Shown one piece after another: positions 1 through 64,000 of a DNA stretch of 64,000 bases. The stretch comes from Candidatus Cetobacterium colombiensis (GTDB lineage Bacteria; Fusobacteriota; Fusobacteriia; Fusobacteriales; Fusobacteriaceae). Numbering within the stretch: the first letter of the stretch is position 1; each line of letters starts with the position of its first letter. The notes below the pieces were generated by a model. The model did not search any database. It saw only the letters and a list, made by a program, of their open reading frames with translations, and was not told the DNA's origin. The stretch covers positions 114,239 through 178,238 of the forward strand of contig NZ_JAVIKH010000003.1 in NCBI RefSeq assembly GCF_033962415.1, written 5' to 3'. Both the position numbers and the translations under genes were made by a program.

Positions 1-3000
1 TATTCTAGAGGAATGCGTATAAGACAAAATTCTACAGGAATAAATAATGGAAATATTTCTATAATAGGTGGAGAGGGAGAGGGAATTGTTGCTCAAACAT
101 CATCAGAAGGAATAAATAATAATAAAATTTATTTAGAATCATCTAGTTTTATAGCAGAAGAGTTTTGTGAGCATGATAATCCAACGGAAAATCATTTCCA
201 TACTAGGATTGAGCATACTTATTTAAGAGGAATGAGAGCTTGGGAAAACTCAAAAATAATAAATGAAGAGGAAATTGCATTTTTAGGAAATGGTTTAGGA
301 ATGCAAGGACACTTACAATCTGAGATAGTAAATAATGGAAGTATTTATGGTGAATCAATATTATATGCAGAAGATAAATATTCTAATTTAACTTATATAA
401 GAGGAATGGAAGTAAATGATAATTCTTATGGAGAAAATAATGGTTTAATATCTTTAATTGGAGAAGGTGAAGGTATGCAGGCTAGAGAAAACTCTGAGAT
501 AGTAAATAATGGAATTATTCAATTAGAAGGAGTTTTAGCTACTGCAGAAGGAGCAGAGAATGAAACATCAAGTTATTTAGGTGGAATGAGCATATCAAAT
601 TCGAAAGGAACAAACAATGGCCTAATTTCTGTTAATAAAGTATATTATGGTCATGGAGTTTCTGTAAATGGAGGAGAGTTTGAAAATAGTTCTACTGGAA
701 AAATAGAGATAGATGGCATTTCTGGAGCAACAGCTATATATGCATCTACAAATTCTTATGATGGTAATGAAAATCAAGAAAAATCTACATCTATAGTAAA
801 TGATGGAATACTTTCAGTTTCTGGTTCAGAATATTTAGTAGGTATAAATGGATATGGAAGTAATGAAAATGATCAACTTTTAAAAGTTGAAAATAATGGA
901 ATTATAAATGTAACAGGAGATTTTAGTAAGGGAATAGAAGTTACTAATGGAAATTTAATTAATACAGGAGAGATAAATCTTGATGGAAACCATGTAACTG
1001 CTTTATCAATTTCAGGAAGTGGAAAGCTTATAAATACTAAGGATTTAAATTTAAGTGGAGTAGCCATAAGAGGAAATTCATTTAGTGACAATAGAGAAAT
1101 TATTATAGAAAATGAAGGTAATTTAATAGTAACAGGAGATGGAGAGGTTATAAAAGATTTGATAAGTAATAATCACTATACTCATAATGCCGCAAAAGGA
1201 ATTGAAAGTAATGGTGGAAACATATTTAATAGTGGAAATATAGTAGCCACAGGAAATGGAGCATATTTAGAATATGAAAATGATTGGGGAGGAACGTCGT
1301 CTAGTTCGAGTATGGCAGCCCAAGGAATTTATGCGAGTAATGCAGGAGTAGTAAAAAATGAAGGTGATATAACAGTAACAGGAGATGCAAAAGATAGTTG
1401 GAATGGAGCAACAGGAATTTATGCCTCAGGAAAATTTAGTTATAATCCATCAACAGAAACTAATACATATGAAAAAGTAAAAGTAGAAAATAGTGGGGTA
1501 ATAAAAGTAGATGGGGATTATGCTAGAGGAATTTCAGTTAATACAGGAGATTTGATAAATATAGGAAAAATAGATGTAACAGGAATATCTTCAGTAGGAA
1601 TATTCTCGACAACTAATTCTGATTCGGTAGTTATATCAAAAATAGAAAATGAAGGAGATATAACAGTAATAGGAGATGGAGAAGCAAAGAAAGATTTAAA
1701 TAATAATTATTATTCATCAAAAGATGCAGCTAAAGGAATAGAAAGCTATAATGGAGATGTATATAATAGTGGAAATATAGTAGCCACAGGAAATGGAGCA
1801 TATTTAGAATATGAAACTGATTATGGAATAACATCAACTTCGAGTATGGCAGCCCAAGGAATTTATGCAAGTAATACATCTGGAATAGTAGTGAATGAAG
1901 GAGATATAACAGTAACAGGAGATACAGAGGATTCAAATAATGGAGCTACAGGAATCTATGCCTCAGGAAAGTATGACTATGATTCATCAACAGGGAATAA
2001 TGTATATATAAAAGTAGATGTACAAAATAGTGGAGCAATAAGGGTATATGGAGATTATGCTAGAGGAATCTCAACTTTATATGGAGATTTAATAAATATA
2101 GGAAAAGTAGATGTGACAGGTGTTTCATCAGTAGGAATATCATCAACAAATAATTATGGCTCATCAGTTATGTCAAAAATAGAAAATGAAGGAGATATAA
2201 CAGTAACAGGGGATGCCATTATTTTAAATGAAAAAAACGGTTATAAAAGACCTTATGATGCAGCAGTAGGAATTAAATCTTATAATACAGATGTCTACAA
2301 TAGTGGAAATATAACTGTTTCTGGAAATGGAAAAAGAGAGGATTACTTTTTTGAAGTGATGGATAAAGTAGATACAAGTATTGGAGCGGGAGCAACAGGA
2401 ATATATGCAGAAAATATTCATAATTTAGAAAATTACGGTGTAATTAATGTAACTGGAGATTCTGAAAAACCTGGTTATGGGACACATAGTGGAATTGATA
2501 TAGGAACTGTCGGAATTTATGCCAATGGAAAACGTTATGGAGACTCAAATTTAATAGTTACTCCTGAAGAAATCGTGACTATAAAAAATAGTGGAGAAAT
2601 AGTTGTAGAAGGAAAGTTTTCAACAGGAATAAGAGTTGATTACGGAAATGTAATAAATACAGCTCAAATAAGTGTTTTAGGAACTGGATCTAAAGGAATT
2701 GATGGGAATTACTTTAATGATAGACCTTCGAATCCAAATACACCTTTAAAAATAGAAAATGAAGGAGATATTTATGTAGAAGGAAATGGTGAAATTATAA
2801 TTGGAAATCATTATGACGGTGGGCATAGAGCCATAGGTGCAGCAGTAGGGATAATTTCTACAAATACTTCGATTTATAATTCTGGAAATATAACAGCTAT
2901 AGGAAATGGCGTTTATGATTCTGGTGTAACAAATAACTATTCTAAATACGCAGAAGCAGCAATGGGAATAAATGCTAAAGGATCTGTAACTGTTAATAAT

Positions 3001-4836
3001 TTTGGAAATATTTATGTAGAAGGTGAGGGATCTATTGAGGAAGAGAAAGGTGTTAATGGAATTTATGGTTCTTCTAATTCAGAAAAAATCGAGGTTAATA
3101 ATTTTGGAAGTATAAATGCTATCGGCAAATATGCTAATGGAATTTTAATTTCTAATGGAATTTTAACTAATAATTCTAAAATCGAAGTTGAAGGAGATAA
3201 TTCTAAAGGGATAAGAATTTCTGGAACAAACGCTATTGCTACAAATTTAGGAACTATAAACATTGACGGAGAAGGTTCTTACGGAATGTATGCAGAAAAT
3301 GGAGCAACGGTAACAAATGGAGCTACTGGAGTTATTAATGTAGGAGCTTCAGCAGCAGGAGGAATGTATGCAGATTGGGGTTCTAAAGCAATAAACGATG
3401 GAACTATAAATATTCATAAGGATAATGCAGGTGGAGAAAGTATTGCTCTTGTAGGAAATGGAGAACTTGTTAATAACGGAACTGTAACGGCAAATACAGA
3501 TTTAACTATAAATACAATAAAAGGTGGAACATACGTAATAGGAACAAGAGAAGATGGTTCTTATGGTAAAATTAGTGCTAAAAATGTATCGATAGATGGA
3601 GATGTAGTTGTATCAGCAGGGATAACTAAAAATGGATTTAAAAATGAGTATACTATGCAAAACGTAGTAGATGCAGAAGATATAAAATTAGGGGATAATT
3701 TTAACTTTACATCTAATTCATTACTTTATGATGCAGAAGCTGTAACTGATAGATGGGGGAACTTAGATGCTACGTTAAGTAGAAATGATAAAACTTTATC
3801 AGACTTTACAAGTGGATATATAACATCAACAGCTAACATATTTGGAAAATATCAAAATGAGGATAGCTTTAAAACTCTTTCGAGCGATGCGAAACAAGTT
3901 ATAAAAGCTATTGATACAACGAGTGTAGAAAGTATTGATGAAACTTTAAATGGTTTAACACCAACAATCTATGCTAACTTAGGAAGACAGATTTTAGAAA
4001 CAAGTGAAACATTTAAAGAGCAAGATATGGTAGCTATAAATAGTTTAGGGGAAAATAGCTATAACTTTACATTTATAGGTGAATACCAAGATGTTGATTC
4101 TAGAGACAACATAGAAGGTTACAAATCTAAAATGAGTGGATTTGTAGGAGCTATGAACTTTGGAGATGGAACATTTGGAACTATTGGATATGGATATAAT
4201 GCTGTTGACTATAAGGATAATGGAAAAGGTCATATTCAAACAATTCACTTGGGGTTAAATAGACTAGGAAAATATGAAGGAGTAGACTATAACTTTGGAA
4301 TTGGTGGAGAGTATAATTTCCATGAAAACAAAAGAGACATAGATTTACTTGGAAGAAGAGCTGAATCAGACTTTGATTCTTATGGAGTGAGAGCTTCAGG
4401 AGAAGTTTCAAAGGTGTTTGGAGAAAAAGCATATGTTAAACCATATTTAGGACTAGATTTAGCACATATGAAATATGATTCATTTACTGAGTCAAAAGCT
4501 AACTCGTTAAATGCTAATGTAGAGTCAGAAAACTACACATCTGTACTACCAAAAGTTGGTTTTGTAGTTGGAGATAGATTCTATGGATTAGATCTATTTG
4601 CAGGAGTGGAGTATTCATATGAGTTAGGAAATATGGATAAAGAGCAAAACTTCTCATATGAAGGATTTGAAGGAACAGGAAAACTACCTAAAGATGGTTT
4701 AGAGTGTGGAACAACAGGGGTAAAAGCTGGAGCAAGTTACGAAGTTAATAACTTTACACTAGGAGCAAGTGTAGGTAAAAACTTTGGAAGAAGAGACAAT
4801 AGCTTTGTAAATATGTCTTTAGGATATAGATTCTAA
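1..4836 (+). CDS. Autotransporter adhesin, 3' part (5' end outside window)
   Basis: The frame is open from base 1 (Y-S-R-G-M...), so the first in-window ATG at 13 is not the true start and the gene is cut by the window edge. At least 1,611 residues are visible. About the first 1,320 are Asn/Gly/Ser-rich with recurring short motifs such as NEGDITVTGDG, YNSGNI and GIYAS, as expected of a beta-helical passenger. The last roughly 270 residues look like an autotransporter beta-barrel and end in G-Y-R-F, with the usual terminal aromatic. The protein would be secreted through the outer membrane (type V secretion) and displayed or released; adhesion is an inference. Four related blocks of about 180 residues repeat in the passenger. 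No signal peptide can be seen because the N-terminus is missing. Confidence 0.88.
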   Translation, partial: YSRGMRIRQNSTGINNGNISIIGGEGEGIVAQTSSEGINNNKIYLESSSFIAEEFCEHDNPTENHFHTRIEHTYLRGMRAWENSKIINEEEIAFLGNGLGMQGHLQSEIVNNGSIYGESILYAEDKYSNLTYIRGMEVNDNSYGENNGLISLIGEGEGMQARENSEIVNNGIIQLEGVLATAEGAENETSSYLGGMSISNSKGTNNGLISVNKVYYGHGVSVNGGEFENSSTGKIEIDGISGATAIYASTNSYDGNENQEKSTSIVNDGILSVSGSEYLVGINGYGSNENDQLLKVENNGIINVTGDFSKGIEVTNGNLINTGEINLDGNHVTALSISGSGKLINTKDLNLSGVAIRGNSFSDNREIIIENEGNLIVTGDGEVIKDLISNNHYTHNAAKGIESNGGNIFNSGNIVATGNGAYLEYENDWGGTSSSSSMAAQGIYASNAGVVKNEGDITVTGDAKDSWNGATGIYASGKFSYNPSTETNTYEKVKVENSGVIKVDGDYARGISVNTGDLINIGKIDVTGISSVGIFSTTNSDSVVISKIENEGDITVIGDGEAKKDLNNNYYSSKDAAKGIESYNGDVYNSGNIVATGNGAYLEYETDYGITSTSSMAAQGIYASNTSGIVVNEGDITVTGDTEDSNNGATGIYASGKYDYDSSTGNNVYIKVDVQNSGAIRVYGDYARGISTLYGDLINIGKVDVTGVSSVGISSTNNYGSSVMSKIENEGDITVTGDAIILNEKNGYKRPYDAAVGIKSYNTDVYNSGNITVSGNGKREDYFFEVMDKVDTSIGAGATGIYAENIHNLENYGVINVTGDSEKPGYGTHSGIDIGTVGIYANGKRYGDSNLIVTPEEIVTIKNSGEIVVEGKFSTGIRVDYGNVINTAQISVLGTGSKGIDGNYFNDRPSNPNTPLKIENEGDIYVEGNGEIIIGNHYDGGHRAIGAAVGIISTNTSIYNSGNITAIGNGVYDSGVTNNYSKYAEAAMGINAKGSVTVNNFGNIYVEGEGSIEEEKGVNGIYGSSNSEKIEVNNFGSINAIGKYANGILISNGILTNNSKIEVEGDNSKGIRISGTNAIATNLGTINIDGEGSYGMYAENGATVTNGATGVINVGASAAGGMYADWGSKAINDGTINIHKDNAGGESIALVGNGELVNNGTVTANTDLTINTIKGGTYVIGTREDGSYGKISAKNVSIDGDVVVSAGITKNGFKNEYTMQNVVDAEDIKLGDNFNFTSNSLLYDAEAVTDRWGNLDATLSRNDKTLSDFTSGYITSTANIFGKYQNEDSFKTLSSDAKQVIKAIDTTSVESIDETLNGLTPTIYANLGRQILETSETFKEQDMVAINSLGENSYNFTFIGEYQDVDSRDNIEGYKSKMSGFVGAMNFGDGTFGTIGYGYNAVDYKDNGKGHIQTIHLGLNRLGKYEGVDYNFGIGGEYNFHENKRDIDLLGRRAESDFDSYGVRASGEVSKVFGEKAYVKPYLGLDLAHMKYDSFTESKANSLNANVESENYTSVLPKVGFVVGDRFYGLDLFAGVEYSYELGNMDKEQNFSYEGFEGTGKLPKDGLECGTTGVKAGASYEVNNFTLGASVGKNFGRRDNSFVNMSLGYRF

Positions 4837-4859
4837 TTAGGTTAAATTTAAATAAAATA

Positions 4860-4898
4860 GGGAGAGTAACGGTTTAAAGCTGTTATTCTCCTTTTTTT
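4860..4898 (+). terminator. Rho-independent terminator after the autotransporter
   Basis: GGAGAGTAAC pairs with GTTATTCTCC (one G-U pair) around a short loop and is followed by a run of seven T. It lies 24 bases after the autotransporter stop codon. Confidence 0.85.
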
Positions 4899-5069
4899 AG
4901 TTCTCATTGTAATACACTTTTTTAGTGTAGCTTTAAGAGGAGTTTTATGAGGTTATACACTGTTTTTTAGGCTAGTGACTATTTATAAGTGTAATAAAAA
5001 ATAGAGGTCTTAAATTCTAATTTAAACGGTCATTTTTACGGACTTTTGTACGTAAAATAGTAAATAAAG
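4899..5069. other. Intergenic stretch, no gene seen
   Basis: Between the two terminators I see no supported gene. There is a small hairpin TACACT/AGTGTA near 4911-4928, and a 7-codon ORF (MRLYTVF) behind an AGAGGAG near 4936-4970 that is too short to call. A second leader or short RNA feeding the terminator at 5071 is possible, but no clear promoter was found. Confidence 0.4.
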
Positions 5070-5070
5070 A

Positions 5071-5099
5071 ACACCATACTATTTATATGGTGTTTTTTT
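5071..5099 (+). terminator. Rho-independent terminator
   Basis: A perfect 8-bp stem, ACACCATA/TATGGTGT, with a 7-base loop is followed by seven T on the plus strand. The opposite strand has no T-run, so it works rightward. It could be a backup terminator for the autotransporter, or end a short unannotated RNA. Confidence 0.8.
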
Positions 5100-5169
5100 G
5101 ATTTAAGTGCTTGATTTTAATGTTGAAATCTTCTTTTGTTAAGTAGCATATGAAAAATGTAAAATGAAG

Positions 5170-6105
5170 TTATTCTGCAACGACTATAAATCTCTTGAAT
5201 TTTCCCTTTGTAACAATACATCTATCAATAATTTTAAATCCAGCTTTAGCTATCATTGAATCGTGTTCTTCAAAAGATATTATAACCATTTTATTTGAAA
5301 TCCTTTTAGCTGTATTAATTATGCTTTGTTGTTCTTCTTCAGAAGTGTGACTGAAAAGTCCATAAGGAATATCAATAATAGAACTATCATATTTTTTTGT
5401 GATATTGTGCATATCATCATTTACAACGATAGGATCAAATCCATAAAACTCTAAATTGATATTTGCATTTTTTGTAATATGTCTATTTATTTCGTAACCT
5501 TCTATTTGATAACCAGCATCTAGAGCTTCAACCAATGTAGTTCCAACTCCACAACAAGGATCAATAATAGTTTTTTCTTTTAAACCATTGTTAGCAATAT
5601 TTACAACAGCTTTGGCAACTTTAACACCTAATGAATTAGAGTAAGAGCAAGGTTTATTATCATGAGTATGCCATTTATAGTCATTTTTATTATCGATACC
5701 AAATAACCATTTTCCATCAACTTTAGTTACACCAAAATTAAACTCTGGATTTTTAAAATTATGAGTACCAATGATATTCATAGAAAGTTTTTTGATTAGT
5801 TCTAATCGTTCTTCGTAAGGAATATTATTGTTGTTATTTAATCTAACATACTCTAATTTAAAATTGTTGTAAATAGTTTTATCTTTATCTATTTCAACTA
5901 AAAGTTCTTCTATAGTATCTTTTTCATAAATAACATCTAAACGAGTTTTTATAAAAGGGCTATTAGATGGATTAAATTCTATATTACTAAATAAAGTTTT
6001 TTCTATGGGCATTTTTCCGAAGACTGCTCTCATTTCTAATAGACAAAGTTCTTCTTCGAATGTAGGAAAATTAACGATGTACATATATTTTAAAACGTGA
6101 TTCAT
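5170..6105 (-). CDS. SAM-dependent RNA/DNA methyltransferase, Trm11/RlmL-like fold
   Basis: A 311-residue protein. The C-terminal half is a Rossmann methyltransferase: D-P-C-C-G-V-G-T-T-L-V-E-A near residues 188-200 is the SAM-binding loop, in the style of UPF0020/TRM11 enzymes. D-I-P-Y-G-L-F near 250 sits where N6/N2 methylases carry (D/N)PPY. The N-terminal half resembles no domain I can name and may serve RNA binding. Family knowledge suggests guanine-N2 methylation of tRNA or rRNA, but the target is not deducible. The start is supported by AAAGGAGG, 9 bases ahead of the ATG. It is monocistronic as far as can be seen, and convergent with the autotransporter. Confidence 0.7.
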   Translation of the reverse strand: MNHVLKYMYIVNFPTFEEELCLLEMRAVFGKMPIEKTLFSNIEFNPSNSPFIKTRLDVIYEKDTIEELLVEIDKDKTIYNNFKLEYVRLNNNNNIPYEERLELIKKLSMNIIGTHNFKNPEFNFGVTKVDGKWLFGIDNKNDYKWHTHDNKPCSYSNSLGVKVAKAVVNIANNGLKEKTIIDPCCGVGTTLVEALDAGYQIEGYEINRHITKNANINLEFYGFDPIVVNDDMHNITKKYDSSIIDIPYGLFSHTSEEEQQSIINTAKRISNKMVIISFEEHDSMIAKAGFKIIDRCIVTKGKFKRFIVVAE

Positions 6106-6199
6106 ATTTTTGAAATCCTCCTTTAAATCTAATTAATCTTCTTATAATTTGTAAAAATTATATATTATATTAAATTGTATCACACTTTTTATATTATAA

Positions 6200-6222
6200 A
6201 AATAAAAAATGCCCCGTAGGGC
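6200..6222 (-). terminator. Terminator of the small hydrophobic peptide transcript
   Basis: On the minus strand GCCC-TACG-GGGC is followed by ATTTTTTATTTTT. It ends the transcript of the 25-codon ORF, 27 bases after its stop codon. Confidence 0.75.
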
Positions 6223-6248
6223 GAGGTTTGAGGTTATCTTCTGTTTAG

Positions 6249-6326
6249 TCATAACATTAAGATTAAAGATATTCCTATAAAGAATACTCCACCATTAATG
6301 TTAATAGCTTCAATATTGATAATCAT
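6249..6326 (-). CDS. 25-residue hydrophobic peptide, candidate type I toxin
   Basis: The ORF encodes MIINIEAININGGVFFIGIS followed by LILML. It is a single hydrophobic segment with no charge except one Glu. It has a perfect GGAGG six bases before the ATG and a dedicated terminator 27 bases after the stop. Upstream on the same strand lie a 16-bp inverted repeat, whose 3' arm ends directly at the ribosome binding site, and a second intrinsic terminator. Small membrane-active peptides in structured, translation-blocked transcripts are typical of type I toxin-antitoxin loci. I cannot match this peptide to a named family (Fst, TxpA, Ldr, Hok, AapA), so the toxin role is inference. A leader peptide or holin-like small protein are alternatives. 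Confidence 0.6.
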   Translation of the reverse strand: MIINIEAININGGVFFIGISLILML

Positions 6327-6337
6327 GCAAAACCTCC

Positions 6338-6443
6338 AATAGTAGTTTATTATCCACCTTGTTCAAGGGCAGAAAAAAAGCTTCCACTTTCGTGAAAGCT
6401 TAAATTCTGAACATGAGCTAAAGCTCAATAATAAACTACTATT
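6338..6443 (-). repeat. 16-bp perfect inverted repeat embracing a terminator hairpin
   Basis: AATAGTAGTTTATTAT at 6338-6353 and its exact reverse complement at 6428-6443 flank 74 bases. In minus-strand RNA the downstream arm abuts the GGAGG of the 25-codon ORF, so pairing would place the ribosome binding site at the base of a long stem. Inside lie GAGC-TTTA-GCTC, TGTTCA/TGAACA and the 10-bp terminator hairpin, all nested compatibly. Confidence 0.85.
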
Positions 6444-6461
6444 GTTAACCCTACGAGGGTT
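6371..6461 (-). ncRNA. Putative short leader or antitoxin-like RNA upstream of the hydrophobic peptide
   Basis: Minus-strand RNA starting near 6461, just after a TATATT box at 6470-6465, would begin with a hairpin (AACCCT/AGGGTT) and run to an intrinsic terminator at 6373-6401. That gives about 85-90 nucleotides. It contains the 16-base arm perfectly complementary to the sequence just 5' of the toxin-like ORF's ribosome binding site. It could therefore act as an attenuated leader in cis or as a trans-acting antisense RNA made in tandem. The -35 region is weak (TTGACT sits 23 bases from the -10). Start and function are inferred. Confidence 0.45.
6373..6401 (-). terminator. Internal intrinsic terminator ahead of the hydrophobic peptide ORF
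   Basis: The minus strand reads AAGCTTTCAC-GAAA-GTGGAAGCTT followed by seven T in total. The single irregular pair is a G-U wobble on the minus strand but a C-A mismatch on the plus strand, and the T-run exists only on the minus strand. Both show that it functions leftward. Confidence 0.8.
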
Positions 6462-6582
6462 AATAATATAAGTGTAACTTAAACTTTTTAAAAAGTCAAA
6501 TTTTTAAAAAAAATATTAAAATAAAATTACAAAGAAGAATCTATGATCATATATATTTATAATATAATATATTTTAAATAAT

Positions 6583-6615
6583 AAATAAAAAAGAGGTAGA
6601 TTTAATCTACCTCTT
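6583..6615 (-). terminator. guaA terminator
   Basis: A perfect 10-bp stem AAGAGGTAGA/TCTACCTCTT with a 5-base loop is followed on the minus strand by TTTTATTTAT. It lies about 87 bases after the guaA stop. Confidence 0.85.
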
Positions 6616-6701
6616 AGAACATTTTGAAACCACTTTGGACCCACTCGATAATATATATATCGGAATACCTTTATACATAAAGGTTACTTAACTTTTAAAT
6701 A

Positions 6702-8240
6702 TTATTCCCACTCGATAGTTGCAGGTGGCTTAGATGAGATATCATAAGTTAATCTGTTGATTCCCTTAACCTCATTTATGATTCTGTTAGAAACTTTATC
6801 TAAAAACTCATATGGTAATCTAGACCATGTAGCAGTCATAAAGTCGATTGTGTTAGCAGATCTTAATACTGCAGTATATTCGTAAGTTCTTTCGTCTCCC
6901 ATAACTCCAACTGATTTAACAGGTAAAAGGACTACGAAAGCTTGGCTAACTTCTTGGTATAAATTAGCAGCTCTTAATTCTTTGATAAAGATATCGTCAG
7001 CTTCTCTTAAGATATCAGCTTTCTCTTTATCAACTTCTCCTAAAATTCTGATTCCAAGTCCTGGACCTGGGAATGGGTGTCTGTCAACCATGTGAGCAGG
7101 AATTCCTAACTCTCTTCCAACAGCTCTAACCTCATCTTTGAATAATTCTCTTAATGGCTCTAGTAATTCAAATTGCATATCCTCAGGAAGTCCTCCAACG
7201 TTGTGGTGAGACTTAATTGTAGCAGAAGGTCCTTTTACAGATTGAGACTCTATTACATCTGGGTATATAGTTCCTTGAGCAAGGAATTTAACATCAGTTA
7301 ATTTAGAAGCTTCATCATTGAATACTTCAACGAATTCTTTTCCAATTATTTTTCTTTTAGCTTCAGGATCAGATACTCCAGCTAATTTGCTTAAGAATCT
7401 CTCTTCAGCGTCAACACACTTGATGTTCATGTGGAAGTTTTCACCATAGATTTCCATAACGTTTTTAGCTTCGTCTTTTCTAAGAAGTCCAGTATCAACG
7501 AAGATACAGATTAATTGATCTCCAATAGCTTTATGTATTAATGCAGCAGCAACAGAAGAGTCAACTCCTCCAGAAAGTCCTAAAAGTACTTTTTTGTCTC
7601 CTACAGTTTCTTTTATAGATTTTACTGTTTCTTCAATGTAGTTACCCATTGACCAGTTTTTCTCACACTTAGCAACTCCGAAAACAAAGTTTTCTAGCAT
7701 TTTTGCTCCGTACTCAGAGTGAGTAACTTCAGCGTGATATTGGATACAGTAAATGTTTTTTTCAACATTAGCAGTAGCAGCGATACAAGAATCTGTATGA
7801 GCGATTTGCTTGAATCCTTCTGGTAATATTGTTACGTGGTCTCCATGACTCATCCAAACTTGATTTAAGTTAGGAACATCTTTAAATAGCGGGCTATCTA
7901 AATCATCTATAATAAGCTCAGCTTTTCCGAACTCTTGCTTATCAGCTCTCTCAACATTTCCACCTAATAATTGAGAAGTTAATTGCATACCGTAGCAAAT
8001 TCCTAAAACTGGAATTCCTTGCTCATATAATGCTTTTTCAATTGTTGGTGATCCATCTAAATAAACAGAAGCAGGTCCACCAGAAAGGATGATTCCTTTA
8101 GGTTCTCTAGCTAAAATATCTTCTAATGGTTCGAAATAAGGAACAACCTCAGCGTAAACTCCCATTTCTCTTACTCTTCTTGCTATTAATTGGTTATACT
8201 GAGAACCAAAATCAAGAATAACGATGCTATTTTTTTTCAT
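6702..8240 (-). CDS. guaA: GMP synthase (glutamine-hydrolysing)
   Basis: 512 residues, full length for GuaA. It converts XMP, ATP and glutamine to GMP. The N-terminal class I glutamine amidotransferase has the nucleophile in G-I-C-Y-G-M-Q (Cys82) and the catalytic H-x-E in Q-Y-H-A-E-V-T-H. The ATP-pyrophosphatase domain has the P-loop L-S-G-G-V-D-S-S-V near residue 225, and the C-terminal dimerisation domain ends K-P-P-A-T-I-E-W-E. The ATG at 8240 is chosen because an upstream in-frame ATG (8252) lies inside the Shine-Dalgarno sequence ATGGAGG. Expression is controlled by the guanine riboswitch and attenuator immediately upstream, so GMP synthesis should fall when guanine is plentiful. Confidence 0.98.
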
Positions 8241-8260
8241 AAAAACCTCCAAAATATAAT

Positions 8261-8315
8261 AAAAAAAGGATCAATCTCACTCTATAAAAAAATAGAAAGT
8301 TAGACTAATCCCTTT
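8261..8315 (-). terminator. Riboswitch-controlled attenuator before guaA
   Basis: On the minus strand a long imperfect hairpin (GGATTAGTCTAAC... pairing with ...GTGAGATTGATCC) ends in seven T, 20 bases before the guaA start codon. Its position between aptamer and ribosome binding site indicates transcription termination as the off state. Confidence 0.8.
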
Positions 8316-8322
8316 TATCTTT

Positions 8323-8385
8323 TTCATAGAAACTAATTTACGGTTAGCTATAGAAACATTGCACCATATTTGCAACTTATACGAA
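8323..8385 (-). promoter_or_regulatory. Purine riboswitch, guanine type
   Basis: The minus-strand RNA carries the class hallmarks: P1 arms UUCGUA/UAUGAA, loop L2 with AUAUGG, J2/3 with GUUUCUAU, loop L3 with CCGUAAA, and J3/1 with UCUAUG. The specificity base (position 74 in the xpt aptamer) is C, which pairs with guanine rather than adenine. Alignment to the xpt aptamer is nearly continuous, though P2 and P3 are A-U rich. The element lies directly after the promoter and before the attenuator of guaA. Confidence 0.92.
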
Positions 8386-8407
8386 TAAATATATTTACTT
8401 TTGCAAC

Positions 8408-8437
8408 ATTCTAGCATAAAAATAGAATGCATGTCAA
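8408..8437 (-). promoter_or_regulatory. Promoter of the guaA riboswitch transcript
   Basis: TTGACA (8437-8432), an 18-base spacer and TAGAAT (8413-8408) on the minus strand put the start near 8400, 15 bases before the aptamer. Confidence 0.8.
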
Positions 8438-8569
8438 CCTATAATTAAATAATTTAATCACAATCCATAGTCCTATAATCATAAAAAAATAAAAAAATAG
8501 TATTCAGTTTAAAAAAATGTTACAATAAAAAGTAAAGTTCATGTTTAAATTTTGAGAGGATATAAAATT

Positions 8570-9130
8570 ATGAAGAAAAAAATAAAAGAAGTTATAGTAG
8601 TTGAAGGACGAGATGACATTTCAGCTGTAAAAGCAGCAGTGGATGCAGAGATTATACAGACTAATGGATTTGCCATTAGAAAAAAAGGGAATATAGAGAA
8701 ATTAAGAGTGGCTTATGAAAATAAAGGGATTATTGTTTTAACTGATCCTGATTTTGTAGGAGCTGAACTTAGAAAATATATTTTAAAGTTTTTTCCAGAA
8801 GCTAAACAGGCGTATATTAGTAGAAAAGAGGGTTCTAAAGACGGAGATGTTGGTGTTGAAAATGCAACTCCAGAAGCAATTATAAAAGCTTTAGAAAATG
8901 CTAAGTGTGAAGTTGTTCAAAATTCAGAAACAACTTTTTCGATGAATATTTTAATGGATTACAAACTTTCAGGGGCTCCAGAGTCTAAAGATTTAAGAGA
9001 AAAACTTGGAACAGAGTTAAGAATAGGATATTCAAATGCAAAACAGTTTCTATCTAAGTTAAATAGATATGGAATAACCATGGAAGAATTTTTAAACGCT
9101 ATGGATAAAATAGAAAAAACCAAGGATTAA
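8570..9130 (+). CDS. rnmV: Ribonuclease M5 (5S rRNA maturation)
   Basis: 186 residues. It cleaves precursor 5S rRNA at both ends, aided by L18 in Bacillus. An N-terminal Toprim domain shows V-V-E-G-R-D-D (catalytic Glu, residues 9-15) and L-T-D-P-D-F-V-G (metal-binding Asp pair), followed by the RNase M5 C-terminal region. The ATG at 8570 has GAGAGGA 9 bases upstream; an in-frame TTG at 8552 lies before that site and is rejected. It is divergent from guaA and has its own terminator, whose loop contains the stop codon. Confidence 0.93.
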   Translation: MKKKIKEVIVVEGRDDISAVKAAVDAEIIQTNGFAIRKKGNIEKLRVAYENKGIIVLTDPDFVGAELRKYILKFFPEAKQAYISRKEGSKDGDVGVENATPEAIIKALENAKCEVVQNSETTFSMNILMDYKLSGAPESKDLREKLGTELRIGYSNAKQFLSKLNRYGITMEEFLNAMDKIEKTKD

Positions 9131-9146
9131 TTTCCTTGGTTTTTAT
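9118..9146 (+). terminator. rnmV terminator
   Basis: AACCAAGGA pairs with TCCTTGGTT and is followed by TTTATT. The 5' arm and loop contain the last codons and TAA of rnmV. Confidence 0.85.
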
Positions 9147-9165
9147 TATGTATTTTTAAATAAAA

Positions 9166-9447
9166 TTAGAACGAAATGATTTCAGCAGTAGCTTCGTACC
9201 ATTCTCCTTCTTCATCTTCTCCAAACTCAATAAAGAAATTAACTTGAACGTCATCTAATGTAAATCCAACACAATTTTCTTCTTCAACGTTAAAGAATTC
9301 AATCTTTTTAAATTTAATAGCGTCTAGTTTTTCTCTTAAATCTTCTCTTTGCTCAAAAAGTTCTAAAATATCCTCTTTTATAAAGAATTCTCTTTTTTCA
9401 AATTCCTCGTTTATTCTATCTATTTTTTTCATTAACTCTTCTGTCAT
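9166..9447 (-). CDS. Small acidic protein of unknown function
   Basis: 93 residues, strongly acidic, with many Glu/Asp and Phe. The N-terminal half (1-50) is predicted alpha-helical and charged; the C-terminal half has beta-like patterns (V-Q-V-N-F-F-I-E-F, E-W-Y-E-A-T-A-E-I-I). No cysteine pair, signal peptide or membrane segment. A strong AGGAGG precedes the ATG and overlaps the end of the upstream 45-residue gene, so the two form a small operon. I do not recognise the family. The reading frame, ribosome binding site and coding bias support a real protein. Confidence 0.7.
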   Translation of the reverse strand: MTEELMKKIDRINEEFEKREFFIKEDILELFEQREDLREKLDAIKFKKIEFFNVEEENCVGFTLDDVQVNFFIEFGEDEEGEWYEATAEIISF

Positions 9448-9458
9448 CTCTTATCCTC

Positions 9459-9596
9459 CTAAAATTTAAAAATTTTCTTAATTCTTTTAACTATCTTTAC
9501 AATTGATAGTACAAATTTAATTTTTTTTATTTCAAAGGGAACTTTTTCCAATGCCTTTCTCATCTGAAGGTCAATCTCTTTTTCAGTCATACTCAT
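9459..9596 (-). CDS. 45-residue basic amphipathic protein, unknown
   Basis: Starts MSMTEKEIDLQMRKALEKVP and ends in a Lys/Ile/Val-rich stretch (VLSIVKIVKRIKKIFKF) that would form a basic amphipathic helix. TAAAGGAG lies 9 bases before the ATG. The TAG stop overlaps the AGGAGG of the acidic 93-residue gene, so the two are translated from one message. A basic helical peptide beside an acidic protein suggests possible partners, but this is inference. Membrane-surface binding is another possibility for the helix. It is too small for most automatic gene callers. Confidence 0.6.
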   Translation of the reverse strand: MSMTEKEIDLQMRKALEKVPFEIKKIKFVLSIVKIVKRIKKIFKF

Positions 9597-9758
9597 AAAA
9601 AATCTTCTCCTTTAAAAACAACTATATCGTAAAGTATACATCAAAATAAATATATAGTCTATATTTATATTATATTTTATTTTTTTTTAAAAAGTGTGCT
9701 ATAATGTATAATATTATAAAAAAATGCGAGCATTAACACTTAAGGAGGAAAATAAAAC

Positions 9759-10391
9759 ATGAAGAATTGCATATTGATCGGAGTAGCTGGAGGAAGTGGA
9801 AGCGGAAAAACTACAGTAGCACATAATTTAGTAAAGGCTTTCAAATCAGAAGATGCAGTACTAGTTGAGCAAGATGCTTATTATAAAGAGTTAACAAACT
9901 TAACAATAGAAGAGAAAGCAGCAGTTAACTTTGACCATCCAGATTCAATAGAATTTGATTTATTAAAAGAGCACTTAACAAAACTTATAAATGGGGAATC
10001 AATTGGAAGACCTATATACGATTTTACAACACATTCTAGAAAAGATGGATGCGTAAAAATTCATCCTTCAAAAATCATAATAGTTGAAGGTATTTTAATA
10101 TTTGCAGTACCTGAAATTAGAGAACTATTTGACGTAAAAATCTTCGTTGATACAGACGCAGATGAAATGATTTTAAGAAGAATTGAAAGAGATATGACAG
10201 AAAGAGGAAGAAGTTTTGAATCAGTTAAAAATCAATATTTAAAAACTGTAAAACCAATGTACTTAGAGTTCTGTGAGCCAAGCAAAAGATATGCAGATGT
10301 TATTATCCCAAGAGGTGGAGAAAACAAAGTTGCCATTGGAATGATAATAAGTAACTTAAAGAGATTCCTTCAAAAAGGAGTGTTAGCATAA
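9759..10391 (+). CDS. udk: Uridine/cytidine kinase
   Basis: 210 residues, the normal length. It phosphorylates uridine and cytidine using ATP or GTP in pyrimidine salvage. The P-loop G-V-A-G-G-S-G-S-G-K-T-T is at residues 8-19. D-A-Y-Y-K (about 41-45), N-F-D-H-P-D-S (66-72) and R-R-I-E-R-D-M-T-E-R-G-R (lid) are characteristic. AAGGAGG lies ten bases before the ATG, and TATAAT occurs at about 9701. The deoxynucleoside kinase follows after 4 bases, so the two are a nucleoside-salvage operon. Confidence 0.96.
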   Translation: MKNCILIGVAGGSGSGKTTVAHNLVKAFKSEDAVLVEQDAYYKELTNLTIEEKAAVNFDHPDSIEFDLLKEHLTKLINGESIGRPIYDFTTHSRKDGCVKIHPSKIIIVEGILIFAVPEIRELFDVKIFVDTDADEMILRRIERDMTERGRSFESVKNQYLKTVKPMYLEFCEPSKRYADVIIPRGGENKVAIGMIISNLKRFLQKGVLA

Positions 10392-10395
10392 AGTT

Positions 10396-11013
10396 ATGAA
10401 AAATGTTATCTGCATAGAAGGAGTTGTTGGAGCTGGAAAAACAACTTTAGGAGAATTATTGGCTAAAGAGTTATCAATAGAATTTTTTCAAGAACCATAT
10501 ATAGATAACCCTTTTTTAGATAGATTCTATTCAAATAAAGAAAGATACTCTTTATTAAGTCAGATGTACTTTTTAAACAAAAGGATAGATATAATAGAAG
10601 AAGCTTCTAAATTCAATGGATGTATAATGGATAGAAGTATCTATGGAGATTTTTTATTTGCAAAAATGCATTTAAAAAATGGATTCATGACGGCGGATGA
10701 ATTTTCTTTATATGAATCTTTTTGGAAAAAATTAATATCGGCTAGAACGAATCCGTTATTAATAATTTATTTAGAGACAACAGTAGATAATGCTATAAAA
10801 AAGATTAAAGAAAGAGGAAGAGAGTTTGAACTAGGAGTTGAAAGAAACTACTGGAACTCTTTAAATGAAGAATACTCTAATTTTTTCAATGAATATACAG
10901 AGTCAGTTGTACTAAAAATAAATATAGATAATATGGATATAAGAGATAATGAAAAGGATAGACAACTATTTTTTGATATAGTTAAATCTAAATTAAAAGA
11001 ATTAGGCCTGTAA
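10396..11013 (+). CDS. Deoxynucleoside kinase (dGK/dAK family)
   Basis: 205 residues. The P-loop G-V-V-G-A-G-K-T-T is at 9-17, the D-R-S motif near 80 is the catalytic/base-binding region, and E-R-G-R-E-F-E near 141 is the arginine-rich lid of the dNK family. It phosphorylates deoxyadenosine, deoxyguanosine or deoxycytidine; which one cannot be read from sequence. It is co-transcribed with udk (4-base gap). Confidence 0.88.
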   Translation: MKNVICIEGVVGAGKTTLGELLAKELSIEFFQEPYIDNPFLDRFYSNKERYSLLSQMYFLNKRIDIIEEASKFNGCIMDRSIYGDFLFAKMHLKNGFMTADEFSLYESFWKKLISARTNPLLIIYLETTVDNAIKKIKERGREFELGVERNYWNSLNEEYSNFFNEYTESVVLKINIDNMDIRDNEKDRQLFFDIVKSKLKELGL

Positions 11014-11112
11014 ACTCCCCAATTAAAGGAAATCGCTTTATATTTTAGTAGAATTATGCTAGAATTTAATAAATGAAAACATTTATAGAAATACACTTTT
11101 GAGGAGAAAACT

Positions 11113-11724
11113 ATGATTTTTTTAAAAGGAATTATAACAGGTTTAATATTATCCCTTCCCTTTGGACCAGTAGGAATATACTGCATGGAAAAAGCTATGA
11201 TTGAAGGGGAAAAGAAAGCGTATGTATCGGCATTAGGAATGGTTACTGTAGACATAATTTATGGGATTATATCGTTCTTGTTTATAAGTAGGGTTGAAAG
11301 TTATGTTATTAAATTTGAAACTCCACTAAAAGTGTTGATAAGTGTATTTTTAATCGTTATAGGAAGTAAAAAGTTTTTTGGAAAACCAAAGGTTAAAGAA
11401 GTTGAAGATGATAACTATACATTGGTACAAGATTATTTTGAAACTTTTTTACTAGCAATATTTAATATATCATCTGTTCTTGTGATAGCAGGAATTTATA
11501 CACTTCTTGGAGTATTAGATAGTCCTATAAAAGAGATGACAGTATTAGAATTAAGCACTGGAATTGGAATCGGTGGAGCGTCACTATGGTTTACAACTAT
11601 TTTTTTAATTTATCATTTTAAAAAGAAAGTAACTATGGATATGCTTTTAAAACTGAGTAAACTTTCAGGACTTGTAATTCTAATCTTTGGAATTGCAACT
11701 ATTATATTTGCCTTCTACAAATAA
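11113..11724 (+). CDS. LysE-family exporter
   Basis: 203 residues with about six membrane segments. The start M-I-F-L-K-G-I-I-T-G-L-I-L-S-L-P-F-G-P-V-G matches the LysE/RhtB N-terminal helix with its conserved G-P-x-G. Members export amino acids (Lys, Arg, homoserine, threonine); the substrate here is unknown. TTTGAGGAG precedes the ATG. It is followed 34 bases later by mnmA on the same strand. Confidence 0.75.
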   Translation: MIFLKGIITGLILSLPFGPVGIYCMEKAMIEGEKKAYVSALGMVTVDIIYGIISFLFISRVESYVIKFETPLKVLISVFLIVIGSKKFFGKPKVKEVEDDNYTLVQDYFETFLLAIFNISSVLVIAGIYTLLGVLDSPIKEMTVLELSTGIGIGGASLWFTTIFLIYHFKKKVTMDMLLKLSKLSGLVILIFGIATIIFAFYK

Positions 11725-11758
11725 TAATAGAATATTTTATTAAGGATGGTAATTTATT

Positions 11759-12814
11759 ATGAACTTAGAGTTTAATAAAGAGAATGAAAACAAAGTGATA
11801 GCAGTAGCTATGAGTGGAGGAGTAGACTCTTCTACAGTTGCTTATCTTCTAAAAAAGCAAGGTTACAAAATTTTTGGTGTAACAATGAAAACTTGTGGTG
11901 AAGAGGATAAAGATGCTAAAAGAATATGTGATGATTTAGGAATTGAACACTATCTTTTAGATGTAACAGAGGATTTTGGGAAAGAAGTTATAGACTATTT
12001 CGTGGATGAATATAGTTCAGGAAGAACACCAAATCCATGTATGGTATGTAACAGAAAAATAAAGTTTGGAAAATTAATTGAATTTGCAAAAGAGAAAGGT
12101 GCTGAAGCTTTAGCAACGGGACACTATGCAAATATAGTTGATGGAACACTTGCTATCGGTGACGATATGAATAAAGATCAGGTTTATTTCTTATCTCAAA
12201 TAAAAAAAGAGAATTTAAAATATATCATTTTCCCAATTGGAAAAATGGAAAAACCTGCAGTGAGAGAGTTAGCAAAAGGCTTAGGAGTAAGAGTTTATGC
12301 TAAAAGAGATTCTCAAGAGATTTGTTTCGTTGAAGATGGAAAGTTAAAAGAGTTTCTATTAGATAAAACTAATGGAGAAATAGGGAACCCTGGAAAAATT
12401 GTGGATCTAAATGGAAAAGTTTTAGGAAAACACAATGGACTAGCTTTTTATACAATAGGTCAAAGAAAAGGTCTTGGAATAGCTTCGGCAAATCCACTTT
12501 ATGTTATAGAGTTAGATAAAAAAAATAATAGAGTAATTGTTGGAGACAATGATGATTTAATGAGAGATACTCTTGTGGCTAATCAATTAAATCTATTTTT
12601 AGTAGATGATATAAAAGAATTAGATGGAATGGAATGTTTTGTAAAAGCTCGTTCAAGAGATAGATTACATCCATGTAAAGTAAAAGTTGTAGATAAAGAT
12701 ACAATTGAAATTGAATTTACAGAGGACAATATAAGAGCTGTAACTCCTGGTCAGGGAGCAGTATTATATACTGAAGATGGAAAAGTAATTGCTAGTTCAT
12801 TTATAATAAGATAA
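11759..12814 (+). CDS. mnmA: tRNA-specific 2-thiouridylase
   Basis: 351 residues. It thiolates U34 of Lys, Glu and Gln tRNAs. The PP-loop A-M-S-G-G-V-D-S-S-T is at 17-26. The catalytic pair is Cys in N-P-C-M-V-C-N (about 93) and Cys in Q-E-I-C-F-V (about 189). The substrate loops A-T-G-H-Y-A and M-N-K-D-Q-V-Y-F-L are present, as is the C-terminal beta-barrel. It may share a transcript with the LysE-like gene and ends at the terminator 10 bases downstream. Confidence 0.96.
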   Translation: MNLEFNKENENKVIAVAMSGGVDSSTVAYLLKKQGYKIFGVTMKTCGEEDKDAKRICDDLGIEHYLLDVTEDFGKEVIDYFVDEYSSGRTPNPCMVCNRKIKFGKLIEFAKEKGAEALATGHYANIVDGTLAIGDDMNKDQVYFLSQIKKENLKYIIFPIGKMEKPAVRELAKGLGVRVYAKRDSQEICFVEDGKLKEFLLDKTNGEIGNPGKIVDLNGKVLGKHNGLAFYTIGQRKGLGIASANPLYVIELDKKNNRVIVGDNDDLMRDTLVANQLNLFLVDDIKELDGMECFVKARSRDRLHPCKVKVVDKDTIEIEFTEDNIRAVTPGQGAVLYTEDGKVIASSFIIR

Positions 12815-12824
12815 ATTTTGAAAG

Positions 12825-12858
12825 CCTGTTAAAAAAATATTTTAACGGGTTTTTTTTT
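12825..12858 (+). terminator. mnmA terminator
   Basis: CCTGTTAAAA/TTTTAACGGG (one G-U pair), a 5-base loop, then nine T. Confidence 0.88.
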
Positions 12859-12941
12859 ATTTTTATACTTGTTAAATAGCTAAAATTAAGATATACTTAT
12901 ATTGCCAAAGTGTTTATTTTTTAAGAAAGAGAGGTGTTACT

Positions 12942-13763
12942 ATGAGTTTTTTCAATAAATTTAATGAATCAGATAAAATTAACCTATTCTTAGGAGATTT
13001 TTTAGTGAGAAACGCTGGATATCCAACAAGAAGAGAGTTAGCAAAACTGTTGATGAAAGATATGAAAGAAAATATAAAAGGTTATATAAGAGATGAGAAT
13101 TCATTATTCCAAGTTAGCCAAGTTTATTTAGATGGAGTTGTTAGCAGTAGAAGTTCATTATTGAAAAAAATCAAAAATTTGTACGAAACAAACAGGGAAA
13201 CTCCAGAGGTACTAAATGTTTTCTCTGAAAGTGATAAAATAAATGCTGTTTTTTCAACAGATTATGATATAGTTTTAGACGATATAAATTCAAATAAGGT
13301 AATAAAAATATTACCAACAGATGAAAATGTACCGATGGCGTCAAATGGAGAAGTTAAGCATTATAAAGTTCTTGGAGATGTAAACAGATATGAAAAACTT
13401 TTTATATCTATTCAAGATTTTAGAAAATTAAAAGTTTTAGATTTTTACAAAAACTTTTTTAAAAGTATGAAAGAGGACATTGAAAAATATCCAACGATAA
13501 TTTTGGGATTAGATTTAAATAATATAGATCTAATAGATATGTTAGAAGCTGTTTTAGCAGGAGTAAAAACAAATGATATTATTTATGCAGTAAGTAGTTC
13601 AAATGTTTTAAAAACTAGAACAATTGAAAGATTGAATGAGCTAGGAATAAAGTTATTACCACATTCAGAAGAGGATTTTTTAAAAGAGTTAAGAGGATAT
13701 TTATCTTCAGAAACTTTAGAGGAGTCTGATGAGGTGTATATTGGAAAAAAGCTCTTTCGGTAA
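12942..13763 (+). CDS. SIR2-like protein, zero-frame product ending just after a slippery site
   Basis: 273 residues. The pattern follows the SIR2_2 fold. A-G-Y-P-T-R-R-E-L follows the degenerate glycine motif F-L-G-D-F. F-S-T-D-Y-D-I-V corresponds to the T-N-Y-D motif, K-V-L-G-D-V-N to K-L-H-G-D, and I-I-L-G-L-D-L-N-N-I-D to the late G-x-x-x-x-D strand. The usual GAG of the NAD site is absent, so catalysis is doubtful. GAGAGGTG precedes the ATG. The frame closes only four codons after an A AAA AAG heptamer, while the -1 frame continues in open coding sequence to 14749. A 602-residue fusion is therefore likely. Unlike classical sirtuins it has no zinc-binding cysteines. Confidence 0.7.
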   Translation: MSFFNKFNESDKINLFLGDFLVRNAGYPTRRELAKLLMKDMKENIKGYIRDENSLFQVSQVYLDGVVSSRSSLLKKIKNLYETNRETPEVLNVFSESDKINAVFSTDYDIVLDDINSNKVIKILPTDENVPMASNGEVKHYKVLGDVNRYEKLFISIQDFRKLKVLDFYKNFFKSMKEDIEKYPTIILGLDLNNIDLIDMLEAVLAGVKTNDIIYAVSSSNVLKTRTIERLNELGIKLLPHSEEDFLKELRGYLSSETLEESDEVYIGKKLFR

Positions 13764-13784
13764 TTTCAGAAGTTCCTACTGAAA
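13731..13784 (+). promoter_or_regulatory. Candidate programmed -1 ribosomal frameshift site
   Basis: The heptamer A AAA AAG (13745-13751) is in the correct phase of the upstream frame (GGA AAA AAG), identical to the E. coli dnaX slip site. A Shine-Dalgarno-like GAGGTG lies 8 bases upstream (13731-13736). A weak TTTCAG/CTGAAA stem lies 12 bases downstream (13764-13784). The zero-frame stop is at 13761-13763. A missing A in the homopolymer (sequence error) would look the same. Confidence 0.6.
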
Positions 13785-14749
13785 CTTTAGAAGAAGAAAC
13801 TTTAAAAGAAGAGGAAAAAACAGAAGAAGAAGTAGTTGAGGAAACTATAGAAGAAACTGTGGAAGAGGTTATTTTAGAGGAAGAAACTAAAGAAGTTGAA
13901 GAATTACAGGAAAAAGAAGCTAAAGTTGAAAAAAGAGATCCAGAAGTATTAGAATTAAATATTGAAGATTTTAAACTTATAGAAAGTGCCTTAGAGATAA
14001 GGTATAGTTCTTTAAAATTGGATAGGTTACCAATTGAATTTTCTACGATAAAAGATATGAAAAATCAAAACCTAATAAAAACTTTTGGGATTACCGATTT
14101 AAAAATAAACGAGTTACATTTAAAAGATTGTAACAGTAGAATAGTTGAAATAAACAGAAAAAAATATTTAGAGCTTAAAAACAGAGAGTTTAAGTTAGGT
14201 TTAGAAATAGAGCTAAAAGATGATGGTTCGTTTAATGCAGTAGTTAATAATTACTATTATAAAATTTATAAAAATAGTAATTTAAAAAGATTTATGTCTA
14301 ATATTAAATTTTTAAAAGAAGTTTTTGTTGGACATTCTATTGAATTAATAGGAAAATTATTAACAGGAAGAATATCTTTTGAAAATAGAATCGAAATTAT
14401 GAAATTAGATTTATTAGAGAAAGAAATTTTAGGTTTAGAGAGTATAAAAAAAGAGAAACTACTACAAGAAGATAACTCGTTATACTCATTAGCATTATTA
14501 AATCTTATTGATAAAACACCAGAGCTTCAAAGTTGGGTAAACTTTAGATGTGACTTAGATAAAGTTCAGTTTATAGAGGGAGATAGAATATCTATTGAAA
14601 GAATTCATATAGTTAGAGGAAATGATTTTAACATTAGAGAGAAAATTGTTACAACAACTCCTATTGAAAGTAGAGAGATTAAAGATACTGAAGTTGTAGC
14701 TTACAGAAAAACTTGTGAAATTTCATTAGAGAAGATACCTAGAAAATAA
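13751..14749 (+). CDS. C-terminal part of the SIR2-like protein, -1 frame
   Basis: Open in the -1 frame from the slip site through to TAA at 14747-14749 (332 residues). It begins with an extremely Glu-rich linker of about 70 residues (TEEEVVEETIEETVEEV and similar), then a domain of about 240 residues that I cannot assign, with alternating beta-like and helical stretches. No convincing independent start exists. The GTG at 13859 lies in the linker without a Shine-Dalgarno sequence, and the first ATG is far inside the domain. It is followed 16 bases later by the RelA/SpoT-domain gene, so the products may act together; the purpose is unknown. Confidence 0.65.
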   Translation, partial: ALSVISEVPTETLEEETLKEEEKTEEEVVEETIEETVEEVILEEETKEVEELQEKEAKVEKRDPEVLELNIEDFKLIESALEIRYSSLKLDRLPIEFSTIKDMKNQNLIKTFGITDLKINELHLKDCNSRIVEINRKKYLELKNREFKLGLEIELKDDGSFNAVVNNYYYKIYKNSNLKRFMSNIKFLKEVFVGHSIELIGKLLTGRISFENRIEIMKLDLLEKEILGLESIKKEKLLQEDNSLYSLALLNLIDKTPELQSWVNFRCDLDKVQFIEGDRISIERIHIVRGNDFNIREKIVTTTPIESREIKDTEVVAYRKTCEISLEKIPRK

Positions 14750-14765
14750 AAAAGAGGTGTTCATT

Positions 14766-15554
14766 TTGATAACAAATAATATAATAGACAGAGAAGAATT
14801 TTTTAAAGCTTTTTGTATAACAGAGGAGTACTTTGAATCAACAGGACTTAATTGGGATGAGCTTATGAAAATCTATGCTGACTATATAAAATTAGTACCT
14901 TATTTAGAAAAAGAAGCTGAACATATAGTATCTAAGCTAATTGACAGTGAAGGAGTGCACTCAGTTAGAAGAAGAGTTAAAAGAGCTACACATCTTATTG
15001 AAAAAATAATAAGAAAAGGTCGCAAATATGCTGATCGTGGAATTTGTGTAGATAATTATAAAGATATTGTAACAGATTTGATAGGAATTCGTGTGCTACA
15101 CCTTTTTAAAGATGACTGGCGTAGTATTCATGGAGAAATTACAAAGTTATGGGATACAAAAGAAACTCCTCAGATAAATATTAGAAGAGGAGATTATAAT
15201 ATTCAAGATTTAAAAAATACTATTCAAGATTTAGATTGCGAAATAATAGTAAGAGATCACGGTTACAGATCAATACATTATTTGATAGGAGTGCCTGTTA
15301 CAAAGCAAGATGAAGTACTTGTAGAGATACAAGTTAGAACAGTTTTTGAAGAAGCTTGGAGTGAAATAGATCATCTAATGAGATATCCATATGATGTAGA
15401 TAATCCTATTATAACAGAATATCTAGGTATTTTTAATAGACTAGTTGGAAGTGCTGACGAAATGGGAATGTTTATAAAGAAAATTAAAAAAGAGTTTTCT
15501 AATGGAAAAGGCTTAGAGGATAATTTTAGAGAGTTAGATTTAAAGTTTAAATAA
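14766..15554 (+). CDS. RelA/SpoT-domain protein (small alarmone synthetase-like)
   Basis: 262 residues from a TTG start with AAGAGGTG 6 bases upstream; the in-frame GTG at 14757 overlaps that site and is rejected. Residues about 60-215 match the (p)ppGpp synthetase fold. R-R-R-V-K-R, D-L-I-G-I-R-V (catalytic D-x-x-x-x-R region), R-D-H-G-Y-R-S-I-H-Y and V-E-I-Q-V-R-T-V-F-E-E-A-W-S-E-I-D-H are all recognisable. No HD hydrolase, TGS or ACT domain, so this is a stand-alone synthetase-type protein. Some members of this shape pyrophosphorylate other targets (tRNA, adenosine nucleotides), so the product should not be assumed. It is in an apparent operon with the SIR2-like gene. Confidence 0.85.
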   Translation: MITNNIIDREEFFKAFCITEEYFESTGLNWDELMKIYADYIKLVPYLEKEAEHIVSKLIDSEGVHSVRRRVKRATHLIEKIIRKGRKYADRGICVDNYKDIVTDLIGIRVLHLFKDDWRSIHGEITKLWDTKETPQINIRRGDYNIQDLKNTIQDLDCEIIVRDHGYRSIHYLIGVPVTKQDEVLVEIQVRTVFEEAWSEIDHLMRYPYDVDNPIITEYLGIFNRLVGSADEMGMFIKKIKKEFSNGKGLEDNFRELDLKFK

Positions 15555-15557
15555 ACA

Positions 15558-15585
15558 AAGAAGAGTTTCGGCTCTTCTTTTTTTC
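15558..15585 (+). terminator. Terminator after the RelA/SpoT-domain gene
   Basis: AAGAAGAG/CTCTTCTT with a 6-base loop and a T-tract immediately after. Confidence 0.88.
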
Positions 15586-15609
15586 TAAAAAAAATAGAGG
15601 TGAAACTAT

Positions 15610-17031
15610 ATGAAAGAAATATTAATAGCATTAAAAGACTACCTAATATTAGTTAATATTATATTTGCGTGCATAGTTATATTTTTTGAGAGAAGAAGGC
15701 CTGTTTTTACTCTTTTTTGGATAACTATATTATTATTAACATCTTACTTTGGATTTATAATGTATCTATTTTTCGGAATTAGCTTTAAAAAGAGAAGAGC
15801 TTTAGCAAAATATTATCTAAGAAATGAACGTGATTATTTAAAAAACCTAAATAAAAAATCTATGTTAAGCATAAAAAAATGGATAGGGTTAAGTAGATAT
15901 CTAGATGGTGTTTTGTTGGGAAAAATGACTCACAATAATGATTTTAAGTTTTATGCAAAAGCCGATTATTTTTTTGAAGATTTAATGCTGAATTTAAAAA
16001 ACGCTAAAAAGTATATATACATGGAGTATTTTATATTTGATGACGATGAGGTAGGGTCACCAATTTATGATTTGTTATTGGAAAAGGCAAAAGAAGGTGT
16101 AGAGATAAAGATAATAGTTGATGGAGCAGGTACAAGAGGTGTATCAAGAAAAAGAATTGAAGCATTAAGAAAATCTGGAATAATGTTTGAAATCTTTTTC
16201 CCATCATATTTTCCCTTTATAAAAGTTGGGAATTTAAGGGCAAACTATAGAGATCACAGAAAAATATCTTTAATAGATAATAAAATTTGTTTTTCTGGAG
16301 GACTGAACATAGGAAGGGATTACGTTGGAAAAGGTAGATTAGGAAAATGGCAAGATATTGGATTTTCTTTAAAGGGAGAAGCAATAATTGATTACTTACA
16401 TGAGTTTGAAAGAAGTTGGAAATTTTTAAAGAAAGATACAACAGATTTATTTCAAACAATTTCTCTTAAAGAAAAAATAGAAAGTATGACACCAATTCAA
16501 GTTGTAAGTTCAGGTCCAAACTATGAATTTCATACAATAAAAGATACATTTTTAAGTTTAATTATAAAAGCAGAAAAAAGTATCCATATAGAAACCCCAT
16601 ATTTCATACCTGATGAACCTATATTAGATGCTTTAAAAGCAGCATTGATATCTGGTGTAAAAGTTAAAATTATAATTCCAAGTGTTGGTGATCACGCTTT
16701 TGTATATTGGGCAAATCAATATTTTTATGGAGAGCTACTAGAGTTAGGTGCAGAGATATACAAATATAAAGAGGGATTCATTCACAGTAAATTAGTTGTT
16801 GTAGATGGAGAGATTGCATTTTTAGGAACTGCTAATTTTGATTATAGAAGTATGTATCAAAACTTTGAAATAAGTTTATTAATTTTAGGTAGCAATATAA
16901 CAGAGTTAGAGTGTAGAATAGATAATGATATCTTAAACTCTAAAAAAGTTACAATAGAAGATTATAAAAATAGAAGTAAAAAAGAAAGAGTGCTAGAATC
17001 TATTTCAAAACTTATGGCACCAATATTGTAG
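15610..17031 (+). CDS. cls: Cardiolipin synthase
   Basis: 473 residues, the usual length. Two N-terminal membrane helices (about 8-28 and 35-55) precede two phospholipase D domains. Each carries an HKD motif: H-R-K-I-S-L-I-D near residue 216 and H-S-K-L-V-V-V-D near 395. It joins two phosphatidylglycerol molecules into cardiolipin at the inner membrane. AGAGGTG precedes the ATG. It is the first gene of a tight plus-strand run extending to 27756, although the downstream genes are functionally diverse. Confidence 0.94.
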   Translation: MKEILIALKDYLILVNIIFACIVIFFERRRPVFTLFWITILLLTSYFGFIMYLFFGISFKKRRALAKYYLRNERDYLKNLNKKSMLSIKKWIGLSRYLDGVLLGKMTHNNDFKFYAKADYFFEDLMLNLKNAKKYIYMEYFIFDDDEVGSPIYDLLLEKAKEGVEIKIIVDGAGTRGVSRKRIEALRKSGIMFEIFFPSYFPFIKVGNLRANYRDHRKISLIDNKICFSGGLNIGRDYVGKGRLGKWQDIGFSLKGEAIIDYLHEFERSWKFLKKDTTDLFQTISLKEKIESMTPIQVVSSGPNYEFHTIKDTFLSLIIKAEKSIHIETPYFIPDEPILDALKAALISGVKVKIIIPSVGDHAFVYWANQYFYGELLELGAEIYKYKEGFIHSKLVVVDGEIAFLGTANFDYRSMYQNFEISLLILGSNITELECRIDNDILNSKKVTIEDYKNRSKKERVLESISKLMAPIL

Positions 17032-17040
17032 GAGGAGAAA

Positions 17041-17544
17041 ATGATAAGAGTAGCTATAATTACGTTAAGTGATAAAGGTTCAAGAGGAGAGAGAGTAGAC
17101 ATAACTGGAGAGAAATTAAAGGAGATGTTTGAAAAACATTTAAGTTATGAAACTGTATATTACAATATGTTACCAGATACATATGAGGAGATTGTTGAAG
17201 AGTTGAAAAAAATAGCAGATGAAGATATTGCAGACCTTATTGTAACAAATGGTGGAACTGGGTTTTCAAAAAGAGATGTGACTCCAGAAGCGACATTAGC
17301 TGTAATTGAAAGAGAGGCTCAAGGGGTAGCAGAATATATGAGAACTAAATCATTCCAAATAACTCCAAAAGCTATGTTGAGTAGAGCAAGATGTGGAATT
17401 AGAAAAGGAAGTATAATATTAAATCTTCCAGGAAGTCCAAAGGGAGCAACAGAAAATTTAAGTTTTGTAATAGATGCGTTAGTACACGGAGTTGAAATAT
17501 TAAAAGGTGCAGCTGTAGAATGTGCAACACCTATTAAAAAATAG
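17041..17544 (+). CDS. mog: Molybdopterin adenylyltransferase, MogA type
   Basis: 167 residues. The MoCF_biosynth fold shows T-L-S-D-K-G-S-R-G-E-R near the start, V-T-N-G-G-T-G-F-S-K-R-D-V-T-P-E-A near 76-92 (MPT-binding) and N-L-P-G-S-P-K-G near 143. MogA adenylylates molybdopterin before metal insertion; MoaB paralogues look similar. No other molybdenum cofactor gene is in the window. AGGAGG lies 4 bases before the ATG, directly after cls. Confidence 0.85.
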   Translation: MIRVAIITLSDKGSRGERVDITGEKLKEMFEKHLSYETVYYNMLPDTYEEIVEELKKIADEDIADLIVTNGGTGFSKRDVTPEATLAVIEREAQGVAEYMRTKSFQITPKAMLSRARCGIRKGSIILNLPGSPKGATENLSFVIDALVHGVEILKGAAVECATPIKK

Positions 17545-17553
17545 GAGGATACA

Positions 17554-20082
17554 ATGAAATTTGAATATATAAGTTATGGAGGATCTTTAATTGGAGGATT
17601 AAAAAAAGATCCTTCAGTTGTGTATATATTTTCTGACTATCCACTAAAAAATAGTCAGAGAAAAGAGAGTAGAAGAAATATATTTGAGCCAGATCCTCTT
17701 TATTTAACAATAGATGAATTTAAAAATATGGCATTTAAAACAGACAAAATAATTTTGAGTGAAGCAAAAAGATTTGTTAGTCTTTATAACTACATGAAAA
17801 AAGAGTTTTCAGAGCTAAATATGAATAATTATTTTGAATCTATTGAGTTTTCAGATAAGTTTTTTAAATACTACACAGAACTAAATAGAAGTTTGTGTGA
17901 AAAAAATATTGAGTTGGAAGAGTGGCAAAAAAAATATTTTGAGATTTTTCATAGGTTTAAAGAAAAATATGAAGTGTATTTAAATGAAAGAAACTATATT
18001 CCTAAAGATTGGGTTGAGGATATAAAATATTTAGATTTATCTAACTTTAAAAAATATAAAAAAATTGTATTTGTTGATATAGTAAACTTTACTCCTTTAG
18101 ATAAATATATTTTATCAAAATTAGAGGAGTTTATTGAAGTTACAATTAGAGTTCAAGGGGATATTGGTGTTTTTGATGAGGAAAAATTAGAGCTAAAAGA
18201 TGTATATTTACCAAAAGCTCAAAAGACAGAACTTTCTATTTTAGAAGTTCAAGATGAACTAGAGTTAATTGGAAATCTATTAGATATTATGAAAATGAAA
18301 AATCATATGACTAACATTTTTTCACCAGAGGCTGATACAAATGAGTATTCTAAAATTTTTCCAAATAACTTTATGAGAGGGAGTTTTTATACTTTAAATG
18401 ATACAAAGTTTTTTAAATTTTTAAACGCTCAAAGTGAACTAATAGGAGCTATGGAACCTCGTATGGATAACCTTATTCCGATAAAGAAATTTTTAGCAGG
18501 AATTAAAAATCTTGAGATGCAAGATTACTATGAGATAACAAAAGAAGATATGGAATATATTTATAATCAGATGGATTGGGATTATAAATATATTGGTGAA
18601 GAAGGTAATGAAAAAATATCCGCAATCTATTCAGATATTTTAAGAGTATCGAAAATTCAAAGTATTGATAAATTTATAGAATATTTTAATGAACTATTAT
18701 CTTTAGATATGTTTAGAGAGAAAATATATAAAGATTTTTATGATAAATTACAAGAGTATATGGGATATGCTAAAACAACTGAGATAATGTTAGAAGAGAA
18801 AGAGATTAAAAGTTGTTTTAAAAATGGTGGAGATATTTTAAAATTTTTACTTCAATATTTTAATGATGTTGAAATTATAAGAAATGATGATAGTGAAGGA
18901 AAGTATCTAATAAAACCAATGGAAAATTGTAAGGTTATACCATCTAGAGAATCTGTATTTATAAATTTAAGTACAAGGTATTTGCCTAGAGTAAAAAGAG
19001 ACTCTCTTTATTTAACAGAAAAGCAAAAGAAAGAAAATGGTTTTACTTATTATGAAAAAGAGAGAAAAGAGGAAAAATATAGATTTTATCAGGGGCTCTT
19101 AAAAAATAGATATAACACAATAATATATATAAAAAATGAAAACAGTGGAGAGGGAGTATCTCCAATACTGTCAGAAGTTTTAAATAGATATAAAATAAAT
19201 AGATTGGAAAAGACTATTTATAGTGAAGATATTTTAGAACAACTTTTAAGATTTAAATCTCAAGATATTCAAGAGTTTTTCCAAAATCCTTTGATGAAAG
19301 ATAGAGAAGATTTTAAAAATAGACAATTAAGTTTAGGACCATATGACTATGATATTTTAATAAAATGTGAATATAGATTCTATTTAAGGAAACTTAATGG
19401 ATTAAATTCTTTTGAAAAAGAGGATGCAATAGGGACTTCATTGAAATTTTTAGGAACATATGTTCATGAAGTATTTGAGAAGTTAACAGATAAAATGTGG
19501 AAGAAAATACTTAATGTTTCAGATTATTCTATAACTACTGAAGAAGTAGAAGAACTTTTATATAAAAGTTTTTATGCCAACAGAAAGAGAATACCCATAT
19601 ATTTAGATAACTATTTTACTGGAATATTGATACCTCGTTTTACAAGAAATATTATAAAATTCTATAAAGAGATTGAAGATCAATACATAGAAAAGAAAGT
19701 TAAACGTATAGAGAGTGAGAAAAACAGTAAGAAAGAACCGTTTTTAAAAGGTGATGTAGAAGTAACTTTAAACGGAAGAGTAGACCTTGTAATAGAAACA
19801 ACAACTAACAATCACATTATAGATTTTAAAACTGGAAGTAAAATTGATAACCAGTTAGATTTCTATTCTATTATGTTATATGGAGATGAGAACTCGGCAC
19901 TTAAATCAATATATAATGCTTTTGATGGAAATATGGAAACTCAAGATAAAACTAAGTTAACAAGAGAGATTTTAAAAGAGAATTTAATTGAGTTTTTCAA
20001 AGAGAAAGAATATTCTCTAAGTGAAAAGAAAAGTGGATGTCAGTATTGTGAATATGGAGAGATTTGTAGGAGGGAGTTTTAA
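17554..20082 (+). CDS. addB: AddB-like helicase-nuclease subunit (PD-(D/E)XK, Fe-S)
   Basis: 842 residues. The C-terminal nuclease has G-T-Y-V-H-E-V-F-E, G-R-V-D-L-V-I and I-D-F-K-T-G-S-K (catalytic Asp and Lys). An iron-sulphur cluster is indicated by Cys in K-C-E-Y-R-F-Y and by C829, C832 and C838 at the C-terminus. The N-terminal helicase-like half lacks a recognisable Walker A motif, unlike Bacillus AddB, so it may be purely structural or Chi-scanning. It is shorter than AddB of Bacillus (about 1,170). With AddA immediately downstream (adjacent stop and start) it resects double-strand breaks for RecA loading. Confidence 0.85.
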   Translation: MKFEYISYGGSLIGGLKKDPSVVYIFSDYPLKNSQRKESRRNIFEPDPLYLTIDEFKNMAFKTDKIILSEAKRFVSLYNYMKKEFSELNMNNYFESIEFSDKFFKYYTELNRSLCEKNIELEEWQKKYFEIFHRFKEKYEVYLNERNYIPKDWVEDIKYLDLSNFKKYKKIVFVDIVNFTPLDKYILSKLEEFIEVTIRVQGDIGVFDEEKLELKDVYLPKAQKTELSILEVQDELELIGNLLDIMKMKNHMTNIFSPEADTNEYSKIFPNNFMRGSFYTLNDTKFFKFLNAQSELIGAMEPRMDNLIPIKKFLAGIKNLEMQDYYEITKEDMEYIYNQMDWDYKYIGEEGNEKISAIYSDILRVSKIQSIDKFIEYFNELLSLDMFREKIYKDFYDKLQEYMGYAKTTEIMLEEKEIKSCFKNGGDILKFLLQYFNDVEIIRNDDSEGKYLIKPMENCKVIPSRESVFINLSTRYLPRVKRDSLYLTEKQKKENGFTYYEKERKEEKYRFYQGLLKNRYNTIIYIKNENSGEGVSPILSEVLNRYKINRLEKTIYSEDILEQLLRFKSQDIQEFFQNPLMKDREDFKNRQLSLGPYDYDILIKCEYRFYLRKLNGLNSFEKEDAIGTSLKFLGTYVHEVFEKLTDKMWKKILNVSDYSITTEEVEELLYKSFYANRKRIPIYLDNYFTGILIPRFTRNIIKFYKEIEDQYIEKKVKRIESEKNSKKEPFLKGDVEVTLNGRVDLVIETTTNNHIIDFKTGSKIDNQLDFYSIMLYGDENSALKSIYNAFDGNMETQDKTKLTREILKENLIEFFKEKEYSLSEKKSGCQYCEYGEICRREF

Positions 20083-23000
20083 ATGAAAGGGATAGTTTTA
20101 AAGGCTAGTGCTGGAACAGGAAAAACATATAGACTGTCTTTAGAGTATTTAGCTACTCTTTTGAAAGGTGAAAATTATAAAAATATTTTAGTAATGACCT
20201 TCACAAAAAAGGCAACTTCTGAGATTCAAGAAAGAGTAATACTTTTTTTAGAGGAGATGTACAGAGATAAAGAATCTAGTTTATACGAAAATTTAAAAGC
20301 TCTTTATCCAGAAATAGATCTATCTTTTGAAAATGTAAGAAAAGTTTACTATGAAGTTTTAGATAATAAAGATAGACTTAAAATATCCACAATAGATGGA
20401 TTTATAAATAATATATTTAAAAATGTTATAGCTCCATATTTAAATATTTTTTCATATGAGATTATTGATGATACAGAAAATGTAGAGATACTTTTAAAAT
20501 GTTTTGAAAAAATTGTAGAGGATAAAAATGAGTTTGATAGATTTAAAATCTTTTTACAAAATAGAACAGAACGTAGTGTGGAAAAATACTTAGAAATACT
20601 TAAAAAATTAATAGATAATAGATGGAAATTAATTTTAATCTCTCAATCAGAGAATTTAAAAAGTAAAGATGAACATAAAGAGGATATATCTATAGATAAA
20701 CTTATAAAACATTTAACAGATGCTTTTTTATCAGTAAAAGAGAAGAAAAAAGATGGTAAAGATTTATCTGATTATATGGGGAAAGTTATAAAATGGATTT
20801 TAGAAAAAGATAGTTCTAAACATAAAGAGTATGCAGTAGAAAATTGGAACGATATTTTAAAAAGTGAAAAGTGTTGGGATGGTCGTAGAGTAAGAACAAC
20901 TACTAAAATAGATTTAAGTTGTGAGATAGAAATTCTACAAAGAGCTTTTGATGAATTAAAAGGTCAAATATCTAAAGAGGTATTTAATCAAGAGATACTA
21001 ACCTTTGAAAAAGAGATTTTATACTTTATTGAAAATCTTTATTCTGTCTATGATAATATAAAATTTAATGAAAAAAGATTTACTCACTTAGATATAAGTA
21101 GTTATATGTTTCAATATATAGATAAAGAAGAGATCAATCTAATAAAAGATGGATATATAACACAATATTTTAAAGATATATTTGATAGTGAATTTAAAAC
21201 AGTTTTTATAGATGAGTTTCAAGATACGAGTGTTCTTCAATGGAGAATATTAAAAGGACTTATAAATAGCTGTGAAAATTTAATCTGTGTTGGAGATGAA
21301 AAACAAAGTATATATGGTTGGAGAGGGGGAGAGAAATCTCTTTTTGAAAACCTTCCAAGTATAATAGGTGTAGAAGAGGAAACTATGAGTGTATCTTATC
21401 GTAGCTGCAAAAATATTGTTGATTTTACCAATAATATATTTAGTGGTGTAGCAGAAACATATGAAGAGATAGCTACAATAAATGAACATAATCATAGATG
21501 GGAATTTACTCCTGTAGATGGAAAAAGTGAGGAGTTAGGTTACTTTGAAGTTATAAAGAAAAAGGAACCTTTAGAAGATGAAGAGGAAGAATTAGTTGAA
21601 GAAGATATGATTGAAACAATGGTAGATTCTATAGAGGAAAATTTCTCAGGAAATTATGGTGGTATTGGAATAATTGCTAGAAGTAATAAGCAGTTAAATG
21701 AAATATCAAATGCTTTAAGTGATAGAAAGATACCTTTTGTAATAGATTCTAGTGATTCAATAATTTATCATAGAGCTGTTAATCCAATTTTTAAGGTCTT
21801 AAAATTTAGTGTAAATAGAGATGTATTTTCTCTTTTGGAATTTTTAAGAAGTGATGTTGTAAAAATTGGAAACGATGAATTAAAAGTTATTTTAAAAAAT
21901 AAAGACGTATTAGAAAGTTATCTTTTTCCAAAAGATAATGAGGAAAGTATTTCATTAAGTGAAGAGTTTCATACGTTACTAGATACTTTAGAAAGAATAA
22001 AGAGAATTGTAAGTAAAGGCTTAGATAATAGAAACTTTGTGTTAGACATAATAGAGGAGTTTAATCTACCAAAATTGTTTCATGGAAAATCAGATTTAAA
22101 AAATATATTTCAATTTTTAGAAATGTCCAAAGAACATGAAAATATATTTGATTTCTATAACTCTTTAATAGATGAAAAAGAAAATCCAAAGTTTAAACAA
22201 GTTTCTTTAGAAGAGGAAAAAGCTATAACTCTTTTAAGTATACATAAATCAAAAGGATTGGAGTTTGAAACAGTATATTATTTCCATCAAGAACAGAAAA
22301 AAGGTTCAAATAGCGGAATACAGTTTCATATAGATTTTAAATCACCGTTTAATGAGATAGAAAACTTTATATTTGTAGATAAAAAATATGAAAAGGTTTT
22401 AAATTATCTAGGTGAGGATTATTTATTTTTAAAAGAACTAGAAATAAAACAAGAGCAAGAGGAAATAAATAATATATATGTGGCACTTACAAGAGCTAAA
22501 AAGAATCTATTTTTAGTTATGGGAGAAAGTGGAAATGAATACCTAAAGAATTCAATAGATGGACTATTTAATCTAAAGTGTGGTAAAATTACTAGAAGCG
22601 AAAAAGCAGAAGCTACTCAAAGAATGAAAAATATAGAACTTTTAAATGCTATAGATTTTATTGAAAAAAAAGTAGAAGAGTGTGAACAACCAAATAGAGC
22701 TATACTAGTTGATGTGGTAACTGAGGAAAAAAGAAGAGTGGGAAATGCTATTCACTATTACTTAGAATTTATTATAAACAATACTTTAGAAGAACATCTA
22801 GAAGCTAGAATTAGAACCTATTCTAAATATGCATCTATAATAGGTGAAGAGAGATTAAAAAATATTCTAGATGGACAAGAGTTTAAAAATTTCTTTTTAG
22901 AAAATCCAATTATTTTTTCAGAAGAGTGGGATTTTATATACCCAGAGTATGAAATATATGATGAAGGACAATTAAAAAGAATAGATAGGATTATGATAAA

Positions 23001-23172
23001 AAAAGCTACTCAAAGTACAAATGGTAGAATATTAGTAGTAGATTATAAAACTGGAGGAATTAATCAAGCTCAGTTAGATGAATATATTGAAATTGTAAAA
23101 AATCATTTATCGAAATTGGATGAAATTGAGAACTATATAGTGTCTGGTGAGTTTTTAGAAATTAGACTATAA
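20083..23172 (+). CDS. addA: AddA-like UvrD/Rep helicase-exonuclease subunit
   Basis: 1,029 residues. Superfamily 1 motifs are in order: I, A-S-A-G-T-G-K-T (8-15); Ia, T-F-T-K-K-A; II, D-E-F-Q-D-T-S; III, G-D-E-K-Q-S-I-Y-G-W-R; IV, S-Y-R-S; V, S-I-H-K-S-K-G-L-E-F-E; VI, V-A-L-T-R-A-K-K. The C-terminal RecB-type nuclease ends with I-D-R-I-M and V-D-Y-K-T-G-G. The ATG follows the addB TAA directly, and an AGGAGGGAG in the end of addB serves as ribosome binding site. AddAB is the Gram-positive type functional equivalent of RecBCD. Confidence 0.92.
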   Translation: MKGIVLKASAGTGKTYRLSLEYLATLLKGENYKNILVMTFTKKATSEIQERVILFLEEMYRDKESSLYENLKALYPEIDLSFENVRKVYYEVLDNKDRLKISTIDGFINNIFKNVIAPYLNIFSYEIIDDTENVEILLKCFEKIVEDKNEFDRFKIFLQNRTERSVEKYLEILKKLIDNRWKLILISQSENLKSKDEHKEDISIDKLIKHLTDAFLSVKEKKKDGKDLSDYMGKVIKWILEKDSSKHKEYAVENWNDILKSEKCWDGRRVRTTTKIDLSCEIEILQRAFDELKGQISKEVFNQEILTFEKEILYFIENLYSVYDNIKFNEKRFTHLDISSYMFQYIDKEEINLIKDGYITQYFKDIFDSEFKTVFIDEFQDTSVLQWRILKGLINSCENLICVGDEKQSIYGWRGGEKSLFENLPSIIGVEEETMSVSYRSCKNIVDFTNNIFSGVAETYEEIATINEHNHRWEFTPVDGKSEELGYFEVIKKKEPLEDEEEELVEEDMIETMVDSIEENFSGNYGGIGIIARSNKQLNEISNALSDRKIPFVIDSSDSIIYHRAVNPIFKVLKFSVNRDVFSLLEFLRSDVVKIGNDELKVILKNKDVLESYLFPKDNEESISLSEEFHTLLDTLERIKRIVSKGLDNRNFVLDIIEEFNLPKLFHGKSDLKNIFQFLEMSKEHENIFDFYNSLIDEKENPKFKQVSLEEEKAITLLSIHKSKGLEFETVYYFHQEQKKGSNSGIQFHIDFKSPFNEIENFIFVDKKYEKVLNYLGEDYLFLKELEIKQEQEEINNIYVALTRAKKNLFLVMGESGNEYLKNSIDGLFNLKCGKITRSEKAEATQRMKNIELLNAIDFIEKKVEECEQPNRAILVDVVTEEKRRVGNAIHYYLEFIINNTLEEHLEARIRTYSKYASIIGEERLKNILDGQEFKNFFLENPIIFSEEWDFIYPEYEIYDEGQLKRIDRIMIKKATQSTNGRILVVDYKTGGINQAQLDEYIEIVKNHLSKLDEIENYIVSGEFLEIRL

Positions 23173-23196
23173 AATTAACTATACAGAGGGGATGAA

Positions 23197-24159
23197 ATGA
23201 AAAAAACAGTTTTAACAGGATTATTTTTAATAAGTTTAGTATCATTAGGTGAAGAGCTTGTAGTTTATGGACCTGAGTCAATGAAATGGATTGAAACTTC
23301 AGCTGGTGAAATGTTTAAAGAAAAAACAGGAGCAACAATAAAGTATATACCAATTGATGGTCTTATACCAAGAATGAAATTAGAAAAGAAAAATCCTAAG
23401 GCAGATATAGTTGTAGGGCTTACAGATATAAACTATTTAGAGGCTAAAAAAGATGGACTTATAAAAAATTATAAACCAACAACAGCAAAAAATATTGTAA
23501 AAGAGGAATTTATAATTGATAAAGATTGGTCAGTTACACCAATTGATTATGGAATGTTAGCATTAAATTATAACTATGATAAAACAAAAAAAGATTTAAA
23601 AACATTTGAAGATTTAAAAGAATATCCAAAGGAACTATTAATTCAAGATCCTAGAAGTTTCACAGGGGAAGCTTTCATGCTTTGGACAATTGGAGTTTAT
23701 GGAGAAGATTGGTTAAAATTTTGGGAAGGGTTAAAACCAAGTATTTTAACTGTTTCTTCAGGATGGTCAGACTCTTTTGCTAAATTCTCTGTAGGAGAGG
23801 GAGCTATCATGAGTGGATATGCTTCTAGTTCAATATATTTTTATCAAGATGGAAACCAAGATAAATATAAAAGTTATATTCCTGAAGAGGGAGGATATGT
23901 TTATTTAGAGGGAGCTGCATTGGTAAATAAAAAGAAAACAAAAGAATCTGCAGAAAAGTTCTTAAACTTTGTTTTAGAACCTGAATTTCAAAAGTTAGCT
24001 TTAGAAAAAAATTATATGTTCCCAGTGATAGATTATAAACTTCCAGAGGATTATAAATTTGTTCCTACAACAAGTAAAATAGTGAGATTAGATGCAGAAA
24101 AAGTAAATGAAAATATGGAAAAATGGAAAAAACAATTAATTGAGGTACTTAAAAAGTAA
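23197..24159 (+). CDS. Thiamine-type (ThiB-like) periplasmic substrate-binding protein
   Basis: 320 residues with an N-terminal signal peptide (K-K-T then a hydrophobic core to about residue 18); no lipobox. The body resembles ThiB/TbpA: K-A-D-I-V-V-G-L, P-I-D-Y-G-M-L-A-L-N-Y-N-Y-D, I-Q-D-P-R-S-F-T-G-E-A-F-M-L-W and the aromatic pocket region S-S-G-W-S-D-S-F all have counterparts. Iron(III)-type binding proteins are the nearest alternative. The adjacent permease shares a TAATG stop/start. No ATPase (ThiQ) lies nearby and no thiamine-pyrophosphate riboswitch precedes it, so the substrate remains a family-level inference. Confidence 0.72.
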   Translation: MKKTVLTGLFLISLVSLGEELVVYGPESMKWIETSAGEMFKEKTGATIKYIPIDGLIPRMKLEKKNPKADIVVGLTDINYLEAKKDGLIKNYKPTTAKNIVKEEFIIDKDWSVTPIDYGMLALNYNYDKTKKDLKTFEDLKEYPKELLIQDPRSFTGEAFMLWTIGVYGEDWLKFWEGLKPSILTVSSGWSDSFAKFSVGEGAIMSGYASSSIYFYQDGNQDKYKSYIPEEGGYVYLEGAALVNKKKTKESAEKFLNFVLEPEFQKLALEKNYMFPVIDYKLPEDYKFVPTTSKIVRLDAEKVNENMEKWKKQLIEVLKK

Positions 24160-25676
24160 TGAAAAAGAATAGATCCTATAGTTATATCTATCTTATTCTA
24201 TGGGGAGTTCCTTTAATATTTTTTATAAGAGATTTTTTTAATTTTGAAGATATTAAAAGTTTAAATTTATATGAAACTTGGGAACTTTTTAAAATATCTT
24301 TAACTCAAGGTGTATTGTCGGTATTTTTTGCAACAATAGTAGCTATAATACCGGCATACTATATGAGTTATAGAAAAAATATTCTTACAAAAATGTTAGA
24401 AGGGTTAATATTTATTCCTTTTTTCTTTCCAACAATATCCACAGTAGTTGCTTTTACTCTTATATTTAATCTGCCAATCTTGAAAAATTTTAATGTGCTA
24501 TATACTTTAAAAGCTATAATTTTTGCAAATGTATTTTATAATAGCCCTATAATGATTAAATATCTAAGTGAAGGGATGAGAAATATCCCTAAAAATATAA
24601 TTGAGGCTGGAAAAATAGATGGATTAAATGAAATAGGAATTTTTTTCAGAATTAAATTACCATTAATATTTCCCCAAGTATTTAGGGGAATGTTTTTAGT
24701 TTTTATTTATACGTTTACATCTTTTGGAATAGTTTTAGCATTGGGTGGAATTAGATATTCAAACTTAGAGGTAGAAATAGCTAATACATTATTAAGAGAT
24801 GCTAATTTTTCAAAAGCTTTAATATTAGGAATAATTCAATTTATATTTTTAATTATAATAAATCTTTTAGGAGATTTTTATTCTCCTTATGAGCTTCAAG
24901 ATGAGTATAAAGAGAAAAGAGTATCTATAGGAACAAAAATATACTCTTTTATTTATTTGCTTTTAGAATATTCAATAGTAGCAATTGGAATTTTTTATGG
25001 GTTTTATAATTATTATACAGGTAAATTCTCTTTAAATGGCTTTTTTAGACTGTTTACAAGTGAATTCAATATAACTTACCCTGTATTACAAGGAATTAGA
25101 AATTCGCTGCTATTAGCTTCTATAACACCACTATTTGTTATAGTATTTACATACTTAATACTTAAAAATTTTAGTAGATTAACAAGTACAATTGTTTTTT
25201 CTACAATGGGATTTTCAAGTGCATTTTTAGGAATTGCTTTAATATATATAAATATACTTTATGATATAAAGTTATGGATACTTTTAGTTATTGGATATTT
25301 TTTAATAACAGTACCAATAGCTTATTCATTTATGTATCAGTATGTGAGGGAGTTTCCAAAAGATATACTTGATTTAGCTAAGATAGATGCACTATCACCT
25401 TTTAAAACATTTATATTAGTAGAGTTTCCAATTTTAAAAAATGTTTTTTTAGGAACATATTTACAAATATTTGCAATAATTTTAGGTGAGTTTACAATTT
25501 CGTATTCAATGCAATTGGGAAGAGAGTTTCCAACAATAGCCTTGGTGAATTACTCACTATTTTCAGACAAAAAACTTTTAGAAGGGGCAGCACTATCATC
25601 TATAAATATAATAATAGTTGCGGTACTTTTTTATTTATCAAACAAAATTACAGAAAAAAATAATGGGGGAAAATAA
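24159..25676 (+). CDS. ABC transporter permease, fused double domain (ThiP-like)
   Basis: 505 residues with about 12 membrane helices. Two binding-protein-dependent permease domains lie in tandem, each with an EAA-type loop: E-A-G-K-I-D-G-L-N (about 148) and D-L-A-K-I-D-A-L-S (about 405). The double-length layout is typical of ThiP and FbpB-type permeases. The start codon overlaps the binding-protein stop, implying coupled translation. The ATP-binding subunit must be encoded elsewhere or shared. Confidence 0.8.
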   Translation: MKKNRSYSYIYLILWGVPLIFFIRDFFNFEDIKSLNLYETWELFKISLTQGVLSVFFATIVAIIPAYYMSYRKNILTKMLEGLIFIPFFFPTISTVVAFTLIFNLPILKNFNVLYTLKAIIFANVFYNSPIMIKYLSEGMRNIPKNIIEAGKIDGLNEIGIFFRIKLPLIFPQVFRGMFLVFIYTFTSFGIVLALGGIRYSNLEVEIANTLLRDANFSKALILGIIQFIFLIIINLLGDFYSPYELQDEYKEKRVSIGTKIYSFIYLLLEYSIVAIGIFYGFYNYYTGKFSLNGFFRLFTSEFNITYPVLQGIRNSLLLASITPLFVIVFTYLILKNFSRLTSTIVFSTMGFSSAFLGIALIYINILYDIKLWILLVIGYFLITVPIAYSFMYQYVREFPKDILDLAKIDALSPFKTFILVEFPILKNVFLGTYLQIFAIILGEFTISYSMQLGREFPTIALVNYSLFSDKKLLEGAALSSINIIIVAVLFYLSNKITEKNNGGK

Positions 25677-25678
25677 TT

Positions 25679-26305
25679 ATGATAAATGCAATATGGTTAG
25701 GACTTATCTTAATTGGAATTGTTATTTCAATGTTCACCGGAAATGTCCAAGTAGTAACAGATTCAGTTATATCATCATCAAAGACAGCGGTAGAAATTTC
25801 TATCGGTTTAATTGGAATAATGGCTTTTTGGCTAGGGTTAATGAGAGTTGCTGAAGAAGCAGGTTTAGTTAAAGCTTTAGGAAGAGGATTAAGACCTATA
25901 ATGAGAAGATTGTTTCCAGAAATACCAGAGGATCATCCAGCAGTTGGAAGTATAGTGGCAAACGTTGCTGCAAACTTTTTTGGATTAGGAAATGCAGCTA
26001 CTCCGTTAGGAATAAAAGCTATGCAAGAGTTACAAGAATTAAATGACAATAAAGAGGAAGCTACAGATGCGATGGTATTATTTTTAGCTATAAATACATC
26101 TTCTGTTACACTTATATCCTCAAGTGTAATAGCATATAGAGCTGCTGCCAACTCTGGTAATGTAACTGAAATAATAGCACCAACAATAATAGCTACAGCA
26201 ATTTCAACTGTTGTTGCAATAATAACATGTAAAGTTTTACAAAAATTACCAAGCTTTAAAAGAGAACCTTTTTCAAAATCAGAGAGCACAGGAGGGGATA
26301 GATAA
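25679..26305 (+). CDS. spmA: SpmA-like nucleoside-recognition (Gate) domain membrane protein
   Basis: 208 residues with several membrane helices. The Gate-domain signature is clear: A-F-W-L-G-L-M-R-V-A-E-E-A-G, D-H-P-A-V-G-S-I-V-A-N-V-A-A-N-F-F-G-L-G-N-A-A-T-P-L-G. In Bacillus SpmA with SpmB influences spore core dehydration. No sporulation genes are visible here, so a general envelope or transport role is more likely. The start is 2 bases after the permease stop. Confidence 0.85.
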   Translation: MINAIWLGLILIGIVISMFTGNVQVVTDSVISSSKTAVEISIGLIGIMAFWLGLMRVAEEAGLVKALGRGLRPIMRRLFPEIPEDHPAVGSIVANVAANFFGLGNAATPLGIKAMQELQELNDNKEEATDAMVLFLAINTSSVTLISSSVIAYRAAANSGNVTEIIAPTIIATAISTVVAIITCKVLQKLPSFKREPFSKSESTGGDR

Positions 26306-26844
26306 TGTTTACAGTTATAATGGAAAAAATATCAGTATATGCGATTCCTGTAATCATCTTATTTATTGTTTCATATGCTTATTTTGTAAAAAAAGTAAAA
26401 GTTTACGAGGTGTTTTGTGATGGAGCTAAAGAGGGTTTTTCAACTGCAATTAGAATAATTCCTTTCTTAGTGGCAATGTTAGTGGCAATTGGAATTTTTA
26501 GAAGTTCTGGAGCAATTGATGTAATTATAAAATATATAAATCCAGTTTTAGAGTTTATAGGTATGCCTGGAGAAGTATTACCAATGGCAATAATGAGACC
26601 TTTATCTGGAGGAGGTTCTACAGGTATATTAAACGATATTTTTATAACTCACGGACCAGATTCAATGATAGGAAGAATGGCTTCAGTTATGATGGGATCA
26701 ACAGAAACAACATTTTATGTTCTAGCAGTTTATTTTGGAGCAGTAAGTATTAGAAAAACAAGACACGCTGTTGTAGCCGGACTTTTAGCTGATATAGCTG
26801 GAATCTTAGCAGCAGTATGGATTTGTAATCTTATGTTCAGTTAG
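26305..26844 (+). CDS. spmB: SpmB-like nucleoside-recognition (Gate) domain membrane protein
   Basis: 179 residues, about five membrane helices. P-M-A-I-M-R-P-L-S-G-G-G-S-T-G-I-L-N-D and M-M-G-S-T-E-T-T-F-Y-V-L-A-V-Y-F-G are the SpmB motifs. It overlaps spmA by one base (TAATG). The two presumably form a complex. It is followed 12 bases later by an LD-carboxypeptidase, a peptidoglycan enzyme, which hints at wall-related function. Confidence 0.85.
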   Translation: MFTVIMEKISVYAIPVIILFIVSYAYFVKKVKVYEVFCDGAKEGFSTAIRIIPFLVAMLVAIGIFRSSGAIDVIIKYINPVLEFIGMPGEVLPMAIMRPLSGGGSTGILNDIFITHGPDSMIGRMASVMMGSTETTFYVLAVYFGAVSIRKTRHAVVAGLLADIAGILAAVWICNLMFS

Positions 26845-26856
26845 GCGGTATTTTCT

Positions 26857-27756
26857 ATGAGAAAATTAAAAAAGGGTGATACAATTGGTTTGGTAGCTCC
26901 AGCTAATTGTGTTGATAAAGAAAAACTTCAAAGTGCAGTGGAAAATTTAGAAAAGTTAGGATATAAAATTAAACTTGGAAAAAGTGTGGAAAATGAATGG
27001 TACTCTTTTGCAGGAAAAGATGAAGAGAGAGCAAAAGATATCAATGATTTTTTTAAAGATACAACAGTTGATGGAATTATGTGTGTAAGAGGTGGATATG
27101 GAGGTATTAGAATTTTATCTATGCTAGATTATGAAACCATTAAAAATAATAAAAAGCCTTTTATAGGTTATAGTGATATTACATCATTACACATGGCGTT
27201 TTTAACAAAGTGTCAGTTAAAAACCTTTCATGGACCAATGGCAGTGAGTAACTTTTCAGGAGATTATAATTTAAAAACTTTAGAAGATTTTTTTAAAGTT
27301 ATGGATACTGAAAAAGACTATTTTATAGATAATTTTCAAGAAGAGTTATATTTTTATAACAATCTTAAAGTCACTGGAGAACTTGTTGGTGGAAATTTAG
27401 CAGTTTTAATATCTAACATAGGTACTGAATATGATTTAGATTATAACAATAAAATTTTATTTTTAGAAGATATTGGTGAATCAACTTATAAAATTGATAG
27501 AATGCTATGGCATTTGAAAAATGCTGGAATTTTTGATAAAGTTGCAGGAATAATTTTAGGTGATTTTGCTAACTGTGAAAAATCAAGTGAAAATGATTTG
27601 CCTTTAAAAGAGGTTTTTAATATTCACTTTAAAGATATGAAGAAACCAGTTTGTTATAATTTAAAATCAGGACACTGTACTCCAATGTTAACATTAGAGT
27701 TTGGAAAAGTTATAGAGATAGATGGTAAGAAAAAAACTTTATTAGTAAAAAAATAA
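26857..27756 (+). CDS. ldcA: Muramoyltetrapeptide LD-carboxypeptidase (S66)
   Basis: 299 residues. It removes D-Ala from the tetrapeptide stem during murein recycling. The catalytic triad is visible: Ser in G-Y-S-D-I-T (about 108), Glu in F-L-E-D-I-G-E (about 205) and His in S-G-H-C-T (about 271). No signal peptide, so it is cytoplasmic as in the family. Microcin C immunity proteins (MccF) are close relatives and cannot be wholly excluded. It is the last gene of the long plus-strand run. Confidence 0.88.
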   Translation: MRKLKKGDTIGLVAPANCVDKEKLQSAVENLEKLGYKIKLGKSVENEWYSFAGKDEERAKDINDFFKDTTVDGIMCVRGGYGGIRILSMLDYETIKNNKKPFIGYSDITSLHMAFLTKCQLKTFHGPMAVSNFSGDYNLKTLEDFFKVMDTEKDYFIDNFQEELYFYNNLKVTGELVGGNLAVLISNIGTEYDLDYNNKILFLEDIGESTYKIDRMLWHLKNAGIFDKVAGIILGDFANCEKSSENDLPLKEVFNIHFKDMKKPVCYNLKSGHCTPMLTLEFGKVIEIDGKKKTLLVKK

Positions 27757-27759
27757 GAA

Positions 27760-27793
27760 AAATGGGTAGAACAAATGTCCTACCCATTTTTTT
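27760..27793. terminator. Bidirectional terminator between ldcA and the HdeD-like gene
   Basis: AAATGGGTAG/CTACCCATTT forms a 10-bp stem with T-runs on the plus strand and a shorter one on the minus strand. It lies between convergent genes. Confidence 0.85.
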
Positions 27794-27813
27794 ATATTTG
27801 GTTGAAAAATTTA

Positions 27814-28353
27814 TTACTGTGATCTTTTAAAATAAAATGCTGATAAAATTAAGTTAGCTCCACTAAATAAAATGTACCAAGCTATACATAAGAAGATAAA
27901 CTGTTGTGAGAAGAATGGTAATGCAACTAAAAGAATACCAAACAGTAAATCTATAATTCCAGATCCTAAACTAAAATCAACTAAGCTAGGAAATATTTTT
28001 CTGTTAAATAAAATATTTAGCACAATAAATATACCTTTGAAAATCATAAATATACCAGCATATATAATCATAAAGATTTGGCTACTAAATGGAGTACTAA
28101 ATAGAGATAAAGAGATCACAACCTCTAAAACACCTATAAAGATGTAAAGTCCCCAGTGAAAGTTAGGAACTTTTCTAAATTGAAAACCTTTTGTAAAGTT
28201 TTTAACTCCACTAACTAAAAAGAATGCTGCTAAAATGTCAACAAGGTATATAGAAAATATTGTTGGACTGAAAACTCCGAAAATACCAACTAAACTAAAT
28301 AAAATCCCCGTAACTAAAAGATATGTAAAAATTTTCTTATTAAATTCTTGCAT
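27814..28353 (-). CDS. HdeD/DUF308 family membrane protein
   Basis: 179 residues with about six membrane helices arranged as repeated pairs (T-Y-L-L-V-T-G-I-L-F-S-L-V-G-I; W-G-L-Y-I-F-I-G-V-L-E-V-V; I-I-D-L-L-F-G-I-L-L-V-A). This Gly-rich hairpin pattern is that of HdeD, a protein linked to acid resistance in E. coli; elsewhere its role is unknown. AAGGAGGG precedes the ATG. It is a single gene, divergent from the DXS-like gene. Confidence 0.78.
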   Translation of the reverse strand: MQEFNKKIFTYLLVTGILFSLVGIFGVFSPTIFSIYLVDILAAFFLVSGVKNFTKGFQFRKVPNFHWGLYIFIGVLEVVISLSLFSTPFSSQIFMIIYAGIFMIFKGIFIVLNILFNRKIFPSLVDFSLGSGIIDLLFGILLVALPFFSQQFIFLCIAWYILFSGANLILSAFYFKRSQ

Positions 28354-28523
28354 AATCTAATCCCTCCTTAAAAAATTGTCTTATATAAATCTTATTCTGA
28401 TGAAGTTGTAAATCTCCTTTAAAAAAAATAGAAAATTTTAAGGAAATGTTTTTAAAAAAGGTATATTATAGTCAGTTAAGATAATATTTTAATTAAAATA
28501 CAAATGAAAATTAGGAGGAAAAT

Positions 28524-30275
28524 ATGGAGCTTAAAATATTAAATAAAATTAATGAACCTAAGGATTTAAAAAACTTAACAGTGGAAGATATGAAGAAATT
28601 AGCTGGTGAAATTAGAGAAGTTTTGCTTGAAAAGGTTAGCCAAGATGGAGGACATTTAGGTCCTAATTTAGGAATGGTTGAAGCTACAATTGCGATGCAT
28701 TACACATTTAATTCTCCTATAGATAAATTTGTATTTGATGTATCACACCAAACATATACTCATAAAATTCTTACTGGAAGAAAAGAAGCTTTTATAAATC
28801 CAGAAAAATATGACACAGTAACAGGATTTACAAATCCTAAAGAAAGTGAACATGACTTTTTTACAATTGGTCATACTTCTACTGGAGTTAGTTTAGCTTC
28901 AGGTTTAGCAAAAGGAAGAGATATTTTAGGAGGAGAAGAAAATATCCTAGCAGTTGTTGGAGATGGATCTCTTAGTGGAGGTGAAGCTTACGAAGGATTA
29001 GATAATGCTGCAATATCTAAAAGTAATATAATTATACTTGTAAATGATAATGATATAGCTATAACAGAAAATGCTGGTGGATTATATGAAAATCTTGCCC
29101 TATTAAGAGAAACAGAAGGAAAAGCAGAAAATAATATTTTTAAAGCTTTAGGGTTTGATTATTATTTTGTAAAAGATGGAAATGATATAAAATCAATGAT
29201 TGATATATTTGAAAAAGTTAAAGATGTAAATCATCCAGTTTTAATTCATATGTATACTTTAAAAGGAAAAGGATATGAACCTGCGGTGGAAAATGAAGAG
29301 AAATTTCATTGGACAAGACCATTTGATTTAGAAACAGGAGAAGTTTTAGGAAAATTACCAGAAAGTTATCTAGATATTATTGATAATTTTTTAATTGAAA
29401 AAGCTAAAAATGATAAAAAGATAGTGGCAATAACAGCAGCTACTCCAAGTACAGTAGGGTTAAATAAATTTAGAAAAGTATTAAAAAATCAATATATAAA
29501 TGTGGGGATTGCTGAAGAGCATGCAGTTGCTTTTGCTTCGGGAATTGCCAAAAGAAAAGCAAAACCAGTGGCATCATTTTTTAGTTCATTTATCCAAAGA
29601 TGTTACGATCAACTTTCACAGGATTTAGCAATAAACGATAATCCTGCAACAATTCTTGTTTGTGGAGGAGGAATAAGTGGAAATGCAGAAACACATCTAT
29701 CTGTTTTTGATATACCATTAATTTCAAATATTCCTAATATAGTTTACCTTGCTCCAACAAGTCAAGAGGAGTTAGAGGCGATGATGGATTGGGCTATAGA
29801 TCAAGAAAAATATCCAGTAATTATTCGTATTCCAACAGGAAAAGTTGTCTCTACAGGAGTTAAAATAAAATCTAATTTCTATGATTTAAATAAATTTGTT
29901 TTAGATAAAAAGGGTGAAAAAATAGCAATTATTGGTCTTGGAACTTTTTACTCTTTAGGAGAAACAGTTAGAGAAAAATTAATTGAAAAAGGTTTTAATC
30001 CAACACTTATAAATCCAAGATTTATAAGTGGAATAGATGGTGAACTTTTAGAGGAATTAATGAAAAATCATGAGTTAGTAATAACTTTAGAAGATGGAAT
30101 TTTAGATGGTGGTTTTGGTGGGAAAATAGCAAGATATTATTCTGATAAACCTATGAAAGTTTTAAATTTTGGTGCTCAGAAAGTTTTTACAGATAATGTT
30201 CCTTTGGAAGAACTTTATAAGCGTTATGAATTAATGCCAGAACAGATTGTAGAAAAAATTGAGAAAGAGTTATAA
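28524..30275 (+). CDS. DXS-family thiamine-diphosphate enzyme with altered acceptor site
   Basis: 583 residues, shorter than E. coli DXS (620). ThDP-binding and catalytic motifs are kept: G-G-H-L, D-V-S-H-Q-T-Y-T-H-K, V-V-G-D-G-S-L-S-G-G with V-N-D-N, and G-I-A-E-E-H-A-V with the catalytic Glu. From memory of the E. coli sequence, the residues that hold the phosphate of glyceraldehyde 3-phosphate are changed. Tyr392 is Phe (F-F-S-S-F-I-Q-R), Arg420 is Gly (C-G-G-G-I-S-G) and Arg478 is Thr (I-R-I-P-T-G). It may therefore act on a different aldehyde, and annotation as dxs should be cautious. AGGAGG precedes the ATG. An ADP-ribosylglycohydrolase-like gene follows after 17 bases. Confidence 0.8.
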   Translation: MELKILNKINEPKDLKNLTVEDMKKLAGEIREVLLEKVSQDGGHLGPNLGMVEATIAMHYTFNSPIDKFVFDVSHQTYTHKILTGRKEAFINPEKYDTVTGFTNPKESEHDFFTIGHTSTGVSLASGLAKGRDILGGEENILAVVGDGSLSGGEAYEGLDNAAISKSNIIILVNDNDIAITENAGGLYENLALLRETEGKAENNIFKALGFDYYFVKDGNDIKSMIDIFEKVKDVNHPVLIHMYTLKGKGYEPAVENEEKFHWTRPFDLETGEVLGKLPESYLDIIDNFLIEKAKNDKKIVAITAATPSTVGLNKFRKVLKNQYINVGIAEEHAVAFASGIAKRKAKPVASFFSSFIQRCYDQLSQDLAINDNPATILVCGGGISGNAETHLSVFDIPLISNIPNIVYLAPTSQEELEAMMDWAIDQEKYPVIIRIPTGKVVSTGVKIKSNFYDLNKFVLDKKGEKIAIIGLGTFYSLGETVREKLIEKGFNPTLINPRFISGIDGELLEELMKNHELVITLEDGILDGGFGGKIARYYSDKPMKVLNFGAQKVFTDNVPLEELYKRYELMPEQIVEKIEKEL

Positions 30276-30292
30276 AAACTAGGAGGCTTATT

Positions 30293-31183
30293 ATGAAATT
30301 AGAAATAATTAAAAATATGATAAGAGGTAGTTTTGGAGCAGATGCTTTTGCATTGGGATATCACTGGACTTATGACCCAAACTTAAATTATCAAACAATA
30401 ACTAAAAATGGATTAAATTATATATCACCATTGGCAAAAAAATATCATAGTAGAGGAAAAGGGGAGTTAAGTTTATATGGAGATCAAAATTTAGCTCTTT
30501 TAGAATCGATGACATTAAATAAAAAATTTTTACCGAAAGAATTTTATAAAATTTGGAAAGGTATTTGGAAACCTGATTATAATGAGTGGATAGACCAAGC
30601 TACAAGAGTAACCTTAGAAATAGGAAGAGGCTCAAGTTCTAATGACTTATCACCAGTGGGAAGAATTTCACCTTTATTTTTAGAAGAGAATTTAGATATT
30701 AAAAAATTGGATAAAAATATAGAGGATTACATAAAAATAACTCACGATAGTATTGAAGTCATAGAGTTTGGAAAATTTATTGGAAATTTAATTGTAAAAT
30801 TAAGTGAAGAAAAATTAGATGACTTACAACTTTTCAATCATTTAAATTCTGTGAAAAAAAAGTATCCTAATATTGAAAAGTATATTGATATAGCTATGGA
30901 GATTCAAGATAAAGCTCCTGAGGATGTTATAAATATACCTTTTCCAACATCTTGTGAGATAGATGCATCAGGACCGTTAACAATTTATTTATTTTTAAAA
31001 TTTAGAAAAAATTATGAAGAGTTATTTGAATGGAATGCAATTTTTGATGGAGATACTTGTTCAAGAGCTTCAATACTTGCAATGCTTCTTTGTGTTCAAG
31101 GTATTTATCCAGAATTTATAAAAAATTGGTTTCAACTTTTAAAAAGAAAAGATGAAATTGAAGAGTATATAAATAAGTTTTAA
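30293..31183 (+). CDS. ADP-ribosylglycohydrolase-like protein
   Basis: 296 residues. The N-terminal G-S-F-G-A-D-A-F-A-L-G-Y-H-W-T-Y-D matches the J1-crystallin/ARH family, and F-D-G-D-T-C-S-R-A-S near residue 254 sits where family members have G-G-D-(T/N)-D for dinuclear magnesium. One of the usual metal Asp residues seems replaced (Cys-Ser), so activity may be altered. Family members remove ADP-ribose from proteins or hydrolyse related glycosidic bonds. It is co-transcribed with the DXS-like gene (17-base gap, own AGGAGG), suggesting a shared metabolic purpose rather than protein modification. Confidence 0.68.
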   Translation: MKLEIIKNMIRGSFGADAFALGYHWTYDPNLNYQTITKNGLNYISPLAKKYHSRGKGELSLYGDQNLALLESMTLNKKFLPKEFYKIWKGIWKPDYNEWIDQATRVTLEIGRGSSSNDLSPVGRISPLFLEENLDIKKLDKNIEDYIKITHDSIEVIEFGKFIGNLIVKLSEEKLDDLQLFNHLNSVKKKYPNIEKYIDIAMEIQDKAPEDVINIPFPTSCEIDASGPLTIYLFLKFRKNYEELFEWNAIFDGDTCSRASILAMLLCVQGIYPEFIKNWFQLLKRKDEIEEYINKF

Positions 31184-31235
31184 CAACATAAAAAATCTAT
31201 ATATTTAAAGTATATAGTATATATTTTTTATATAT

Positions 31236-31264
31236 TTGCTTTTGTGAAATTAGAGAAGTATACT
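31236..31264 (+). promoter_or_regulatory. Promoter of gltS
   Basis: TTGCTT, a 17-base spacer and TATACT, about 30 bases before the gltS ribosome binding site. Confidence 0.7.
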
Positions 31265-31299
31265 TGTGCAAAGAATAAAAAATATATAGGAGGGATTTT

Positions 31300-32499
31300 A
31301 TGTTTGAATATCAATTTAATATGGCAGAAACTTTGGCGACGGCTGTTATTTTATTGTTAATTGGAAGATGGGTAAAAAAGAAAGTTTATTTCTTTGAAAA
31401 GTTTTTTATTCCAGCACCAGTAATTGGCGGAGTTATATTTTCTATATTCACTCTAATAGGTAGATTGACTGGAACATTTACATTCTCTTTTGATGGAGCA
31501 TTAAAAGATTTACTAATGATTGCATTTTTTACAACAATTGGATTCTTAGCAAGTTTAAAATTATTAAAAAAAGGTGGAATACAGGTATTTATTTTTTTAT
31601 GTGTAGCTAGCTTATTAGTAATAATTCAAAATCTTGTAGGAGTGACATTAGCTAAATTCTTTGGTTTAAATCCATTGATTGGAATAGCTGCTGGATCAGT
31701 ACCACTAACAGGTGGACATGGAACTTCTGGAGCATTTGGACCAGTTTTAGAGGCTGCTGGAGCATCTGGAGCAATGTCTGTTGCAATAGCTTCAGCTACA
31801 TTTGGATTAGTTGCAGGATGTATGATTGGAGGTCCAGTTGCAAAAAGATTGATGCAGCGTTATGGATTAGTTGGTCATAAGGAAGAGGAGTTTTTAATAC
31901 CAGAAGAAAATAGTGAAAAGGTTGTAAAGGAACAAATAACAGAGGAGAATTTATTTCACGCTATTGTATACATAGTTATTTCTATGGGAATTGGTGGATT
32001 ATTAATACCATTATCTAAAAAAATTGGAGTAGTTTTACCAGCTTATATTGGGCCGATGTTAATTGCCGCAATAATAAGAAATGTTATTGATAGTAAGGAT
32101 ACTGAATTACCTTTACACACAATAAATGTAGTTGGAAATATAGCTTTACAGTTATTTTTAGCAATGGCTTTAATGTCAATGAAATTGTGGGAGTTAGCAG
32201 CACTTGCAATACCGCTAGTTGTAATTTTATTAGTTCAAACAATTGTAATGGCTTTATATGCTTACTTTGTAACATTTAGAATTATGGGTAAAGATTACGA
32301 TGCAGCAGTTTTAGCATCTGGACATTGCGGATTTGGAATGGGAGCAACTCCAAATGCAATGGCAAATATGGAGTCTTTTACCGCTGTAAATGGACCATCT
32401 CCAACAGCATTCTTTGTTTTACCACTAGTTGGAGCATTATTTATAGATTTTACAAACGCATCACTAATAACAGTTTTTATAAATATGTTTGGAAAATAA
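31300..32499 (+). CDS. gltS: Sodium/glutamate symporter
   Basis: 399 residues with about ten to twelve membrane helices in two inverted repeats. Conserved GltS segments are clear: F-I-P-A-P-V-I-G-G near 35, G-S-V-P-L-T-G-G-H-G-T-S-G-A-F-G-P near 128 and the matching G-H-C-G-F-G-M-G-A-T-P-N-A-M-A-N near 342. It imports glutamate with sodium at the inner membrane. AGGAGGG precedes the ATG. Glutamate racemase follows, so uptake and use of glutamate are genetically linked. Confidence 0.95.
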   Translation: MFEYQFNMAETLATAVILLLIGRWVKKKVYFFEKFFIPAPVIGGVIFSIFTLIGRLTGTFTFSFDGALKDLLMIAFFTTIGFLASLKLLKKGGIQVFIFLCVASLLVIIQNLVGVTLAKFFGLNPLIGIAAGSVPLTGGHGTSGAFGPVLEAAGASGAMSVAIASATFGLVAGCMIGGPVAKRLMQRYGLVGHKEEEFLIPEENSEKVVKEQITEENLFHAIVYIVISMGIGGLLIPLSKKIGVVLPAYIGPMLIAAIIRNVIDSKDTELPLHTINVVGNIALQLFLAMALMSMKLWELAALAIPLVVILLVQTIVMALYAYFVTFRIMGKDYDAAVLASGHCGFGMGATPNAMANMESFTAVNGPSPTAFFVLPLVGALFIDFTNASLITVFINMFGK

Positions 32500-32525
32500 A
32501 AAATAAAAAGACGTTGGAGGGCACG

Positions 32526-33323
32526 GTGAAGATAGGTATTTTTGATTCTGGAGTTGGAGGATTAAGTGTATTAAAAGAGATTAAAGAAAAAATAAATTTT
32601 GCGGATATAATTTACTATGGAGATAGCTTTAATTCACCGTATGGAAGTAAAAGTATAAAAGAGATTCAAAAATTATGTTTAAAAATTGGTGAGTTTTTAA
32701 TAGATAATAGAGTTGATGTTATTGTTATTGCTTGTAATACGGCAACAGCAGCAGCTTTAGAAACTTTAAAAGAAAGATTTACAAGTGTTCCAATAATAGG
32801 AGTTGTAACTCCTGGAGCAAAGATGGCTATAAAGCAGAGTAAAAATAAAAAAATAGGGGTGTTATCAACACCCTTTACTGCAAAAAGTGATATTTATAAA
32901 AATGTTATAAAGAATTTAAATTCAAAATATGAAGTGTATCAAGAGGGATGTGATTTACTTTGTCCAATGATTGAAAGAGGTTGGGAAAGTAATGAAAAAA
33001 ATAAAGGGTTATTAAAATCATATATTGATAGATTACCTCAAGATATAGACACTTTAATTTTAGGATGTACCCACTATCCATTAATAAGAGGTGAGATAGA
33101 GAGTTTAGTAAATAAAAAGATAGTTGATCCAGCAGAAGAAACAGCTATGCATGTGTTGTTTGAGCTAAATAAATTAGCTCTAAAAACAGGAATAAAAAAG
33201 ATTCGAAGAGATAAAATAAATGTAGATTACTTTATAACAGGAAGTTTAGAAAAGTTTAAAGAGGTTGGTGAAAAGTTTTTAGGTGAATGTTTAGTTAATA
33301 TTTATCAACCTTTAATAGATTAA
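32526..33323 (+). CDS. murI: Glutamate racemase
   Basis: 265 residues. It makes D-glutamate for peptidoglycan. I-F-D-S-G-V-G-G-L-S-V at the N-terminus carries the first catalytic region. The two catalytic cysteines are in I-A-C-N-T-A-T-A and L-G-C-T-H-Y-P-L. The GTG at 32526 is chosen because GGAGG lies 5 bases upstream and translation then begins with the family's K-I-G-I-F-D-S-G; the frame is open further upstream only as an overlap inside gltS. It lies 26 bases after gltS. Confidence 0.96.
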   Translation: MKIGIFDSGVGGLSVLKEIKEKINFADIIYYGDSFNSPYGSKSIKEIQKLCLKIGEFLIDNRVDVIVIACNTATAAALETLKERFTSVPIIGVVTPGAKMAIKQSKNKKIGVLSTPFTAKSDIYKNVIKNLNSKYEVYQEGCDLLCPMIERGWESNEKNKGLLKSYIDRLPQDIDTLILGCTHYPLIRGEIESLVNKKIVDPAEETAMHVLFELNKLALKTGIKKIRRDKINVDYFITGSLEKFKEVGEKFLGECLVNIYQPLID

Positions 33324-33355
33324 AAGCAATGATTTAGTCATTGCTTTTTTTTTTT
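33323..33355 (+). terminator. murI terminator
   Basis: AAAGCAATGA/TCATTGCTTT with a 5-base loop and eleven T. Confidence 0.9.
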
Positions 33356-33440
33356 AGAAATTTAATATACAAAAAAAGAAATGTAAACAAAATTTAGTAG
33401 AATATATTAACAAATACAAAGATGCATAAAGGAGGAATAT

Positions 33441-33872
33441 ATGAATAATTTAATTGATGAAAAGTTAAAAACAATTTATAAGTTACAACCCTATTTGGTT
33501 TATATAGATAGCATATTTTATATTTCGGGGTCTGTAATTCCTGTTACTGAATTTAAAAGGTATATTGATAATATTAGCCACTTAAAAAAACATGCAGATA
33601 TTTTAGAGATTTATCAAAGTTATACAAAAAATAATTTACATCTTTTTTTCGATGAGTATATTTCAATTTTTTCAGCAAAAGACATAAAAAATTATATTAA
33701 TGGTATTTTTAGAGATCGTTTGGTTATTAATAGAGCAGATTTAATAGAAGGATTAGAGGATTATAATATTCTTAATGAAGAATTTATAAATCATTATTTA
33801 GAAAAGTCTATTTATTTTGATCAAATTTCAGATAGAGTAAAAAAGAACTTTTTAACAGATGATTTTGAATAA
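33441..33872 (+). CDS. Hypothetical protein, 143 residues
   Basis: A soluble, mixed alpha-helical sequence rich in Ile, Asn, Asp and Tyr. No signal peptide, membrane segment, Cys cluster or known motif. AAAGGAGG lies 7 bases before the ATG, making it a credible gene. It stands alone between the murI terminator and a predicted small-RNA locus. I do not recognise the family. Confidence 0.65.
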   Translation: MNNLIDEKLKTIYKLQPYLVYIDSIFYISGSVIPVTEFKRYIDNISHLKKHADILEIYQSYTKNNLHLFFDEYISIFSAKDIKNYINGIFRDRLVINRADLIEGLEDYNILNEEFINHYLEKSIYFDQISDRVKKNFLTDDFE

Positions 33873-33898
33873 AAAACTACAAAAAATGAACAAAAAAC

Positions 33899-33927
33899 TT
33901 GAATATAGTTAATTAATGTGATATTAT
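33899..33927 (+). promoter_or_regulatory. Promoter of a candidate small RNA
   Basis: TTGAAT, a 17-base spacer and TATTAT. No reading frame follows; a terminator does, within 80 bases. Confidence 0.65.
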
Positions 33928-33933
33928 ATATAT

Positions 33934-34003
33934 AAATACGGGGGTATTAGATTTTAAAAGAAAGGCAACTTCAATGTGTAACATTAGAAAGTTGCCTTTT
34001 TAG
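33934..34003 (+). ncRNA. Candidate small RNA of about 70 nucleotides
   Basis: From the predicted start it contains a 5-bp hairpin AATAC-GGGG-GTATT (33936-33949) with an all-G loop. A single-stranded AU stretch follows, then a long terminator hairpin AAAGGCAACTT/AAGTTGCCTTT, extended by AATGT/ACATT, and a T-run. No ribosome binding site or ORF is inside. The same hairpin can terminate the convergent minus-strand gene, so it may be only a bidirectional terminator with a chance promoter. Confidence 0.5.
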
Positions 34004-34020
34004 TTTATATATTTTATAAA

Positions 34021-34389
34021 TTAAAATGTATTTTTGTATAAAACTTCATCAGGTAGCATATCTTTGTCTAACTCTATTTCAAATTGAACAGGTAAATTTT
34101 TTCCAGATTCAGTTTGAGTATATTTAGCCATTTCTGATGCTAAAGTTTCAAGTTTTGCTTTATCAAGTTTATCATATTCAGCTTTTAAAGCATCTCCTTT
34201 TAATTCAACTTTAACTTCTATTTTATGATGATCCAAGTCTACATCATATTCATGAACATTTATTGTAGTTGTTCCATCTGTTAAAGCTGGAAATTTTTTC
34301 ATTAATCCCATTTCAATGGAATCCTCTTTTGAATTTGCAAAAGTTGTAAGTGATAGTAAAACTGCTAGACTTAAAACAATTTTTTTCAT
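34021..34389 (-). CDS. Small secreted protein, unknown function
   Basis: 122 residues. The ATG at 34389 has GGAGG 6 bases upstream; a TTG 12 bases earlier overlaps that site. A clear signal peptide is present (K-K-I-V-L-S-L-A-V-L-L-S-L-T-T-F-A-N, cleavage about residue 19). The mature part is charged, predicted beta-strand (T-I-N-V-H-E-Y-D-V-D) and helix, ending in aromatic Phe but too short for a barrel. Probably periplasmic. No family recognised. Confidence 0.68.
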   Translation of the reverse strand: MKKIVLSLAVLLSLTTFANSKEDSIEMGLMKKFPALTDGTTTINVHEYDVDLDHHKIEVKVELKGDALKAEYDKLDKAKLETLASEMAKYTQTESGKNLPVQFEIELDKDMLPDEVLYKNTF

Positions 34390-34490
34390 AATTACCTCCA
34401 AATATTATTTTGATATCTCTGAAATTAATATTCTTAATTTATTGTATTTTCCTTTAAAATTTATGATATAATTAAGAGAAAAGGAGAGTT

Positions 34491-35069
34491 ATGGAGCGAT
34501 TTCAAAATATAGAGTATTTAAAAAAAGGAAATTTAAAACAAAAAATAAGTTATAAAATCTTAAATGAAATAAATATTTTTAAGATTTTACAAAATTATAA
34601 GCCATTTTTGGTTGGAACAATCCCTTTGGAAATAGATATAGAAAAAAGTGATTTAGATATAGTTTGTGAAATTTCAGAAAAAACTGAAGATGAATTTAAA
34701 AATATTATTTTTCATAGTTTTTCAAAATATAAAAATTTTAATATCAAAGATGATTTTTTGAAAAATAGAGTTATAGTTATAAATTTTGTAGTAGATGGGA
34801 TAGAAATAGAGATTTTTGCTTCAAAAGAAAAATCCATTAAAACAAATGGTTATAGACATATGATTATAGAGTTTAGAATATTAAAATTGGCAGATAAAAA
34901 ATTCAAAAGAAAAATAATAGAATTGAAAAAATTAGGAATAAAAACAGAACCTGCATTTGCTCAGCTTTTAAAATTAAAGGGAGATTCATATGATGCTCTT
35001 CTAGAATACGAAAAACTAAAAGATGAAGAGATAAAAGAAATATTAGATAAGTGGAGTTATATTAATTAG
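34491..35069 (+). CDS. DUF4269 nucleotidyltransferase-like protein
   Basis: 192 residues. G-T-I-P-L-E-I-D-I-E-K-S-D-L-D-I-V-C-E near 43-61 has the G...D-x-D pattern of the nucleotidyltransferase fold, and G-Y-R-H-M-I-I-E-F-R near 120 is typical of DUF4269. Function unknown; related folds transfer nucleotides to small molecules or tRNA. AAGGAGAG precedes the ATG. Its stop codon overlaps the stop of the convergent glycosyltransferase-like gene by 3 bases. Confidence 0.72.
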   Translation: MERFQNIEYLKKGNLKQKISYKILNEINIFKILQNYKPFLVGTIPLEIDIEKSDLDIVCEISEKTEDEFKNIIFHSFSKYKNFNIKDDFLKNRVIVINFVVDGIEIEIFASKEKSIKTNGYRHMIIEFRILKLADKKFKRKIIELKKLGIKTEPAFAQLLKLKGDSYDALLEYEKLKDEEIKEILDKWSYIN

Positions 35070-36055
35070 CTCCACTTATTTTTTAAACTGTTATAATCTA
35101 AATTTGTTAATTGATCTAACTTTATTGACTTAGTGTTAGTAATTTTTTTTAGTTCATTTATTGTGTGAGTATCTTCTAATACACCCTCTCTTTCTAGTAA
35201 AATCATAGGAGTTTTGTTACATATACATTCAGCTACAGTCCCCCAACCAGCTTTTGAAATTACAAAATTAGAAGCACCAATATAATTTTGAGTATCTAGA
35301 ACATCAATAGGCAGTTCAAAAACATTTCCATCTATATTTTCTACAATTACTCCAGTTGTTGTAAAAACAGTTCCTTTAAAGTTTTTAATAACAATTTTTT
35401 CCAATTGAGCTGACTTTCCACAAGATATAAATATAGAGTCACCATAAGTTTGTTTAATAAGTTTTATTTTTTCTTTGTCAATTTTTCTACAAATAAAGTC
35501 CATAGGAATTATTTTAGGGCTAATATAAGAAAAATCTAAGTTTAAAGGATAAAGATAAAGGTTATCAATAGAGTCATCTAATTCTAAATACTTTTCAAGA
35601 ATAAATTTGTTTAAATTTAAATATTTATATTGTTGGTACCAAGTAAAATTAGAAATTAAATTTACTTTTTTTTGAAGAGTTTTACTAACTAAAATTCCAA
35701 TAGGGGAGATATCACAAAAAATTTCTCCTATATCATAGTTTGAAAGAAAATCAATTTCATCTTGTGCCAAAAGATTCCAAGAACCAATGAAAGTTTCTAA
35801 TGTTTTTTCTAAAGATAGTTTATCGATATCGAGACTATTTTTTAAATTAATAAGTCCTATATCTGTTAAAGTTATTTTTAAAATAATTTTATCTAAAAAA
35901 TTTTTTAAATATAGTTTTGTAAATTTAATTTGGCTTTCTCCACAAATAATAATGCATTTATAATTTAAATCTTTTTCTAATTTTTTTTCAACTTGAGCAA
36001 TACATCTTGTTATATGGCCAAAACCATGACAAGATACATACCATACTTCATACAT
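35066..36055 (-). CDS. GT-B glycosyltransferase-like protein (MurG/UGT type)
   Basis: 329 residues. The N-terminal V-S-C-H-G-F-G-H-I-T-R resembles the Gly-rich acceptor loop of MurG-like GT-B enzymes, and the C-terminal S-K-A-G-W-G-T-V-A-E-C-I-C matches the donor-binding G-G-x-x-T-x-x-E region. E-x-x-x-E-D-T-H follows. No membrane segment or signal peptide. The sugar and acceptor are unknown. The ATG at 36055 has AAGGAG 6 bases upstream; an in-frame GTG 6 bases earlier is less well placed. Confidence 0.68.
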   Translation of the reverse strand: MYEVWYVSCHGFGHITRCIAQVEKKLEKDLNYKCIIICGESQIKFTKLYLKNFLDKIILKITLTDIGLINLKNSLDIDKLSLEKTLETFIGSWNLLAQDEIDFLSNYDIGEIFCDISPIGILVSKTLQKKVNLISNFTWYQQYKYLNLNKFILEKYLELDDSIDNLYLYPLNLDFSYISPKIIPMDFICRKIDKEKIKLIKQTYGDSIFISCGKSAQLEKIVIKNFKGTVFTTTGVIVENIDGNVFELPIDVLDTQNYIGASNFVISKAGWGTVAECICNKTPMILLEREGVLEDTHTINELKKITNTKSIKLDQLTNLDYNSLKNKWS

Positions 36056-36117
36056 AGGCACTCCTTTTAATCTTTTTATTTTTATATTGAGTATATCATA
36101 AATTTTTCTTATTGGTA

Positions 36118-36172
36118 ATAAAAAACTCCCATCATATTAAATAGATTTTAAATCTATCTAATACAATGAGAG
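36118..36172 (-). terminator. Terminator of the small-gene cluster
   Basis: A minus-strand stem of about 20 bp (CTC-CAT-TATTA-ATAGATT elements against AATCTAT-TAATAT-ATG-GAG) has a TTAA loop and is followed by TTTTTT. It ends the leftward genes at 36193-37414. Confidence 0.82.
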
Positions 36173-36192
36173 CATTGTACTGTAATATACTT

Positions 36193-36447
36193 TTAAGCAA
36201 CTTTTACGGAAGACACAATAAAAAATTCTTCCCCATCATATTCAACTCTTTCAACAGCAATTTTAATATCTTGATTCAAATTTGGGCTCTCTAACAGAAA
36301 ATAAGATTTGTTATTTTCTTCAGTTAAATTAAGTTGAAAATCGTCACGCAATAGTGAAAAAATATCATCCTCTAGTTCCAAAATATCGTATTCAAAATCC
36401 TCCATCAAAAGATATAGGGTATCTGCGAAACTTTTCGCATCTTTCAT
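36193..36447 (-). CDS. Small acidic protein, 84 residues, unknown
   Basis: Acidic, with an N-terminal helix (D-T-L-Y-L-L-M-E-D-F-E-Y-D-I-L-E-L-E-D) and a C-terminal beta-like part (D-I-K-I-A-V-E-R-V-E-Y-D-G-E-E-F-F-I-V). Its general style resembles the acidic 93-residue protein at 9166-9447, but I cannot claim homology. GGAGG lies 6 bases before the ATG. It is the last gene of a leftward group of three. Confidence 0.65.
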   Translation of the reverse strand: MKDAKSFADTLYLLMEDFEYDILELEDDIFSLLRDDFQLNLTEENNKSYFLLESPNLNQDIKIAVERVEYDGEEFFIVSSVKVA

Positions 36448-36476
36448 AAGCTACCTCCATTTATTTATAAAATAAT

Positions 36477-36776
36477 TTAATTATTTAAATAGTGTAAAAG
36501 GTATATTCCAAAACGATCAAGTTTATAACGATTTTCTCTTGAACAATCTTTAATGATTAGTTCTTCTCTTAAAAGGATTTCATAATCCATAGGATAACGT
36601 TTATCTTTTATCGGTAATAGAATATCTACAGTTTCGACTTTTTCTATAGATTCGTTAAGTAGCTTGAAGTTGTTTTCAATATCATTTTTTTGTATTTTAT
36701 AGCATTCTTTAAGTACTTCATAACATTTCTCCGGTAGTCTTTCTTTTAAATAGAAAAAATATTCTCTGTAATACAT
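36477..36776 (-). CDS. Hypothetical protein, 99 residues
   Basis: A charged, largely alpha-helical protein (Y-Y-R-E-Y-F-F-Y-L-K-E-R-L-P-E-K-C...), ending L-D-R-F-G-I-Y-L-L-H-Y-L-N-N. The middle (Y-P-M-D-Y-E-I-L-L-R-E-E-L-I-I) could be part of a winged helix, but that is weak. The ATG at 36776 lies 8 bases after GGAGG; an in-frame ATG 15 bases earlier overlaps that site. Same operon as its neighbours by spacing (30 bases downstream, 68 upstream). Confidence 0.62.
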   Translation of the reverse strand: MYYREYFFYLKERLPEKCYEVLKECYKIQKNDIENNFKLLNESIEKVETVDILLPIKDKRYPMDYEILLREELIIKDCSRENRYKLDRFGIYLLHYLNN

Positions 36777-36844
36777 AACAAAAACCTCCAAAATAGATTT
36801 ATATGAAGTATATACTAAAATATATAAAAAATCCTTTAAAATAT

Positions 36845-37414
36845 TTAAACCATAAATAATATCGCTAAAATAAGCACTATAAGAGCAGGAATAACAATTC
36901 TTTCACCTTCAAAGAGATAATATTTTTTTGTAGTATATTCTGTTTGTTCTTCAGAAGAATGAAAACTATTAACTAAAGAATCAATAAACTCTAATTCAGA
37001 AAGTTTTTTTTCTTTAAGTTCATCTACAAAATATTCTCTAAAATTTATAAAAGTAAATTTTAAAACTCTTTGATTTTCTGAATTGATAAAGTCTTCTCCT
37101 AAAATCAGTGTTTTACTAGATACATCATCATTATTTTCAATAAATTTAGATTTTAAGTTAAAATTGATAATAGATTCCGGTTTTATGTCTCCATATAAAC
37201 TTTCAAAGAATTTTTTATCTTCAGTAGTTAATAACTCTTTAGATCTAATTTCATTATCATATTGTTTAATTGGTTTTTCTTTAGATATATCCATATATTC
37301 TTCCCAAATATAAAATTTTTCTTGTAAACTAATAAGAAAGTATTCTTTTTTAGGGAATATTTTTTTTAGTTGTTCAACTAATTTAACTGATTCAATTGTA
37401 ACTTGCCTATCCAT
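36845..37414 (-). CDS. Tail-anchored membrane protein, unknown
   Basis: 189 residues. The first roughly 165 are soluble and charged; the last 17 (I-V-I-P-A-L-I-V-L-I-L-A-I-L-F-M-V) form one membrane helix at the extreme C-terminus, giving a tail-anchored topology with the domain in the cytoplasm. No known domain recognised. AAAGGAGA precedes the ATG. It is the first gene of the three-gene leftward cluster. Confidence 0.66.
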   Translation of the reverse strand: MDRQVTIESVKLVEQLKKIFPKKEYFLISLQEKFYIWEEYMDISKEKPIKQYDNEIRSKELLTTEDKKFFESLYGDIKPESIINFNLKSKFIENNDDVSSKTLILGEDFINSENQRVLKFTFINFREYFVDELKEKKLSELEFIDSLVNSFHSSEEQTEYTTKKYYLFEGERIVIPALIVLILAILFMV

Positions 37415-37489
37415 AAACTTCTCCTTTTACTAATAAAAAATCCTTTTAATTATACACGTTTTTTTAAATTAGGTCAATAAATTAAAAAA

Positions 37490-38059
37490 CTACAAGCAAA
37501 TTTGTTCTAAATTTGAAGAGTTTATAAAGTTGTATGGAAAGATAATAGGTCCACCATTTGAGTCAAGATCTAATTTATATCCTAAATCTTGAGCAGTTTT
37601 GTAGTATAAAAACCAAACAAATTTAGAACAATAAAAATCGGTATCATTTTCTTTAAAAAATGAAATTCTATATTTTCCGTGTCCATATTTTTCAACATTT
37701 TTTAAAAATACTTCTTTAAATTTCTCATTAAAATATGGATATCTTAGAACAATTACCTTTCGATCTGGTTCATTTAGCCAAGCGTTTACACTAATTGTAT
37801 AATAGTCTTTTCCAGGCATAGGAAAGTCTCCAATCTGAGTATCACTAATCATAACAGAACTATGTCCAAGCCAAGAAATAGGATCTGTAATTAATTTATC
37901 TTTAACTATAATATCTCCAGTTTGAAGTTTAAAAGAATTATTTATTGCAGATTGAGTAGTTTGCCATTTTCTAGAATTATTAGAACATCCGATAATCATA
38001 AATAATAAAAAAACAAACAAAGAAATTTTCCTAATAAAATTAGTAATAATTTTAACCAC
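37490..38059 (-). CDS. YiiX-like NlpC/P60 cysteine hydrolase lipoprotein
   Basis: Up to 189 residues. The signal sequence has a lipobox (M-I-I-G-C, Cys near residue 25). The hydrolase core shows Q-T-G-D-I-I-V, G-H-S-S-V-M-I and D-F-Y-C-S-K-F-V-W, the latter with the likely nucleophile Cys. This is the permuted papain-like YiiX/YebB type, so it may hydrolyse peptide or lipid amide bonds in the periplasm. The start is unusual. There is no ATG: GTG at 38059 overlaps AAGGAGG, while ATT at 38050 has an ideal 8-base spacing. The true N-terminus is therefore uncertain by three residues. Confidence 0.72.
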   Translation of the reverse strand: MVKIITNFIRKISLFVFLLFMIIGCSNNSRKWQTTQSAINNSFKLQTGDIIVKDKLITDPISWLGHSSVMISDTQIGDFPMPGKDYYTISVNAWLNEPDRKVIVLRYPYFNEKFKEVFLKNVEKYGHGKYRISFFKENDTDFYCSKFVWFLYYKTAQDLGYKLDLDSNGGPIIFPYNFINSSNLEQICL

Positions 38060-38179
38060 CTCCTTATATTAAACTAATACCACAAAATTAATAAAAAAGT
38101 AAATAGAAAAAAAAGAAAAACTAAAAATGAACAGTATTAAATTTATAAAATATAATGATTTAGAAAGGGGATAATATCT

Positions 38180-38266
38180 ATGACAACAACTTTTTTAGCA
38201 GTGTTCATAACCACGTTTGTAATTTACTTAGTATCAAATAAATTAGAAGAAATAGGAGGGTGGTAA
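38180..38266 (+). CDS. 28-residue single-span membrane peptide
   Basis: Encodes MTTTFLAVFITTFVIYLVSN plus KLEEIGGW. AGAAAGGGG lies 10 bases before the ATG. A hydrophobic segment (about 5-19) is followed by a short polar tail. The stop codon is 2 bases before the ATG of the mechanosensitive-channel gene, and its last codons contain the AGGAGGG used by that gene, so translation is probably coupled. It could be a small accessory subunit or a regulatory leader peptide. Confidence 0.6.
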   Translation: MTTTFLAVFITTFVIYLVSNKLEEIGGW

Positions 38267-38268
38267 AA

Positions 38269-39747
38269 ATGGAAGAAATCAAGCTTTTAATTCTTAATAA
38301 TGTTACACTTAACATTATTGCGTCAATTATTATTTTATTAGTTGGTTTAGCACTGGCATCTATAATTGTTAGTAAACTTCAACATGTTTTAACTAAAACA
38401 AAGTTGTTTTCAAATTTAGAACATGAAATCACTGGTAAAGAAGGCGGAACAAGTACTTATGCTATAAAGACATTGCTTAAATTTATTTATTATATCTTTG
38501 TAATATTTATAATAGGTATAATAATGGAAAAGTTAGGATTTAGTAGATTAGTAAATCCAATTTTAAATCTTTTAGATCCAATATTCTCTTATATTCCAAA
38601 TGTTTTAGGAGGTATTGTTCTACTAATTATTGCAATTATATTAGCTAAACTTTCTCAAAAGTTTTCTGAAATGTTCTTTAAAAAGTTGAAAGTTGATGAA
38701 AAAGTTCAATCAAATAACAATGATGTTTCAATTGCTAAAATTTTTAGTGAGATAATATCATTAGTTGTATTTGTTTTAATCTTACCTGGAGTGCTTGCTG
38801 CATTAAGATTGGATAAAATATTAATTCCAATAACTGATATGCTGACAAAATTCTTAAACTATATTCCTAGTATAATAGGTGCAGTATTAGTTTTAGTAGT
38901 TGGATGGTTTATAGCATCAAAACTAAGAGATATTTTAAAAGGAGTTTTAGATTCATTTAAATTAGATGAAAAACTAAGTGTAGACGGAAAGGTTTTATTT
39001 GAAGGAAAGTTATCTAGTTTAATAGCTAATATTGTTTATATATTAGTTTTAATTCCTGTATTTTCAGCATCATTAAACTATTTAGGTTTAGATATAATTA
39101 TATCTCCAGTAATAAGTATGTTAAATATTTTATTTAGTTATGTACCTAACTTAGTTGGAGTAGCATTAGTTTTAGTAATTGCTCTATACTTTGGAAGAAT
39201 TATTGAAAATATAATATCAAATTTATTAATCGGTTTAAAGTTTGATTCATATTTAGAAAAAGCGGGTTTAAAAACTGCAGATAATAATTATTCAAAATTA
39301 ATTGGAAAATTTTCAAAGATATTAGTTCTTTATTTTGCAGTTATTCAATCAATAGAAATATTAAATTTTGGATCACTACAAGATTTAAGTTTAAAATTAA
39401 CTTTATTACTTGGTGATATTTTATTAGGAATAATTATAATAGGTATTGGAATAATCGTTGCAAATTATGTTGCAAAGATTATAGAAAATACATCTTTAGA
39501 TAATAAGAAACAAATTTCAACAATTGCAAAAATAGCAATAATAGTATTTGTAGGAGCTATGGGTCTTAGACAAATGGGAATAGCAAATGAGATTATAAAC
39601 TTAGCTTTTGGATTTACTGTTGGAGCGTTAGCAATTGCCTTTGCGATAGCTTTTGGAATTGGAGGAAAAGATTTAGCAAAAGAAAAGCTTCAAAAATTAA
39701 GTGAGTGTAAAAAAGAAGAAGAAAAAGAAGAGAAAAAAGAAGACTAA
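38269..39747 (+). CDS. Mechanosensitive ion channel family protein with TM-helix repeats
   Basis: 492 residues, about ten or more membrane helices. Three similar segments each combine a Y-(I/V)-P-(N/S) turn with a long hydrophobic helix (about residues 115, 205 and 290) and resemble the conserved TM helix domain of CmpX/MscS-related proteins. The C-terminal L-A-F-G-F-T-V-G-A-L-A-I-A-F-A-I-A-F-G-I-G-G-K-D recalls the Gly/Ala-rich pore helix of MscS. The tail is Lys/Glu rich. It should sit in the inner membrane and respond to tension. The ATG at 38269 has AGGAGGG 8 bases upstream. Confidence 0.8.
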   Translation: MEEIKLLILNNVTLNIIASIIILLVGLALASIIVSKLQHVLTKTKLFSNLEHEITGKEGGTSTYAIKTLLKFIYYIFVIFIIGIIMEKLGFSRLVNPILNLLDPIFSYIPNVLGGIVLLIIAIILAKLSQKFSEMFFKKLKVDEKVQSNNNDVSIAKIFSEIISLVVFVLILPGVLAALRLDKILIPITDMLTKFLNYIPSIIGAVLVLVVGWFIASKLRDILKGVLDSFKLDEKLSVDGKVLFEGKLSSLIANIVYILVLIPVFSASLNYLGLDIIISPVISMLNILFSYVPNLVGVALVLVIALYFGRIIENIISNLLIGLKFDSYLEKAGLKTADNNYSKLIGKFSKILVLYFAVIQSIEILNFGSLQDLSLKLTLLLGDILLGIIIIGIGIIVANYVAKIIENTSLDNKKQISTIAKIAIIVFVGAMGLRQMGIANEIINLAFGFTVGALAIAFAIAFGIGGKDLAKEKLQKLSECKKEEEKEEKKED

Positions 39748-39751
39748 TTAG

Positions 39752-39796
39752 AAAAATCCTAACATACAGATGTAAAAATCTTAGTTAGGATTTTTT
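39752..39796. terminator. Bidirectional terminator between the channel gene and cobB
   Basis: AAAAATCCTAAC/GTTAGGATTTTT, loop about 20 bases, with a T-run on the plus strand and A-run (T on minus) on the other side. Confidence 0.78.
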
Positions 39797-39799
39797 ATT

Positions 39800-40507
39800 T
39801 TAAATTTTATTGATTGCATAGTCCATAACTTGTGCAAAACTATCTCTAATAACAAGAGTTGCATATTGATCATATTTAGTTTCATCAGCATTTATAATAA
39901 CTAAATTTTTGCCTTTAAAATATTGAATATAATAAGCTGCTGGATATACAGTTAAACTTGTACCTGCAACGATTAAAGTATCAGCTTTTTTTATAGAATT
40001 GATAGCAAGTTTTGTCACTTCTTCATCTAAATTTTCTCCATAAAGAGTTACAGGCGGACGAGTAATACCACCACAATCACAACTAAAATTTTTTGATTCT
40101 ATTCTCCCACAAGATAAACAGTAAAAGTGTGAGATGTTGCCGTGAAGTTCTAAAACATTAATAGAACCTGCATCTTGATGTAAATTATCTATATTTTGAG
40201 TTATAACAGCTTTAAGTTTTCCCATTTGTTCTAATTTAACCAAAGCATAATGACCTTTATTAGGTTTTATATTTTTAAAATTCATTTTCTCTTCTAAAAA
40301 TTCATTGAAAATTTTTCTATTTTTTATAAAAAAATCGATATGTAAAATCTCTTCAGGATCATAACCTTTATATTTCCTGCTGTAAAGTCCATCTTTTCCT
40401 CTAAAATCGGGGATTCCACTTTCTGTTGAAGTACCTGCTCCTCCAAAAAAAACGATGTTATTGCTAGTTTTTAAAATATCAACTAGTTTATTCCATTTTT
40501 CATTCAT
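39800..40507 (-). CDS. cobB: NAD-dependent protein deacylase (sirtuin)
   Basis: 235 residues, class III sirtuin length. G-A-G-T-S-T-E-S-G-I-P-D-F-R-G is the NAD loop, T-Q-N-I-D-N-L-H-Q-D-A-G-S and L-H-G-N the catalytic centre, and C-L-S-C...C-D-C the zinc ribbon. It removes acyl groups from lysines in the cytoplasm. The ATG at 40507 is chosen because the earlier in-frame ATG overlaps its Shine-Dalgarno sequence (ATGGAGG). It may be co-transcribed with the DeoR-type gene upstream. Confidence 0.94.
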   Translation of the reverse strand: MNEKWNKLVDILKTSNNIVFFGGAGTSTESGIPDFRGKDGLYSRKYKGYDPEEILHIDFFIKNRKIFNEFLEEKMNFKNIKPNKGHYALVKLEQMGKLKAVITQNIDNLHQDAGSINVLELHGNISHFYCLSCGRIESKNFSCDCGGITRPPVTLYGENLDEEVTKLAINSIKKADTLIVAGTSLTVYPAAYYIQYFKGKNLVIINADETKYDQYATLVIRDSFAQVMDYAINKI

Positions 40508-40573
40508 TTTAAATACCTCCATTTGTAAGAGTTGATATGACTCACTTTTTCTTCATTATATTACGATTAGATT

Positions 40574-41338
40574 TTATTTAATCACATTGATTTGTTGTTC
40601 GATTAATTTATTATAAATCTCTTTAGAGAGAGATTCATCTGTGATAATATTCATTTGAGGTTCTAGTTGTGAAAAATTAAAAATTGAATCTTGAAAAAAT
40701 TGTTTATTTTCTGCGATAATATAATTTTTAGATCCCATTTTAATAGCTGTATTTTTAAATTTCCCATTATCAATACTATGAGTACTTAGAAACATTTTAT
40801 CTATATTTACTCCTCCAACACTTATAAAAGTCTTGTCAATATTAAAAAGTTCTAAATTATCTCTAGCAATTTCTCCTGTAAAAGAGTTACTTTTTGAATC
40901 ATAAACTCCACCTAAAGAGATTATTTGAATATCTTTATTCTCTGATAATATTTTTTGTATTTCAAGAGAGTTAGAAATCACTGATATTTTCATTTTCTTT
41001 TTTTGTAGTAATGCAGCAGCTAAAATAGATATTTTAGATTCATCAAGAAAAATAGTTTCATTTTCTTCTATAACATTTAAGATTTTTTCAGCTAAAAAAG
41101 TAATTTTTTCAAATTCGTCTTTATTAATATCTTTTAAGATAGATTTATTAACAATCTTTTTTTTGAAAATAGCTCCTCCATGAGTTCTAGTTAAAAGATT
41201 CTCTTCTTCCATTTGACAAAGATCTTTTCTAATAATAACTTTACTAACTGAAAAAAGGTTACTTAACTCATTAACTGATACCTTTTCTTTTTGTTTTAAT
41301 ATGTTTAAAATTCTTTGTTTTCTTTCTTCTACAAACAT
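40574..41338 (-). CDS. DeoR-family transcriptional regulator
   Basis: 254 residues. The N-terminal helix-turn-helix (R-K-Q-R-I-L-N-I-L-K-Q-K-E-K-V-S-V-N-E-L-S...; V-S-K-V-I-I-R-K-D-L) is followed by T-R-T-H-G-G-A and a DeoR sensor domain (F-L-D-E-S-K-I-S, I-S-L-G-G-V-Y, I-S-V-G-G-V). Members usually sense sugar phosphates. GGAGG precedes the ATG. It is divergent from the CrtI-like gene and shares its 130-base intergenic region, so regulation of that gene is possible but unproven. Confidence 0.88.
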   Translation of the reverse strand: MFVEERKQRILNILKQKEKVSVNELSNLFSVSKVIIRKDLCQMEEENLLTRTHGGAIFKKKIVNKSILKDINKDEFEKITFLAEKILNVIEENETIFLDESKISILAAALLQKKKMKISVISNSLEIQKILSENKDIQIISLGGVYDSKSNSFTGEIARDNLELFNIDKTFISVGGVNIDKMFLSTHSIDNGKFKNTAIKMGSKNYIIAENKQFFQDSIFNFSQLEPQMNIITDESLSKEIYNKLIEQQINVIK

Positions 41339-41467
41339 TTTTAATTGCCTCCATATTTCAAGTAAATTATATAAAAAAATTATAACATAAAAAAATTTTG
41401 AAAAAAAGAAACTTTGAAATAAATAGTATACATAGATACAGATATTTTATTTGGAGGAGGTGAAATC

Positions 41468-42967
41468 ATGGAAAAAAAAGAGGTTTTGATTATAGGAGCA
41501 GGACCTGGTGGATTGGCAGCAGGACTATTATTATCTAGCAAAGGATATTCAGTAAAAATATTTGAAAAGAAACCATATGTAGGAGGAAGAAATTCATCTT
41601 TTAATCTTGGAGAATATAAGTTTGATTTAGGACCTACATTTTTTTTAATGCCTAAAATCTTAGAAGATATTTTTATAGAAGCTGGAGAAAGATTAGATGA
41701 ACATGTGAACCTTATAGAGATTAATCCTATGTATAGACTAAAATTTTATGGATTAGATGATTTTAATCCATATTCACATAATAAGAGATTTTTGATGTAT
41801 GGAGAATTAGAAAAAATATTTCCCTATAGTTCTAAATTCTATGATAAATATATGGAGAACGAAGGTAAAAAGTTTAGTAAGTTAGAACCATGTTTAAAGG
41901 TTCCTTATCTTTCAATTTTTGATTATTTAAAGCCTAATTTTTTAAAAGCTTTACCTCATCTAGATGCTCATAAATCTATTTATAAAGTATTAAGTAAATA
42001 TTTTAAAGAGGATGAGTTAAGATTAGCTTTTACATTTCAAGCAAAGTATATAGGAATGTCACCTTGGATAGCTCCTGGAACATTTTCAATTATTTCATAT
42101 TTAGAGCATAAATATGGAGTTTTTCATATTGAAGGTGGATTAAATCAGGTTTCTAAAGCAATGGGTGATTTAATAAAAGAGCGTAGTGGAGATATTTTTA
42201 TAGATACAACAGTTAAACAAATATTATTTGAAAATAATAAAAAAGCTGTTGGTGTAGAGTTAGAAGATGGGTCAATTATTAAAGGAGATTATATAGTAAT
42301 TAATGCTGATTTCGCAACGGCAATGAAAAAATTGATACCTCCAAATTTGAGAAATAAATATTCTGACGAAAAATTAGAAAAGAAAAGATACTCTTGCTCA
42401 ACTTTTATGCTATATTTAGGTGTTGATAAAATTTACAAAAATATTCCTCATCACAATATAATTTTTGCAAAGGATTATAAGAAGAATTTAAAAAAAATAT
42501 CTAGTTATAAAAATGTAGGTGGAGACTTTTCTTTTTATGTTCAAAACCCATCAGTAACAGATGCCACTTTAGCTTCAGAGGGAAAGTCTTCAATTTATGT
42601 ATTAGTCCCAGTAGCTAATAATAATTCCAGTATAGATTGGAACTTAGAGAAAGATGAGTTTGTTCAATTGGTTTTAGAAAAATTAGAAAAAATAGCAGAA
42701 TTTAAAGGAATAAGAGATCATATTGAAGAATTGAAAATAATAACTCCTGACGATTGGGAATCAGATTATGATGTATATAAAGGAGCAGTTTTTAATTTAT
42801 CTCATGATTTAGGACAAATGTTATGGCTTAGACCTCACAACGAATTAGAAGGTTATAAAAATCTATTTTTAGTTGGAGGAGGAACTCATCCAGGAAGTGG
42901 ATTACCTACGATTTATGGCTCAGCTAAAATTGTAACAGATTTAATAGAAAGAAAAAAGAAGCTATAG
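41468..42967 (+). CDS. Phytoene-desaturase-like FAD oxidoreductase (CrtI family)
   Basis: 499 residues. The N-terminal dinucleotide-binding motif L-I-I-G-A-G-P-G-G-L-A-A-G-L-L-L (residues 6-21), then F-E-K-K-P-Y-V-G-G-R and F-D-L-G-P-T-F-F are typical of CrtI. The C-terminal L-F-L-V-G-G-G-T-H-P-G-S-G-L-P-T-I-Y-G-S-A-K is the FAD-closing motif. No phytoene synthase or other carotenoid gene is in view, so the substrate may not be phytoene; related enzymes act as retinol saturases or on other polyenes. A strong GGAGGAGGTG precedes the ATG. Confidence 0.8.
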   Translation: MEKKEVLIIGAGPGGLAAGLLLSSKGYSVKIFEKKPYVGGRNSSFNLGEYKFDLGPTFFLMPKILEDIFIEAGERLDEHVNLIEINPMYRLKFYGLDDFNPYSHNKRFLMYGELEKIFPYSSKFYDKYMENEGKKFSKLEPCLKVPYLSIFDYLKPNFLKALPHLDAHKSIYKVLSKYFKEDELRLAFTFQAKYIGMSPWIAPGTFSIISYLEHKYGVFHIEGGLNQVSKAMGDLIKERSGDIFIDTTVKQILFENNKKAVGVELEDGSIIKGDYIVINADFATAMKKLIPPNLRNKYSDEKLEKKRYSCSTFMLYLGVDKIYKNIPHHNIIFAKDYKKNLKKISSYKNVGGDFSFYVQNPSVTDATLASEGKSSIYVLVPVANNNSSIDWNLEKDEFVQLVLEKLEKIAEFKGIRDHIEELKIITPDDWESDYDVYKGAVFNLSHDLGQMLWLRPHNELEGYKNLFLVGGGTHPGSGLPTIYGSAKIVTDLIERKKKL

Positions 42968-42990
42968 ATAAAAAATTCTATAGCTTCTTT
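42955..42990. terminator. Bidirectional terminator
   Basis: AAAGAAGCTATAGA/TCTATAGCTTCTTT lies between convergent genes. The T-run is better on the minus strand. The 5' arm includes the last codons of the CrtI-like gene. Confidence 0.75.
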
Positions 42991-43022
42991 CTATTAACGG
43001 GAGTTAAAATTTACAAGAAATA

Positions 43023-44135
43023 TTAGAACTTAGTAACCCATCCTACGATAACTTCTGGAGCCCAAGACCAATCTCTAGCTTCGTTAGCAGCAGTTTTTCT
43101 ATTTCCATATTCTTCAACAAAATTAATATACATTGTAGTAGCATCAGTATATTTATGAGAAAGACCAAGTATATTTCTAGCTTTTAAATAATAATAACCA
43201 TCAGTTGGTTTTTTATTACGAGCAGAAGTAGTTTTGAAAATTTTTGTATCTGAATTTTGAGCAGGGTCTAATCCATATTCTATACCAAAATTAAGTTTTG
43301 TTTTATTATTATTAAATTTATATAAATCCCAATTATTTTTTAATAAAACTTCATAAGAAACAACAAAAGCATTATCTTTAGTTGTTGATACTCCTTTTTG
43401 TGAAGCAATATCATGTCCAAAATACCATTGTGTTCCATAAACATTTGTATCAAGTTTAAATTTCCAAGGAAGATTTAAAGTTGTTTCTAAATCAAATCCA
43501 ATACCATTTCCATAAAGTCCACTTACGTCAGAATTCCAAGTGTATCTATAAGCTGGTCCTATTTGAAATTTAGATATCATAGAAGGCATTAAAGATTTAA
43601 GATCTGCCATAACTCTTATATCAGAAACGTAGTTAAGTTTGTACTCTGTATCTGCAATTCCTGGAGAATCAATATCAGTATCACCAAACCAAGTTCCTTT
43701 ATTTGGAGAATCTTTTTCAAGTCTTAATCTAGATATTAATTTAACCCCACTATCCATAAAATTACCATGATCGTAGTACCATCTAAGTCTCATATCACTT
43801 TTATCATTTTTACTTTGTCCACTTTCAGCTCTTGTTTGAAGTCTTGCTCTAAAGTCCATAGATAATTCTTCAGATAATTTAAGTTTTCCTTGAACAGGTC
43901 TAAATCTAAAATTTGCAGAACGAGAATCTTTAGGTGTCCCGGCAGGATTACCACGATATTCTAATTGCTGTTCAATTTCTCCAGAAAGCTTAAAAGTCTC
44001 TTTAGCAGGAATTATTTCAACTACTTCAATTTCAGTAGTTTCAACTTTATTTGGTGTTTCTAACGATTCCTTAGCAAAAGATAAAGATGTTAAAGTACAC
44101 ATGGCAGCTAAAAAAAATAGCTTATTTTTTTTCAT
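43023..44135 (-). CDS. Outer-membrane beta-barrel protein, porin-like
   Basis: 370 residues. A signal peptide (K-K-N-K-L-F-F-L-A-A-M-C-T-L-T-S-L-S-F-A) is followed by a short Glu/Thr-rich linker and about 16-18 amphipathic beta strands with aromatic ends. The protein terminates V-T-K-F, with the C-terminal Phe used by barrel assembly. It is similar in design to fusobacterial porins, but I cannot assign it to a named one. CAGGGGGA precedes the ATG, and a leader of about 50 bases follows its promoter. Confidence 0.72.
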   Translation of the reverse strand: MKKNKLFFLAAMCTLTSLSFAKESLETPNKVETTEIEVVEIIPAKETFKLSGEIEQQLEYRGNPAGTPKDSRSANFRFRPVQGKLKLSEELSMDFRARLQTRAESGQSKNDKSDMRLRWYYDHGNFMDSGVKLISRLRLEKDSPNKGTWFGDTDIDSPGIADTEYKLNYVSDIRVMADLKSLMPSMISKFQIGPAYRYTWNSDVSGLYGNGIGFDLETTLNLPWKFKLDTNVYGTQWYFGHDIASQKGVSTTKDNAFVVSYEVLLKNNWDLYKFNNNKTKLNFGIEYGLDPAQNSDTKIFKTTSARNKKPTDGYYYLKARNILGLSHKYTDATTMYINFVEEYGNRKTAANEARDWSWAPEVIVGWVTKF

Positions 44136-44189
44136 TATATTATCCCCCTGAAAATTAATTGTATCGCTGTTATGTTTGTCTCAGCTACA

Positions 44190-44218
44190 TTTATAATACA
44201 TTATCTTTGTTAAGTGAA
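44190..44218 (-). promoter_or_regulatory. Promoter of the porin-like gene
   Basis: TTCACT (44218-44213), 17-base spacer, TATAAA (44195-44190) on the minus strand. Confidence 0.55.
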
Positions 44219-44325
44219 TATTAAAGATAAGTAATAATTAAGTAAAAGTTATCTTAAGAATGTGTAAAAAAATTATATATTTATAACAGTGTGATATAAT
44301 ATAAAAAAAGTAAGGAGGATTAAAA

Positions 44326-44730
44326 ATGGCAAAAGGTTATGATCAATATATGGAAAGAAAAAATAAAGTTAATAGTTTTGGAAGAGAACTAACAAGAAGG
44401 GCAAAATCAAAATGTGAACTTTGTGAAGCAACAGGAGTAAGTTTAAGTGTTTTTGAAATCCCTCCAATTAAAGAAGAACCAGAAATAGAAAGATGTATTT
44501 TTATTTGTGAAGATTGTAAAAATAAATTAGAGAGAATAAAAAAATCTAAAGAAAATGATTTTAGATTTTTAAGCAATTCTATTTGGAGTGAAGTAGATAT
44601 AGTTAGAGCATTTTCTATTTTACTACTTAGAGAAATGGCAAAAAAATATTCATGGGCTGAATTAATATCAGATGATCTTTATGTTGATGAAGATACAGAG
44701 AAATTAATTGAAATGTTATCTTGTGAGTAA
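44326..44730 (+). CDS. PhnA-type zinc-ribbon protein
   Basis: 134 residues. R-R-A-K-S-K-C-E-L-C-E-A-T-G with V-F-E-I-P-P and a second pair C-I-F-I-C-E-D-C matches the N-terminal zinc ribbon of the PhnA/alkylphosphonate-utilisation-named family; four Cys could bind zinc. The name does not imply phosphonate use, since no phn genes are nearby and the family's role is unknown. The C-terminal half is helical and acidic. An extended -10 (TGATATAAT, 44292-44300) and AAGGAGG lie directly upstream. Confidence 0.72.
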   Translation: MAKGYDQYMERKNKVNSFGRELTRRAKSKCELCEATGVSLSVFEIPPIKEEPEIERCIFICEDCKNKLERIKKSKENDFRFLSNSIWSEVDIVRAFSILLLREMAKKYSWAELISDDLYVDEDTEKLIEMLSCE

Positions 44731-44756
44731 AGATTAATTATTTAAATTTATATTAT

Positions 44757-44790
44757 AAAAACTATCTTTGTTATTTAGATAGTTTTTTTT
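44757..44790 (+). terminator. Terminator after the zinc-ribbon gene
   Basis: AAAACTATCT/AGATAGTTTT, 10-base loop, T-tract. Confidence 0.85.
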
Positions 44791-44861
44791 ATTTTTATCT
44801 AAAAGGAAAGAATTAAAAAAAATATAAATATAAATATACAATTTTTATTGGAGGAAAATAT

Positions 44862-45350
44862 ATGGCTGAAAAAATTACTATGAGAGAAAAATATTTAGAA
44901 TTTGACAATTTTTTAAAATTTACAGATTTAGATAGAGAACAATTGATTATTATTTTAAGAAAAGCTCAGAATATATTTGGATATATACCAAGAGATATTC
45001 AAAGTTTAATAGCCAAAAAATTAAGAATTCCTATTGTTGAAATTTACGGAGTAATAACATTTTATAGTTATTTTATAACAGAGCCTGAGGGGAAGTATCC
45101 AATTCACCTTTGTATGGGAACAGCCTGTTATATAAATAAATCCGAATCTCTATTAAAAGAAATTAAAATTTTTTTAAATATAGATATAGGACAAATAACT
45201 GAGGATGGACTTTTTTCTTTAAGTGTCGTTAGATGTTTCGGTGCGTGTGCTTTAGCTCCAGTAGTTAGTATAAATGGAAATATTTATAGTAAGTTAACTC
45301 CAGAATCTTTAGTAGATATATTGAAAAAATATAAGGAGGAAAAAATATGA
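44862..45350 (+). CDS. [FeFe] hydrogenase small subunit, NuoE-like (HydC/HndA)
   Basis: 162 residues. A thioredoxin-like [2Fe-2S] domain has four Cys in C-M-G-T-A-C-Y and R-C-F-G-A-C-A-L-A-P. It is equivalent to Complex I NuoE and the HydC/HndA subunit of NAD(P)-linked hydrogenases. The N-terminal helical region (L-I-I-I-L-R-K-A-Q-N-I-F-G-Y-I-P) is standard. It ends in ATGA overlap with the NuoF-like gene. GGAGG precedes the ATG. It is the first gene of the three-gene hydrogenase operon. Confidence 0.92.
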   Translation: MAEKITMREKYLEFDNFLKFTDLDREQLIIILRKAQNIFGYIPRDIQSLIAKKLRIPIVEIYGVITFYSYFITEPEGKYPIHLCMGTACYINKSESLLKEIKIFLNIDIGQITEDGLFSLSVVRCFGACALAPVVSINGNIYSKLTPESLVDILKKYKEEKI

Positions 45351-46942
45351 GTATTAAAATAGATGACTTAAATGAAATAAAAAAGAAGTTTTTAGAAAAA
45401 GAAAAAAATAAAATTCAAATAAAAATAGCCATGTCTGTTTGTGCAAAATCTTCGGGTTCAGAAAAAATATTTGATTATTTTATGAAGGAAACAAAAGATA
45501 AAGAATTAAATGTAGAAATTATATCAACAGGTTGTATGGGATTTTGTTATTGTGAACCAACTTTGAAAATTGTATATCCTAAATCTGAAGAAATAAAAAT
45601 TATAGGAGATGTAACTCTTGAAAAAGCTAAAATTATTTTAGAACAATTAACAAAAAAAGAAAAAATAGAGAGTGAGTTAAAGCCTAGAGTTAAAGAAAAA
45701 AGAGTTTCACTTTTAAATTGTGGGAATATAAATCCAGAAAGTTTTGAAAATGCTGTAGCTTATGGAGCATATTTTTCTTTAGAAAATTTATTACATAATT
45801 TTACGAAAGAAGATGTTGTTAATTCTGTAGAAAAGTCAGGATTAAGAGGACGAGGAGGTGCAGGTTATTCAACTGGCAAAAAATGGCGAGCACTTTATGA
45901 ACGTGAGAGTGATGAAAAATATATTATTTGTAATGCTGATGAAGGAGATCCAGGAGCTTTTATGGATAGAGCAATTTTGGCTGGGGATCCACATTTAGTA
46001 TTGGAAGGAATGATAATTGGAGGATATGCTGTAGGTGCAAAAAGTGGAATTATATACATAAGAGCAGAGTATCCACAAGCAATAGAAGTCCTATTAAGGG
46101 CAATAGAAGATTTAAAAAAATATGGATTACTAGGAGAAAGTATTTTAGGAACAGATTTTAGTTTTAATATTGAATTAAAATATGGAGCTGGAGCTTTTGT
46201 TTGTGGAGAAGAAACAGCTCTTATTCAATCAATGGAAGGGAAAAGAGGAGAACCTAAAGCAAAACCTCCATATCCAGTAGAAGTTGGTTATAGAGGAAAA
46301 CCAACAGTTGTAAATAATGTTGAAACATTTGCAAATATAACAAGAATATTTCAAAATGGTGTCGATTGGTATAGAAAAATAGGAACAGAAAAATCTCCAG
46401 GAACAAAAGTTTTTGCCCTTGTAGGAAAAGTTAAAAAGGTAGGATTAGTGGAAGTTCCTTTGGGAACAAAATTGAAAGATATAATATATGAAATTGGTGG
46501 TGGAATAAAGAATGAAAAAAGTTTTAAAGCAGTTCAAACTGGTGGACCATCTGGAGGTTGTTTAAGTAGTGAAGATTTGGAAATTTCTGTGGAATATGAT
46601 GAACTTGTTAAAAAAGGAGCTATGATGGGTTCAGGAGGGTTAATAGTTCTGGATGAAGATGATTGTATGGTTGAAATGGCTAGATTTTATATTGGATTTT
46701 CAGTGGGAGAATCATGTGGTAAATGTACGCCTTGTAGAATAGGAACAAAGAGATTATATGAAATTTTAGATAAAGTATTAAAGGGTGGTGGAGAAAAAAA
46801 AGACTTGGATTTATTAGAGGAATTAAGCATTACAGTTAGAAGATCCGCTCTTTGTGGATTAGGAAAAGCAGCACCAAATCCAGTATTATCAACATTAAAA
46901 AAATTTAGAAATGAATATCTAAATAAAATAGAAAGGAGATGA
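45347..46942 (+). CDS. [FeFe] hydrogenase NADH-binding subunit, NuoF-like (HydB/HndC)
   Basis: 531 residues. An N-terminal thioredoxin-like [2Fe-2S] domain (C-A-K-S-S-G...C-M-G-F-C) precedes the NuoF core. G-R-G-G-A-G-Y-S-T-G-K-K-W binds NADH, N-A-D-E-G-D-P-G-A-F-M-D-R binds FMN, and G-E-S-C-G-K-C-T-P-C-R-I-G-T supplies the [4Fe-4S] ligands. No C-terminal ferredoxin extension is seen, unlike Thermotoga HydB, which carries two extra clusters. It connects NAD(P)H to the hydrogenase; in related trimeric enzymes it bifurcates electrons between ferredoxin and NADH. Confidence 0.93.
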   Translation: MSIKIDDLNEIKKKFLEKEKNKIQIKIAMSVCAKSSGSEKIFDYFMKETKDKELNVEIISTGCMGFCYCEPTLKIVYPKSEEIKIIGDVTLEKAKIILEQLTKKEKIESELKPRVKEKRVSLLNCGNINPESFENAVAYGAYFSLENLLHNFTKEDVVNSVEKSGLRGRGGAGYSTGKKWRALYERESDEKYIICNADEGDPGAFMDRAILAGDPHLVLEGMIIGGYAVGAKSGIIYIRAEYPQAIEVLLRAIEDLKKYGLLGESILGTDFSFNIELKYGAGAFVCGEETALIQSMEGKRGEPKAKPPYPVEVGYRGKPTVVNNVETFANITRIFQNGVDWYRKIGTEKSPGTKVFALVGKVKKVGLVEVPLGTKLKDIIYEIGGGIKNEKSFKAVQTGGPSGGCLSSEDLEISVEYDELVKKGAMMGSGGLIVLDEDDCMVEMARFYIGFSVGESCGKCTPCRIGTKRLYEILDKVLKGGGEKKDLDLLEELSITVRRSALCGLGKAAPNPVLSTLKKFRNEYLNKIERR

Positions 46943-46948
46943 TAGATT

Positions 46949-48688
46949 TTGTTTGATATAACTATAGATGGAATTAAAACTAAAGCTTCTAAAGATACAA
47001 CAATTTTGTCTGCAGCTAAAAATATAGGAATAAAAATACCGACACTTTGTAATTTAAAATTAGAAGAATATTTTTTAAATAATCATGTTACTTGTAGAAT
47101 CTGTGTTGTAGAAGTAGATAAAAGAGATGGATTATATCCAGCTTGTTCAACTGCGTGCTGGGAGGGAATGAGCGTTATAACAAATTCTCCTCAGCTTATA
47201 CAAATTAGAAAAAACATATTAGAACTCTTAATTTCCAATCATCCTAAAGATTGCTTAATATGCTCTAAGTCTGGAGAGTGTGAGTTGCAAAAATTAACAC
47301 AAGAATTTAGACTTAAAGAAGTGAGGTTTAATGGGGAAAAAAATCAATTTAAAAGTGAATATTCAGAATCTATCATAAGAGATCCAGAAAAATGTATTAT
47401 GTGTAGAAGGTGTGAAACTATGTGTAATAAAGTTCAGACATGTGGAGTACTTTCAGCAATAAATAGAGGATTTCACTCTGTAGTTTCGACAGTTTACGGA
47501 AACGATCTGGATAAAACAGTTTGTACATTCTGTGGTCAATGTGTGAGTGTTTGCCCTGTTGGTGCTTTACATGAAAAAAATTACACATGGGAAGTTATGG
47601 AAGCTCTAGCAAATCCTACTAAAAAAGTTATAGCACAGGTAGCGCCAGCTGTTAGAGTTGCACTTGGAGAAGAGTTTGGAATGGAAATAGGATTAAATGT
47701 TGAGAAAAAAATAGTTTCAGCACTTAAAAAAATGGGGTTTGATGGAGTTTTTGATACAACATGGGCTGCAGATTTAACAATTATGGAAGAAGCAACTGAA
47801 TTAAAAGAAAGATTAGAAGCTCATATTTTAGGAAATAAAGATACAAGATTACCAATATTAACTTCATGTTGTCCTGCGTGGGTAAATTTTATAGAATATA
47901 ATTTTCCTAATCTTTTAGACATTCCATCTACAAGTAAATCACCTCAACAAATGTTTTCTGCTGTTGCCAAAAATATTTGGGCACCAAAAATGGGAATAAA
48001 AAGAGAAGATTTAATAGTTGTTTCTATAATGCCATGTTTGGCTAAAAAATATGAGGCTTCAAAAATTGAATTTATAAAAGATGGAAATAGAGATACAGAT
48101 ATATCTATTTCAACGAGAGAGTTAGCAGATATGATAAGATACTTTAACATTGATTTTATAGAGACAGAAGATCAAGAATTTGATTCTCCCATGGGAGAAT
48201 ATACAGGTGCTGGAATAATATTTGGAAGAACAGGAGGAGTGGTAGAGGCAGCTTTAAGAACTGCGTACGAGTGGATAATGGGTGAAGAATTAAAAAATGT
48301 TGATATTTTAGAATTAAAAAAATCTCAAGGTTTAATAGTAAAAAAAATAAATTTTGGAGAAAAAGAATTAAAAATAGGAATAGCACATGGGTTAGGAAAT
48401 GCAAGAAAGCTTTTAGAAGAAATTGAAGAGGGAAGAGAAAAATATCATGCTATAGAAATAATGGCTTGTCATTGTGGTTGTGTAGGTGGAGGAGGCCAAC
48501 CATTTATTCACGGAAAAACTGAAATATTAGATAAAAGAGTTGAAGCATTAAATGGAATAGATAAAAATTGCAAATTAAGAAAATCTCACGAAAATTTATA
48601 TGTAAAAAAATTATATGAAGAGTATTTTGATGCTCCTTGCTCACAAAAAGCAAAGGATTTATTGCATACAAAATATAAAAAAAAGTAA
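46949..48688 (+). CDS. [FeFe] hydrogenase catalytic subunit (HydA/HndD type)
   Basis: 579 residues from a TTG start behind AAAGGAG. Modules in order: [2Fe-2S] ferredoxin (C-N-L..C-R-I-C..A-C), His/Cys [4Fe-4S] (H-P-K-D-C-L-I-C), two [4Fe-4S] (C-I-M-C-R-R-C; C-T-F-C-G-Q-C-V-S-V-C), H-cluster domain and small-subunit-like tail (L-L-H-T). H-cluster motifs are T-S-C-C-P near 305, M-P-C-x-x-K-x-x-E at 361 and, at 505, M-A-C-H-C-G-C-V-G-G-G-G-Q-P. The last has C-H-C-G-C instead of the usual C-P-G-G-C. It produces or oxidises hydrogen in the cytoplasm with the two preceding subunits. Maturases HydEFG are not in the window. Confidence 0.95.
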   Translation: MFDITIDGIKTKASKDTTILSAAKNIGIKIPTLCNLKLEEYFLNNHVTCRICVVEVDKRDGLYPACSTACWEGMSVITNSPQLIQIRKNILELLISNHPKDCLICSKSGECELQKLTQEFRLKEVRFNGEKNQFKSEYSESIIRDPEKCIMCRRCETMCNKVQTCGVLSAINRGFHSVVSTVYGNDLDKTVCTFCGQCVSVCPVGALHEKNYTWEVMEALANPTKKVIAQVAPAVRVALGEEFGMEIGLNVEKKIVSALKKMGFDGVFDTTWAADLTIMEEATELKERLEAHILGNKDTRLPILTSCCPAWVNFIEYNFPNLLDIPSTSKSPQQMFSAVAKNIWAPKMGIKREDLIVVSIMPCLAKKYEASKIEFIKDGNRDTDISISTRELADMIRYFNIDFIETEDQEFDSPMGEYTGAGIIFGRTGGVVEAALRTAYEWIMGEELKNVDILELKKSQGLIVKKINFGEKELKIGIAHGLGNARKLLEEIEEGREKYHAIEIMACHCGCVGGGGQPFIHGKTEILDKRVEALNGIDKNCKLRKSHENLYVKKLYEEYFDAPCSQKAKDLLHTKYKKK

Positions 48689-48694
48689 ATATAA

Positions 48695-48727
48695 AAAAGT
48701 AGAGTTTTTTATCTCTACTTTTTTTAT
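48695..48727. terminator. Bidirectional terminator after the hydrogenase operon
   Basis: AAAGTAGAG/CTCTACTTT with an 8-base loop and T-runs on both strands, between convergent genes. Confidence 0.85.
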
Positions 48728-48747
48728 GAAATATTTATACATTAAAA

Positions 48748-49833
48748 TTATTTTAGAATTTGATCTTTATCATTTTTATCATACTCAATAACTCTCCCTA
48801 AAGAATCTCCAGGTTCGCTGTATGGATAATCTTTAACACTTGCTACAACACCGTCATTTGGAGATTTATATTCTTTTACAACATTTCCAAATGAATCATA
48901 TTGAATAAATAAAACATCATCCTTTTTTACTTGATCCATAACTTTAACTTTATTTTCAACAAATCCACCTTTTTCAGCTCTCACACGACTCCAAGAGTTT
49001 CCATAGAATGTTTTTGTTTTAGGATCAACTTCTTTTCCCGTTAGGTTATCCCAATAAATAAGATTGTTTATAACTCCGTTAGTAGCTCTTTCAATAATTA
49101 AAGCCTCTTGAGTTTCAGAAGATCCTAATTCAAAAGTTATACTAGGTACACCCATTTGAACAAATGAAGTTTCAACAGATCCATTTTCACCATTATCCAT
49201 TTTAACTATATCTGCTCCTGTTAATTCAGCCATTTTTTTAATATCAGGGTTTCTAAAATCAGCATAAACAAATAATGGGAATTGACTTCCTCTACCACTT
49301 GTATGTAGGTCAATCACTTTATCTGCATTTTTTGATAATAGATTATTCCAAACTAATGTTGAATATTTTTGATCAGAGTTTGTTATTTTTCCTGCATTCA
49401 TCTGTCTATTTAAGTCAGATGTATTTTCAGAGGTACCTCCAAATGTATATCCTCTGTTATTGTTTAATAAACCAGGAACATTCATTCCATGAACTATTGT
49501 TACAGTTCCTTTTATATCTTTTGGATTTAATTTTTCTTTTAATTTATAAGTAGTTAAAATGGGATTTAATTCATTTCCATGAACACCAGAATTAATTAAA
49601 AATCTTTTTCCAGGTTCATTCCCTTTTATTACAGTAACTGGAATATACCAAGGATTTCCTAAACTGTTTTCAACTCCTTCAAAGAAAAATTCATATGTTT
49701 TACCACTTTCTAAATCGTTTACATCTAAATTAGTAATAATATCTTTTCCAAGATATTTTCCACCTGTGTACTCAGTTTTTGCTAAAGTAATTGTTGTTAG
49801 TGATAAAAAAGTTAATAATAAAGTTTTTGACAT
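48748..49833 (-). CDS. Periplasmic succinylglutamate desuccinylase/aspartoacylase-like (M14) protein
   Basis: 361 residues. A signal peptide (S-K-T-L-L-L-T-F-L-S-L-T-T-I-T-L-A) leads to a zinc carboxypeptidase-like fold. G-V-H-G-N-E (His and Glu ligands, about 82-87), D-L-H-T-S-G (third His, about 176-181) and a late T-F-E-L-G-S-S-E catalytic Glu region are present. The C-terminal portion looks like the lipoyl-like barrel seen in desuccinylase relatives. The substrate is unknown; an N-acyl amino acid or a peptide is likely. CGGGAGG precedes the ATG. Expression is apparently governed by the structured leader and terminator upstream. Confidence 0.78.
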   Translation of the reverse strand: MSKTLLLTFLSLTTITLAKTEYTGGKYLGKDIITNLDVNDLESGKTYEFFFEGVENSLGNPWYIPVTVIKGNEPGKRFLINSGVHGNELNPILTTYKLKEKLNPKDIKGTVTIVHGMNVPGLLNNNRGYTFGGTSENTSDLNRQMNAGKITNSDQKYSTLVWNNLLSKNADKVIDLHTSGRGSQFPLFVYADFRNPDIKKMAELTGADIVKMDNGENGSVETSFVQMGVPSITFELGSSETQEALIIERATNGVINNLIYWDNLTGKEVDPKTKTFYGNSWSRVRAEKGGFVENKVKVMDQVKKDDVLFIQYDSFGNVVKEYKSPNDGVVASVKDYPYSEPGDSLGRVIEYDKNDKDQILK

Positions 49834-49869
49834 TTTTGTCCTCCCGAATTTTTAATGTCTACCCCCAAA

Positions 49870-49899
49870 AGAAAAAAGACACACCAAAAATGGTATGCC
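49870..49899 (-). terminator. Attenuator-like terminator downstream of the leader RNA
   Basis: The minus strand reads GGCATACCA-TTTT-TGGTGTGTC (two G-U pairs) followed by TTTTTTCTTTT. It lies between the structured leader and the carboxypeptidase-like gene. The plus strand has no T-run. Confidence 0.85.
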
Positions 49900-49918
49900 T
49901 TCGAGAACTTAAGTAAAA

Positions 49919-50037
49919 ACTAATAAGCGTATTGTTATGGCAGCGTCACAATACTTAATTCACAGGATCACAAGATCATAGCCGTCGGCCTTAGGCTCCC
50001 TTTGTGGAAGTGAATTAACCTCTATTCTATTGTTAGT
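49919..50037 (-). promoter_or_regulatory. Unidentified structured leader RNA, probable riboswitch
   Basis: Minus-strand RNA of about 120 nucleotides folds as a three-way junction. P1 is ACUAAcaAUA near the 5' end with UAUUAGU at the 3' end. P2 is a perfect 9-bp UUAAUUCAC/GUGAAUUAA containing AAAGGGAGCC...GGCCGACGGCU and GAUC-UUGU-GAUC. P3 is GUAUUGU/ACAAUAC with loop GACGCUGCCAUA. GC-rich unpaired blocks in an otherwise AT-rich region suggest conserved ligand-binding elements. It sits between a strong promoter and an intrinsic terminator. I compared it from memory with the purine, lysine, SAM, TPP, cobalamin, M-box, glycine and c-di-GMP consensus sequences, and none fits. Confidence 0.7.
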
Positions 50038-50041
50038 AAGG

Positions 50042-50070
50042 AGTATACTATAGTCATAAAAAAAATGCAA
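50042..50070 (-). promoter_or_regulatory. Promoter of the structured leader RNA
   Basis: TTGCAT (50070-50065), 17-base spacer, TATACT (50047-50042) on the minus strand; the start is expected near 50035. Confidence 0.78.
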
Positions 50071-50143
50071 CTTTTTTTTAAAAATTTTATTTTATGATAT
50101 AATGTTACTATAACATTAAATTTAAGATAGTGAGGAATAAAAA

Positions 50144-50830
50144 ATGAAAATAGTTCAAACCAATTCTACAAGTGCATCATTAGTTGAATTTCAATTAGAA
50201 AAAGGTGAAAGTATAAGAATAGAACCTGGTTGTATGGTATATAAAGATAGTTGTATAAACTTAGAAGGAAAAGTTAATGGAGGTTTATTTTCAGCAATAG
50301 GAAAAGCTTTTTTTGGAGGAGAAAGTTTTTTCACATCTTTAGCTACTGCTAAATCACCAGGAAGAATAGCTGTTGCTCCAAAAGGTTTTGGAAACATAAA
50401 AATATTAAATGTTTCTTCAGGAAATCAATGGTTTATTAATGATGGAGCTTTTTTAGCTTGTAATACTTCAGTTGATTATAGTTCAACTAGACAAAAAAGA
50501 ATTTTAAACTCAATTTTAGGAGGAACTGGAGGATTTTTTATTTTAAAATCTAAAGGAGAGGGTGAACTTTTAGTAAATGGGTTTGGAGATTTAATAGAAA
50601 TAGAGTTAGATGGAAATAATCCTTTCCAAATTGATAATGGTCATGTTGTTTGTTGGCAAGAATCATTGGATTATAGATTAGAAATAGCTAGTGGATTATT
50701 TGGGTTTAAAACAGGAGAGGGATTATTAAATACATTTAGAGGTAAGGGAAAAGTTATTATCCAAACAAGAAATATTCAATCGTTTGTGGATATTTTAGTA
50801 GATTATATTCCATTCCCAAAGGAAAAGTAA
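50144..50830 (+). CDS. AIM24 family protein
   Basis: 228 residues, mostly beta strand. The TIGR00266/AIM24 pattern is visible: the N-terminal S-A-S-L-V-E-F-Q-L-E-K-G-E-S-I-R-I-E-P-G-C-M-V-Y, then the long Gly-rich run G-K-A-F-F-G-G-E-S-F-F, A-P-K-G-F-G-N-I-K and I-L-K-S-K-G-E-G. The bacterial function is unknown. AGTGAGGA precedes the ATG and TATAAT lies near 50097. It is divergent from the leader RNA promoter. Confidence 0.85.
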   Translation: MKIVQTNSTSASLVEFQLEKGESIRIEPGCMVYKDSCINLEGKVNGGLFSAIGKAFFGGESFFTSLATAKSPGRIAVAPKGFGNIKILNVSSGNQWFINDGAFLACNTSVDYSSTRQKRILNSILGGTGGFFILKSKGEGELLVNGFGDLIEIELDGNNPFQIDNGHVVCWQESLDYRLEIASGLFGFKTGEGLLNTFRGKGKVIIQTRNIQSFVDILVDYIPFPKEK

Positions 50831-50833
50831 ACT

Positions 50834-50863
50834 AAAAAAAAGGCTGACCTTATTGGTCAGCCT
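50834..50863 (-). terminator. Terminator of the peptidase/membrane-protein operon
   Basis: AGGCTGACC/GGTCAGCCT, 5-base loop, followed on the minus strand by TTTTTTT. It may weakly terminate the AIM24 gene too. Confidence 0.88.
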
Positions 50864-50866
50864 ACT

Positions 50867-51985
50867 CTATTTTGTTATATAATTTTTTAAAGCTTCAATT
50901 GTTTTAAAGAGTTCTCTTGTATCTAGTTTTTCATTTACAGTATGTACTGCTTCCATTCCTACTCCAATGATAATAGAATTATATCCTTTTTCTGCAAAAA
51001 TATTACTATCAGATCCGCCACCAATAATTTGAAGCTCTGTTAAAATTCCCATTTTTTCATAAATAGTAGCAAACTCTTTTGCAAAAGCTAACTCATCTGT
51101 TGGTTTTAAAGCTGGAAAAACACAGATTTTTTCAAAAGTAAATTCTCCACCGAATAATTCAACACTTTTTTTACATGCATTTTCATAAGAACTTAAAGTT
51201 TCATTTATAGATTCTAAAGAGTGACCTCTTACTTCCCCTGTAACAACACAAAGATCAGCAACTACATTACTAGGAAATTCAGAATGAATAGTTCCTAAGT
51301 TTGAAGTAGTAAGAGAATCAATTCTTCCTATATTCATATTTGAAATAGCTACTCCAGCAAGAGTTATTGCATTGATTCCTTTTTCAGGTTCGATTCCAGC
51401 ATGAGCTTTTCTTCCGTTAAATGTAATTTTAAAATCGTATTTACTTGGTGCAGTATGAGCTATTAAACCAGCTCTACCAGAATTATCTATGACAATCATA
51501 TTCTGTGCAGGAATCATATGTTTTGGAACTTTATCCCAATCAATATTTTTAGCTCCAAGCATTCCATTCTCTTCGCAAGGAGTTAGTAAAACATAAATAT
51601 CTTTATGGTTTTCATTATTTTCAATCAATAATTCTAATGTTTCTAAAATTGCGGCAATTCCAGCCTTGTCATCTCCACCTAAAGTTGTAGTTTCATCAGT
51701 CATTATAAAGTCTCCATCAATAATTGGATTTATATTTTGACAAGGTTCAACTACATCTGTATGAGCAGCTAAAGTAATTCCATCTCCTTCTACATGACCC
51801 TTTAGTTTAGCAAAAATTGTTGGAGCATTACCTCCATATTTTTCATATCCTAAATCTAAATATACTTCAAGACCTAATTTCTCTAAGTATTTTACTAGAT
51901 ACTCACAATATTCTTTTTCATTTAAAGATGGAGAATAAATTTTTACCATCTCTATAAAATTGTTAATAACTCTAGTTTTGTTCAT
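50867..51985 (-). CDS. M20 family metallopeptidase (PepT-like)
   Basis: 372 residues. Zinc site motifs are A-A-H-T-D-V-V, T-T-L-G-G-D-D-K-A-G (bridging Asp), P-C-E-E-N-G-M-L-G (general base Glu and ligand Glu), I-D-N-S-G and a final G-M-E-A-V-H-T-V-N-E. The dimerisation lid begins G-R-K-A-H-A-G. It is likely an aminopeptidase or amidohydrolase acting on small peptides or acylated amino acids in the cytoplasm. The start overlaps the stop of the upstream membrane-protein gene (TAATG), so it is functionally tied to that system. Confidence 0.85.
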   Translation of the reverse strand: MNKTRVINNFIEMVKIYSPSLNEKEYCEYLVKYLEKLGLEVYLDLGYEKYGGNAPTIFAKLKGHVEGDGITLAAHTDVVEPCQNINPIIDGDFIMTDETTTLGGDDKAGIAAILETLELLIENNENHKDIYVLLTPCEENGMLGAKNIDWDKVPKHMIPAQNMIVIDNSGRAGLIAHTAPSKYDFKITFNGRKAHAGIEPEKGINAITLAGVAISNMNIGRIDSLTTSNLGTIHSEFPSNVVADLCVVTGEVRGHSLESINETLSSYENACKKSVELFGGEFTFEKICVFPALKPTDELAFAKEFATIYEKMGILTELQIIGGGSDSNIFAEKGYNSIIIGVGMEAVHTVNEKLDTRELFKTIEALKNYITK

Positions 51986-52647
51986 TATTTAGCATTCCTT
52001 TCCATTAGTTTTTTAGCAAAGATTATACTTGAAAATACTGATACTAAAGTGATTAAAAATGCTGGCTTTCCTGGAATGAAATCAACAATTTTAGTCATAG
52101 CAAAAGAAACTACTAAAGAGAAAGCTGCAACTTTAGGTGATTTTATTGCAAATTGAGCAAAAACTCCACCGAAAAGTCCAGGTATAACTAATGTTAATAA
52201 TGCCATAAAACTAGGAGGTAATTGACTTAATAAAGCTTGACCTGCTAAAACTGACAGTATTAAAAATACAATACCAATCCAAATAGAAACTCCAATTCCA
52301 ATTGTACCCATTATTGAACCTTCTTCTGTTCCTGCAGGACACTCTGAAGCTTCTTGTGCTGATATAGCTGCTGGAATTCTCATATTAACTAAGTTTCCTG
52401 ATAAGAATCCCATGTATAATCCAGCTCTTCCAACTATTGGATAATAACTGATTGGCTCACTAAAATAAAAAGCTCCAGAAACAGATGCCTGAGATATTGC
52501 TCCAGCTACAATAGCTGCAAGTCCAGGGTTAAATCCAAAATAAAAAGTCATAATAAGAGCTGGTAATAACGAAGCAACTAAGCCTAAAACCATAGTACTT
52601 CTTCCAATTTTTGTAACATCATCTATATATCTATTATAAATTCCCAT
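51985..52647 (-). CDS. Membrane protein partner of the DUF5058-type protein
   Basis: 220 residues with about six to seven membrane helices. Conserved-looking small-residue helices contain G-A-I-S-Q-A-S-V-S-G-A-F-Y and C-P-A-G-T-E-E-G-S-I-M-G-T-I-G-I-G-V. No known transporter motif. It sits between a DUF5058-like gene and an M20 peptidase with 16-base and overlapping spacing, suggesting a two-subunit transporter whose substrate the peptidase hydrolyses. GGAGG precedes the ATG. Confidence 0.6.
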   Translation of the reverse strand: MGIYNRYIDDVTKIGRSTMVLGLVASLLPALIMTFYFGFNPGLAAIVAGAISQASVSGAFYFSEPISYYPIVGRAGLYMGFLSGNLVNMRIPAAISAQEASECPAGTEEGSIMGTIGIGVSIWIGIVFLILSVLAGQALLSQLPPSFMALLTLVIPGLFGGVFAQFAIKSPKVAAFSLVVSFAMTKIVDFIPGKPAFLITLVSVFSSIIFAKKLMERNAK

Positions 52648-52663
52648 ATTTATCCTCCAAATT

Positions 52664-53365
52664 TTATAATGCTAAAAGTCCTATAGCAGCTCCACCAAAC
52701 ATTGCAAAAGTAAGTGCCCACTCTTTTAACCAAGGCATTTTTTCACCTATTTTTAAACAGATTACCATTATAATCATACCCGATATAGCTGCAACTGTAA
52801 CATCTGGATTTGTTTTAAATTTCATTAAATTTCCAACATTAAAAAATGCAAAAGATCCTAACATTGCTCCTAGCCCTACAGCAGGTAAAAGAGCTTTTCT
52901 TCCATTTGTTAATAAACCATTAACTTTATCCATTTTATGTGCAAATAAAAATACGAAAATAATCCATCCCATTGATCCTAATGCCATTGTCCAAAGAGCA
53001 TTTGTAAATACAACTGGTAACATATTTGTTGAAAGCTCAGATCCCATAGCTTGTGCTCCAAAGTTTGCAGCCATAGCTTCAAAGTTCGAACTTCCTATTA
53101 AACTTAATCTTAAAGTAGAAACTGGAGATCCCATAGTTACTAAAAGAGCTAATAAACTTCCTACAACTCCAAGTGCGGGACCAATACTAGCCATAGCACT
53201 AACTTTAATTCCTTTAGAAATTTGTTCGTTAGATATTCTTAAATCTTTAGCTGCTGCTATTGATTTTTTAATTATTAACCCCGATTGAAGTAAAACAATT
53301 ATAATACCCAAAATAGCTGTTCCCCATATGATTGGGTGTGATGCGTAAATCATGTGATTATTCAT
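52664..53365 (-). CDS. DUF5058 family membrane protein
   Basis: 233 residues with about six membrane helices. S-H-P-I-I-W-G-T-A-I-L-G-I-I-I-V-L-L-Q-S near the start, S-A-M-A-S-I-G-P-A-L-G-V-V-G-S and W-T-M-A-L-G-S-M-G-W match what I recall of DUF5058. It is the first gene of a three-gene operon with a second membrane protein and an M20 peptidase; uptake of a peptide or acylated amino acid is a reasonable inference. CAGGAGGG precedes the ATG. Confidence 0.65.
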   Translation of the reverse strand: MNNHMIYASHPIIWGTAILGIIIVLLQSGLIIKKSIAAAKDLRISNEQISKGIKVSAMASIGPALGVVGSLLALLVTMGSPVSTLRLSLIGSSNFEAMAANFGAQAMGSELSTNMLPVVFTNALWTMALGSMGWIIFVFLFAHKMDKVNGLLTNGRKALLPAVGLGAMLGSFAFFNVGNLMKFKTNPDVTVAAISGMIIMVICLKIGEKMPWLKEWALTFAMFGGAAIGLLAL

Positions 53366-53416
53366 AATCCCTCCTGAAAATGTCTTAAATACGTCCTTAA
53401 TTATGAGAACTTGATT

Positions 53417-53460
53417 ATAGTATCATTTTGTATAATAAATGTCAATATTCTAGACAGAAT
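53417..53460 (-). promoter_or_regulatory. Promoter and possible operator of the DUF5058/peptidase operon
   Basis: TTGACA (53445-53440), 17-base spacer, TACTAT (53422-53417), overlapped by TATAAT three bases further on. Directly upstream is the inverted repeat ATTCT-AGAC-AGAAT (53447-53460), a plausible regulator site. Confidence 0.72.
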
Positions 53461-53624
53461 AACTTTTATACACAAAATTAATAGAATTAAATCTTAAAAA
53501 ATATAATTTTTAAATTGTAAAAAAATTCAGCGAAAAATAATTATTAATTAGGGAAATAAAAAGAGAAATAGTAAAAAATAAGTACAATAAACTATACTAT
53601 AAAATTATGAAAAGAGGCAAAGTT

Positions 53625-54257
53625 TTGAAAAAAAAAGATTATTATTTTATAATTGGATGTTTATGTTTTTTTAGTGGTTTTATTAATATTGTAACTTTAT
53701 TTTATTTTGGATACGCAATATCACATTTTTCAGGAACCTTTACATCAATAGCTAAATGTTTGTATGTAAATATAAATTCAAAAGAATTGTTTCGATTATT
53801 GATAATGGTTATTTCTTTTGTTATAGGAGCTATTTTTTCTGGAATAATAAGCAGGGATTCTCAAGAGAAGAATCTTAAAAAATATGGAGAAATCTTAATA
53901 GCCTTTGGAATAAGTATTTTAATTTTGAAAAACTTCGCTAAAAATAATCAAATATTTTTATACTTTTTAACATTAACTATGGGATTTCAAAATGCAATGA
54001 ACATTAGATTTAAAGAAAGTTTAATCAGAAGCACACATATGACAGGGAACTTAACTGATTTGGGAAATTATTTAGGAAAAGTTTTAAAAGGAGAAAAAGA
54101 TAAATTACAACATGTATTTTTATCACTTTTTGAAATTGAACAATATATTTTAGGTGGAGTAATAGCATTAATGTGTTTATTCTATTTTAAAGATTGTATA
54201 ATAATTTTATATTCAATACTTTATATAAGTTGTGGTATCTTTATGATAAAGAAATAA
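53625..54257 (+). CDS. DUF1275 (YoaK-like) membrane protein
   Basis: 210 residues with about six membrane helices. G-F-I-N-I-V-T-L-F-Y-F-G-Y-A-I-S-H-F-S-G-T-F-T near the start and G-F-Q-N-A-M-N-I-R...R-S-T-H-M-T-G-N-L-T-D-L-G in the second half are the two conserved DUF1275 segments. Function unknown. A TTG at 53625 with AAGAGG 8 bases upstream is preferred to the ATG at 53607. The latter has no ribosome binding site and lies immediately after a TATACT/TATAAA -10-like sequence. Confidence 0.75.
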   Translation: MKKKDYYFIIGCLCFFSGFINIVTLFYFGYAISHFSGTFTSIAKCLYVNINSKELFRLLIMVISFVIGAIFSGIISRDSQEKNLKKYGEILIAFGISILILKNFAKNNQIFLYFLTLTMGFQNAMNIRFKESLIRSTHMTGNLTDLGNYLGKVLKGEKDKLQHVFLSLFEIEQYILGGVIALMCLFYFKDCIIILYSILYISCGIFMIKK

Positions 54258-54346
54258 AACTGAAAATATTTAAATATTGTCGTATAATATAAATATATTC
54301 TTTAATGATTGAGATTATAAAATATATAAATTAAGGAGAAAAATAA

Positions 54347-54538
54347 ATGAACGGAAAAAATAGAAATGATGTTAAACCAGGAATAAAAGTAATGGTTGTA
54401 AAAAAAGAGGACCAAAGAACAGGAAAGCTAACAGAAGGAGTAGTTAAAGATATTTTAACAAATTCTTCTTTTCATCCTCATGGAATTAAAGTAAGACTTC
54501 AAGATGGAACAGTTGGAAGAGTTCAAGAAATAAAGTAA
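54347..54538 (+). CDS. ywbE: YwbE family protein
   Basis: 63 residues, the usual length. R-N-D-V-K-P-G-I-K-V-M-V-V-K-K-E-D-Q-R-T-G-K-L-T-E-G-V-V-K-D-I-L-T-N-S matches the YwbE/DUF2196 consensus (small beta-barrel, KOW-like). Function unknown. AAGGAG precedes the ATG. It lies 39 bases upstream of the ABC exporter genes, and co-transcription is possible. Confidence 0.85.
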   Translation: MNGKNRNDVKPGIKVMVVKKEDQRTGKLTEGVVKDILTNSSFHPHGIKVRLQDGTVGRVQEIK

Positions 54539-54577
54539 TTAATAATATAAAATATTTTTCTTTTAAGGGAGTAAAAT

Positions 54578-56311
54578 ATGGGAAATAATGTATTAAAGAT
54601 TTTAAAACCTTATTTTAAAAAAGGAATACTTGCGTTAACATTAAAATCAACAGAAGCAATAATAGATTTAATTCTTCCTCTTATAATGGCTGATATAATA
54701 GATAATGGAGTAATGAAACAAAATATACATTATATTATTTATAAAGGATTACTTATGATTTTAGTAGCTACGATTGGTTATACTAGTGCTATTGCATGCA
54801 ATTATTATTCAGTTCAAGCCTCTCAAGGATTTGGAAAAGATTTAAGAGAAAAAATATTTATAAAAATACAAAATTTTAATTTTAAACAATTAAATAAATT
54901 TACTCAAGCTTCTTTGATAACAAGAGTAACTCAAGATGTAACTCAAATAGTTATGACATCATATATGTGTATGAGAATGGTTGTTAAAGGAATTGTAACA
55001 GGAATAGGGGCTATTATAATGTCACTTATTATAAACCCTTCTCTTTCTACAATATTGTTTATAATAGTTCCAATAACAGTATATCTTACATATTTTTATA
55101 TGAAACAATCTATTCCACTTTACACTGAACTCCAAAAGCGATTGGATAGGCTCACACAAATTATAAGAGAAAATTTAGTTGGAATAAGAGTGATTAAGGC
55201 ATTTGTTAGAGAAGATATAGAAAAAGAAAAGTTTCAAACAAAAAATACAAGTTTTGCTGAGAAAAATATAGAATCACAAAATCTTATTGATTCACGATCT
55301 CCTTTTATAGTTTTACTTTTAAATATAGGTATTTCTGCTATTCTTTGGTTTGGTGGAGAAAAAGTGAATGTTGGAAAAATAAAAATAGGAGAGATTGTAG
55401 CTTTAATAAATTATATGACCATGATTTTATTTTCTTTAAATGCATTATCTTTTCTTTTTAGTCTTTTGAGTAAAACGATAGTTTCTTATGAAAGAATTAA
55501 TGAAGTATTAGGAGAAAAAATAGAAAATCAGAGTGAGGATATTTTGGACTCTTCAAATTCTAAAATTGCAATAGAATTTAAAAATGTATATTTTTCATAT
55601 GGTGAAAATTCCCCGTGGGTATTAGAAAATATAAATTTTGTTATAAACAAAGGTGATACAGTAGCTATAATAGGAGGAGTAGGATCAGGGAAAAGTACTC
55701 TAATAAATTTAATTCCTAGATTTTATGATGTTTCTAGTGGGGAAATTTTAATTGATGGATTTAATGTAAAAAATTATTCTCTTAAAAATTTAAGACAAAA
55801 AATAGGCATCGTTATGCAAAAAACTTTTTTATTTTCTCAGAGTATTGAAAATAATATAAAGTGGGGAAAATCATTAGCTAATCAAAATGAAATCGAAAAA
55901 GTGATAGAAATGGCTCAAGGAAATGAATTTATAAAAAACTTACCAGATAAATATAAAACTATGGTTGCTAAAGGTGGAATGAATTTTTCCGGTGGGCAAA
56001 AGCAAAGACTATCAATAGCTAGAACTTTAATTAAGAATTCTGAAATATTAATTTTTGATGATAGTTTTAGTTCTTTAGATTTTATAACAGAATCAAAATT
56101 AAGAAAAGAGATTTTAAATCTAAAGGGAGATAAAACTATAATAATTATTTCCCAAAGAATATCTTCAATAAAAAAGGCAGATAATATCATTGTTTTAGAT
56201 AATGGAAAAATTTCTAATGTGGGACCACATAGTGAACTTTTAAAAAAGAGTGAAATTTATAGGGAAATTTGTGAATCTCAAGAATGTTCTGTAGGAGGGA
56301 GAGATTTATGA
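54578..56311 (+). CDS. ABC exporter half-transporter, subunit 1 of a heterodimer (degenerate Walker B)
   Basis: 577 residues. An N-terminal membrane domain with about six helices precedes the ATPase. Walker A is G-G-V-G-S-G-K-S-T, the signature is F-S-G-G-Q-K-Q-R (near consensus), and Walker B is I-L-I-F-D-D-S-F-S-S-L-D, where the catalytic Glu is Asp. That change is typical of one half of heterodimeric exporters such as LmrCD, BmrCD and TM287/288, so this half contributes the poorly hydrolysing site. The stop overlaps the start of the second subunit (ATGA). The substrate is unknown; drugs or lipids are usual. Confidence 0.88.
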   Translation: MGNNVLKILKPYFKKGILALTLKSTEAIIDLILPLIMADIIDNGVMKQNIHYIIYKGLLMILVATIGYTSAIACNYYSVQASQGFGKDLREKIFIKIQNFNFKQLNKFTQASLITRVTQDVTQIVMTSYMCMRMVVKGIVTGIGAIIMSLIINPSLSTILFIIVPITVYLTYFYMKQSIPLYTELQKRLDRLTQIIRENLVGIRVIKAFVREDIEKEKFQTKNTSFAEKNIESQNLIDSRSPFIVLLLNIGISAILWFGGEKVNVGKIKIGEIVALINYMTMILFSLNALSFLFSLLSKTIVSYERINEVLGEKIENQSEDILDSSNSKIAIEFKNVYFSYGENSPWVLENINFVINKGDTVAIIGGVGSGKSTLINLIPRFYDVSSGEILIDGFNVKNYSLKNLRQKIGIVMQKTFLFSQSIENNIKWGKSLANQNEIEKVIEMAQGNEFIKNLPDKYKTMVAKGGMNFSGGQKQRLSIARTLIKNSEILIFDDSFSSLDFITESKLRKEILNLKGDKTIIIISQRISSIKKADNIIVLDNGKISNVGPHSELLKKSEIYREICESQECSVGGRDL

Positions 56312-58050
56312 AAAAGAAAAATGAAATTTTAAAAAATTTACTTCCTTATCTTTCAGAACATAGAAAAACTTTGATTTATTTAGTTATAGTTGCTATCTTA
56401 GGAAATGGTTTAAATTTAATTGGCCCATATCTCATAGGAAAAGGAATCAATATATTAAAATTTCAAATATCAGATATAGATTTGGAAAAATTATTAAAAA
56501 TAACAATACTTTTAGGCATAATATACTTTTTAGGAGCTTTTTTAACTTTTATACAAAATATAACAATGAATAGAGTTTCTCAAAAAATAGTATGGCGTAT
56601 GAGAAAAGAGAGTTTTGAAAAGTTGCATAAATTTTCTTTAAAATTTTTTGATAACAATTCCCATGGAAATATTATCAGTATAATGATAAATGATATTGAT
56701 AATATAAGTAGTTCTATATCGCAAATAGGAACTCAAGTTGTTGTGAGTATACTTACAATAGTTATAACACTTTTAATTATGAGTTATATAAGTCCAACTC
56801 TTACAGCAATCCAAGTGGTTTTAGTTTTAATTACAGGATTTTTCTTGAAAAAAATTACTCTTAAAAGTCGTGAAAAAATGAGAGAACAACAAAAATACCT
56901 TGGAGAATTAAGTGGATATGTTGAAGAGATACTTCTAGGAGAGGCTGAAGTAAAATCTTTTACTTACGAAGATGAAGTGATCAGTAATTTTCAAGAACTT
57001 AATAAGAAATATAAAGAAAATGCTGTAAAAGCATATTTTTTTACTGGATTTGGGTATCCATCTTTAAACTATATAGGAAATATAGGCTATGCAATTATAG
57101 TTCTTGTTGGTTCTATTTTTATTTTAAAAAAAGAACTTACTTTAGGTGGTCTTTCCAGCTTTATAATATATTCAAAAATGTTTAATCGACCAATTGCGAA
57201 TATTTCAGATGTATATAGTATCATACAAACAGTTTTTGTAAGTGCAGAAAGATTCTTTAATTTAATTAATCAAGAGGAAGAGGTTGAAACAGGAAATAAG
57301 AAAATTCAAATAGAAAGTACCAAAGGACATATTCAGTTTGAAAATGTGGTGTTTGGGTACAAAAATAATGAAAAGATTATAGATAAATTTTCTTTTAATG
57401 CTAACCCAGGAGATATGATAGCTATAGTTGGGCCTACCGGAGCAGGAAAAACAACTATAACTAATCTGTTAATGAGATTTTATGATATTGATTCAGGAAA
57501 TATACTTATAGATGGAATAAATATAAAAGAATATTCAAGAAGTGAATTAAGAAAACTTTTTGGAATGGTACTTCAAGATACTTGGATTTTTACGGGAACT
57601 ATTAAAGAAAATATAATATATGGAAATGAAAATGTTACAGAAGAGGAAGTTATAAATGCAACTAAATTAGCTTGTGCCCATGATTTTATAATAAAATTAT
57701 CTAAGGGGTATGAAACTAAAATAAGTGAAGACAATATAACTCTTTCTCAAGGGCAAAAACAATTAATTACAATAGCTAGAGCAATTTTAAAAAATCCAAG
57801 ATTTTTGATTTTAGATGAAGCCACAAGTGGTATTGATACAAGAACAGAAATAAAACTTCAAAAAGCAATGCAAAATTTAATTCATGGGAGAACAAGTTTT
57901 GTAATAGCCCATAGATTGTCTACTATAAAAAATGCAGATCTTATCTTAGTTATGAAAAATGGAAAAATAGAAGAACAGGGAACTCATTTAGAACTTCTTG
58001 CTAAAAAAGGATTTTATTGCTCTATGTTCAATGAACAATATTTAGATTAG
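56308..58050 (+). CDS. ABC exporter half-transporter, subunit 2 of a heterodimer
   Basis: 580 residues. A six-helix membrane domain and an ATPase: Walker A G-P-T-G-A-G-K-T-T, signature L-S-Q-G-Q-K-Q (altered from LSGGQ), Walker B F-L-I-L-D-E-A-T-S-G-I-D with the catalytic Glu intact, and switch His in A-H-R-L-S-T. Together with subunit 1 this gives one competent and one degenerate ATP site. The ATG at 56308 is preferred, with GGAGGG upstream and a 4-base overlap; an in-frame ATG 24 bases earlier lies before the ribosome binding site. Confidence 0.9.
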   Translation: MKKKNEILKNLLPYLSEHRKTLIYLVIVAILGNGLNLIGPYLIGKGINILKFQISDIDLEKLLKITILLGIIYFLGAFLTFIQNITMNRVSQKIVWRMRKESFEKLHKFSLKFFDNNSHGNIISIMINDIDNISSSISQIGTQVVVSILTIVITLLIMSYISPTLTAIQVVLVLITGFFLKKITLKSREKMREQQKYLGELSGYVEEILLGEAEVKSFTYEDEVISNFQELNKKYKENAVKAYFFTGFGYPSLNYIGNIGYAIIVLVGSIFILKKELTLGGLSSFIIYSKMFNRPIANISDVYSIIQTVFVSAERFFNLINQEEEVETGNKKIQIESTKGHIQFENVVFGYKNNEKIIDKFSFNANPGDMIAIVGPTGAGKTTITNLLMRFYDIDSGNILIDGINIKEYSRSELRKLFGMVLQDTWIFTGTIKENIIYGNENVTEEEVINATKLACAHDFIIKLSKGYETKISEDNITLSQGQKQLITIARAILKNPRFLILDEATSGIDTRTEIKLQKAMQNLIHGRTSFVIAHRLSTIKNADLILVMKNGKIEEQGTHLELLAKKGFYCSMFNEQYLD

Positions 58051-58061
58051 TATTTAAAGCT

Positions 58062-58097
58062 AATAAAAAAGATAGAGCTAAATTCAGCTCTATCTTT
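58062..58097 (-). terminator. Terminator between ABC exporter and histidine kinase
   Basis: AAAGATAGAGCT/AGCTCTATCTTT, 6-base loop. The T-run is strong on the minus strand and weak on the plus strand, so it mainly ends the leftward two-component genes. Confidence 0.82.
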
Positions 58098-58112
58098 ACT
58101 ATATTAAAATAA

Positions 58113-59459
58113 TTAAAAAAGTTTTAATTTAAATGAAAATGAATTATTGATAATTTCCAACTTATACTCGATATTAGCTAATGTTAAAGCTTTATCAACA
58201 ATAGATAGTCCAAGGCCCATACCATCATATTTAAAATCCTCTGCATTTTTTCCTCTAGAAAAAGGCTGGAATAAACTATTTTTATTATTTTCTAAACTAC
58301 CTTGAAAACTATTCTTGATTATTAAATAATCATCTTCTTGGAAAATATTAATTTCTCCTCCAACGAGGCTATATTTTAATGCATTTTGAATAAGATTGTT
58401 AATAACTAATTTTATAATTCTAGAATCACAAGTAATATTTTTGTCTTCCATATTAACATTGACACTGATATCTTTTTCTAATTCTAAAATATCATATTTT
58501 TCCAAAGCATCTTCTACGACTAATTTTAAATTTACAGATTCATTTTTTATTTTAAAAACAGTATTATCTAATTTTGAAAGAGTTAAAAGATTTTCAATAA
58601 GCTCTTTCATCTCATTACCTACTTTTAAAATAATGTTATAATATTTTCTTTGTTCGTTTATACTCATATCTTTGTGTTCTAATAAAGCTGTAGCATGTGT
58701 ACAAATAATAGAAACTGGAGTTCTTAATTCGTGAGAAGCATTGGAAACGAAAGATTTTAGATTTTTTATAGAAGAAGAAAGTTCTTGAGACATTTTATTT
58801 AAGCTAAGACTTAACTCTCCTATTTCATCATTTCTATTTATTTCAATTTTATCTGGAAAATCCAATTGCGATATTTTACTAGCTTTTTCATTTAAATAAA
58901 TTATATCTTTAGTAATTCTTTTAGAAAATATAAGTCCACTTGCTAAAGATACAATAAGAGCTAGTATTGCTGTTATAAAATTAAAAATATTGCTCTCATG
59001 GCTATGGGATTGAATTACAGAGAGTGAAGTGCTTACAAATATTGCAGCTTTATCAGAGACTTCTTCTCCATAATAAAGTATTTTAGCATCATTTCCTAGA
59101 AATTCTTTTGCTACAAATTTATTGTATGGAATATCTTGAATACTATTAGTTCTTCTCATCATCATATGACTACTCATCATAGTATGTTTCTTTGCTAAAT
59201 TTTTTACGTCTATATCTATTCCAGAGGATTCTTTAATGTCATAAATATAATTATCAAAATCTTCGCTAGACTTTTTTTCATAAACTATTTTAGCATTTTC
59301 TATAACTTTTAACATCATCTCTTTTTTTCTATAGACATAAAACTTTTCTAAAAAAAGAGCATTGAAAATATAATTTATTAAAATTGTTGCTAAAACAAGA
59401 AAAATAGAAAAACCAAAAATTTTAGTAAAGAGATTAACCTTAACTTTGATTAAAGACAT
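58113..59459 (-). CDS. Sensor histidine kinase with His/Met-rich periplasmic domain
   Basis: 448 residues. Membrane helices at about 12-36 and 157-180 enclose a periplasmic domain containing H-T-M-M-S-S-H-M-M-M (92-101) and H-S-H near 152, which could bind copper, silver or another soft metal. HAMP follows, then the H-box S-N-A-S-H-E-L-R-T-P-V (His243), N-box N-N-L-I-Q-N-A-L-K-Y, and G-M-G-L-G-L-S-I. The ATG at 59459 lies 6 bases after AGGAG, inside the end of the response-regulator gene (20-base overlap). The pair forms one two-component system. Confidence 0.9.
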   Translation of the reverse strand: MSLIKVKVNLFTKIFGFSIFLVLATILINYIFNALFLEKFYVYRKKEMMLKVIENAKIVYEKKSSEDFDNYIYDIKESSGIDIDVKNLAKKHTMMSSHMMMRRTNSIQDIPYNKFVAKEFLGNDAKILYYGEEVSDKAAIFVSTSLSVIQSHSHESNIFNFITAILALIVSLASGLIFSKRITKDIIYLNEKASKISQLDFPDKIEINRNDEIGELSLSLNKMSQELSSSIKNLKSFVSNASHELRTPVSIICTHATALLEHKDMSINEQRKYYNIILKVGNEMKELIENLLTLSKLDNTVFKIKNESVNLKLVVEDALEKYDILELEKDISVNVNMEDKNITCDSRIIKLVINNLIQNALKYSLVGGEINIFQEDDYLIIKNSFQGSLENNKNSLFQPFSRGKNAEDFKYDGMGLGLSIVDKALTLANIEYKLEIINNSFSFKLKLF

Positions 59460-60099
59460 ATCCAACTCCTCTAATAGATTTTATATAATCTCCATAAATA
59501 CCAAGTTTTTTTCTAAGCCTAGTTACAAGAGTATCTACAGCTCTTTCTTCTCCACTAAATTCAAATCCCCAAACTTCATTTAATAAAGTTTCTCTAGCTA
59601 AAATAATATTTTGATTTCTAAAAAAATATTCCAAAAGTAATGCTTCTCTTTTAGTTAAAGTTATTTCCTCGTTGTTAAAATTAACTTTGAAAGTATTATA
59701 GTCGAAAGTTAATCCATCTAAATGAAAAAACTCATTATCTTCCATTTTTAAAAGTTTTTTAATTTTTAATATAATAACTTTTATACTTATAGGTTTTGTT
59801 ATATAATCATCTGCTCCTAATTTTAATCCATGAATTTCATCGAGCTCAGTATCTCTAGCAGTCATAATTATAATAGGGATCTTAGAATAGTGTCTTATTT
59901 CATCACAAATTTCCCATCCGTTTTTTTTAGGTAAATTAATATCTAAAAGTATCAAATTTGGAGAGAAATTATAAAACTCATCAATAGCTAAATCTCCTTG
60001 TGTAACAACTTTAGCATCAAAATTTTCTTTTTCTAAACTATTTTTTATAATATTAGCTAAGTTTTCTTCGTCCTCTATAATTAAAATTTTCTTCTTCAT
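59440..60099 (-). CDS. OmpR-family response regulator
   Basis: 219 residues. The receiver domain has E-D-E-E near 9-12, phospho-acceptor Asp53 in L-L-D-I-N-L-P, T-A-R and K-P. The C-terminal winged helix has R-E-T-L-L-N-E-V-W-G-F-E-F, R-A-V-D-T-L-V-T-R-L-R-K-K-L and I-R-G-V-G-Y. Cognate to the overlapping kinase. AAAGGAG precedes the ATG. The small cysteine-containing membrane protein gene lies just upstream, and may be a target or part of the system. Confidence 0.94.
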   Translation of the reverse strand: MKKKILIIEDEENLANIIKNSLEKENFDAKVVTQGDLAIDEFYNFSPNLILLDINLPKKNGWEICDEIRHYSKIPIIIMTARDTELDEIHGLKLGADDYITKPISIKVIILKIKKLLKMEDNEFFHLDGLTFDYNTFKVNFNNEEITLTKREALLLEYFFRNQNIILARETLLNEVWGFEFSGEERAVDTLVTRLRKKLGIYGDYIKSIRGVGYVFNQS

Positions 60100-60188
60100 A
60101 AATAAGCTCCTTTAAAGTCTTAGATTTAGTTTTGTTACTACAATAATTATATACAATTAATATTAAAAAATCCTTATAAATTTTAAGT

Positions 60189-60431
60189 TTAACATCCTAG
60201 TAAAAATCCACTAAAACCTCTCATAAAAAATGAAGTTCCTAACATAGTAGGATAAAAAAATCTACCAGCAAAGAAAAAAATTATATGAAAAATAAATAAA
60301 ATAAAAATAATACTTAAAATTAAACGATTTCCATTAAATCTTTTATAAGGTTTGTTACAACAATTATTATCATAACACTCTTTTTTGTCCGATAACAATA
60401 CAATTATAAAAATCAAAATAATAAAAAACAT
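60189..60431 (-). CDS. Small two-span membrane protein with Cys motif
   Basis: 80 residues. Helix 1 (F-F-I-I-L-I-F-I-I-V-L-L-S) is followed by a polar loop C-Y-D-N-N-C-C-N-K-P-Y. Helix 2 is L-S-I-I-F-I-L-F-I-F-H-I-I-F-F-F-A-G-R, then a tail ending in Gly-Cys. The Cys cluster could bind metal or form disulphides. The ATG at 60431 is favoured (AAAGGAG 9 bases upstream); the ATG at 60440 abuts that site. It lies 89 bases upstream of the response regulator on the same strand. Confidence 0.65.
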   Translation of the reverse strand: MFFIILIFIIVLLSDKKECYDNNCCNKPYKRFNGNRLILSIIFILFIFHIIFFFAGRFFYPTMLGTSFFMRGFSGFLLGC

Positions 60432-60541
60432 AAACTTCATCTCCTTTAGTATAATATAAAATATGTAATTATAGATTATAATATATTTGTGTCCAAATTA
60501 TGTCATAGCATATATTTTATTAGCGTTTCTAAAACATTAAC

Positions 60542-60570
60542 TTGACTACGTTAAATTTTTCTAATATCAT
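60542..60570 (+). promoter_or_regulatory. Promoter of rlmF
   Basis: TTGACT, 17-base spacer, TATCAT, about 50 bases before the rlmF start. Confidence 0.65.
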
Positions 60571-60618
60571 TTATTATAAACAAAAAATATAAAATTAAAT
60601 AAAAGGAAGTGTTCTTAA

Positions 60619-61506
60619 TTGAAAAAAGAAATAAAAAAAGGTGAGCTACATCCTAATAATCCACATAAAGGAAAATATGACTTTAGTATTTTAAGTGAGA
60701 AGTTACCTGAATTGCATTCATTTATAAAAAAAAATCCAATTGGAGAAGATACAATAGACTTTAGTGACAATGAAGCTATAATTTGTTTAAATAAAGCATT
60801 AATAAAAACATATTATAATATTGATAATTGGGATATTCCTACAGGTTTTTTATGTCCTCCAATTCCTGGAAGAGCAGATTATATTCACTATATAGCAGAA
60901 TTATTATCTAAAAAAGAAAATATAAATGTATTGGATATAGGAACTGGTGCAAACTGTATTTATCCAATTATTGGAAGTCAAACTTATGGTTGGAATTTTA
61001 CAGCTTCAGATATAGATCCAAAGTCTATTGAAAATGCTCAGAAAATAATAGATACAAATCCAAGTTTAAAAGATAAAGTTAAATTAAAACTTCAAGAAGA
61101 TAAAAATCATATTTTTACAGGAGTTATTGATTCTAGTGACAAATTTGATTTAACAATGTGTAATCCACCGTTTCACTCATCACTTGAAGAAGCATTAAAA
61201 GCAAATAAAAGAAAGGTTGATAATCTTAATAAAGGAAATAAAAATATAAAAAAAGGATTGAATTTTGGAGGACAAAAAGCTGAATTGTGGTGTCCTGGTG
61301 GAGAGCGTCTTTTTCTAAAAAAAATGGCAAAAGAAAGTGTACTTTTTGCTAAGCAAGTTTTTTATTTTACATCTTTAGTTTCTAATAAAGATAATATAAA
61401 ACCCACAATAAAGATACTTGAAAAATTAGGAGCTAAGTGTCAACTTTTAGAAATGAGCCAAGGGCAAAAGGTAAGTAGAGTTTTAGCTTGGACTTTTAAA
61501 AAGTAA
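60619..61506 (+). CDS. rlmF: 23S rRNA (adenine1618-N6)-methyltransferase
   Basis: 295 residues. L-H-P-N-N-P-H-K-G-K-Y-D-F near the start, I-P-G-R-A-D-Y-I-H-Y, the SAM loop V-L-D-I-G-T-G-A-N-C-I-Y-P, and the catalytic M-C-N-P-P-F-H-S-S (N-P-P-F) are all RlmF hallmarks, as is E-L-W-C-P-G-G-E. It methylates N6 of A1618 in 23S rRNA. The start is TTG at 60619 with AAGGAAG upstream; no ATG fits the conserved N-terminus. Confidence 0.93.
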   Translation: MKKEIKKGELHPNNPHKGKYDFSILSEKLPELHSFIKKNPIGEDTIDFSDNEAIICLNKALIKTYYNIDNWDIPTGFLCPPIPGRADYIHYIAELLSKKENINVLDIGTGANCIYPIIGSQTYGWNFTASDIDPKSIENAQKIIDTNPSLKDKVKLKLQEDKNHIFTGVIDSSDKFDLTMCNPPFHSSLEEALKANKRKVDNLNKGNKNIKKGLNFGGQKAELWCPGGERLFLKKMAKESVLFAKQVFYFTSLVSNKDNIKPTIKILEKLGAKCQLLEMSQGQKVSRVLAWTFKK

Positions 61507-61509
61507 ATT

Positions 61510-61547
61510 AAAAAATAATGAGAGTCTTTTTTAGATTCTCATTATTT
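61510..61547. terminator. Terminator after rlmF
   Basis: AATAATGAGA/TCTCATTATT with an inner TCT/AGA extension. T-run short on plus, better on minus. Confidence 0.6.
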
Positions 61548-61633
61548 ATAATTTTTTATAGTATTCATAAGATGTCAACAATAAATTATAATGACTAATA
61601 TCCCCCATATTTATCGTAAATAATTATTGTTTT

Positions 61634-61786
61634 TCAATTAGTCGCAAAATTAACTTTTTTTTTATCCTCATTTTTTTTGATTTTATAAATTTCTTCATCA
61701 TCTTTTAAAGAAGTATTTACATAGTACTCATTTCTTAAATAAATTAAATATCCTAAACAAACTATAAATAAAAAGACCAATATCAT
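61634..61786 (-). CDS. 50-residue single-span membrane protein
   Basis: An N-terminal membrane helix (I-L-V-F-L-F-I-V-C-L-G-Y-L-I-Y-L) is followed by a charged Lys/Glu/Asp tail (K-D-D-E-E-I-Y-K-I-K-K-N-E-D-K-K-K). The ATG at 61786 is preceded by GGGGGTGGA, a strong ribosome binding site; an ATG 30 bases earlier has none. Function unknown. It lies alone between rlmF (convergent) and the transglycosylase gene. Confidence 0.6.
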   Translation of the reverse strand: MILVFLFIVCLGYLIYLRNEYYVNTSLKDDEEIYKIKKNEDKKKVNFATN

Positions 61787-61919
61787 AAAATCCACCCCCA
61801 ATAATTTTATTTTCACTTCTCTTTTTATAGGATACTATAAAAATTTATTAAACTCAATACTCCATTTTTTATTATTTTCACTTCAATTTTTGAACTATTA
61901 ATTTAATATTAAAACATTT

Positions 61920-62447
61920 TTATTGGTTGTTCAAATTAAAAATATATTTTTTATTGAAATTCCCAGTATAAATTTTTAATACATCTGAAACATACTTATC
62001 AGTTGAAGTAAATGGAGGGATATTTGTATAAGTTTCAATAGTTTTACTTTTAGAATTATAACTTGCAAGAGCTAAAGCAATATCGTCATTATTTAATTTT
62101 AAACATTCTGAAAAATATTTAATTCCACCTTCAATATTTGAAGAAATATTAAATGGATTTATATTAAAACTTTCTGCAATATCTGGCATAATTTGCATTA
62201 ATCCAATAGCTCCATTTTCAGAGATAGCATCGTGGTTAAAATTACTTTCTACCTTTATAATAGATGTTATTAAAGTTGGATCAATTTCATATTTATTTGA
62301 AAACTTAATTATATCTTCATATATAAATTGAGCATGCTCCATATTAGAAGTATTTTTCGATATATATTTTTCTAAAAATTCGTTGCTTGAAAAAATAGTT
62401 GAGTTGACTAAGCAGAATAAAAAACAAAAATATTTAACTTTTTTCAT
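61920..62447 (-). CDS. Lytic murein transglycosylase (Slt/GH23 type)
   Basis: 175 residues with a signal peptide (Y-F-C-F-L-F-C-L-V-N-S-T-I-F-S). The SLT domain shows P-T-L-I-T-S-I-I-K-V-E-S-N-F-N (catalytic Glu about 69), N-G-A-I-G-L-M-Q-I-M-P and A-L-A-S-Y-N-S. It cleaves glycan strands in the periplasm. Shorter than E. coli MltE-like proteins, with essentially only the catalytic domain. AAGGAGGAG precedes the ATG. It lies 72 bases downstream of the second histidine kinase and could be co-transcribed with it. Confidence 0.88.
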   Translation of the reverse strand: MKKVKYFCFLFCLVNSTIFSSNEFLEKYISKNTSNMEHAQFIYEDIIKFSNKYEIDPTLITSIIKVESNFNHDAISENGAIGLMQIMPDIAESFNINPFNISSNIEGGIKYFSECLKLNNDDIALALASYNSKSKTIETYTNIPPFTSTDKYVSDVLKIYTGNFNKKYIFNLNNQ

Positions 62448-62519
62448 AAACTCCTCCTTGAAAATTTATTTAGTAGTCTATATTTTTATTTTAAATTAGA
62501 GTCGTTTCCTTCTTTTTAA

Positions 62520-63854
62520 TTATATATTTGGTAAAATTATTTTAAAAATAACTCCATCAATTGTATTTTCCACAGCATAATTTCCATTGTGTTTATTGAT
62601 AATATCTGCGACAATAGCTAATCCAAAACCCCAATTATCAATTTTAGAATGTTTTTCCATAAAAAAGAAGGGTTCCCATATTTTCAAAATTTTATCTTTA
62701 GGAATATTATGACCATTGTTATATATAGAAAAAATAATATGATTACTATCAGAATTAATTTTAATTATTATATTGTTTTTAGTAAATTTTAAACTATTAG
62801 AAATTAAATTTGTAATAGCTACTTTAATTAAATTATAATCAGCGTATACCTCAACAGAGTTCGAAATAAAACTAACATCTATATTTTTTTCAGAGAAGTC
62901 TAAGTAAAATTTTTCTAAAATATTTTCAATAAGAGTATTAAGATGAAATCTTGAAAATTCTAAAGATTTAGAGTTTTCAGCTAAAAGTTGGAATTTTTTT
63001 GCCATTTGAGAAATTCCAATACATTCATTAATAATAAAATCACAATAAACTTTATCCTCTTCTTTTAAAATATCTTTAATATAGTAAGCATATCCATTAA
63101 TTATAGTTATGGGTGTTTTTAATTCATGAGCTAAGCTATTATAAAAATGTTTTTGAGATTCATATCTTTTATTTAAAAATTCAAAATATTCATTTAATTC
63201 TAAAGAAATTTCAGATATTTTTTTTGAGATACTTTCGAATTCATCTCCAGATTTTATTAAAGAAACTTTAGAAAAATCTTTTTTAGAGATTTTATCTAAA
63301 GAAAATTCAATCGAAGAAATAGAATAAGTTATTTTTCTTAAATAATAGGTGTAAATGCACCAAATGAAAAGAGAAATAAATAAAAAAATGTATAAAAAAA
63401 ATGTTCTCATTAATTTTATATTTTCTTCAATTGAAGGAAGAGATAAGCAAATAATGATATAGTTATTTTCTTTTTTAAAAACTCTTATCAAAAAAGAACT
63501 ATTAAGATTTTTTTGTTGAAAATTACGAGTAATAGATCCTGTTTTATTTAATCTTTTTAAAGCTTCATCCCCAAACCAAAAATCATATTTCCAATTATTT
63601 TTTTGGAAAAGAGATATCTTTAAAGCATTGTTAAATTCAAAGTTATTTTGTAGTACAGGAATTTTACCAATTAATACATCTGAAGAAGGATTAATTATAT
63701 TATTTTGTATAGTGCTTTCAATATTATTAAGTTCAATATTTTTTTGATAAAAATAATATCTTTTTCCAAATTTCTCAGTTAAAATAAAAAAAAGAAAAAG
63801 ACTAATTAGTAGTGTCATGTTTATAATAATAAATGATTTTCTTTTTAAATTCAT
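62520..63854 (-). CDS. Sensor histidine kinase (second two-component system)
   Basis: 444 residues. Membrane helices at about 8-26 and 150-172 enclose a periplasmic sensor of about 120 residues. HAMP-like linker, H-box N-S-L-A-H-E-L-K-T-P-I (His243), N-box N-L-I-S-N-S-L-K-F, and G-box W-G-F-G-L-A-I-V are present. The start ATG overlaps the response-regulator stop (ATGA). The stimulus is unknown. Confidence 0.9.
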   Translation of the reverse strand: MNLKRKSFIIINMTLLISLFLFFILTEKFGKRYYFYQKNIELNNIESTIQNNIINPSSDVLIGKIPVLQNNFEFNNALKISLFQKNNWKYDFWFGDEALKRLNKTGSITRNFQQKNLNSSFLIRVFKKENNYIIICLSLPSIEENIKLMRTFFLYIFLFISLFIWCIYTYYLRKITYSISSIEFSLDKISKKDFSKVSLIKSGDEFESISKKISEISLELNEYFEFLNKRYESQKHFYNSLAHELKTPITIINGYAYYIKDILKEEDKVYCDFIINECIGISQMAKKFQLLAENSKSLEFSRFHLNTLIENILEKFYLDFSEKNIDVSFISNSVEVYADYNLIKVAITNLISNSLKFTKNNIIIKINSDSNHIIFSIYNNGHNIPKDKILKIWEPFFFMEKHSKIDNWGFGLAIVADIINKHNGNYAVENTIDGVIFKIILPNI

Positions 63855-64000
63855 TTTTCAATCACCAAAGAATAACCAATTCCCCTTTTATTTTTTATAT
63901 TTTTCAATTCTAATTTTTTTCTTAAATTTGCAATATGTGTATCAATAGTCCTAATATCTCCATCAAAATCAAATCCCCATATATATTCAATTAGCTGCTC
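63851..64000 (-). CDS. OmpR-family response regulator, C-terminal fragment (cut by window end)
   Basis: The last 49 residues of a winged-helix DNA-binding domain: Y-I-W-G-F-D-F-D-G-D-I-R-T-I-D-T-H-I-A-N-L-R-K-K-L and R-G-I-G-Y-S-L are canonical OmpR/PhoB motifs. The rest of the gene lies beyond base 64000. Its TGA overlaps the kinase start codon by 4 bases. Confidence 0.92.
   Translation of the reverse strand, partial: EQLIEYIWGFDFDGDIRTIDTHIANLRKKLELKNIKNKRGIGYSLVIEK

What the first reader, a model, noticed from the sequence alone, without database searches (positions are those of the whole stretch)
49870..50070. Unassigned three-way-junction leader RNA with promoter and attenuator
An RNA of about 120 nt with a perfect 9-bp P2, a 7-bp P3 with a GC-rich 12-base loop, and blocks AGAGG, AAAGGGAGCC, GGCCGACGGC and GACGCUGCC stands out from the AT-rich surroundings. 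Promoter upstream and intrinsic terminator downstream give riboswitch architecture ahead of a periplasmic aspartoacylase/desuccinylase-like gene. Comparison from memory with common riboswitch classes gave no match. The downstream enzyme hints at an acyl-amino acid or amino-acid ligand.
Basis: partly seen in the sequence, partly recalled or inferred. Interest (0 to 1): 0.66.

Follow-up and report, generated by a model that had tools for sequence, protein, structure and literature searches.

The report
Likely new arginine-sensing RNA switch
A structured RNA of about 125 bases sits ahead of amino-acid uptake and arginine-making genes in Cetobacterium and related Fusobacteria, matches no known RNA family, and is probably a new class of riboswitch, most likely one that senses arginine, for which no bacterial riboswitch seems to have been confirmed.

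Summary
The minus-strand RNA (window 50027-49903) is followed directly by an intrinsic terminator (49902-49875) ahead of a periplasmic AstE/AspA-type enzyme. Three further copies lie in the same genome, and 45 copies in 17 Fusobacteriaceae genomes, 12 of them Cetobacterium. Of 40 copies checked, 39 have a recognisable terminator and most a promoter in place. RNAalifold finds P2a, P2b, P2c and P3 unaided; 19 of 33 pairs change on both sides (slid controls 4-9). The window copy is best drawn as a four-way junction (P4 = GCUUA/UAAGU), not three-way; one subgroup lacks P4. Rfam 15 gives no match for it or for eight divergent copies. There is no conserved leader peptide.

Target genes are YjiH-family transporters, an NhaC-family transporter with argH (the genome's only argH), argH directly in one species, YfcC ("putative basic amino acid antiporter", diverged copies), and the AstE/AspA enzyme. 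In a relative without the RNA, a YjiH homologue sits in a run with argH and argG. Best reading: a new riboswitch class, probably arginine-binding and OFF-acting. Ligand and antiterminator are inferred, not shown.

The parts
50042..50070 (-). putative sigma-70 promoter: -35 TTGCAT (50070-50065), 17-bp spacer, -10 TATACT (50047-50042)
   Evidence: read from sequence; homologous copies have TTGACA/TTTACA, 17-18, TATACT at the same place
49903..50027 (-). conserved structured RNA (candidate riboswitch aptamer), 125 nt
   Evidence: covariance model match 128 bits, E 3.9e-29 (the window copy was in the model's training set); 45 copies in relatives; covariation
50019..50022 (-). P1 5' strand GAGG (pairs with UCUC 49906-49903)
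   Evidence: conserved but nearly invariant; modest covariation support
50010..50018 (-). P2a 5' strand UUAAUUCAC (pairs with GUGAAUUAA 49963-49955)
   Evidence: several pairs with both-sided changes
50002..50006 (-). P2b 5' strand CACAA (pairs with UUGUG 49973-49969)
   Evidence: all 5 pairs with both-sided changes in A2
49981..49996 (-). P2c GCC/GGC with nearly invariant loop L2 UAAGGCCGAC (49993-49984)
   Evidence: near-invariant core; one A-U for G-C replacement at the closing pair
49929..49954 (-). P3 GUAUUGU/ACAAUAC with 12-nt loop L3 GACGCUGCCAUA (49947-49936)
   Evidence: 100% of cells paired, 4 of 7 pairs with both-sided changes
49907..49928 (-). P4 GCUUA (49928-49924) / UAAGU (49911-49907), makes the junction four-way
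49875..49902 (-). intrinsic terminator hairpin GAAGGCAUACC-AUUUUU-GGUGUGUCUUU followed by a T tract
   Evidence: 0.1 expected by chance; present in 39 of 40 checked copies
48748..49833 (-). controlled gene: secreted/periplasmic AstE/AspA-type metallo-hydrolase, 361 aa
   Evidence: Pfam PF24827 E 6.9e-29; nearest solved relatives are AstE/AspA proteins and N-acetyl-diaminobutyrate deacetylase, E about 1e-7 to 6e-9

Best explanation
The RNA is the aptamer of a new riboswitch class in Fusobacteriaceae that works by transcription attenuation. Transcription starts just upstream; the nascent RNA folds into a P1-P2-P3(-P4) junction whose two conserved loops (L2 UAAGGCCGAY and L3 GAMGCUGCCAUA) and internal loops form the ligand pocket. 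Ligand binding stabilises the junction and lets the adjacent terminator form, so the gene is switched OFF when ligand is plentiful. The most likely ligand is L-arginine: the RNA stands before the sole argH (argininosuccinate lyase), before transporters including a putative basic amino acid antiporter, and before a periplasmic enzyme that may release amino acids. Shown: conserved structure, conserved terminator, repeated use before these genes. Inferred: that a small molecule is bound, that it is arginine, and that binding turns genes off.
For: Four copies in one genome ahead of different genes. 45 copies in 17 genomes, each at 67 bits or more. Covariation in 12 of 28 pairs (A1) and 19 of 33 (A2), with slid controls far lower; RNAalifold unaided recovers P2a/P2b/P2c/P3. 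39 of 40 copies checked carry an intrinsic terminator, usually 1-6 nt after the aptamer. No Rfam match. No conserved leader ORF. Ligand: the argH under the RNA scores 605 bits against TIGR00838 (cut-off 279.5) and is the only argH in the genome, alongside one argG. In G007 the RNA lies directly before argH. YfcC is called 'putative basic amino acid antiporter' at 742.6 bits (cut-off 500). In G014, where no copy of the RNA was found, a YjiH homologue lies in one run of genes with an amino-acid ABC transporter, an opine-dehydrogenase-like gene, argH and argG.
Against: No binding or expression data. An antiterminator could not be identified: a candidate pairing of the P3/P4 junction strand with the terminator arm shows no covariation (8634 of 10000 permutations as good). 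Some YjiH copies neighbour sulfur amino acid genes (methionine gamma-lyase, homocysteine methyltransferase), which could point elsewhere. YjiH and the NhaC-type protein have no demonstrated substrate. The clade is narrow and the core largely invariant, so the pocket cannot be tested by covariation. argG, the partner step, is not under this RNA but under an apparent Arg-containing leader peptide.
Confidence: 0.55

Rival explanations
1. Same kind of riboswitch, but the ligand is another metabolite: a sulfur amino acid (methionine, cysteine, homocysteine), citrulline, ornithine, an N-acyl amino acid, or a cation such as sodium used by NhaC-type carriers.
For: Methionine gamma-lyase lies just upstream of the second YjiH group, a homocysteine S-methyltransferase-like gene lies divergently beside the first, and sulfite-reductase-like and cysteine-desulfidase-like genes (read from sequence) lie near others. 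NhaC is a Na+/H+ antiporter family. The AstE/AspA enzyme hints at acyl amino acids.
Against: Those sulfur genes are neighbours, not downstream of the RNA, and they differ from copy to copy. argH as direct target and the AstE/AspA enzyme do not fit a sodium or sulfur signal.
Confidence: 0.32
2. The leader is a protein-binding antitermination or attenuation element (like RAT, HutP or TRAP targets), not a metabolite-binding riboswitch.
For: Several scattered transcription units share one element, as in protein-governed regulons; no antiterminator was found.
Against: About 120 nt with five to six helices and two nearly invariant loops is far more complex than known protein-bound antiterminators (established knowledge of RAT/HutP/TRAP sites).
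Confidence: 0.1
3. Leader-peptide attenuation with arginine codons, as seems to occur upstream of argG in the same bacteria.
For: The argG operon leaders encode MTMRRVLRT-type peptides followed by a terminator.
Against: 9 of the 24 checked leaders of this RNA contain no short ORF at all, and no ORF is shared between the target-gene groups. Changes preserve base pairs.
Confidence: 0.02

Closest known systems
Lysine riboswitch (L box, RF00168)
   Same: Works alike in outline: multi-helix junction, leader of transport and biosynthesis genes of a basic amino acid, often transcription termination. Short words such as AGAGG, GGGAG...GCCGA and CUG(U/C)CA look alike (recalled from memory, a lead only).
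   Different: No Rfam match even at E up to 10 or in eight divergent copies at E up to 5. Three- or four-way junction here against a five-way junction in the lysine class (from memory); the conserved words lie elsewhere relative to the helices.
Guanidine riboswitches (ykkC motifs)
   Same: The ligand is chemically the side-chain group of arginine; transcription control.
   Different: No match in Rfam. Target genes here are not guanidine exporters or degradation genes; ykkC RNAs are reported to reject arginine (PMC7266159).
Claimed arginine riboswitch of Aspergillus arginase mRNA
   Same: Proposed ligand arginine.
   Different: [quoted passage not shown] Sequence not compared here.
Arg-containing leader peptide upstream of argG in the same genomes
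   Same: Would also regulate arginine synthesis by attenuation.
   Different: Peptide-coding, no shared RNA structure, no match to the covariance model.

Membership tests
Riboswitch (general kind) | Conserved structured RNA in the 5' leader, supported by covariation | tested here: met
Riboswitch (general kind) | Adjacent expression platform (terminator or sequestered start site) | tested here: met
   39 of 40 copies with terminator
Riboswitch (general kind) | Mutually exclusive alternative structure linking aptamer and platform | tested here: inconclusive
   no consistent antiterminator; candidate pairing not covarying
Riboswitch (general kind) | Direct, specific binding of a small molecule or ion | not testable with these tools
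   needs in-line probing, ITC or termination assays
Any Rfam 15 family, including lysine, guanidine, T-box, cobalamin, SAM | Score at or above the family's gathering threshold | tested here: not met
   eight divergent copies
Leader-peptide attenuator | Conserved short ORF rich in the regulated amino acid | tested here: not met
Arginine-responsive regulon | Arginine biosynthesis or transport genes directly downstream | tested here: met
   sole argH under the RNA, YfcC named putative basic amino acid antiporter; transport substrates of YjiH and NhaC not shown
Arginine-responsive regulon | Expression changes with arginine | not testable with these tools
   needs expression data with and without arginine

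The most novel reading that the evidence does not exclude
The first natural bacterial riboswitch class for L-arginine, a four-way-junction RNA confined to Fusobacteriaceae that switches off arginine import and argininosuccinate lyase, working beside a separate Arg leader-peptide attenuator on argG.
Probability: 0.5. Interest if true: 0.85.

Novelty: new variant of a known kind. Interest (0 to 1): 0.72.

Why it matters
Riboswitches for lysine, glycine and glutamine are established, but the papers held here report no validated bacterial arginine riboswitch, and a 2022 review calls the fungal claim insufficiently supported (PMC10043782). A compact, multi-copy, Rfam-unknown RNA with strong covariation ahead of argH and transporters makes the question directly testable in vitro. 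Even if the ligand is different, this is a new structured RNA class, and its targets would help assign substrates to the poorly known YjiH transporters.

Tried and rejected
Rfam at gathering and permissive thresholds: no match. Phages: no similarity; plasmid collection: only two Cetobacterium somerae replicons. Two weak matches outside the family (E 0.008 and 0.09) lie in unrelated sequence and were rejected. Model R2 in 391 Clostridia genomes: nothing, with strict filters and no positive control there. Antiterminator from the P3/P4 strand or L3 loop against the terminator arm: permutation tests negative; L3-terminator pairing is predicted strongly only in one YjiH subgroup. The idea that the ArgH-like enzyme is a different succino-lyase: rejected because it scores as true argH and is the only argH. 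Leader peptide: rejected. Kissing of L2 GGC with L3 GCC: possible, but both are invariant, so untestable.

Full report
What is there. The blocks AGAGG, AAAGGGAGCC, GGCCGACGGC and GACGCUGCC, the 9-bp P2, and the 7-bp P3 with a 12-base loop are all present. A 12-bp terminator hairpin with a T tract follows at 49902-49875, against 0.1 expected in shuffles. A promoter TTGCAT-17-TATACT lies at 50070-50042. The gene at 48748-49833 encodes a secreted AstE/AspA-type hydrolase (PF24827, E 6.9e-29). Folding energy alone would not have singled this copy out (z -1.8).

It is a family. BLAST of the leader in the window's own genome finds four copies, at 100, 87, 71 and 80% identity, and many in relatives. 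A covariance model from 27 sequences finds 47 matches in 19 of 98 genomes of the phylum. Two of these are weak and were rejected on inspection, leaving 45 copies in 17 genomes from four genera, all in one family. Twelve of those genomes are of the window's genus, which contig lengths tie to Cetobacterium records. The model finds nothing in 391 Clostridia genomes, but that search had strict filters and no positive control.

It is a structured RNA. On the MAFFT alignment, 97.7% of cells pair and 12 of 28 pairs change on both sides; structures slid by 1-3 columns give 30-49% and 0-2. RNAalifold, given no structure, predicts P2a, P2b, P2c and P3 with 11 both-sided pairs. On the larger alignment with P4 added, 95.5% of cells pair and 19 of 33 pairs change on both sides, against 4-9 when slid. 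P4 was not in the model that made that alignment. P1 was, and its apparent changes in one YjiH subgroup may be fitted, so its support is modest. The P2c loop UAAGGCCGAY and the P3 loop GAMGCUGCCAUA are nearly invariant, as a ligand pocket would be. The window copy is thus a four-way junction; the second YjiH subgroup appears to lack P4 and to use a different, A/U-rich P1. Four diverged copies keep the core and P3 but have a shrunken P2; the one whose downstream gene was read precedes YfcC.

It has attenuation architecture. Of 40 copies checked, 39 have a hairpin followed by a T tract, usually 1-6 nt after the aptamer; in most, a TTGACA or TTTACA, 17-18, TATACT-like promoter lies just upstream. 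The remaining copy (L020) has an imperfect hairpin that the scan missed but folding shows. The aptamer and terminator coexist in the predicted full-length fold, so ligand-stabilised folding is compatible with termination, i.e. an OFF switch. That is inference: no antiterminator could be established. A pairing between the P3/P4 strand and the terminator arm is strong in two copies only, and own pairs are no better than swapped ones.

What it controls. Downstream genes are: YjiH-family transporters of two subgroups; an NhaC-family transporter followed by argH; argH directly in G007; the AstE/AspA enzyme; and, for the diverged copy read, YfcC. The argH protein scores 605 bits against TIGR00838 (cut-off 279.5) and matches solved argininosuccinate lyases. 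It is the only argH in the genome, which also holds one argG. YfcC exceeds the cut-off of the 'putative basic amino acid antiporter YfcC' model. In G014, where no copy of the RNA was found, a 45%-identical YjiH lies in a same-strand run with an ABC transporter, an M20-type peptidase, a solute-binding protein, an opine-dehydrogenase-like gene (these read from sequence), argH and argG. Together these point to arginine. Against this, some YjiH loci lie beside sulfur amino acid genes, but those genes are not downstream of the RNA and vary between copies.

Other mechanisms. There is no conserved short reading frame in the leader, unlike the argG operon of the same bacteria, whose leader encodes MTMRRVLRT-type peptides. 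A protein-bound antiterminator is possible, but the RNA is larger and more complex than known examples.

Known or new. No Rfam 15 family matches, even at permissive thresholds, for the window copy or eight divergent copies. In the papers held, no validated bacterial arginine riboswitch was found; a 2022 review calls a fungal claim insufficiently supported (PMC10043782), and ykkC guanidine RNAs are reported to reject arginine (PMC7266159). The library is limited, so a report elsewhere cannot be excluded.

Verdict. A genuine, conserved cis-regulatory RNA with terminator: about 0.97. A metabolite riboswitch of a new class: about 0.85. Arginine as ligand with OFF action: about 0.5-0.55.

Noticed in passing
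window 8307-8404 (-): Purine riboswitch (RF00167), 56.8 bits, the only Rfam gathering-level match in the window.
   Followed up: no
L238 about 4110-4452 (-), L240 2785-3227 (+), also L239 and L241: Leader of the solute-binding protein-argG operon encodes an Arg-containing peptide (MTMRRVLRTHNN..., MTMRRILRTQTR...) followed by a terminator: apparent leader-peptide attenuation in the same bacteria.
   Followed up: partly
L044 4537-4649 (-), L245 267-380 (-), L246 144-256 (-): Diverged copies of the RNA (about 67 bits), before YfcC where the gene could be read, keep the core, P3 and terminator but have a shrunken P2; possibly a minimal or decaying variant.
   Followed up: partly
L032, L031, L004, L033 (second YjiH subgroup): P4 and the GAGG/UCUC P1 appear lost; in L032 and L031 the terminator 5' arm AGCGU is predicted to pair with ACGCU in the P3 loop before the terminator is complete, a possible antiterminator in this subgroup.
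   Followed up: partly
L293 4569-14183 (-): Arginine gene run without the RNA: ABC transporter, YjiH homologue, M20-type peptidase, solute-binding protein, opine-dehydrogenase-like gene, argH, argG.
   Followed up: partly
L295 3713-4567 (-): The AstE/AspA homologue in G031 is split with a stop inside and has no copy of the RNA upstream.
   Followed up: no
window 50867-53365 (-): M20-type peptidase next to a DUF5058 membrane protein and a second membrane protein with no Pfam match, a likely peptide/amino-acid uptake unit beside the finding, without this RNA.
   Followed up: no
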